Positions 1 through 33,608 of a DNA stretch of 33,608 nt are shown piece by piece. This DNA comes from Thermotogae bacterium (GTDB lineage: Bacteria; Hydrothermota; Hydrothermia; LBFQ01), in assembly GCA_013153965.1 (NCBI GenBank), contig JAADDJ010000027.1, positions 1 through 33,608 on the forward strand, read 5' to 3'. The first letter of the stretch is position 1. Each line of letters begins with the position of its first letter. The notes under the pieces are model-generated. The model saw only the letters and a list, made by a program, of their open reading frames with translations. It did no database searches and was not told the DNA's origin. The translations under genes and the position numbers were made by a program.

Positions 1-2
1 CC

Positions 3-263
3 ACGGACGTGGCCGAGAGGCCGGGAAGAGAGGGTAGGGCGGTCATCCTCACGGAGGGAGGTTTCACCGTGCATCTTGGCGAGGCCTCCTACGTGGGCTG
101 GGACCTGTACTCGGCCGACGGGAGGAGGATAAGGGGCGGCAGCCTGGGCTTCGTGCCGGCCGGAGATTACGAGGTGGATTTGAGCGGAATACCCTCGGGA
201 GCGCACATTCTCCGTGTGCGTATCGGTGAGAGGGTGATGAGCCTAAAGATGGTGCGTAGATAG
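3..263 (+). CDS. C-terminal part of a secreted protein with T9SS-like (Por) C-terminal sorting domain; 5' end outside window
   Basis: Open frame from the window edge; tail 'YSADGRRIRGG...IPSGAHILRVRIGERVMSLKMVRR' resembles type-A sorting domains and the tails at 11571 and 26787. Confidence 0.6.
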   Translation, partial: TDVAERPGREGRAVILTEGGFTVHLGEASYVGWDLYSADGRRIRGGSLGFVPAGDYEVDLSGIPSGAHILRVRIGERVMSLKMVRR

Positions 264-277
264 ACGCCCGGCGACCG

Positions 278-283
278 TAGAAT
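278..283 (+). promoter_or_regulatory. -10 element TAGAAT, 7 nt before ATG at 291 (leaderless)
   Basis: tagaat-ttcggct-ATG. Confidence 0.6.
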
Positions 284-290
284 TTCGGCT

Positions 291-758
291 ATGGCCGTAA
301 GGTTTGAGAATCCGCCGGACGATGTCATACGCGACCTATTCCTCAAGTACAAGAACATAGCCGTGGTGGGGTTTTCCAAGAATCGGAACAAGCCCGCCCA
401 CAAGGTGCCGCGCTTCTTCATCGGCAAGCGCTACAACATTATCCCCGTCAATCCCACGACCGACAAGATTTTGGGTCGCAAGTCCTACCCGAACGTCTCC
501 TCCATACCCGACCCCGTGGATTGGGTGGATGTCTTCCGTCCTCCCGAGGCCATTCCGGAGGTCGTTGAGGATGTGCTCCGCAGGTTGGACGAGAGGGGGG
601 ACGTGAAGGTCTTCTGGCTTCAGGAGGGGATAAGGAACGACGAGGCGGTAGCCCCTCTTGTTGAGAGGGGTCTGATAGTCGTTCAGGACCGCTGCATGTG
701 GAAGGAGTACATGCGCCTCATTGAGGGGGTGGACCCGGACAAAGTGGAGCTGAAGTGA
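291..758 (+). CDS. CoA-binding domain protein (YccU/CoA_binding_2 family)
   Basis: 155 aa; IAVVGFSKNRNKPAHKVPRFF...YNIIPVNPTTDKILGRKSYPNVSSIP Rossmann-like CoA-binding signature. Confidence 0.85.
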   Translation: MAVRFENPPDDVIRDLFLKYKNIAVVGFSKNRNKPAHKVPRFFIGKRYNIIPVNPTTDKILGRKSYPNVSSIPDPVDWVDVFRPPEAIPEVVEDVLRRLDERGDVKVFWLQEGIRNDEAVAPLVERGLIVVQDRCMWKEYMRLIEGVDPDKVELK

Positions 759-1477
759 AGGTTCAGATAGTAGGGCTGGGTAAGGTTGGCAGGTCCTTCG
801 CGGAGTTCCTGAGGAGGAGGGGGGTGGAGGTTCTGGAATACTCCGCCAGAGAGGGGAAGGGCAGGTTGGAGGATGCCCCCCTCCTCTTCATCGCCGTCAA
901 GGATGACCACATCGGCGATGTGGCCCGCTCCCTGTACGAGAGAGGGCTGCGGTACGAGGCCGTAGGGCACTTCTCCGGTGCCCTGACGTCCGACGTCCTA
1001 AAACCGTATCCCGAGCGCTTCTCCCTCCATCCCCTTCAGGCCTTCAACTCCCCGGACCCGTGCCTCTGGAACGGCATAACCGTGGGAGTTGAGGGTACGT
1101 CCCGGGCCGTGCTCCTGTTGAGGCGACTGATGTATAACCTCCCCGTGCGGATGGTTGAGATTCCTAAGGAGGCGAAGGTACTATACCACGCCGCGGCCGT
1201 CTTCGTCTCAAACCTCATATACGCCCCCCTGGTCGCCGGAGAGGAGCTCTTCGGCTCCTTGGGATTGAGCAGGGACGATTACGCTCGCCTCGTGAGGACA
1301 TCCTTCAACAACTTCCTGCGTCGGGGGTTGGACGGACTGACGGGCCCCCTGGTGAGGGGAGATGAAGGGACCTTGAGGAGACATCTGAATGCGCTGGAGG
1401 GTAGGGAAGACCTTAGGGAGCTCTACGAGGCCCTGACGGATTTCTTGAGGAGGCGGTTGAGGGAGCGTCAGGAGTAG
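755..1477 (+). CDS. Rossmann-fold/DUF2520-type NAD(P)-binding protein
   Basis: GTG start overlapping upstream TGA; MKVQIVGLGKVGRSFAEFLRRRG; HFSGALTSDVL...FSLHPLQAF pattern of the DUF2520 family. Confidence 0.75.
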   Translation: MKVQIVGLGKVGRSFAEFLRRRGVEVLEYSAREGKGRLEDAPLLFIAVKDDHIGDVARSLYERGLRYEAVGHFSGALTSDVLKPYPERFSLHPLQAFNSPDPCLWNGITVGVEGTSRAVLLLRRLMYNLPVRMVEIPKEAKVLYHAAAVFVSNLIYAPLVAGEELFGSLGLSRDDYARLVRTSFNNFLRRGLDGLTGPLVRGDEGTLRRHLNALEGREDLRELYEALTDFLRRRLRERQE

Positions 1478-2217
1478 AAGTACATGGATATGAGAAAGTC
1501 GGCGGCCAATATGAGGACGGCCGAGGCCACGACGGCATTCATGGCCGAACGTCCAACGCCCACGGCGCCCCCCTTCGTGTAGTATCCGAAATAGCAGCTG
1601 ACCGTGGTAATTATCCCTCCGAATACGAAGGCCTTGGTACCCCCGACTATGAGGTCCTTGGGGACGAAGCTGGCCTTTATGCCGTTTATCAGGGGGTTGG
1701 AGGGAAGGCCGTAGATATAGACGGTGAGGAAGAGGGCGGCGAGGACGGCGATGAAGGTGGCCACTATGGTGAGGAGGGGGATGGAGATTATCCCGGCTAT
1801 TATCCTCGGCAGGACGATGAAACGGTAGGGATTTATACCCATCACCTCCAGAGCATCAATCTGCTCGGTCACCCGCATCGTCCCTATCTCGGATGCCAAA
1901 CCTCCTCCGACCCTCCCGGCCACGACCAGCGCGGTGAGGACCGGTGCCAGCTCCGTTGATACCCCCTTCCATATGCCCAAGCCTATGAGGTCGGCCGGTA
2001 CGTAGTCCTTTATCTGGTAGGATATGAGGACCCCGGAGACCAGACCTACGAAGGTGGAGCTTCCCATCACTATCGTGAGAGAGCCGTAGCCTATGGCGGC
2101 TATCTGCCTGACGACCTCCCCGAAACTGCGATGTATCTCCCTCGTGGCCAAGATGGAGTTCCACAGAAGTAAAGCGTAGTCCCCTATGGCCTCAAGCCAA
2201 CCTACTATCAGACCCAT
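1468..2217 (-). CDS. mlaE: MlaE-family ABC transporter permease
   Basis: 249 aa; 'GVLISYQIKDYVPADLIGLGIWKGVSTELAPVLTALVVAGRVGGGLASEIGTMRVTEQIDALEVMGINPYRFIVLPRIIA' is the classic MlaE signature. Confidence 0.92.
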   Translation of the reverse strand: MGLIVGWLEAIGDYALLLWNSILATREIHRSFGEVVRQIAAIGYGSLTIVMGSSTFVGLVSGVLISYQIKDYVPADLIGLGIWKGVSTELAPVLTALVVAGRVGGGLASEIGTMRVTEQIDALEVMGINPYRFIVLPRIIAGIISIPLLTIVATFIAVLAALFLTVYIYGLPSNPLINGIKASFVPKDLIVGGTKAFVFGGIITTVSCYFGYYTKGGAVGVGRSAMNAVVASAVLILAADFLISMYFYS

Positions 2218-3554
2218 CGCTCCAGCGAGTTGGTGTAGAAGCGTCCATTCAGGAACTCCTTGCGCGTTAGGATGCGTCTGTGGAGGGGTATGTTGGTCCT
2301 TATGCCCTCAAGGACGAACTCGTCCAAAGCCCGCAGCATCCTCCTTATGGCCTCGTCCCTGTCCTTTCCCCACGCCACGAGCTTGGCCACCATGGAGTCG
2401 TAGTAGGGGGGGATGGTGTATCCCTGATACACGTGGGAGTCAATACGAATGCCGAAACCTCCCGGCTTGTGCAGGAGGGTGATCCTCCCGGGGGAGGGAG
2501 CGAAGTTATTCTCCGGATCCTCAGCGTTTATTCGGGCCTCTATGGCGTGGCCGTTTATGGGCAACTCGTCTCCGTTGAAGTTCAGCCGCTCCCCCATAGC
2601 CACCAGTATCTGGCTCTTTATGATATCCACACCGGTTATCATCTCCGTTATCGGATGCTCCACCTGAACGCGGGTGTTCATCTCTATGAAGTAGAAGCTC
2701 CCGTTCTCATCGTAGAGGAATTCAACCGTCCCCGCGTTCAGATATCCTATCTCCCTCACCAGACGGAGAGCGTAATCTACCACCTCGCGGCGCTTGTCTT
2801 CGTCTATAGAAGGACTCGGAGCCTCCTCCAGAACCTTCTGGTGCCTCCTCTGGAGGGAGCACTCCCTCTCGTAGAGGTGCGTCGCGTTCCCGTACTCGTC
2901 GCCGAACACCTGCACCTCTATGTGCTTCGGTTTCATTATGAACTTCTCCAGATAGAGCCTTCCGTCGCCGAAGGCGGCTTCGGCCTCGGATGATGCGGCC
3001 AGAAAGCGGCTCTCCATCTCCGCCTCGCTCTCAACCACCCTCATACCCCTACCCCCACCTCCGGCCGCGGCCTTAAGGAGGACCGGATAGCCTATCTCCG
3101 CCGCCACCCTCTTGGCCTCCTCCACGCTCTCAATCGGCTCCTCCGTTCCGGGGACCAGAGGCACCCCCGCCCTCTTGGCCGCCTTCTTCGCCTCTACCTT
3201 ATCCCCCATTATCTCTATGTGCTCGGGCTTGGGTCCGACGAATACCAGACCGTGGGATTCAACTATCTTGGCGAAGGTGGGATTCTCGGCGAGGAAACCG
3301 TAGCCGGGATGGATGGCGTCAGCCCCCCAAGCCTCCGCCGCTGCTATTATGTTGGGAATGTTCAGATAGCTCTCCTGCGGGGAGGCTCCTCCTATGCATA
3401 CGGCATAATCCGCGAGCTGGACGTGGAGGCTGTCGGCGTCGGCCTCGCTATAGACGGCCACCGTCTCTATACCCAGCTCCCTCGCGGCGTATATTATGCG
3501 TACGGCTATCTCCCCACGGTTTGCTATGAGGAGCCTCTTTATCTCACGAGCCAC
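2208..3554 (-). CDS. accC: Biotin carboxylase (acetyl-CoA carboxylase or related biotin-dependent carboxylase)
   Basis: 448 aa; RLLIANRGEIAVRIIYAARELGIETVAVYSEAD..., KAAAGGGGRGMRVV, EMNTRVQVEHPITEMITGVD; GTG start. Confidence 0.95.
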   Translation of the reverse strand: MAREIKRLLIANRGEIAVRIIYAARELGIETVAVYSEADADSLHVQLADYAVCIGGASPQESYLNIPNIIAAAEAWGADAIHPGYGFLAENPTFAKIVESHGLVFVGPKPEHIEIMGDKVEAKKAAKRAGVPLVPGTEEPIESVEEAKRVAAEIGYPVLLKAAAGGGGRGMRVVESEAEMESRFLAASSEAEAAFGDGRLYLEKFIMKPKHIEVQVFGDEYGNATHLYERECSLQRRHQKVLEEAPSPSIDEDKRREVVDYALRLVREIGYLNAGTVEFLYDENGSFYFIEMNTRVQVEHPITEMITGVDIIKSQILVAMGERLNFNGDELPINGHAIEARINAEDPENNFAPSPGRITLLHKPGGFGIRIDSHVYQGYTIPPYYDSMVAKLVAWGKDRDEAIRRMLRALDEFVLEGIRTNIPLHRRILTRKEFLNGRFYTNSLERWV

Positions 3555-3559
3555 GACCG

Positions 3560-4546
3560 TTATTCTAAACGGGATTCCGCCACGTAGTCGTCCCTATCCA
3601 CCAGACCGACGACCTCACCCCCCAAGAGGAAGTTTCGCACGTTCTCGGCGGCCCGCCTTAGGGCCTTGGGGAACATACCCGGCACGATGTTGGAGTTGTG
3701 GGGTGAGCCCAAGAAATTCTCCAAATCAAAGAAGGGGTAATCCACCGAGAAGGGCTCGCCGCGGAAGGGCTCCTTCCACCACACGTCAAGGCCCACCTGA
3801 AAGTCGGGATTCTCCTTGAGATGCTCGTACAGGTCCCTCTGGACTATTATGTCCGCCCTCGCCACATTCACCAGTATGGCGTCCCGCTTCATCATGTTGA
3901 GCTCCCTGCGGGTGATGAGGTTCCGGGTCCTGCGGGTCAGGGGCAGGGATATGACCAGAACGTCCGACTCCCTAAGGACGTACTCCAAATCCGCGAGGGT
4001 CCCGATGAAGGCCACCGGCTCGTCCGTCCTGCCGGACCGGTTTATGGCCAGAACCTTCATATCAAAAGCGCGAAATGCTCTGGCCACCGCCCTCCCTATA
4101 CCTCCGAATCCGAGGATCCCCAAATTCTTCCCGCGAATCTCCTTGTTGAGGGTCTCCCTGTCGTATATGCCTCGGGCCAGCTTGAGATGGTTGGGAAGGA
4201 GTCTCTTGGCCAGAGCCAGAACCATGCCCATCACGTGCTCCGCCATGGGCTCGGCGTAGGCGCCGGCATTCCCGGCCACGAGGACATCCTTCGGTATGAG
4301 GTGGAAGGGCACGTGATCCACCCCCGCCCAGACTATCTGCATGAGTCTGACACCCTCAAGGAGGGATAGGTCCCCTATCTCCCTGTCGGGGTATATGGAG
4401 ATGACGGCATCCGCTCCGCGGAGGAGCGAGGGAATCGCGTCTTTAGGATGGTCCTGAAGGAATACCACATCGGCCACGTCCTTGAGGGCCTCCTCAAGGA
4501 TCCTCCTCTGCTCCGGAGTCGCCTTGAAAGTTATAACGACCTTCAC
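3560..4546 (-). CDS. D-isomer specific 2-hydroxyacid dehydrogenase
   Basis: LGILGFGGIGRAVARAFRAFDMKVLAINR; LVNVARADIIVQRDL; catalytic-type SPHNSN; GTG start. Confidence 0.9.
   Translation of the reverse strand: MKVVITFKATPEQRRILEEALKDVADVVFLQDHPKDAIPSLLRGADAVISIYPDREIGDLSLLEGVRLMQIVWAGVDHVPFHLIPKDVLVAGNAGAYAEPMAEHVMGMVLALAKRLLPNHLKLARGIYDRETLNKEIRGKNLGILGFGGIGRAVARAFRAFDMKVLAINRSGRTDEPVAFIGTLADLEYVLRESDVLVISLPLTRRTRNLITRRELNMMKRDAILVNVARADIIVQRDLYEHLKENPDFQVGLDVWWKEPFRGEPFSVDYPFFDLENFLGSPHNSNIVPGMFPKALRRAAENVRNFLLGGEVVGLVDRDDYVAESRLE
3562..3567 (-). promoter_or_regulatory. -10 TAGAAT, 7 nt before GTG of accC
   Basis: minus strand TAGAAT-AACGGTC-GTG. Confidence 0.6.
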
Positions 4547-4552
4547 GCCGAG

Positions 4553-4558
4553 ATTCTA
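4553..4558 (-). promoter_or_regulatory. -10 TAGAAT, 6 nt before GTG of hydroxyacid dehydrogenase
   Basis: minus strand TAGAAT-CTCGGC-GTG. Confidence 0.6.
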
Positions 4559-4579
4559 AGAGGGAACGCCCGTGCTCCC

Positions 4580-5419
4580 TCATGTTTCACGTGAAACACT
4601 CAGGAGGGGGAGCGTTTTTCTCAGGACGTGGGTCATCTCCTCCGCCCAACCTTTCGGGCCCATGCATCTGGCCCGTCGGAGCGGTGAGACCGAGACGGGA
4701 GCGTACCCGTACTTGGGGTTGGGTATGAGGATGGCTAAATCCGTCCTCCGCAGCATGTCCTCGTCGTTCTTGCCGTCTCCCAAGCCCACGGTCAGGACGG
4801 CCCCACCGTAGAGCCTCCTCACGAACTCCACCACCTTCCCCTTATCCTGTCCCTCGCTGAGCAGATGGTAGAAGCGTCCTCCCTTAAGCACTCTAAAACC
4901 CCTCCGGGAGAACTCCTCAATCACCGGTTGGATGTCGCCCTCCATGAGGAAGGGTTCGGAGAACATCCTGCTCTTGAGGGGTGGTATCCTCTCGGGTGGC
5001 AGGCCCGTGAGGGCGGATATCTCCTCGTCGTCCATGTCCAAGACGCTACGTATGGGGTAGGAGCGGGCCACATCCAAGAAGGCCTTCCTTACCTCGTCGT
5101 GGGGTCTCCCGAACACCACGCCGCAGTATCCCTCCAGCACGATATCGCAACGCTCCGGCCTCGGCGAGAATCCTTCGGGGAAGAATACGGCCGCCCCGTT
5201 CTCAACGGCGAAGGGTGAGTTGAGGCCCAGCTCCTCCATCAACTCTCTGGTCTCTGGGAATGTCTTGCTCGTGTTCAGTATGACCGGCACCTTCAGAGTC
5301 TTGAGGATGGCCAAGACGGGTAAGGCCTCATCGTAGCGATAGGTGAAGTGATCAATCAACGTTCCATCCACGTCCGTGAAGACGAGGAGCCTCAGCTTTG
5401 GGGCCAGTTCCTGAACCAT
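4580..5419 (-). CDS. Mannosyl-3-phosphoglycerate phosphatase-like HAD-IIB hydrolase
   Basis: VFTDVDGTLIDHFTYRYDEALPVL...VPVILNTSKTFPETRELMEELGLNSPFAVENGAAVFFP; GLGDGKNDEDMLRRTDLAILIPN. Confidence 0.8.
   Translation of the reverse strand: MVQELAPKLRLLVFTDVDGTLIDHFTYRYDEALPVLAILKTLKVPVILNTSKTFPETRELMEELGLNSPFAVENGAAVFFPEGFSPRPERCDIVLEGYCGVVFGRPHDEVRKAFLDVARSYPIRSVLDMDDEEISALTGLPPERIPPLKSRMFSEPFLMEGDIQPVIEEFSRRGFRVLKGGRFYHLLSEGQDKGKVVEFVRRLYGGAVLTVGLGDGKNDEDMLRRTDLAILIPNPKYGYAPVSVSPLRRARCMGPKGWAEEMTHVLRKTLPLLSVSRET
4583..4598. promoter_or_regulatory. parS: Canonical parS centromere site TGTTTCACGTGAAACA
   Basis: Perfect 16-bp palindrome identical to the conserved chromosomal ParB-binding parS consensus; lies in the last codons of the gene at 4580-5419. 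Confidence 0.92.
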
Positions 5420-6555
5420 ATGTCCCTCTGCGGGAACGGTATCTCTATCCCCTCCTCGTCGTACCTCCTCTTCACCCGCTTTATGAACTCATGCTTGAGG
5501 AGGAATACGGCATCAACGGTTATGGCCCGCAGGATCACGATGAAGTTTATGGAGGAGTCTCCGAACTCCCTATAGCGAAGGATGGGATTCCACTCCCTCA
5601 CCTCGTCAATCAGCCTCTCAAGGGCCTCCATCTCACTCTGTAGCCGGGCCCTATCGGCCTCCCTCTTAACCTCGGCGAGCTTACGCTGCAGGTTGTCCAG
5701 AGCCATCCTCCCGGCCTTCTCCGTTATCTCCCTCTGGACCTCACGGGCGACCTCCAGAGTTATCCGCTCCACCCTGTCAAGGTCCGAAGAGTACGCCACC
5801 CCGAGGGCGACGGGGACCCCGCGGGGCTTGTCAATCAGATCATAATTGACCAGAATGGAGGATGCCAACTTGGAGTTCGGAACGATAACTATGTTGTTGG
5901 CCATGGTGCGGATCAGGGTGTTTCTCCAGGTCATATCCTCAACGAAACCCTCCTCCCCGTTCTCCAGCTTGACGAAGTCCCCCCTGCGCACCTGACCGGA
6001 GAATACGACGTTTATACCCGCGAAGAGGTTGCTAAGGGAATCCTGCAGGGCGAGAGCGACGGCCAAACCTCCGACACCCAGAGCCGTCAGTATGGGAGTT
6101 ACGGATATGCCGCTACTCTCAAGGGCCACCAGCAGGGAGACCGTCAGAATTATCAGCTTGACTATGGACTTTATTATGCCCGTGGGAACCTCCTGCGGGA
6201 GCCTCTTCACGTACGCGTCTATGCCGTGATTTATAAGGTCCGCGACGACCCATCCTATGGCCATGATTATCCCGGCGAGGATGGCGCTGTTGAAGATCTT
6301 CAGGATGTTGGGCGAGAACTTGGAGGCGAGATAGGTGGCATTTACGGAGAAGTAGAGGGCCACGAGGACGACTATGAACATGAAGACCTTGCCGAAGGAA
6401 TTTAGGAGCAGGTCGTCAAAGGCGATGGGCGTCCTCTTCGTTATCCTCTTCAGCGTACCGAGCAGGAAGAGATCCACCACAAAGCCCACGAGAACTATGG
6501 CGACGAAGATGACTATGGGAGCAAAGTTCCCGACGAGTGCCAACAGACCACCCAT
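5392..6555 (-). CDS. MscS-family mechanosensitive ion channel
   Basis: LTALGVGGLAVALALQDSLSNLFAGINVVFSGQVRRGDFVKLENGEEGFVEDMTWRNTLIRTMANNIVIVPNSKLASS. Confidence 0.92.
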   Translation of the reverse strand: MGGLLALVGNFAPIVIFVAIVLVGFVVDLFLLGTLKRITKRTPIAFDDLLLNSFGKVFMFIVVLVALYFSVNATYLASKFSPNILKIFNSAILAGIIMAIGWVVADLINHGIDAYVKRLPQEVPTGIIKSIVKLIILTVSLLVALESSGISVTPILTALGVGGLAVALALQDSLSNLFAGINVVFSGQVRRGDFVKLENGEEGFVEDMTWRNTLIRTMANNIVIVPNSKLASSILVNYDLIDKPRGVPVALGVAYSSDLDRVERITLEVAREVQREITEKAGRMALDNLQRKLAEVKREADRARLQSEMEALERLIDEVREWNPILRYREFGDSSINFIVILRAITVDAVFLLKHEFIKRVKRRYDEEGIEIPFPQRDIWFRNWPQS

Positions 6556-6565
6556 GGCGGAAACT

Positions 6566-6571
6566 ATTATA
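6566..6571 (-). promoter_or_regulatory. -10 TATAAT upstream of mscS (10 nt spacer), overlapping the stop codon of the upstream gene
   Basis: minus strand TATAAT-AGTTTCCGCC-ATG. Confidence 0.5.
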
Positions 6572-7370
6572 AGGTCAGAGCATCGTACCTAAGGGCAGCA
6601 TAACCCACCACGGAATCGGGATCCCCGGCGGTGTCGGCGCTGGTCCCGTAGGCCAGAAGGGTGGGAGTCCATCCCATCTCCCTCGCTATGGCCGCCAGCG
6701 TGGCCCAAGCGTACCTGCCGCACGCCTCCCTCTCCATCAGAGCCTCGGCATCGTTCCTGAGGGCTATCTTCAAGGTCTCGGCGTCCAGCTTGCGGGCCAC
6801 CGGATCCGGATAGTAGTGGGATAGGTCGGTGGATACCACGATAATATCCCCTTCCCGCAGGACGCCCAACAACTTCTGAGCGACCCCTATGGGATTTACT
6901 ATCCCGAAGGCGAGAGGCACGATCCGGAAGCTCCCGAGAACGACCTGAAGGAAGGGTAGCTCAACCTCAAGCGAATGCTCGGGAATCAGAGGCTCCGACA
7001 CGTCGGTGAATGGATATCCGAGATTGAGGACCTCCCTCACCCTATCAACGGCCACGGGCACGATACCCAGAGGGGTCTCCCATGCCGTGAAGCGCCCCGT
7101 ACTCACCCCGTTGAAAGCCACGAAATGGGCGGGCCCGAGGAGGAAGACGGTGGGCTCGGCCCCGAAGAGGGGAAGGAGCGTCTTAAAGGCGTACGCGGCG
7201 AAAGGACCGGAGTATATGTATCCGGCATGGGGAGCGACGACGGCCTTCGGCGGCAGCTCGGATGAGACTTTGGCGGCGTTGAGCATCCTCTCAACCATCT
7301 CCCGCAGGAGAGTGGGGTCATCCGGGTAAAATGTCCCGGCTACGGCAGGTTTTCTTATGGCGTCGTTCAT
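6567..7370 (-). CDS. AmmeMemoRadiSam system protein B / MEMO1 family
   Basis: Start trimmed to MNDAIRKPAVAGTFYPDDPTLLREMVERML; PKAVVAPHAGYIYSGPFAAYAF; STDLSHYYPDPVARKLD. Confidence 0.9.
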   Translation of the reverse strand: MNDAIRKPAVAGTFYPDDPTLLREMVERMLNAAKVSSELPPKAVVAPHAGYIYSGPFAAYAFKTLLPLFGAEPTVFLLGPAHFVAFNGVSTGRFTAWETPLGIVPVAVDRVREVLNLGYPFTDVSEPLIPEHSLEVELPFLQVVLGSFRIVPLAFGIVNPIGVAQKLLGVLREGDIIVVSTDLSHYYPDPVARKLDAETLKIALRNDAEALMEREACGRYAWATLAAIAREMGWTPTLLAYGTSADTAGDPDSVVGYAALRYDALTL

Positions 7371-7408
7371 ATCTGACTGCGGCAGTATTTTAAGGCGGTC
7401 GTCGGGGG

Positions 7409-7414
7409 TAGAAT
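7409..7414 (+). promoter_or_regulatory. -10 TAGAAT, 7 nt before ATG at 7422
   Basis: TAGAAT-AGACTCT-ATG. Confidence 0.6.
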
Positions 7415-7421
7415 AGACTCT

Positions 7422-7679
7422 ATGAGAAGGGTAGGTATCCTGCTGCTCATCCCCCTCATGGGATGTGCCACGGTTCCCACATCCTACGTAAAGCGCGTTG
7501 AGGAGCTTGAGAGGGAGGTCAAGAGCTTGAGAGAGGAGACGGCAAGGTTGAAGAAGGAGGCGGAGGAGTTGAAGGAGGCCCTCTCCAAAGCCTCCCAGTA
7601 CGAGGAGCAGATACGCCGCACCTTGAACGAGGAGTACAAAAAGAGGGGAAGCCTCATAAGACCTCCGAAGGCTAAGTGA
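7422..7679 (+). CDS. Small coiled-coil lipoprotein
   Basis: MRRVGILLLIPLMGCATVP lipobox (LMGC) followed by heptad-rich helix VEELEREVKSLREETARLKKEAEELKEAL. Confidence 0.75.
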   Translation: MRRVGILLLIPLMGCATVPTSYVKRVEELEREVKSLREETARLKKEAEELKEALSKASQYEEQIRRTLNEEYKKRGSLIRPPKAK

Positions 7680-8718
7680 TAGGGGTCTCAATGGTACCAC
7701 CCCCGAGGAGTAGGTCTCCGTGGTATATGGCCGCTCCCTGACCGGGGGCCGGGGCGAAGGGGGGATCCGAAAATACCACCTCCACCTTGTCCTTCCCGTT
7801 GAGGAGTCTCACGGTGGCCCTTCTCGCTTTGGATGAGGCTCTCACCTGCACGTGGGCCTCAAACTCCTCTCCCGGCAGATGATGCCAATTCACATCTTCC
7901 ACCAGTACCCTGCGAATCAGAAGCTCATCGTAATCTCCGAGAATCACATCCGTACCCCTTATGGCCCTCACATAAACCCTCCTGCCGAGCGACACCCCGA
8001 GCCCCCTCCTCTGACCCACGGTGAAGTTGTGAATGCCCCCGTGAGTTCCCACGACCTCCCCCCGGTATATGATCCTTCCCGGAGTGGGCCTAAGACCCCT
8101 CTCAAGCAGAAAGTCGCGATAATCTCCGGATACGAAGCAGAGATTCTGGGATTCGGGACGTCTCGCGGTCGGAAGACCTCTCTCCTCGGCTATACGGCGC
8201 ACCTCCTCCTTGCCCATATCCCCGACGGGGAATATCAGCCGCCCTATCCACTCGCGGGGTATCCTGAAGAGGAAGTAGGATTGGTCCTTGGAGAGGACCT
8301 TTCCCCTGCGGAGAAGTTGCACACCCGAGAGCGTTCCCTTGCGCACGTAATGGCCCGTGGCCACGTATCGGGCCCCGACGTCGTCGGCGAGGGAAAAGAG
8401 AGCCCTCAACTTGTAGTCCCGGTTGCACAGTAGGCAGGGACTCGGCGTCCTGCCGCGCCCATACTCGGATACGAAGTATCCCACTATGTCCCTCCTGAAT
8501 CCCTCGGAGTAGTCCAATACGTGGAAGGGGATACCCAGTTTTACGGCCACCCTCCGGGCGAGATGGACGGCCGATATGCTGCAACAGGAGTAGGGATTAT
8601 CGCTCTCCGGGTTGAGGATGACGCTCGCGCCTATGACCTCGTAGCCCGCCTCTTTGAGGAGGAGGGCCGAGACGGAGCTATCCACGCCTCCCGACAACCC
8701 TACCACTACCCTCTCCAT
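7672..8718 (-). CDS. mnmA: tRNA-specific 2-thiouridylase MnmA
   Basis: Start trimmed to MERVVVGLSGGVDSSVSALLLKEAGYEV; TPSPCLLCNRDYKLRALF; ATGHYVRKG; KDQSYFLFRI. Confidence 0.95.
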   Translation of the reverse strand: MERVVVGLSGGVDSSVSALLLKEAGYEVIGASVILNPESDNPYSCCSISAVHLARRVAVKLGIPFHVLDYSEGFRRDIVGYFVSEYGRGRTPSPCLLCNRDYKLRALFSLADDVGARYVATGHYVRKGTLSGVQLLRRGKVLSKDQSYFLFRIPREWIGRLIFPVGDMGKEEVRRIAEERGLPTARRPESQNLCFVSGDYRDFLLERGLRPTPGRIIYRGEVVGTHGGIHNFTVGQRRGLGVSLGRRVYVRAIRGTDVILGDYDELLIRRVLVEDVNWHHLPGEEFEAHVQVRASSKARRATVRLLNGKDKVEVVFSDPPFAPAPGQGAAIYHGDLLLGGGTIETPIT

Positions 8719-8727
8719 AAAAAAAAG

Positions 8728-8799
8728 AGCGGGAGACGGGATTTGAACCCGCGACCCCCTGCATGGCAAGCAGGTGCTCTACCACTGAGCTACTCCCGC
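8728..8799 (-). tRNA. tRNA-Gly (GCC anticodon), no encoded CCA
   Basis: minus strand gcgggagtagctcagtggtagagcacctgcttgccatgcagggggtcgcgggttcaaatcccgtctcccgct folds as cloverleaf; anticodon loop ttGCCat. Confidence 0.95.
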
Positions 8800-8812
8800 T
8801 CGTGAGGCGTAT

Positions 8813-8818
8813 ATTATA
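8813..8818 (-). promoter_or_regulatory. -10 TATAAT for tRNA-Gly(-mnmA) unit
   Basis: minus strand TATAAT 13 nt before the tRNA 5' end. Confidence 0.55.
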
Positions 8819-8833
8819 AAGGGGAAAGGCGAC

Positions 8834-9787
8834 TCATCTGCCAACCTTCCGGACGGTCGTCCCCCTGTAGTAGAACTTTAGAATCTTGCGGTAGTCCCAA
8901 CCTTTCTTGGCCTTTAGGATGGCCCCCCGCTGGCACAGGCCCACCCCGTGCCCCCTACCGGTCCCGATGAAGATGACGCCCGTCTGGGTGCACCAGTACG
9001 CGAAGACCGTGCTCGGAAGGCCGAACCTCCTGCGTATCTCGTACGCGTATAGGGTGTCCCCACCCAAGAACATAGCATACACCCTCAAGGACCCGGGTAT
9101 CCGTTTTACCCGTGGGCACGTTTTGAGCGGGGCGAAGACCTTCCACGTGTAGTGCGCGTTGTCGTCCTCAAAGCAGTCCTCGTCCTCCCCCGTCCAGAAG
9201 TACGGGAGACTCTTTCCCCCCTTCCAGACGTACCGGGGCTCACACACCCAACCGCCGCACGACGCGTGGTACAGGACCTCAACGGGTTTCCCCTGATATG
9301 TGAGAACGAGACCTTTGGTTTCGCGGGCCGCCCTACGATGTATGGCCTTGGTGCGCTTCCTTCCCTCGTATCTCTGGCAGTGGTCCCGGTCGCAGGCGTG
9401 GAATATGCCGTGCCGCTTTCCCCACCTCATCAGGAACGTTCGGGCAAGTACCGCTTGGGCCTTCAGAGCCTCAAGGGGGGCATCCCCCATCTCGCTCGCT
9501 ATCACGTGGGCGACGTACTCCTCGCGGGGGAGTTTGTTTATGATCCGGAAGGCGTTCCCCTTGGGCAGGAAAATCAACAGACCGGGGTAATCCCCCTTGA
9601 CGGGCTCAAGGAGTCGGGCGCTCTTCAGGGTGAGTTTCCTGCGCTTTACTCCGTTGACGATGAGCCGGCCGCCCTTCGCGGTTATCTTGTACTTCTTTCC
9701 CCCGGCCAAGGCGACGGCCCTCTTCACGAGGGCACCCCCGTATATCCCCACGAGAACGCTGTCGGGGAGAAGCGCCAGGAGCAGCAC
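8834..9787 (-). CDS. SpoIID/LytB domain protein
   Basis: LPREEYVAHVIASEMGDAPLEALKAQAVLARTFLMRWGKRH; GRGHGVGLCQRGAILKAKKGWDYRKILKFYYRGT; GTG start. Confidence 0.85.
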   Translation of the reverse strand: MLLLALLPDSVLVGIYGGALVKRAVALAGGKKYKITAKGGRLIVNGVKRRKLTLKSARLLEPVKGDYPGLLIFLPKGNAFRIINKLPREEYVAHVIASEMGDAPLEALKAQAVLARTFLMRWGKRHGIFHACDRDHCQRYEGRKRTKAIHRRAARETKGLVLTYQGKPVEVLYHASCGGWVCEPRYVWKGGKSLPYFWTGEDEDCFEDDNAHYTWKVFAPLKTCPRVKRIPGSLRVYAMFLGGDTLYAYEIRRRFGLPSTVFAYWCTQTGVIFIGTGRGHGVGLCQRGAILKAKKGWDYRKILKFYYRGTTVRKVGR

Positions 9788-9797
9788 GGGTCGCTAT

Positions 9798-11549
9798 CTA
9801 CTCCTTCTCCTCTATTCCCGAATCCTTGACCTTCTCACCCGGGGCTATGTACATACCTTTGAAGAGGTGACGCTTTATCTTCCGGGTCGTGGTCTTGGGG
9901 AACTCCTCGTAGCGGAGGGCGAAGCGCTTTATCCTCTTGTAGGGAGCCAACTCCTTGGATAGCCTCTCTATCTCGGAGGCGATCAGGTCGTAAATGAAGT
10001 CGTCGTTGGGCTTCACCCCACGTTTGCGGGCCTCATCCCTCACCGCGTCCAAGTTCGGATAGACCAGCGCCTGAACCTCCTCATCCCCGGTATCGGGATT
10101 CTTGGCTCCGAATACCAGTATCTCCTCAACGAAGGGAGATTCCAGTATCTTGCTCTCTATCTCCTCGGGGTATATGTTCTTGCCACCCTTGGTGACTATC
10201 ACCGCCTTCTTCCTGCCGGTGATGTACAGGTATCCGTCGTCATCCAGATACCCTATATCCCCCGTGAGGAACCATCCGTCCTCCGTGAAGACCTCGGCGT
10301 TGGCCTTGTCGTTCTTGTAATATCCCTTCATCACGACGGGCCCGCGCGCGGCTATCTCCCCCTCGCCCTCCTCGTTGGGGTCAAATATCTTTATCTCAAC
10401 TCCCGGTATGGGAACGCCCACGGAGGGGAGTCTCGGGTCGTGGGGGGGCGTAACGGTGAGAATGGGAGACGTCTCCGACAGACCGTAGCCTTGGATGACC
10501 TTGAATCCGAGCTCCTCCAGACCGCGCGCCACCCACAGTGGGAGGGCCGCGCCGCCGGAGACCATGAACTTGAGCCTGTCAAGGCCGAGGCGCTCGTGAA
10601 GCGGCTTAAAGAGTCTCCGATTCACCTTACGTCCTATCAAAGGTATCTTGGACGTGGCACGCAGAGCGTTGAAGGCGGCTCGGCGCGTTATGGGGGATTT
10701 GGAGACCTCCCGCAGTATCCTCGTGAGTATCTTCTCCAGAATGAGCGGAACGGTGAGCCAGACGGTGGGACGGGTGTCCCTCATATCCTGAAGCATGTGG
10801 TCCGGACGCAGGGATCTGGAGTACGATACCGTGGCCCCTATGTATATGGGCGACAGGAATCCCACGGTGCATTCATAGACGTGGTGGAGAGGCAGGATGG
10901 AGAAGAAGATGTCCTCCTCGTATATGGGTACGACCTGATATACCCCCTCAATATCGCTCATTATGTTGCGATGCGTGAGCATGACCCCCTTGGGAGAGCC
11001 GGTCGTTCCGGACGTGAATAGGACCTCCGCCAGATCCTCGGGCGAAACCTGAGTTCTATCAATACCCGAGTACCTCTCATCCAACGTTGCGAAGCTCGGG
11101 AGCTCCTCGTGCTCGTCCATGGACAGTATGCCCTTCAATCCAAGATCCTTCCGAGCCTCCAACATCTCGGGCACGTACCTGCCGGAGGCTATGACGTACT
11201 TCACGTCGGCGAAGTCCAGCAGATATCTCCTCTCCATGTCGTTGAGACGAGCGTCCAGAGGTATGACGGTCGCACCGGCCCACAGTATTCCGAGGTAGGC
11301 CTGCCCCCATTCCGGGCGATTCTCCCCTACGAGGGCTACGAAGTCCCCCCGCTTTATTCCGAACTCCTTCTGGAGGAACTCTGCTATCTTCCTGACCCTC
11401 TGGAGAGCCTGACCGTACGTGTAGGAGACCCAACCGTTCCCGCGACGTATCCTCGCCATCTCCTTGTCGGGAAGTCGGTTGGCCGTCAGCTCAAACATCT
11501 CCGTTATGGTACCTATGCCCTTAGGCTTCCGTATTATCCTGTGGCCCAT
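9798..11549 (-). CDS. Long-chain fatty acid--CoA ligase (AMP-dependent synthetase)
   Basis: EVLFTSGTTGSPKGVMLTHRNI; QGYGLSETSPILTV; GWFLTGDIGYLDDDGYLYITGRKKAVIVTKGGKNIYPEEIE. Confidence 0.93.
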   Translation of the reverse strand: MGHRIIRKPKGIGTITEMFELTANRLPDKEMARIRRGNGWVSYTYGQALQRVRKIAEFLQKEFGIKRGDFVALVGENRPEWGQAYLGILWAGATVIPLDARLNDMERRYLLDFADVKYVIASGRYVPEMLEARKDLGLKGILSMDEHEELPSFATLDERYSGIDRTQVSPEDLAEVLFTSGTTGSPKGVMLTHRNIMSDIEGVYQVVPIYEEDIFFSILPLHHVYECTVGFLSPIYIGATVSYSRSLRPDHMLQDMRDTRPTVWLTVPLILEKILTRILREVSKSPITRRAAFNALRATSKIPLIGRKVNRRLFKPLHERLGLDRLKFMVSGGAALPLWVARGLEELGFKVIQGYGLSETSPILTVTPPHDPRLPSVGVPIPGVEIKIFDPNEEGEGEIAARGPVVMKGYYKNDKANAEVFTEDGWFLTGDIGYLDDDGYLYITGRKKAVIVTKGGKNIYPEEIESKILESPFVEEILVFGAKNPDTGDEEVQALVYPNLDAVRDEARKRGVKPNDDFIYDLIASEIERLSKELAPYKRIKRFALRYEEFPKTTTRKIKRHLFKGMYIAPGEKVKDSGIEEKE

Positions 11550-11556
11550 GGCTGCT

Positions 11557-11562
11557 ATTATA
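11557..11562 (-). promoter_or_regulatory. -10 TATAAT, 7 nt before ATG of acyl-CoA ligase
   Basis: minus strand TATAAT-AGCAGCC-ATG. Confidence 0.65.
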
Positions 11563-11570
11563 GGGTGGGC

Positions 11571-13091
11571 TTATCGGACTATGACCTTCCTAACCTTCTC
11601 GCCTATCTTCACGAAATACGCGCCTGTTCCCAGGGAGACCGCTCTCTCACCCTCCAGAGCGCCTGACGACAGTAGTCTGCCGGACGCGGAGAGGATCTCG
11701 TATCTCCCCTCCCCGCGCAGGATGAGGGTGCGACCGACCACCTCAACGGAGGGAGTCTCCATCCCGCTCGGGGTCTCAACCACCCCATCGGGATCGTCCC
11801 ACGAGAGGCGACAGCTCCCATACACGCTGGAGGTGAAGACGGCCAGTATGGGTGAATCATCCTCACCCCTGAGGATGAAATCCACGCACGTGTCCCCATT
11901 GACATCCGCCAGAACGGAGTATCCCGAGCCGTAAGGCCCGCCGCCGTAGGTGTAGGACCACAGGGAGGAGCCCGTCGCGGCGTCTATGACCGTGAGGACC
12001 CCGTCGTGGTCGTTGTAGAGGATCTCGTATCCCGGATTGCTGGCGTCAAAATCTCCCACGGTTATCGGGGCGGAGCCGTGGGTCTCGGTCAGGGAGGTAG
12101 TGAGCCATATGATGGAGCCGTCGGCCCCGCTTATGGCCATGAGGGTGGTATCGCCGAAGTATCCGCTCTGGAATATGTCCCTGACACCGTCGCCGTCAAT
12201 ATCCCATCCGGACACGGGGGATTCGTGAGCGTCGTAAGAGAGATTTATGTAGGTGAGAGACGACCATCTGAGGGTGCCGTCCTCATTCACCCGGTAGATC
12301 TCCCGATCACTGCTTACGATGATGTCGTAGTGGCCATCCCCGTCAATGTCCTCAACGATGGGGGAGCTTATGTCGGAGTTGTATATGGACACGCTCCAGA
12401 GGAGGGAGCCGTCCAGACCGTTGAGAGCCTTGAGCCAGTAGCTGTCGTCATCCGCCACTATGACGTCCGGATATCCATCGCGGTTTATGTCCGCTACCGC
12501 GGGAACGCTGCCGATGGCGACGCCTTGAGAGCTGGACCATATGGTGGAGCCGTCGTATCCACGCCTGACGAAGGTCCCGGAGGATGTGGATACTATCACG
12601 TCCAGCAGGCCATCGCCGTCCATATCGGCCAGTCGCGGGGAGCCGTTGTAGGTGTAGCCCCCCAGAGAGGCGCTCCATAGGAGATGTCCATCGCTTCCGC
12701 TTAGGACGTACAGGGTCGCGTTGGAGGAGACGAAGGCCACCTCAAGGCTTGACGGATCCCCATCCATCTCGCCCGCGGCCGGAGTTGAGTATATACCGCT
12801 GGATGCCCGATAGGACCAGTTTATGACCCCGTCGGGCCCGTTGAAACACCGAAGATCCCCCACGTTGTCGCCCACGACTATGTTGGGAATGCCGTCCCCA
12901 TCAACGTCCATGACCATGGGGCCAGAATACACACCCGTGGATGCGCTGAGGCTATAACTCCAAAGCGGAACGAGGGAGGACACGCCCGAGAAGAGGGCGG
13001 TAGCCTGAGCGCGCCCGGTCCCCGCGTTATCCCTCTTGAAGCCGCACCATGCCATCGGAGGACATGCCGATATGATCAAAGCGAAGTACAT
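11571..13091 (-). CDS. Secreted FG-GAP/VCBS-repeat protein with T9SS-like C-terminal sorting domain
   Basis: Repeated D.DGDG..D motifs (VDGDGIPNIVVGD, MDGDGLLDVIVS, INRDGYPDVIVAD, IDGDGHYDIIVS, IDGDGVRDIF); tail YEILSASGRLLSSG...GAYFVKIGEKVRKVIVR. Confidence 0.85.
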   Translation of the reverse strand: MYFALIISACPPMAWCGFKRDNAGTGRAQATALFSGVSSLVPLWSYSLSASTGVYSGPMVMDVDGDGIPNIVVGDNVGDLRCFNGPDGVINWSYRASSGIYSTPAAGEMDGDPSSLEVAFVSSNATLYVLSGSDGHLLWSASLGGYTYNGSPRLADMDGDGLLDVIVSTSSGTFVRRGYDGSTIWSSSQGVAIGSVPAVADINRDGYPDVIVADDDSYWLKALNGLDGSLLWSVSIYNSDISSPIVEDIDGDGHYDIIVSSDREIYRVNEDGTLRWSSLTYINLSYDAHESPVSGWDIDGDGVRDIFQSGYFGDTTLMAISGADGSIIWLTTSLTETHGSAPITVGDFDASNPGYEILYNDHDGVLTVIDAATGSSLWSYTYGGGPYGSGYSVLADVNGDTCVDFILRGEDDSPILAVFTSSVYGSCRLSWDDPDGVVETPSGMETPSVEVVGRTLILRGEGRYEILSASGRLLSSGALEGERAVSLGTGAYFVKIGEKVRKVIVR

Positions 13092-13098
13092 AGGTTGA

Positions 13099-13104
13099 AT
13101 TTTA
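13099..13104 (-). promoter_or_regulatory. -10 TAAAAT, 7 nt before ATG at 13091
   Basis: minus strand TAAAAT-TCAACCT-ATG. Confidence 0.55.
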
Positions 13105-13119
13105 CGGAGGATAACGGAT

Positions 13120-14559
13120 TTATTTTTTCTTTTTCTTGCGGCGGCGTTTCTTCGTTTTTTTCTTCCCTTGCAGGAGATCCTTCGTTCGGTCTATTATCTC
13201 CCTCTCCTTATCCACGATCCTCGTCCAGAGATCCTTCTCCGCCTTTGCCGGTGGCTTTTCCCTCTCCTTGGGTTTATCCTCGGACTTCTCCTCGGGAAGC
13301 GGAGGCAGTATTATCCTCGTGAGGAACGTTCCCACCGTCATCCACAGGACGCTTATGAGGATGACGCCGAAGGCGTAGGCCAGAATGATCTCCGCCTTAT
13401 CGGTCAGGACGGCCCCTATGCTGAAGGCCACTATGGCGGAGACCAGACCGCGAGGCATCATGAAGAGGAGTATCCAAGCATCGCGCGCGTCTATGTCCCT
13501 ATCAACCTTGTAGAGGATGTAGGTGCTGATGGCCCTGACCAGAACCAGAAGTAGGAATACGCCGAGGATCCCTTGGATTATGCTCAGGTTGGCTATGTAC
13601 TCAACCTTGACGGTCATACCGAGGATTAGGAAGAAGAAGGTGCTGAAGACGAACGAAAGCTCCACGCTCGCCTGCTTGGTGAATTCGTCCAGGGAGAAGT
13701 TGAGCATATCCAGCTTCTCCCGACTTATACGCAGGAAGGGGATGATGCGATTGACGATGTTTTGGGCGTTTGATATGACCATACCCAGAATTATCGCGGC
13801 CAGGGGGCCGCTACCTCCCAGAAGCTCAACGAGCCAATACACGCCGAAGAGGACACCCAAAGTCAGGATGTAATAGACCTCATTCTGAACGAGAACCTTG
13901 ATGACCTGCAACCAGACGAAACCCACCACTATCGCGATTATCGTCGCGTTGACGATTGAGTTGAAGAGGTACTGGGCCACATTCACATTCCCCCCCATCA
14001 TCATGTTCAAAACCACGCTCGTCCCCACGACGATGTATATCTCCGCCAGGACGGCCTCAAACTTGGCTATTATGTTTGCCTCCGGGGATGTCTTGAGCTT
14101 GCTTATGGTGGGAAGGACTATGGCACCGCTCGTTCCTCCGAGCATTATCCCTATCAGCGCCCCCACGTAGGGATCCCCCCCGTAGGCCACCCACAGGAGG
14201 GCCACGGCGAGGGAGGATAGGAAGAACAGGACGCTTGAGAATACGAAGGCTATACCGAGCTTCTTCACCAGAGCATATACGTCCAGAGCGAGACCACCCT
14301 CAAAGAGGATGATGGCGAAGGCCATCGCTCCGAAGTAAGGCGCTATGATGAGGGCCAGATCCGGGGAGACGATGTGCAGTACGTTCGTCAGAAAGAAACC
14401 CAAGAGAATCAGAAAGAGGGTGGAGGGTATGCTGAACTTCTTAAATATGAGGTCGGCCACGAATCCCGCCAAGATTATGCCTGCTATGAAACCCAAAAAG
14501 GCGGAGGGGGAGAGCTTCCCCGTCCCACCGCCGGCGGTCAACACATAACTTAGAGGCAC
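13120..14559 (-). CDS. Cation/proton (CPA1-type) antiporter with long basic cytoplasmic tail
   Basis: Multi-TM protein; FEGGLALDVYALVKKLG; GGTSGAIVLPTISKL; MMPRGLVSAIVAFSIG; tail QGKKKTKKRRRKKKKK; GTG start. Confidence 0.85.
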   Translation of the reverse strand: MPLSYVLTAGGGTGKLSPSAFLGFIAGIILAGFVADLIFKKFSIPSTLFLILLGFFLTNVLHIVSPDLALIIAPYFGAMAFAIILFEGGLALDVYALVKKLGIAFVFSSVLFFLSSLAVALLWVAYGGDPYVGALIGIMLGGTSGAIVLPTISKLKTSPEANIIAKFEAVLAEIYIVVGTSVVLNMMMGGNVNVAQYLFNSIVNATIIAIVVGFVWLQVIKVLVQNEVYYILTLGVLFGVYWLVELLGGSGPLAAIILGMVISNAQNIVNRIIPFLRISREKLDMLNFSLDEFTKQASVELSFVFSTFFFLILGMTVKVEYIANLSIIQGILGVFLLLVLVRAISTYILYKVDRDIDARDAWILLFMMPRGLVSAIVAFSIGAVLTDKAEIILAYAFGVILISVLWMTVGTFLTRIILPPLPEEKSEDKPKEREKPPAKAEKDLWTRIVDKEREIIDRTKDLLQGKKKTKKRRRKKKKK

Positions 14560-14567
14560 GACAAGTT

Positions 14568-14573
14568 ATTATA
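14568..14573 (-). promoter_or_regulatory. -10 TATAAT, 8 nt before GTG at 14559
   Basis: minus strand TATAAT-AACTTGTC-GTG. Confidence 0.6.
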
Positions 14574-14585
14574 GAGTGGGGAGGG

Positions 14586-15551
14586 CTACAACCATCCCAC
14601 GAAAGTGCGTCCCCCGTTCTCCCTGAAGTAGTCTATCGTCAGACTTATCCCCTCCCTGAAGGTGTATCTCGGCTCCCACCCCAGAATCTCCCTGGCGCGT
14701 CTGTTGTCGGATACGAGATTGAAGACCTCCATGGCCTGCGGACGCACGAGGGCCGGATCCTGAACCACCTTTAGACGCTTGCCCAGAACCTCCTCAACCG
14801 TCCTCACCACATCCAAAACCGAATAGCTCCTGCCGACCCCGAGATTCACCTCCCCTCCGGGCGGGGTGTCCCTAAGTAGAGCCAAAACGAGGGCTCGGGC
14901 CGTATCCTTAACGTACGTGAAATCCCTGCGGGGTTTGAGGTTCCCCAGCCTCACCGTATCGCCCTTCAGGGCTTGAAGGATTATCCAAGGTATGAGGGCT
15001 CGGGGGGACTGTCGGGGTCCGTAGGTGTTGAACGGGCGCACTATGAAGGTGTTGAGGCCGTAGGCGTAATGGAAACTCCGCACCATGGCGTCGGCCCCCA
15101 CCTTGCTGGCGGCGTACGGGGAGCGGGGTCGGCGTGGCGAATCCTCCGACAGAGGCTCATTGCTGCCCCCGAAGATCTCGCTCGTGGATACGTGAATGAA
15201 TTTGGAGACGCCCGCCTCCAAAGCCGCCTTCAGGAGGTTGGTGGTGCCCACCACGTTGTTCATGGCGAAGTCTATGGGATTTTGGAAGGAGTAGGGTACC
15301 GATATCTGGGCCGCCAGATGCAGCACGGCATCTACGCCTTCGGTGGCCCTGCGGGTGGAGGTGTAATCCCGTATATCCCCCCAGTGGAGCTCCAGGTGAT
15401 CCAGAATCTCCCTCGGGAGTCGGGTCAGATTCCCCACGTAGCCGGTGGAGTTGTAGCGGAGGAAGACCCTAACGTCAAACCCTTCCCTCACCAGCTCCTC
15501 CACCGTATGGGAGCCTATGAATCCGCTGGCTCCCGTCAGGAGAACCTTCAT
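14586..15551 (-). CDS. NAD-dependent epimerase/dehydratase (extended SDR)
   Basis: MKVLLTGASGFIGSHTVEELVREG; SKFIHVSTSEIFGG; YAASKVGADAMV; RPFNTYGPRQSPRALIP. Confidence 0.92.
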   Translation of the reverse strand: MKVLLTGASGFIGSHTVEELVREGFDVRVFLRYNSTGYVGNLTRLPREILDHLELHWGDIRDYTSTRRATEGVDAVLHLAAQISVPYSFQNPIDFAMNNVVGTTNLLKAALEAGVSKFIHVSTSEIFGGSNEPLSEDSPRRPRSPYAASKVGADAMVRSFHYAYGLNTFIVRPFNTYGPRQSPRALIPWIILQALKGDTVRLGNLKPRRDFTYVKDTARALVLALLRDTPPGGEVNLGVGRSYSVLDVVRTVEEVLGKRLKVVQDPALVRPQAMEVFNLVSDNRRAREILGWEPRYTFREGISLTIDYFRENGGRTFVGWL

Positions 15552-16246
15552 TCGGCCAAGGCCTCCCCTATCTTACGGAACTCTTCCGGCTTCAGGCTCG
15601 CCCCTCCCACAAGGAAACCATCCACGCTCCTTACCGCGGCGAGGGAGGGGGCATTTTTGGCCTTAACGCTACCGCCGTAGAGGACCCTTAGGCCCGTCCT
15701 CTCCTTTATGAGGGTGTGCATCTCCTCAATCTGCTCGGGGGAGGCGTTCCTTCCGGTGCCTATGGCCCAGACCGGCTCGTAGGCTATCACCACATTCTCC
15801 GATGCCGGTACGTAGGACAGCTGTCGCAGAACCACATCGCGGTACCTCCCGGCCTCCCTATCCTCAAGATGCTCCCCGACGCAGTATATGACTTTGAGCC
15901 CGTGGGAGAGAGCGGCCTCGGCCTTCCTGCGTATGATCTCGTCGTCCTCCTTGAAAATGTTCCTGCGCTCGGAGTGCCCCACTATGACCCATCGGGCCCC
16001 CACACTCTTGAGCATCGTCGGGGATATCTCCCCGGTGAAGGCTCCCTTAGGCTCGTAGAATACGTTCTGTGCCCCCAACACCAACTCCTCGGTCCTGATC
16101 AGGGGCAGGAATACGAAGGGGGGGAAGAGAAGCTTGAGTAGGGGCAACCCTCTCAGGCGCTCGTCAATCTCCCGCGCCAACGCGAGGGCCTCCGGGAGAC
16201 CCTCCGGATTCATCTTCCAGTTTGCTGCTAAGATCCTTCTTTCCAT
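15548..16246 (-). CDS. tpiA: Triosephosphate isomerase
   Basis: ILAANWKMNPEG; GARWVIVGHSERRNIFKEDDE; VVIAYEPVWAIGTGRNASPEQIEEMH; LYGGSVKAKNA; VDGFLVGGASLKPEEF. Confidence 0.95.
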   Translation of the reverse strand: MERRILAANWKMNPEGLPEALALAREIDERLRGLPLLKLLFPPFVFLPLIRTEELVLGAQNVFYEPKGAFTGEISPTMLKSVGARWVIVGHSERRNIFKEDDEIIRRKAEAALSHGLKVIYCVGEHLEDREAGRYRDVVLRQLSYVPASENVVIAYEPVWAIGTGRNASPEQIEEMHTLIKERTGLRVLYGGSVKAKNAPSLAAVRSVDGFLVGGASLKPEEFRKIGEALAE

Positions 16247-16497
16247 ATGAGTCCTACCTCCTCCATCTCCTTGAGGAACCTCTTCACATCCTCCTCCACC
16301 TCATCCCTATCCACGCCGTACTCTTCGGACACCCTATCAACTATCTCGTCGTAGGAGGAGACGCCTCCGTCTATCAGGTAGAGGATGAACCATGCGGTGT
16401 TATTAAGGACGAACGTGTGCCCGCTCTCGTTGTCCCATACCACCACCTTATCCTCCAGAGGTTGGAAGGAGAAACGGGGATTTATGGCATACCTCAT
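16228..16497 (-). CDS. PqqD-family peptide chaperone-like protein
   Basis: 89 aa; NPRFSFQPLEDKVVVWDNESGHTFVLNNTAWFILYLIDGGVSSYDEIVDRVSEEYGVDRDEVEEDVKRFLKEMEEVGLI. Confidence 0.75.
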   Translation of the reverse strand: MRYAINPRFSFQPLEDKVVVWDNESGHTFVLNNTAWFILYLIDGGVSSYDEIVDRVSEEYGVDRDEVEEDVKRFLKEMEEVGLIWKEGS

Positions 16498-17033
16498 TTC
16501 TTTATGAAGGTGTTATAGACCAGAATGCCCAAGCTGAGGGCGCTCATGGCCACGGGTAGGAATTCCCGGGCCGAGGCCCACAGACTCTTGGGAACCACTA
16601 TCCTGTCTCCGGGTTTCAGGCGGGGATTGCTCACCTTCAGGTCCACTCCCTTGCCGTTCAGGGTTATGCGGGCCACGTCGGCGGTCGGCAAGGCTCCGGC
16701 CATCGTCAGGGCGTCGGCCAAGGTCATGCCCTTCACGTAGGGGACCATACCGGGTTTTTGAACCTCGCCCAGAACCATCACCCCCAAGGGTTGAACGTTC
16801 TTGACGCTAACTATCACGGGCAGGTCGTAGTAGGGCTTGAGGAGCTTGGAGAGGGTGTCAGAGAGCTCATCCATATTCATGCCGCATACCTCAAGGGTAC
16901 CCACGAGGGGGAAGAAGGCCGTACAGTCATCCAGAACCGGCGTCTCCACCCGGTACTCGTCGGCTCCAAACACCGAAACCACCAGTACGTCTCCCCTCTC
17001 CACCACCATCAACGACAGGATTATGGCCGTCAA
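16494..17033 (-). CDS. Polysaccharide export (Poly_export/SLBB) protein
   Basis: GDVLVVSVFGADEYRVETPVLDDCTAFFPLVGTLEVCGMNMDELSDTLSKLLKPYYDLPVIVSV..; LGEVQKPGMVPYVKGMTLADALTMAGAL; TTG start with AGGAG upstream. Confidence 0.85.
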   Translation of the reverse strand: MTAIILSLMVVERGDVLVVSVFGADEYRVETPVLDDCTAFFPLVGTLEVCGMNMDELSDTLSKLLKPYYDLPVIVSVKNVQPLGVMVLGEVQKPGMVPYVKGMTLADALTMAGALPTADVARITLNGKGVDLKVSNPRLKPGDRIVVPKSLWASAREFLPVAMSALSLGILVYNTFIKK

Positions 17034-17875
17034 TACCTCTCCTTATACCAGGTGAGCCTCACGCCGGCCCTGACGGACGCGTTGTTGTAGCCGGTACGTA
17101 CCTGGTCGTAGTAGTCGCGGTATCCGGGATTTACGCCGACGAGGTCCATCGTGCTCTCAAAGGACGTGAAGGATCCCGAGATGAAGAAGCCCAGCCACGG
17201 TTGCACGTAGAAGTCCGCACCCGCGGATATGGCGAAGTATATCGTGTTCCCGGTGCCGGAGGCGTTGCCCAGAGGATCCGACGACTGGAAGGAGACCTGC
17301 GCCCACGCCACGTGCCCCCCTATCCACGGGAGGAGTCCCCTACCGTCGGAGTAGAGCTTCTCCACCTCAATGTAGAAACGGCCCGATAGACCCATGGAGA
17401 GGTACTTGACGTTGGAGTTGGGGACCGGCCAGTTTATGCTGTTCTTGACGATGGAATCGGCCGTGTCGGGGAAGGGTATCCCGTAGCCGAAGGCGAAACG
17501 TTTGGTGGATACGGTGAAACCTACGTACGTCCATGAGTAGGGATCCTTATAGTGGGCGAGGGTTAGGGACACATCTTGGAAGAAGGAGGTATCAACGTAG
17601 GTGGTGTCATCAAAGTTGGGTTTCCAACCGTAGAAGTATCCCTCCGTGAAGTCCAGCACCACACCCCAAGTATTCCACCGTACGAAGGCACCTCCTCCGA
17701 AGTGGGAGGATGAGGACGAGAGTCCCTTGGCCGTGTAGGGAGATTGGAAGCTCTGGACGTTTATCACACGCTCCTCGTAATCGGCCGCTCCGTATCCGTA
17801 TATCCCAACGTAGAGGACGTTGGGACCGCTCATCCAAGGTGGCAGGTTAGAACCTGCTAAAAGTGCGACTATCAT
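17030..17875 (-). CDS. Predicted outer-membrane beta-barrel protein
   Basis: Alternating aromatic strands, no cytoplasmic domain; ends VRAGVRLTWYKERY; SD GGAGGT-AGAAC-ATG. Confidence 0.55.
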   Translation of the reverse strand: MIVALLAGSNLPPWMSGPNVLYVGIYGYGAADYEERVINVQSFQSPYTAKGLSSSSSHFGGGAFVRWNTWGVVLDFTEGYFYGWKPNFDDTTYVDTSFFQDVSLTLAHYKDPYSWTYVGFTVSTKRFAFGYGIPFPDTADSIVKNSINWPVPNSNVKYLSMGLSGRFYIEVEKLYSDGRGLLPWIGGHVAWAQVSFQSSDPLGNASGTGNTIYFAISAGADFYVQPWLGFFISGSFTSFESTMDLVGVNPGYRDYYDQVRTGYNNASVRAGVRLTWYKERY

Positions 17876-17878
17876 GTT

Positions 17879-19126
17879 CTACCTCCTGTATGCAAGGCTC
17901 CCCTTCGCGAAGGTCATGAGGACCCTACCCCGTAGCACCTTACCCAAGAAGGGGTTGTTCTTACTGGCCGAGCGAAGGTCCTCCTCCCGAACCTTCCATT
18001 CGGCATCCTGATCAAAGACGAAGAGGTTAGCTTCGGAGCCCTCGGAGAGACTCACGGCGACCCCCAAGAAATCGGCCGGACGGGCGGACATCCTCACGAG
18101 CAAATCCCGCAGGCTCATCTCCCCCGTGAGGACAAGATGGGTGTATAGGGCCGAGAAGGCGGTCTCAAGTCCCTCAACGCCCGGTGAGGCGTCCGTCAGG
18201 GGCGCCTCCTTCTCGTAGTAGGCGTGGGGGGCGTGGTCCGTGGCAACGAAATCTATCAGCCCCTTGCGGAAGGCATCCACCATGGCGCGCCTGTCCGCTT
18301 CGGACCTTATGGGAGGATTCACCCGGAAGGTGGGATCGTAGAAGGGTATCCGGTCCGTTGAGAACAGCAGGTGATGGGGCGTTATCTCGGTGGTTATCCT
18401 CGCCCCTCTCTCGCGGAAGGACAAGGCCACCTCCAGACCATCGGGCGTGGAGATGTGGGCCACGTGAAGGTGGGCGCCGACGAGCGAGGCCATGCGTGCA
18501 TCCCTGTATATAGCCAACTCCTCCGCCAGAGGCGACCTGAACCTCATCCCGTACTTTATACCCACCGCATCGTAGTTGGCGAAACCTCTGGCCAGCTCGG
18601 GCACCTCCGCGTGGGTTATCAGGGGAACGCCCATGTGGGAGGCGTATATGAGGGCGTTGAGCATGACGGAGGGGTCCGAAACCCACGAGCCGTCGTCGGA
18701 GAAGGCGAATGCCCCCGCCTCACGCATCAGGCCCATCTCCGTTAGCTCCCTTCCCTCCCTACCTTTGGTAATCGCCCCAACAACGTGTATGCCCACGGGG
18801 AGATTCTCGGACCTCGCCTTCAAGGCTCTAACCATCTCCGGAGAATCTATCGGGGGGGAGGTGTTGGGCATAACGCCTACGTGGGCGTACCCTCCGGCGA
18901 CGGCCGCCCATGAGACGGTCTCCAAAGTCTCCTTATGCTCAAAGCCCGGCTCCCGGGCATGGACGTGAGGATCGGCGAGGGCGGGGAGGACGAATCGTCC
19001 CCCGACGTCAATAACCTCCGCACCGTCGGCCCTCACGTCCCCTATCTTGGTTATCCTACCGTCCTCTATGAGGATATCGGCCGGGGTCTCCCCGAGTATG
19101 AGGCCACCTTTGAGAAGGTATCTCAT
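17879..19126 (-). CDS. pyrC: Dihydroorotase
   Basis: GGRFVLPALADPHVHAREPGFEHKETLETVSWAAVAGGYAHVGVMPNTSPPID; HAEVPELA; HVAHIST; FVATDHAPHAYYEKEAPL. Confidence 0.95.
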   Translation of the reverse strand: MRYLLKGGLILGETPADILIEDGRITKIGDVRADGAEVIDVGGRFVLPALADPHVHAREPGFEHKETLETVSWAAVAGGYAHVGVMPNTSPPIDSPEMVRALKARSENLPVGIHVVGAITKGREGRELTEMGLMREAGAFAFSDDGSWVSDPSVMLNALIYASHMGVPLITHAEVPELARGFANYDAVGIKYGMRFRSPLAEELAIYRDARMASLVGAHLHVAHISTPDGLEVALSFRERGARITTEITPHHLLFSTDRIPFYDPTFRVNPPIRSEADRRAMVDAFRKGLIDFVATDHAPHAYYEKEAPLTDASPGVEGLETAFSALYTHLVLTGEMSLRDLLVRMSARPADFLGVAVSLSEGSEANLFVFDQDAEWKVREEDLRSASKNNPFLGKVLRGRVLMTFAKGSLAYRR

Positions 19127-20268
19127 AACGAGGGCGATATGGCCAACCTCCGGATGAACTGGAGACCGATATCCGAAAGTCTCATGACCACGACGCTCTT
19201 GGTATCGGGATCGCGGCTGGTGGATGAGAGCTCTATGTTCCCCGTCACACCTTTGACATCTATGCTGGCGGCGGCCGTCCTTATGTCGTCGGCTGTGAGG
19301 GTGGCCCGAGAGCGCTTTATGACGTCGGAGACCACGAGGAAGGCGTCGTATCCCAAGGCCGCGAAGGAGGATGCGTCCTCCTTGTACTCGCTCTGATACT
19401 TCTCAACGAAGTCGGCGGCTATGGGATCAAAGTGGTTGAAGTGCGTGACGTAGTAGTTATCGCCGGCCGGCTTGCCCACCCTCTTGACGATGGAGGGCAC
19501 ATCCCAACCGTCAGCCCCGAGGACGTATCCCACGTATCCCGAATCCCTGAGGGTCCTAATCACCTTGGCGGCCTCATCGTAGTAGAAGGGAGCGAGCACG
19601 GCCGTACTCTCCTGCGGTATGGTGAAGGCGGAGAGAATCTCCCTCACCTTGGTCGGGAAGTCGTTCTCCCCCTCAAGCACCACGAGAGAGACCACCTTCA
19701 ACCCGTGATTGTCCGCCCACTTCCGAAAATCCTCGGCTATCTCCTTGGAGTAGGAATCGTTGGCCCTCTTGAGGACCACCGCCTCCCTGACCTTCAAAAA
19801 TCCCTCCGCCATGTAGGCCGAGGCGACGGCCATATGGCGGTTGGTGACGCAAACCCTCCAGATCCAATCCGTATTCTCCGTTATCCCGTTCGCCGTGGCC
19901 GTGGGTACGAAGGTGGGGATGCGGAGCTTATTCACCATGTCCTTCATCGCAAGGGCCTCCGCGCTGGTTATGGGACCTATGACCACCCTCGCCCCCTTCT
20001 CCTTGAGCTCCTTCAAGGCGTCGGACACGTGCTCGGGGGAGCCGTCATACTTCTCGGGCAGGACGAACTCCACCTTCCGATTCCCTATGCGGAAGTCCTG
20101 AAGCTTGGCGGCGAGGTATATGCCGTTCTTGACCTGCTTGGAGTAGGTGGCTATATCGCCGGAGGCGTTGGTGGGAAGCAAAAGGCCTATCTTCACGACC
20201 TTCTCTGCCGGCTGACAACCTAAGGCCAACAGTCCTAAAACCGAGGTCAATAAGGTCAGTTTCCTCAT
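19123..20268 (-). CDS. ABC-type branched-chain amino acid-like substrate-binding lipoprotein (Peripla_BP)
   Basis: Start trimmed to MRKLTLLTSVLGLLALGCQPAEKVVKIGLLLPTNASGDIATYSKQVKNGIYLAAK; GARVVIGPITSAEALAM; LGYDAFLVVSDVI. Confidence 0.85.
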   Translation of the reverse strand: MRKLTLLTSVLGLLALGCQPAEKVVKIGLLLPTNASGDIATYSKQVKNGIYLAAKLQDFRIGNRKVEFVLPEKYDGSPEHVSDALKELKEKGARVVIGPITSAEALAMKDMVNKLRIPTFVPTATANGITENTDWIWRVCVTNRHMAVASAYMAEGFLKVREAVVLKRANDSYSKEIAEDFRKWADNHGLKVVSLVVLEGENDFPTKVREILSAFTIPQESTAVLAPFYYDEAAKVIRTLRDSGYVGYVLGADGWDVPSIVKRVGKPAGDNYYVTHFNHFDPIAADFVEKYQSEYKEDASSFAALGYDAFLVVSDVIKRSRATLTADDIRTAAASIDVKGVTGNIELSSTSRDPDTKSVVVMRLSDIGLQFIRRLAISPSL

Positions 20269-20278
20269 ATTGGGCGAT

Positions 20279-20284
20279 ATTATA
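20279..20284 (-). promoter_or_regulatory. -10 TATAAT, 10 nt before ATG at 20268
   Basis: minus strand TATAAT-ATCGCCCAAT-ATG. Confidence 0.5.
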
Positions 20285-20333
20285 CTGTGGAAACTATGGT
20301 CCCAAACCCCCCGCCCGAGGGAATGGAGGAAGG

Positions 20334-20708
20334 TCATTCGGAGAACTTCAGCTTGACCATCAGAGTCCCCTCCTGAACTACCTCTCCCGGCTCCACCTTC
20401 ACCTCCACGACCTCCGCGTCGTCGGGGGCGCTCAGGACGGTCTCCATCTTCATCGCCTCAAGGATGACAAGGGGCTCACCCTTGGAGACCCTATCGCCTA
20501 CCCTCACCTTAACATCCACCACCCTACCCGCCATGGGTGCCCGTATCTCGTCCCTCCTCTCCTCCTCCCCGCGGGAGGAGAATCCCGGAACGGTGGCGAC
20601 GAAATGGTGCCTCCCCTCATAGAGGACCTCGTAGCCGCCTCTGACCTTGCGCACGGCGAATCTCTTACCGTTGAGTATGTACCATCTGCCGTACCTCTTA
20701 ACCTCCAT
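20334..20708 (-). CDS. Biotin carboxyl carrier (biotin/lipoyl attachment) protein
   Basis: RAPMAGRVVDVKVRVGDRVSKGEPLVILEAMKMETVLSAPDDAEVVEVKVEPGEVVQEGTLMVKL; AMKM biotinylation motif. Confidence 0.9.
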   Translation of the reverse strand: MEVKRYGRWYILNGKRFAVRKVRGGYEVLYEGRHHFVATVPGFSSRGEEERRDEIRAPMAGRVVDVKVRVGDRVSKGEPLVILEAMKMETVLSAPDDAEVVEVKVEPGEVVQEGTLMVKLKFSE

Positions 20709-21849
20709 CCCTGACCTCCTCCAAACTGGCCTTCGGCTTTATCGCGAAGATGTCTATTCCGTCCTTCTCCTTGAGGATGCGGCCGTAGGTGTGAAGCCTG
20801 CCGGTCCATGTGAGACTAGCCCAGTAGGCGGCGGAGACTATGAGGAATATGAGGATCCAAACGTCAAAGGCCACGCCGAAGATATAGGTGGTCGTTGTGG
20901 GCTTCGGAGCCACCCTATGAACGAAGATTTCTGACGGGAGAATCCACGCGAGAACGTACGCGAGAGGGTAGGGCATCTGCGGAGGGTTAAATAGGAAGAC
21001 GGCCGGATAGTAGAGGAATTTGAAGCGGGGCAGGAGGAATTCCAAAAGTAGGATGGACAGACGCACCGCCCTGAAGAGTACGAAGGTGAAGAATGCCCAA
21101 GCCACCACCTTCAAGGCGTATATCCAAACCTCGTAGAGGACGAATCTGTGAAGTTTCTCGTTGAATATGCTGAACCCTTCGTAGTACAGGTCAAACGTAT
21201 CCCCCTCCATCGCCACGGCCACCGCTGGACCGTATATGAGGACGAAGGCGTACCCGATCAACATGTATATCACCAGCAGCGAGAGGACGACCAGCAGGCC
21301 GAACGTCAGGGTTATCAGGATGGCGCTTAGGTAGAATAGGGACGGTATCCTCCCCCACACGGATGGGATGGCATGGACGACGAGTACCACGAGGGCCACA
21401 CCCAAGAGGAGAAGGGCCGTCGTCCAGAAGAGGCCGGATTTCCGCAGCGACTCCTTGAAAGCCTCGGATAGGGGATAAAAGGGCTGTCCCCTCATGCTCT
21501 CCAGCTCCAGCCGGGATACTCCTATGCCGGCGGTAAAGTACATCCAGAGGAGCGACAGAAGGGCGAGGATCCAGATCCCTCTGGAGAGGGGGGAAAACTT
21601 GCTCCAATCGGATTCAAGGAGCACCTTTCCACCTCTCTCGGCCACATACACCGGAAAGCTTTTGGCCCACACGGGGACGGGGAAGAGATGGTGCAGGTTC
21701 CAAACTCTGGATATATCCAGACCGGCCAGCAGATAGGCCGCGTAGGTCAGGAGGGAGTAGAGAGCAAGACCGACGCCCAAGAATACGAAGGCCAAGGTTA
21801 TCTTCTTCACGGTGAGTGCCCTGAGGGGATAATTCCACAGGCTCCTCAT
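20698..21849 (-). CDS. Multi-pass membrane protein, unknown function
   Basis: 383 aa with several hydrophobic helices; SD GGAGGT before ATG. Confidence 0.7.
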   Translation of the reverse strand: MRSLWNYPLRALTVKKITLAFVFLGVGLALYSLLTYAAYLLAGLDISRVWNLHHLFPVPVWAKSFPVYVAERGGKVLLESDWSKFSPLSRGIWILALLSLLWMYFTAGIGVSRLELESMRGQPFYPLSEAFKESLRKSGLFWTTALLLLGVALVVLVVHAIPSVWGRIPSLFYLSAILITLTFGLLVVLSLLVIYMLIGYAFVLIYGPAVAVAMEGDTFDLYYEGFSIFNEKLHRFVLYEVWIYALKVVAWAFFTFVLFRAVRLSILLLEFLLPRFKFLYYPAVFLFNPPQMPYPLAYVLAWILPSEIFVHRVAPKPTTTTYIFGVAFDVWILIFLIVSAAYWASLTWTGRLHTYGRILKEKDGIDIFAIKPKASLEEVRDGG

Positions 21850-22763
21850 CCTACCTCCTCCGTTCTGGCGAGAAGATGGTAGAGGACGGCCATCCTCACG
21901 GCGACCCCGTTGCGCACCTGCTCAAGTATGAGGGTATTCTCACGGTCGTTGGCCTCCCAGTCCAACTCCACGCCCCAATTGACCGGCCCCGGATGTAGGA
22001 TTATAGTCCTCTCGGGGAGCCTCCGGAGTCTCTCGCGAGTTATCCCCCAATATCTGCGGTACTCCCTGACCGATGGCACGTACGGACCCTCCATCCTCTC
22101 CCTCTGGAGCCGTAGGACCATCAGGACGTCTATATCCTCCAGAACGTCGTCCAAGGCGACGATGCGGGCTCCCAAACCTTCAAACTCGCCGGGCAGGAGG
22201 GTGGGAGGGCCCGAGAACATGACCTCGCTCCCGAACATCCTCCACAGGAAGAGGTTGGAGCGGGCCACCCGGGAGTGGAGGATATCTCCCACGATCAGCA
22301 CCTTCAGACCGTTCAACCGCCCCAGATGCCGCCGGACTGTGAATGCATCCAGGAGGGCCTGCGTCGGATGCTCGTGGGCACCGTCTCCGGCGTTTATGAC
22401 GGAGGCCTTGGTGTGTTGGGCCACGAAGTGGGCCGCGCCGGGGGACGAGTGGCGCACTATTATGCCATCCACCCCCATGGCTTGGAGGTTGTAGAGGGTG
22501 TCAAGGAAGGTCTCCCCCTTCCTCATGGAGGATTTGGCGGGGGAGAAATTTACGGTATCGGCCGACAGCCTCTTGGCCGCCACCTCAAAGGACGACTGGG
22601 TCCGGGTTGAAGGCTCCATGAACATGAAGAGTACGGTCTTCCCACGGAGGGTGGGGAGTTTCTTGGACGGCTGCTCCAGAACCTTGAGAAAGACTTCGGC
22701 GCTCTCCAAAATCTTCATCAGAAAATCCCTGTCGGCCGTCTCTATATCAAGCAGATGCTTCAT
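21846..22763 (-). CDS. pyrB: Aspartate carbamoyltransferase catalytic subunit
   Basis: Start trimmed to MKHLLDIETADRDFLMKILESAEVF; FMEPSTRTQSSFEVAAKRL; HPTQALLDAFTVRRHLG; LHPGPVNWGVEL. Confidence 0.93.
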   Translation of the reverse strand: MKHLLDIETADRDFLMKILESAEVFLKVLEQPSKKLPTLRGKTVLFMFMEPSTRTQSSFEVAAKRLSADTVNFSPAKSSMRKGETFLDTLYNLQAMGVDGIIVRHSSPGAAHFVAQHTKASVINAGDGAHEHPTQALLDAFTVRRHLGRLNGLKVLIVGDILHSRVARSNLFLWRMFGSEVMFSGPPTLLPGEFEGLGARIVALDDVLEDIDVLMVLRLQRERMEGPYVPSVREYRRYWGITRERLRRLPERTIILHPGPVNWGVELDWEANDRENTLILEQVRNGVAVRMAVLYHLLARTEEVG

Positions 22764-22792
22764 TCGGGGAGGGATTTTAAGGGGGATGGCCC

Positions 22793-23866
22793 CTACTTCA
22801 GCCGCCTCCACTCTATCTCTATGCCGTAGCCCTCATGTCCCGGAAGTTGCTTCTCTCGTCCCGTCAGCAGCACGGCCCTGCGGATACCCAGATCCTTGAG
22901 TATCTGCATCCCTATACCGTACTCCTTCAAGGTGGTATCCTCGTGCTCCTTGATCCCCATCAGGTGGAAGAAGGGATACTCAGGGGGGTCCGTCCGACGT
23001 ATATACACGAATACCCCGCCCTCCGCGTTGATCATCCGCAGGCTCCTCTCAAGGTTCTCACCGCATACGCAACTCTTGGCCCTGAAGACGTTCCCGGCGA
23101 CGCAGTGGGATTGGACCCTGACCAGAACCTTATCCCCCAAAGGCTCCTTGATGAGTGCGAGATGGGTGTTGGGCGTGAGAATCTCCCTATATATCACCGC
23201 CTTGAACGTTCCGTAAGGGGTCTCCATCCTCCCCTCCCATATGCGCTCTATGAGTTTCTCCCGCTGGAGGCGGTACTCTATGATCTGGGCGATGGAAATT
23301 ATCTTCAGGTTGAGCTCGTTTGCTATCTCAAATAGCCTCGGAAGGCGGGCCATGGAGCCGTCCTCATCCAGTATCTCACATATGACGGCGGAAGGGTATA
23401 GTCCCGCCATCTTGGCCAAATCCACGCTCGCCTCCGTATGCCCCGCCCTCTTGAGGACGCCCCCCTCGGTAGCCTTCAGGGTGTAGAGATGCCCCGGTCT
23501 GACGAAGTCATCCGGACCCTTGGAGGGATCCGCCACCCATCTGGCCGTCAGCGCCCTGTCGTGGGCCGACGTACCCGTTGATGTGGCCTTCGCGTCTATC
23601 GGGACCCCGAAGGGGGTACCGTAGTGGGACGTGTTGGCGACCGGAAGGTCAAGTTGGAGCTCCTTGAAGCGCTCCTCCGTCATCGTCACGCATATGAGCC
23701 CCCCTCCCCTCTTGGCCATGAGATTTATAACCTCCGGCGTGGCCTTTTCGGACGCGACGACGAAATCCCCCTCATTCTCCCTCTCGGGATCATCAACCAC
23801 GATTATGGGTTTGCCCTTGCGTAGGTCCTCCAGAGCGTCCTCAAGGCTGTCAAACTCCCGTCTCAA
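22793..23866 (-). CDS. ribBA: Bifunctional DHBP synthase / GTP cyclohydrolase II-like (RibBA)
   Basis: GKPIIVVDDPERENEGDFVVASEKATPEVINLMAKRGGGLICV; TSTGTSAHDRALT; RPGHLYTLKATEGGVLKRAGHTEASVDLAKMAGL; C-terminal RVQSHCVAGNVFRAKSCVCGENLERSLRMI; TTG start. Confidence 0.92.
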   Translation of the reverse strand: MRREFDSLEDALEDLRKGKPIIVVDDPERENEGDFVVASEKATPEVINLMAKRGGGLICVTMTEERFKELQLDLPVANTSHYGTPFGVPIDAKATSTGTSAHDRALTARWVADPSKGPDDFVRPGHLYTLKATEGGVLKRAGHTEASVDLAKMAGLYPSAVICEILDEDGSMARLPRLFEIANELNLKIISIAQIIEYRLQREKLIERIWEGRMETPYGTFKAVIYREILTPNTHLALIKEPLGDKVLVRVQSHCVAGNVFRAKSCVCGENLERSLRMINAEGGVFVYIRRTDPPEYPFFHLMGIKEHEDTTLKEYGIGMQILKDLGIRRAVLLTGREKQLPGHEGYGIEIEWRRLK

Positions 23867-23872
23867 GTGGCT

Positions 23873-23878
23873 ATTGTA
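23873..23878 (-). promoter_or_regulatory. -10 TACAAT, 6 nt before TTG of ribBA
   Basis: minus strand TACAAT-AGCCAC-TTG. Confidence 0.5.
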
Positions 23879-23884
23879 ATAGCG

Positions 23885-23890
23885 TAGAAT
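23885..23890 (+). promoter_or_regulatory. -10 TAGAAT, 6 nt before ATG at 23897
   Basis: TAGAAT-CTCACG-ATG. Confidence 0.6.
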
Positions 23891-23896
23891 CTCACG

Positions 23897-24661
23897 ATGC
23901 GTGGGCTCTCCCTTACGATTCTCCTACTACTCTCCTGCTCTCCCGGAGGGGGAGGAATCGTATCCCTCGCGCCGAGCGCGGACGAGATAATCGTAGCCGT
24001 AGGGGGTAAAGATGCTCTGAAGGGCGTGAGCACCTACAGCAAGGTCAAGGGTGTTCCGAGGGTGGGGGATCTGCTGAATCCGGATTACGAGAGGCTTCTG
24101 TCCATGAGGCCGGACGTGGTGATAGTAGTGCTCCCCATGCAGAGGAGGGTCAAGGAGAGGTTGGATAAACTCTCCCTAAGGACGTTTGACTTCTCCCCGG
24201 AGAGCGTGGAGGAGCTCGTTCGGGACATAAGGCGGTTGGGGAAGTTGGTGGGTAGGGAGCGGGAGGCGGACAGGTTGGCCGACTCCATATCTCGCGCCGT
24301 CTCTTCCATCAAACCCTTGGGAGCCTTCACATTCTACGTGGAGCTGTCGTCCAAGCCCGTATTCGTGGCCGGAGACAGTACCTACATCGCGCACATCGTG
24401 CGGAAGTTCGGAGGGAAGAACCTCTACGGACACCTCAAGGGCTACGCCCCCGTAAGTACGGAGGACATACTTAGCCGAAAACCCGACATAGTCTTCACCA
24501 CATCCGACCCGAAGGAGCGCATAGGCCTCAACGCGTGCATGGTGCGCCTCAAACACGACGAGGTATCGCCGGGCTTGAGCATCTTCTCCCTCCTCAAGAC
24601 CCTTGAGAGGGGCATAGATTCGTGCCTCTCGGTGCGTACCGGAGACGGAGGCCGACCTTAA
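23897..24661 (+). CDS. TroA/BtuF-like periplasmic metal/cofactor-binding lipoprotein
   Basis: MRGLSLTILLLLSCSPGGG lipobox; RIVSLAPSADEIIVAVGGKDALKGVSTYS...VPRVGDLLNPDYERLLSMRPDVVIVV. Confidence 0.85.
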   Translation: MRGLSLTILLLLSCSPGGGGIVSLAPSADEIIVAVGGKDALKGVSTYSKVKGVPRVGDLLNPDYERLLSMRPDVVIVVLPMQRRVKERLDKLSLRTFDFSPESVEELVRDIRRLGKLVGREREADRLADSISRAVSSIKPLGAFTFYVELSSKPVFVAGDSTYIAHIVRKFGGKNLYGHLKGYAPVSTEDILSRKPDIVFTTSDPKERIGLNACMVRLKHDEVSPGLSIFSLLKTLERGIDSCLSVRTGDGGRP

Positions 24662-24664
24662 AAT
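24659..24664 (+). promoter_or_regulatory. -10 TAAAAT, 7 nt before TTG at 24672; contains the upstream stop codon
   Basis: TAAAAT-AGGAACC-TTG; TAA of the upstream CDS is 24659-24661. Confidence 0.55.
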
Positions 24665-24671
24665 AGGAACC

Positions 24672-25112
24672 TTGAGCGTGCATTACAGGGAAAGAGTGGC
24701 TAAGGTGACGTTCAGGGCGTTGAGGGATAGGCCCGGGGTGGCGGCCGAGGTGATCCAGCTCCTACGACAGGAGGGATACACCGTTCTGGCCGCGAGCTTT
24801 GACAGCTCGGTGGGTGGAAGGGCGGACTTCTCCGTCATAGTCTATGAGAGCGAGGGGGTGGATATCCGCAAACGCCGCGAGGAGATAGCCGAGAGTACGG
24901 GAGCGAAGGAGGTGATCGTGGATAGCGGGTTGGCTTTCCTTGAGTTCTTGGATGTTCTGGACCTTAGGGCCGTTCTGGAGACCCTGGCGAACATGGGTAT
25001 AAACTTGGAGTTCATAGCCCTCACCTCCGGAGTCCTCGGCGTGGCCATAAGGCGCAACCTGCTGGAGGACGTGCTGCTCGCCCTTCACGAGGAGGTTCCA
25101 AATGCTGTATAA
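24672..25112 (+). CDS. Freestanding tandem ACT-domain protein (aspartokinase regulatory-domain-like)
   Basis: VTFRALRDRPGVAAEVIQLLRQEGYTVLAASFDSS... LAFLEFLDVLDLRAVLETLANMGINLEFIALTSGVLGVAIRRNLLEDVLLALHEE. Confidence 0.75.
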   Translation: MSVHYRERVAKVTFRALRDRPGVAAEVIQLLRQEGYTVLAASFDSSVGGRADFSVIVYESEGVDIRKRREEIAESTGAKEVIVDSGLAFLEFLDVLDLRAVLETLANMGINLEFIALTSGVLGVAIRRNLLEDVLLALHEEVPNAV

Positions 25113-25452
25113 GGTCCTGAAGGCCAAACTCCACTGGGCGCGGGTCTCATCAAAGGACCTGAACTACGAGGGTAGCATCGTCATAGATGAGGAGCTCATG
25201 CGCAGGTGCGGGATACTCCCCTACGAGAGCGTCCTGATAGTAAATGTTGAGACGGGAGGGCGGTTTGAGACCTACGCCATACCGGGGGGGAAGGGGGAGA
25301 TAAAGGTAAATGGCGGAACGGCACGTCTCTCGGAGGTCGGGGACAGGCTGATCATCATGGCCTTCGCGTGGATGGAGCCGGAGGAAGCCCGATCCCACAG
25401 GCCCAAGGTCCTCGTTCTCAACGAGCGGAACGAGGTTGTTGTGGAGAAATGA
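25102..25452 (+). CDS. panD: Aspartate 1-decarboxylase
   Basis: MLYKVLKAKLHWARVSSKDLNYEGSIVIDEELMRRCGILPYESVLIVNVETGGRFETYAIPG; self-cleavage motif YEGS. Confidence 0.95.
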   Translation: MLYKVLKAKLHWARVSSKDLNYEGSIVIDEELMRRCGILPYESVLIVNVETGGRFETYAIPGGKGEIKVNGGTARLSEVGDRLIIMAFAWMEPEEARSHRPKVLVLNERNEVVVEK

Positions 25453-26006
25453 AAAAGGGTGGTCTGCAGATATCCGGCGGGCGGTTCAAGGGATTCAAGC
25501 TGAAGGCGGACAGGCGCGTTCGCCCGACCAGCTCCTTCACCCGAAAGCGGATATACGACATAATAGGCGGGGTTGAAGGGTACGACGTCTTGGACCTGTT
25601 CAGCGGCAGCGGGGCGCTGGGTATAGAGGCCCTATCAAGGGGTGCGAGAAGTTGCGTATTCGTTGAGAGTAGCGGCGCGAGCGTAAAGACCATACGCTCC
25701 AACCTTGAGAAACTGGGACTGTCGGGAAACGTAAAGGTCGTCCGGGCGGATGCTCTGGCTTTCCTCAAAACCTACGACGGGGAGTTTGACCTGATACTGG
25801 CGGATCCCCCTTACGCTTGGGACCGACGCGAGGATCTCCTGAGGGCGGTAAAACGTCTTCTGAAGGACGGGGGCATATTCATCTTTGAGATGTCCTCAAG
25901 GGTCAAACCTCCGGAGATAGAGGGTTTGAGACTCTTCAAGTTCGTCAAGGGTGGGGACACGGCCGTGGCCTTCTACAGGAAGGAGGGCCGTAGAATACCT
26001 TCGTGA
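25449..26006 (+). CDS. rsmD: 16S rRNA (guanine(966)-N(2))-methyltransferase RsmD
   Basis: Start trimmed to MKKGGLQISGGRFKGFKL; RPTSSFTRKRIYDIIGG; VLDLFSGSGALGIEALSRGA; LILADPPYAWD. Confidence 0.93.
   Translation: MKKGGLQISGGRFKGFKLKADRRVRPTSSFTRKRIYDIIGGVEGYDVLDLFSGSGALGIEALSRGARSCVFVESSGASVKTIRSNLEKLGLSGNVKVVRADALAFLKTYDGEFDLILADPPYAWDRREDLLRAVKRLLKDGGIFIFEMSSRVKPPEIEGLRLFKFVKGGDTAVAFYRKEGRRIPS
25991..25996 (+). promoter_or_regulatory. -10 TAGAAT inside rsmD 3' end, 6 nt before GTG at 26003
   Basis: TAGAAT-ACCTTC-GTG. Confidence 0.55.
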
Positions 26007-26737
26007 GACTCCTGACCTGGACTAAGGTACTGCCCGAGGGGAGAGCCTTCCCGAGGGATGAGAGCGGGGAGCCCTACCTGCCCGGCTCCTACCTTGAGGA
26101 GGCCCTGAAGGATGCCGTGGTCTTCTACCACATAAAGAAGGACAGGATTCTGGAGAGGACCGTCAAGCGGTATCTGATGGAGGAGAGGCTGGACCTTCTC
26201 AACCTCGCGCGAAAGGTCTATGATATGGTGTTCTCCCGCTACCCCATCCTCGCTCAAGTGCGCATACCCGAGCGGATACCCCTAAGCCGCTCAAACGTGC
26301 TGAAGGTTCGGGTGGAGGTTCTGGATCTGCGAAGGGGGTACGACGTTGAAGACTTCCGCACGGAGGCCTTCTGGGGAGCCTTGGACGTTCCCATCCACCT
26401 TTCCGACGATGCGGCCGATAGGCTCCGTTATGCCGGCAGGTCGTACGTGGAGGCTCTGGCCAAGATGGAGATGGGTATGCTGGAAGAGCATCCCCTCGTT
26501 GAGGATTTCTACCAGCCGCTGCTGAACGAGATGCGCCAGTGGGATATACCGCTGAGGTTGGGAAGATGGACCACCGCGCCCCACGGGGGGAGACTCCTGT
26601 TCTTCTGGCGGATCAAGGAGGTCAGAGAGAGGATCCTCCGGGATTACGGTATGGACATACGGCCGGTTAAGGTCATATACCTTCCCAGAGACAGGGCCAC
26701 CGCAGGGTGGAGCGAGCTGACGAGAAAGGAGGATTGA
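26003..26737 (+). CDS. Protein of unknown function with RAMP (Csm5-like) features
   Basis: 244 aa; GEPYLPGSYLEEALKDAV (RAMP 'PYIPGSSLKGALR'-like), VEVLDLRRGYDVEDFRTEAFWGALDVPIHL, PLRLGRWTTAPHGG, PRDRATAGWSELT. Confidence 0.45.
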   Translation: MRLLTWTKVLPEGRAFPRDESGEPYLPGSYLEEALKDAVVFYHIKKDRILERTVKRYLMEERLDLLNLARKVYDMVFSRYPILAQVRIPERIPLSRSNVLKVRVEVLDLRRGYDVEDFRTEAFWGALDVPIHLSDDAADRLRYAGRSYVEALAKMEMGMLEEHPLVEDFYQPLLNEMRQWDIPLRLGRWTTAPHGGRLLFFWRIKEVRERILRDYGMDIRPVKVIYLPRDRATAGWSELTRKED

Positions 26738-26742
26738 TAACG

Positions 26743-26776
26743 AAAAAAGGGGGGAGGTATCACCTTCCCCCCCTTC
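26743..26776 (-). terminator. Rho-independent terminator for the minus-strand gene ending at 26787
   Basis: minus strand AAGGGGGGGAAGGT-GAT-ACCTCCCCCC followed by TTTTTT. Confidence 0.8.
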
Positions 26777-26786
26777 AAGCGAGACA

Positions 26787-28253
26787 TCACCTCACGAGGA
26801 CCTTCCTAAGACCGGTGCTCGTCTTCACGAAATAGACGCCCGGGCGAAGTTGCACCTTACCCGCCTCGCTGCGCATCAGCATCCTTCCGCTCGCGTCGTA
26901 TATGGTGGCCGCCTCCTTGAGATGGAGGATGCCATCCACCACGCTCACGCTCTCACCGGAGGGCGAAGCGGGATGCTCGGAGATGGCCGTCGGCAGGGCC
27001 GTCGTGGCGTAGTATATGGCCCCGGCGTCCTCGTTGTAGTAATCGTCTCCCCATATGGCGAAGAGGTCCCCACCGTAGTAGAGGAACCCGTTGTAGTCGT
27101 GGCCGGCCGGATTCTCATTCATGGTGTAGTCATGGTCCGAAACCCTGACGCCGGACCACGTGGAGCCGAGGTCCTCGGAGAAGAACATGACGGTCTGCCA
27201 GGGGGCCGTCGTGCCGCTGCGGCTCTGGGCCATCACGTATATGGCGCTATCGCCATCCGTGGCGACGGTGGGATGGATGTACTGGCCACTCGTATCGCCG
27301 ATGCCGACCCAGTTCGCTCCGCCATCGTTGGATATGGCTATCTGCAGGTCGCATCCGCCATCGCTGTTCGCATCTACCACCCCGGCCATGAAGACGTTGC
27401 TCCCGGTGGCCGCTATGGTGGCGCTGATCTTGGCGGGACGGTTGAAGTTGGGACAGGTGGAACCTTGACCGGAGGGGACGCTTCCGAGAATACCCGAAAC
27501 GTAATTCCACGTACCTCCAAAGTCGGAGGATGTGGTGTATTCTATGACCACGTCGTAGCCGCTGTAGCAGTAGAGGCAGTTGTCGGCCATATGGACGGTG
27601 GAAGTGGAGGCATCGTAGTAGGTGTAGGCTACGGTGCTGGGATATCCGGGGTCAACGCGCACGGGAGCCTGCCACGTGGCACCTCCGTCGGTGCTCTTTA
27701 CGGATATCATCTCATAGGTGCTCAAACTGGTGGAGCCATAACCTTCGGCCGTGAATACGACGAGGATCTCGGTGGTCCCGCCGTTGTCCCTGACCAGAAG
27801 CCAAGGCTTATCCTTGAAGTAGTTCCAACCGTCATCCGGCGGGAGGATGCTACAGCTCCAGTTGGAGGCGTTGTCCGGCGTACCCGTGTTGGTGCAGAAA
27901 TATATCTCTCCCTTCACGCCGCTTCCGAAGTCGCACCAGATCATCCCGGCCCAGTAGAATTTGTCGGGATCGTTGGGATCCGCGGCCAAGGTGGGATCCC
28001 CCACCCAGCAGGAGGAGTTGGAGGACGTGTAGGTCGTTATGAGATTCCAAGTGTAGCCGTTGTCGGCACTGACGGCGAGCTGATTCGCCGTCCAGTAGCC
28101 GGGCACGTCCATGTTTATCCAGCTGGAGACCACCCAGTTGGAGGATTTGGCCATCGTGACCTCGGTCTGGTCCTTACCGGACGATATGTCCCAGTTGCTC
28201 ACCTTAACGTTCGTGTTGAACGGCGCATCGGATATGAGAGCCAACCAGAGCAT
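26787..28253 (-). CDS. Secreted sialidase-like (BNR/Asp-box type) protein with T9SS-like C-terminal sorting domain
   Basis: Repeated S.DGG..W motifs (SADNGYTWN, STDGGATW, SNDGGANW, SEDLGSTW); tail IYDASGRMLMRSEAGKVQLRPGVYFVKTSTGLRKVLVR; SD AGGAGG before ATG. Confidence 0.8.
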   Translation of the reverse strand: MLWLALISDAPFNTNVKVSNWDISSGKDQTEVTMAKSSNWVVSSWINMDVPGYWTANQLAVSADNGYTWNLITTYTSSNSSCWVGDPTLAADPNDPDKFYWAGMIWCDFGSGVKGEIYFCTNTGTPDNASNWSCSILPPDDGWNYFKDKPWLLVRDNGGTTEILVVFTAEGYGSTSLSTYEMISVKSTDGGATWQAPVRVDPGYPSTVAYTYYDASTSTVHMADNCLYCYSGYDVVIEYTTSSDFGGTWNYVSGILGSVPSGQGSTCPNFNRPAKISATIAATGSNVFMAGVVDANSDGGCDLQIAISNDGGANWVGIGDTSGQYIHPTVATDGDSAIYVMAQSRSGTTAPWQTVMFFSEDLGSTWSGVRVSDHDYTMNENPAGHDYNGFLYYGGDLFAIWGDDYYNEDAGAIYYATTALPTAISEHPASPSGESVSVVDGILHLKEAATIYDASGRMLMRSEAGKVQLRPGVYFVKTSTGLRKVLVR

Positions 28254-28263
28254 GCTCCACCTC

Positions 28264-28791
28264 CTATCTGACCGTAAAGACCGGCGATACGCTCAGGTCA
28301 AAAGTGCGCGACACTTCGCCGGTCTCCTTGTTCGCGTACGGAAGGATGACGACTTTCAGGGGGAAGGTCGTACCGGGACGGGAGAGGAGCCCTCCAACCA
28401 CCGCCACACCCTCTTGAGGGTTCAGGACAACCGGGGACCAGTCGTCGGAGGCCTCCACAACCCTCTGGGTCATGTAGTGCTGCTCGCCCCTCTGGTAGAG
28501 CAGCTGAATCCTGTACTTGCCCGTGCCCTTGACGTATAGGACTACCTCCTTGAGGTCCGACGCGTCGCCGTATCCCAGAATCATGTGGGCCGATGGCATC
28601 CTCTGGGGATCCGACCACACGCCGTAGAAGTGGGTGGCGTTCCCTTGGGAGGAGCCTCCGTAGGTGAGTGAGAAGTCCGAGACGGTCTCCTCCCGCAGGA
28701 AGGAGGAGACCCATACCCCAACCGTGCTCTCCCTACTCTCGGGAGGGGTGGGAGCAAGTATGACATTTCCAGCGCCTATAATCCATAACAT
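28264..28791 (-). CDS. Small secreted protein, unknown function
   Basis: 175 aa; N-terminal MLWIIGAGNVILAP, beta-rich; in-frame TAA three codons upstream fixes the start. Confidence 0.6.
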   Translation of the reverse strand: MLWIIGAGNVILAPTPPESRESTVGVWVSSFLREETVSDFSLTYGGSSQGNATHFYGVWSDPQRMPSAHMILGYGDASDLKEVVLYVKGTGKYRIQLLYQRGEQHYMTQRVVEASDDWSPVVLNPQEGVAVVGGLLSRPGTTFPLKVVILPYANKETGEVSRTFDLSVSPVFTVR

Positions 28792-28799
28792 GCCACTTT

Positions 28800-28805
28800 A
28801 TTATA
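28800..28805 (-). promoter_or_regulatory. -10 TATAAT, 8 nt before ATG at 28791, overlapping the OPT gene stop codon
   Basis: minus strand TATAAT-AAAGTGGC-ATG. Confidence 0.6.
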
Positions 28806-30423
28806 CGGCGGAGATGAACCTCCACACCACGGCAAATCCCAACACGAGTGCGAGCAGCGTGAGTAGCCACGTGCCGGCCGCCGCCTCCGGGAAGCTCCAT
28901 CCGAGGAAGCCTATCCCCAAGGCGAATATGACCGACGTGAGGGCATCGCCCGCTATCACACCCGAGGGGACTATATGCTCCCCCTCCCTTCGGAGGAGTC
29001 TCGCTATGAGGGCGCCCAGAAGCAGACCGCCCGAGAGATGGAGGGGAAGGTACAGACCGACGGCGATGGGGAGGACCGGAAGGCCCATCATCGCGACGGC
29101 CACGGCCACCGCCCCGCCGATGAATATCAGATTCCAATCTATCGTCCCTTGGAATATCCCCTGCGCTATGCTTCCCATGAGCACCCCCTGAGGGGCCGGA
29201 AGTTTCTCCGAGCCGAAGCCGAATACCTCACCGAGGAGACTCACCACGAAGGTGAGGACCAGAAAGGAGACGGCTATACCGAGAAACTCCCCCACGTACT
29301 GCCAGAATGGGGTCGCCCCCACTATGTAGCCGGTCTTCAGGTCCTGAACCGTATCCCCCGCTATGGCGGCCGCCGACGCCACGACCGAAGCCATGGCCAA
29401 TACAGACACCAGACTTCCCCACCCCAAGGCCTTAAAGAGAAGCGAGACGACGACCAGAGCCGCTATGGTCATACCGGAGATGGGGTTGGACGAGGAGCCC
29501 ACTATGGCGGTGGTATTCCCGGAGACGTACGCGAAGACTACGCCGAGGACCCCTCCCAAGGCTCCACCCACCGGCCCCAGCTCCGGAATCACCACCCCCG
29601 CACCCATCCCCAACCCCACCGCTACGGCGAGTACGATCCAGAAGCGACCCCTGCGCATTCGCCCTAAAAGCTTCAGGATGACCCGAAGGAATTCGTATAT
29701 CCCTCCCACCAGAACGGCGCCAGCGCCTATGAAGCGTATGTACCGGCTCCACACCTCAAGGGGCGTACCGTCGTAGAAGGGCATGAAAGCCCACCATCCG
29801 AGTATCCCACCGGCGGCGACCATCAGGGCGGTACGCAGCCCCACTATGGCCCCCGCGCCCACCACCGCGGGAGATAGGTCCAAGGCCACAGCCTTACCCG
29901 CCACGGATGTGAAGTAGGACGAGGCTATGAGCCCCGTACTCTGCAGGATCCTCAGGAGGGCGCCAAGGAGGGCCCCAAGAAGGACCCCCACCCCCTTACC
30001 CGATTCCCGACTCTGGAGGACGACGGCGCAGGCTCTCCCCTCCGGAAAGGGCAAACTCTCATCCTTCACGAGAGAGTCCCTGAAGGCTATACCGGAGAGG
30101 ACACCTATCGCCCCTCCCACCAGGGTTAGGAATCCGATGTGGTAGGGATGGAAGGATAGGGATGCTACGAAGAAGGCGGGTAGGGTGAAGGCCAGTGCCG
30201 CCGCCAGAGATTCGCCGGCCGAGGCTATGGTCTGGACGATGTTGCCCTCAAGGACCGACCCGCGCCTGTAGAAGAGGGAGAAGAAGGCCAGAGCGCCGAC
30301 CGCGGCCGGTATGGACGCCGATACGGTCATCCCCGCCTTCAAGGCGAGGTACGCGTTGGATACACCGAAGATTACACTCAGGGCGAGACCGAGCAGTACG
30401 GCGACGGGGCTAAACTCCCTCAA
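28801..30423 (-). CDS. OPT-family oligopeptide/metal transporter
   Basis: FGVSNAYLALKAGMTVSASIPAAV; NIVQTIASAGESLAAALAFTLPA; YVSGNTTAIVGSSSNPISGMTI; AAIAGDTVQDLKTGYIVGATPFWQ. Confidence 0.92.
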   Translation of the reverse strand: MREFSPVAVLLGLALSVIFGVSNAYLALKAGMTVSASIPAAVGALAFFSLFYRRGSVLEGNIVQTIASAGESLAAALAFTLPAFFVASLSFHPYHIGFLTLVGGAIGVLSGIAFRDSLVKDESLPFPEGRACAVVLQSRESGKGVGVLLGALLGALLRILQSTGLIASSYFTSVAGKAVALDLSPAVVGAGAIVGLRTALMVAAGGILGWWAFMPFYDGTPLEVWSRYIRFIGAGAVLVGGIYEFLRVILKLLGRMRRGRFWIVLAVAVGLGMGAGVVIPELGPVGGALGGVLGVVFAYVSGNTTAIVGSSSNPISGMTIAALVVVSLLFKALGWGSLVSVLAMASVVASAAAIAGDTVQDLKTGYIVGATPFWQYVGEFLGIAVSFLVLTFVVSLLGEVFGFGSEKLPAPQGVLMGSIAQGIFQGTIDWNLIFIGGAVAVAVAMMGLPVLPIAVGLYLPLHLSGGLLLGALIARLLRREGEHIVPSGVIAGDALTSVIFALGIGFLGWSFPEAAAGTWLLTLLALVLGFAVVWRFISAV

Positions 30424-31115
30424 CTCTCAGCCGGCTGCGACTCCTCCCTCGCGGCCCCCGAGAGCTCCTCCATCTCCTCCTCGGTCAGCTTACGGATGAT
30501 ATAGACCGGCTCCCCCGTCTTGGACTTTATACGGCGCCCCTTCACCTTGAGGCGCTCCATGGTGTAGCCGTGCTTCCGCAGATACCTGCGGACGGCCTCC
30601 ACCTCGTCGGATTGGATGGGGGCATCGTAGGCCATTTCGGTCTTACCCTGCGCCTCCATGAGCTTCAGGATGGCTATAGCCTTGTTTATGGCTCGTCTGA
30701 CCCGACGCTTGCGATAGTGCGCGATGTCAAACTGCACCTTCAGGTTGGGCTTGCGCTTGTTTATGATGGCGGAGAGGACGTGATTTATGGCCCGCAGGGT
30801 TTGGCCCTGATGCCCTATCAGGGTATTGTCCAGCTCCTTTATGTCAAAATTGACGTAGTACCTCCCGTACTCATCCACGTCTATATCCACACCTCCCTTC
30901 ACCCCCAAGCGGTGGAGGAACTCCCGTGCCACCTCGTCTATAAGGTCAAAATCCTCCGTGTCCAGAAATATCCTGACCCGTGCGGGGGTATCCTTGGAAG
31001 GTAGCCGCAGAACCTTGTACCTGATTTCCGAAATATCAAGCGAGTGCTCGTTGAGATACTTCATGAGGGCTTCCTCTACGGTGCTACCCTCCAGATCTAT
31101 GTACCGTGCTTTCAT
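30420..31115 (-). CDS. Jag/KhpB (EloR)-like RNA-binding protein
   Basis: Jag-N-like domain, KH segment NTLIGHQGQTLRAINHVLSAIINKRKPNLKVQFDIAHYRKRR, C-terminal R3H-position segment. Confidence 0.82.
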   Translation of the reverse strand: MKARYIDLEGSTVEEALMKYLNEHSLDISEIRYKVLRLPSKDTPARVRIFLDTEDFDLIDEVAREFLHRLGVKGGVDIDVDEYGRYYVNFDIKELDNTLIGHQGQTLRAINHVLSAIINKRKPNLKVQFDIAHYRKRRVRRAINKAIAILKLMEAQGKTEMAYDAPIQSDEVEAVRRYLRKHGYTMERLKVKGRRIKSKTGEPVYIIRKLTEEEMEELSGAAREESQPAES

Positions 31116-31124
31116 GCAGCGTGA

Positions 31125-31130
31125 ATAATA
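31125..31130 (-). promoter_or_regulatory. -10 TATTAT, 9 nt before ATG at 31115
   Basis: minus strand TATTAT-TCACGCTGC-ATG. Confidence 0.45.
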
Positions 31131-31174
31131 AGGCCGAAAGGCCTGCCGGGTTGGAGATGACGCGCTCGCCCGTT

Positions 31175-31180
31175 TATAAT
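31175..31180 (+). promoter_or_regulatory. -10 TATAAT, 6 nt before ATG of purE; possible -35 TTGGAG at 31151-31156
   Basis: TTGGAG-18 nt-TATAAT-TTACGG-ATG. Confidence 0.65.
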
Positions 31181-31186
31181 TTACGG

Positions 31187-31663
31187 ATGCGGGTCGCTCT
31201 GATAGTCGGTAGCACTTCGGATTTAACGATAGTGAAGGAAGCCTATGAGATGCTGCGCGATTTCAACGTAGATGTTGAGGTTCGGGTACTCTCCGCCCAC
31301 CGCACGCCGGAGGAGCTCAAGGCGTACGTTAAGGAGGCCGAAGAGAAGGGGATTGAAGTTTTCATAGCAGCAGCCGGTAAGGCCGCCCACCTTCCGGGTG
31401 TGATAGCCTCCCTGACGACCCTTCCGGTGATAGGGTTGCCCGTGCCAGCCAAGTATCTCTACGGGGTTGATGCCCTCCTCTCCATAGTGCAGATGCCCCC
31501 GGGGATACCCGTGGCCACCGTGGGGGTCGGCGAGGCGAGGAACGCTGCCCTGCTGGCCGTTCAGATCCTATCGCTGAAGTACGATTCCCTGCGGGCATCC
31601 CTTAAGGATTACAGGGAGCGTTTGCGCCGAAAGGTCCTGACGGCGGAGGTCTCAATGGAATGA
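31187..31663 (+). CDS. purE: N5-carboxyaminoimidazole ribonucleotide mutase
   Basis: Start trimmed to MRVALIVGSTSDLTIVKEAYEML; VEVRVLSAHRTPEEL; VFIAAAGKAAHLPGVIASLTTLPVIGLPV. Confidence 0.92.
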   Translation: MRVALIVGSTSDLTIVKEAYEMLRDFNVDVEVRVLSAHRTPEELKAYVKEAEEKGIEVFIAAAGKAAHLPGVIASLTTLPVIGLPVPAKYLYGVDALLSIVQMPPGIPVATVGVGEARNAALLAVQILSLKYDSLRASLKDYRERLRRKVLTAEVSME

Positions 31664-32400
31664 GCCCACATCTCCGTCCGTTCTCGGAGATAGCCGAGAT
31701 ATACGACCTACTCTTTGACGATATAGATTACGAGGGATGGGCCCTCTACATCTCCAAACTCCTCAACTTCGCCCGGATACCGGTCAGGAGGATACTGGAG
31801 GTGGGGTGCGGCACCGGAAACCTGACGCGGGAGTTGGTGAAGTTGGGATACGAGGTCGTGGGGGTGGATGTCTCGGAGGGTATGCTGAAGGTGGCCCAGA
31901 AGAAACTCCCGGACGTGCGTTTCCTCAGGGCGGACGTGAGGGAGATGGACCTGGGGGAGCAGTTTGATGCCGTCATTAGCACATTTGACAGTCTGAACAA
32001 TCTCCTGACCGAGGCCGACCTCGCCCGGGCATTCGGTCGGATAAGGGCGCATCTCAAACCGCGGGGTATATTCGTCGGGGACCTCAACACTCCCCACGCG
32101 ATGATGTCCGATTGGAACGATGCCCTCTTCGTAAAGGAGCTTAAGGATGGAACGTTGAGTCTCTGGCGAGGGGAGTACCTGGGCGATGGGGTATCCCAGC
32201 TAACCCTGACCCTCTTCATACCTACGGGGGAGGGGCTGTACCGACGCATGGATGAGGTTTTCAAGGAGAGGGGTTATTCACCCGCCGTGGTGAAAAGGCT
32301 CCTGAAGAGTGCGGGATTTTTGCAGGTTTGGGCCTTTGACGACCTGTCGTTTGAGAAGCCTACCAAGCGCTCAAAGCGGATAACTTACGCGGCGATATGA
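31660..32400 (+). CDS. Class I SAM-dependent methyltransferase
   Basis: ATGA coupling to purE; IAEIYDLLFDDIDYEGW; ILEVGCGTGNLTRELVKLGYEVVGVDVSEGML. Confidence 0.88.
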   Translation: MSPHLRPFSEIAEIYDLLFDDIDYEGWALYISKLLNFARIPVRRILEVGCGTGNLTRELVKLGYEVVGVDVSEGMLKVAQKKLPDVRFLRADVREMDLGEQFDAVISTFDSLNNLLTEADLARAFGRIRAHLKPRGIFVGDLNTPHAMMSDWNDALFVKELKDGTLSLWRGEYLGDGVSQLTLTLFIPTGEGLYRRMDEVFKERGYSPAVVKRLLKSAGFLQVWAFDDLSFEKPTKRSKRITYAAI

Positions 32401-33482
32401 ATATGATACTGCTTCTATCCTTCGCCAAGGTGAGGTTGGTGGAGGCCTTTGAGGGGGCCAGATTCAACGCCCCCGTCTTCATGTTGGAGCTACCCGACGA
32501 TACGGGGAAGTTCCTCATAGTGCAGCAGCAGGGCGTCGTGCGCCTGGTGGATGGGCACGCCCCATCGGGCCGCGGCATTCTGGATATCAGGAGGAAGGTC
32601 AAGTTCGGCGGTGAGATGGGCCTTCTGGGGATGGCTCTCCATCCAGACTATCCCCGCAAACCCTACGCGTACCTGTACTACATTGACCGGGATATGAACT
32701 CCGTTCTCTCGGAGTTTAGATTCAGGGGGCACCTTCTGGATCCCAAGTCGGAGAGGGTTCTACTCAAGTTCAAACAGCCCTACTCCAACCACAACGGCGG
32801 AATGGTGGCCTTCGGCCCCGACGGCTACCTGTATCTCGCTCTGGGAGATGGCGGCTGGGCGGGGGACCCTCACAACAACGCCCAGAATACCAAGAATCTC
32901 CTCGGCTCCATAATCCGCATAGACGTCAGCGGACGACCCTACTCCATACCTCCGGACAATCCCTTCGCCTCCAGTAAATCCTGCGCTACGGGGTGCCCGG
33001 AGCTGTTCGCCTGGGGACTGCGGAACCCTTGGAGATTCTCCTTTGATAGGGAGACGGGTACCCTCTGGGTGGCCGACGTGGGTCAGGACAGGTGGGAGGA
33101 GATAGACACGGTGATAAACGGGGGAAACTACGGGTGGAGATGCTACGAGGGGAACCATCCGTACAACCTGAAAGGCTGCAAGCCCAAGGAGCACTACATC
33201 TTCCCCATATACGAGTACGGCCACGAAGAGGGGAACTGCTCTATCACCGGCGGGTACGTATATCGCGGCAGGGCCATACCCGACCTTCGGGGAGCCTACG
33301 TGTTCGGGGACTTCTGCTCCGGGCGCATATGGGCCCTACGGCTGACCGAGAGGGGACCGGCTGTGAAACTACTGGTGGATACCGACTTGATGATCCCCTC
33401 CTTCGCCGAAGGTGCGGACGGCGAGATATACGTTCTGGATTACCGGACGGGTAGGATCTTCAAGCTGGTACCGGCGAGATAG
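32397..33482 (+). CDS. PQQ-dependent sugar dehydrogenase-like beta-propeller (GSDH family)
   Basis: ATGA coupling; GEMGLLGMALHPDYPRKPYAYLYY; NHNGGMVAFGPDGYLYLALGDGGWAGDPHNNAQN; AWGLRNPWRFSFDRETGTLWVADVGQDRWEEID. Confidence 0.9.
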   Translation: MNMILLLSFAKVRLVEAFEGARFNAPVFMLELPDDTGKFLIVQQQGVVRLVDGHAPSGRGILDIRRKVKFGGEMGLLGMALHPDYPRKPYAYLYYIDRDMNSVLSEFRFRGHLLDPKSERVLLKFKQPYSNHNGGMVAFGPDGYLYLALGDGGWAGDPHNNAQNTKNLLGSIIRIDVSGRPYSIPPDNPFASSKSCATGCPELFAWGLRNPWRFSFDRETGTLWVADVGQDRWEEIDTVINGGNYGWRCYEGNHPYNLKGCKPKEHYIFPIYEYGHEEGNCSITGGYVYRGRAIPDLRGAYVFGDFCSGRIWALRLTERGPAVKLLVDTDLMIPSFAEGADGEIYVLDYRTGRIFKLVPAR

Positions 33483-33483
33483 C

Positions 33484-33608
33484 CTACGCCTCTATCTCCG
33501 GCCCTCCGGGGTTCTCTGGACCCTCTCCACCTCCACCTTGGCCGCTCTGGTATATGCGGCTTACGATCCGGTTCCAGACGCTCTGGAAGTCCTCGTACTC
33601 CCGGCGCA
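33484..33608 (-). CDS. C-terminal end of a minus-strand CDS, possibly DnaK-type chaperone tail; continues outside window
   Basis: minus-strand translation RREYEDFQSVWNRIVSRIYQSGQGGGGEGPENPGGPEIEA*; Gly/Glu-rich end as in DnaK. Confidence 0.45.
   Translation of the reverse strand, partial: RREYEDFQSVWNRIVSRIYQSGQGGGGEGPENPGGPEIEA

Follow-up and report, generated by a model that had tools for sequence, protein, structure and literature searches.

A perfect parS site at the 3′ end of an mpgP-family gene in a WOR-3 bacterium: conservation in the genus and read-through in one species

The chromosomal ParABS systems of Bacillus subtilis, Caulobacter and Streptomyces combine a ParA-ParB operon with a 16-bp parS site, and in most species several parS sites are present per genome. 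Nucleoid occlusion by Noc, which acts with the NBS sequence, involves a paralogous fold and a similar palindrome. Residues R173 and G201 of ParB (Caulobacter numbering) have been linked to binding of parS rather than NBS (PMC7383237), and a single parS near oriC has been reported to be sufficient (PMC7022226). Amongst WOR-3 genomes, those of families f4, f6, f10 and f11 and of genus g4 of family f2 have parS or a close variant 63–108 bases upstream of the ParA Walker motif.

The window analysed here (33,608 nucleotides) is the entire contig C61 of a draft genome of 1,528,338 bases in 63 contigs, and the closest relative with a name is candidate division WOR-3 isolate S146_79. An earlier note on this DNA had described a perfect parS in the last codons of an mpgP-like gene, and both parts of that description were confirmed. 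The 16-mer TGTTTCACGTGAAACA matches the chromosomal parS consensus exactly and is identical to the site of the systems named above (Table 1). No second match was found in the window even when up to three mismatches were allowed, and shuffled window sequence gave a mean of 0.02 matches at that threshold. At a base composition of 58.6% G+C, 1.4e-4 exact copies would be expected per genome and 3e-6 per window. The earlier note had looked to further parS copies and to parAB elsewhere in the genome; parAB was found, on another contig, and no additional parS was detected with up to two mismatches. On this count, which comes from a 63-contig draft whose gaps could hide copies, the site is possibly the sole parS of the genome. 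Position 1 is G and position 6 is A, as in parS and unlike NBS.

Table 1. Features at and around the parS site (positions in the window)
Feature	Position	Strand	Remarks
parS, TGTTTCACGTGAAACA	4583–4598	.	perfect palindrome; sole copy in the draft genome with ≤2 mismatches; position kept in G001, G003, G004 and G005
mpgP-family gene (HAD-IIB, 279 aa)	4580–5419	-	last codons AGT GTT TCA CGT GAA ACA TGA (SVSRET*) lie on parS
out-of-frame TGA (by one base) immediately ahead of parS	4600–4602	-	near the mpgP stops of congeners; possible relic of the ancestral stop
2-hydroxyacid dehydrogenase gene	3560–4546	-	flanks parS opposite mpgP, as it does in G001, G003 and G004

The earlier note had tied the parS assignment to the presence of parB, and the genome was found to encode both ParB and ParA. 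The ParB, on contig C31, scored 207.9 bits against TIGR00180 and has ParA immediately upstream, with parA directly behind pdxS (named from its sequence). Like the ParB of the chromosomal systems, it has a CTPase-type N domain and a ParB helix-turn-helix domain, which alignment to solved ParB structures placed at KSRSAVTN and SEGHAR. It retains R173 and G201, rather than the Q and R of Noc, and the genome thus contains a cognate ParB with parS-specific residues and an adjacent ParA. Unlike in B. subtilis, Caulobacter and Streptomyces, only one site was detected, it lies away from parAB (contigs C61 and C31 of the draft, respectively) and it overlaps the last codons of a metabolic gene. Judged from sequence, it is very likely the functional parS of this genome.

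A separate observation concerns ParB residue 172 (Caulobacter numbering), which tended to be D in WOR-3 families where the parS centre is asymmetric (CATGTG/CACATG) and S or T where the centre is CACGTG (loci L002 and L053–L081). G029 and G038 were exceptions, and f4 has D together with TTCCACGTGGAA. As few independent lineages are involved, a link between this residue and the parS centre is only a lead.

The reading frame that ends on the site has the C-terminus ...LLSVSRET*, and its product scored 190.9 bits against TIGR01486 (cut-off 164.75), placing it in the mannosyl-3-phosphoglycerate phosphatase (MPGP) family; this assignment is at family level, as the narrower equivalog models scored below their own cut-offs. 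Five of the six genomes of the genus, this one included, carry one perfect parS each, and in all five it is in contact with the 3′ end of mpgP. In each of the other four (G001, G003, G004 and G005), the orthologue shares 52–63% amino acid identity and the site at its 3′ end is the only parS with up to one mismatch. Neither parS nor mpgP was found in the remaining draft genome, G002. When the C-termini of the orthologues were compared, as the earlier note had suggested, all four congeners were found to stop 1–3 bases ahead of parS, without SVSRET. Since the frame runs through the site in this species alone, parS appears to be older than the C-terminal tail.

Alignment of the parS regions revealed an invariant 17-mer, TGTTTCACGTGAAACAT, between diverged flanks. 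The site follows a conserved CTG codon of mpgP at a spacing of 22, 23 or 24 bases, so that all three reading phases occur, which argues that parS is conserved as DNA and not as protein. An extra half-site, TGTTTCAC, was seen within 25 bases after parS in G001 (L018) and G004 (L021). That the tail is itself a functional, selected peptide, with the parS match a consequence of selection on the protein, would fit the in-frame position of the site in this species, where it encodes six residues. It is extremely improbable given that the four congeners hold the site outside the reading frame, in the three phases described, and that the tail lies beyond the MPGP family domain, which ends at residue 266–268.

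The conservation of parS also reaches beyond that of its surroundings. The mpgP gene was the only gene of the window with a reciprocal best hit on the parS contigs of all four relatives, the 2-hydroxyacid dehydrogenase was found on three of the four, and the wider gene order around the site was not retained. A palindrome serving as a transcription terminator, or as the operator bound by a regulator of both mpgP and the adjoining gene, with only incidental identity to parS, could account for a perfect inverted repeat that has genes of the same orientation on both sides in three of the relatives. However, a terminator scan of positions 4300–4900 found nothing, and in G005 the site is identical even though another gene, in convergent orientation, takes the place of the second neighbour. 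Other families of the class carry the same 16-mer next to parA or close to dnaA, and this genome encodes a ParB of the parS-binding type. A terminator or operator is therefore very unlikely.

How the frame came to cross the site is suggested by the comparison with G003. The codon at the position of the TAA stop of G003 is CTG in this species, and an out-of-frame TGA remains just before parS, which indicates that the mpgP stop was lost by substitution or by a 1-base indel. The palindrome can be read through in two of its three frames, as FHVK or as VSRET, and the latter is the frame used here. The read-through could instead be an assembly or consensus error, such as an indel near the CCCCC upstream of parS, in which case the true stop would precede parS and the site itself would stand. 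Reliance on a single draft genome and the persistence of the out-of-frame TGA are in keeping with such an error, but the distance from the conserved CTG codon to parS is 23 bases, equal to that in G003, and no indel is needed; we regard this as unlikely. Judging by the comparison with the congeners, the SVSRET C-terminus is a lineage-specific read-through into an older parS. The proposal that the C-terminus is dictated by a ParB site was upheld, since the position of parS is constant and the gene end varies, with the refinement that the overlap is confined to this species.

Across the class, parS (≤1 mismatch) was found in 23 of 41 genomes, including this one, and a ParB match in 33, of which 32 were above the cut-off. 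The families with a parA-proximal parS share the same or nearly the same 16-mer and the same kind of ParAB. In contrast to their arrangement just upstream of parA, the present genus has parA behind pdxS and parS at mpgP, and no parS-like site was found upstream of parA in its family, f1, where the best windows of the parAB loci had 4–6 mismatches and lay elsewhere. Further placements were noted in passing. A sequence that is half parS with an NBS-like centre, GTTTCACGGGAAAC, occurs three times in two genomes of a sister genus (G006:C33:19156, G007:C25:4438 and G007:C52:290), and the last of these copies falls within a cinA-like gene, where VSRET is once more the encoded peptide. In genus g3 of the neighbouring family, a gene for a TatD-like hydrolase (named by sequence) also has parS at its 3′ end (G008:C4:2235 and G010:C46:3639).

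In G012 and G025, strand-corrected third-position GC skew changes sign at dnaA, which marks the origin there, and parS is 57 kb away, while G022 has two parS copies 14–17 kb from dnaA. In the class genomes where this could be tested, parS is origin-proximal. The earlier note had suggested that the window may be close to the origin, and this found no direct backing in the genome itself, with no second parS, parAB on another contig, no usual dnaA and weak strand-corrected skew. Strand-corrected GC3 skew gave no usable strand signal on contigs C31, C54 and C61 or on G004:C56, and the window did not share clearly more genes with the contigs of G012, G025 and G022 that carry dnaA or parS than with two control contigs. 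The gene adjoining dnaA in G012 is recA; in G004, recA and parS are on different contigs, which leaves a chain dnaA-recA-murB/ftsZ-parS unproven. By analogy with the relatives that have parS near dnaA, origin proximity of the window is plausible.

No canonical DnaA was found in any of the eight f1 draft genomes (G000–G007) in searches with TIGR00362 and with PF08299, the C-terminal domain of DnaA, and all eight have ParB. All that remains in them is a DnaA-like AAA+ protein that is shorter and has a helix-turn-helix resembling sigma region 4 (L003:1270–2427 in this genome), and proteins of this length also occur beside a true DnaA in other families. In G008, from the neighbouring family, PF08299 was not found and only a 194-aa DnaA fragment is present, so that draft gaps account for part of such absences. 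Gaps alone are an unlikely explanation for all eight f1 genomes, and ParABS without detectable DnaA is more unusual than the parS itself. Our literature search found no paper joining WOR-3, ParB and dnaA. One reading is that this WOR-3 family has lost DnaA and segregates its chromosome via ParABS from a single relocated parS, a centromere that would mark an origin region firing without canonical DnaA; at present this is rather doubtful.

Taken as a whole, it is highly probable that the site is a chromosomal parS, placed before the genus diverged, and that loss of the mpgP stop let the reading frame run through it. In the ancestor of the genus, parS would already have lain between mpgP and its downstream neighbour. 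Once the stop was lost in this species, the mpgP frame would have crossed parS in the VSRET frame to the TGA abutting the site, leaving the SVSRET tail as a passive by-product of selection on parS at the DNA level. We infer binding of ParB, a function in segregation and proximity to the origin: ParB would nucleate at parS, load and slide in a CTP-dependent manner, and ParA would move the ParB-parS complex. A real parS and a lineage-specific gene read-through are, as biology, ordinary in kind. Together they put on record a ParABS system and its centromere from an uncultured phylum, and they show cleanly, in a natural case, how a DNA-binding site can dictate the sequence of a protein: the site stayed fixed while the stop moved past it. 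A single parS conserved in position may also serve as an anchor for locating the origin where dnaA and skew fail.
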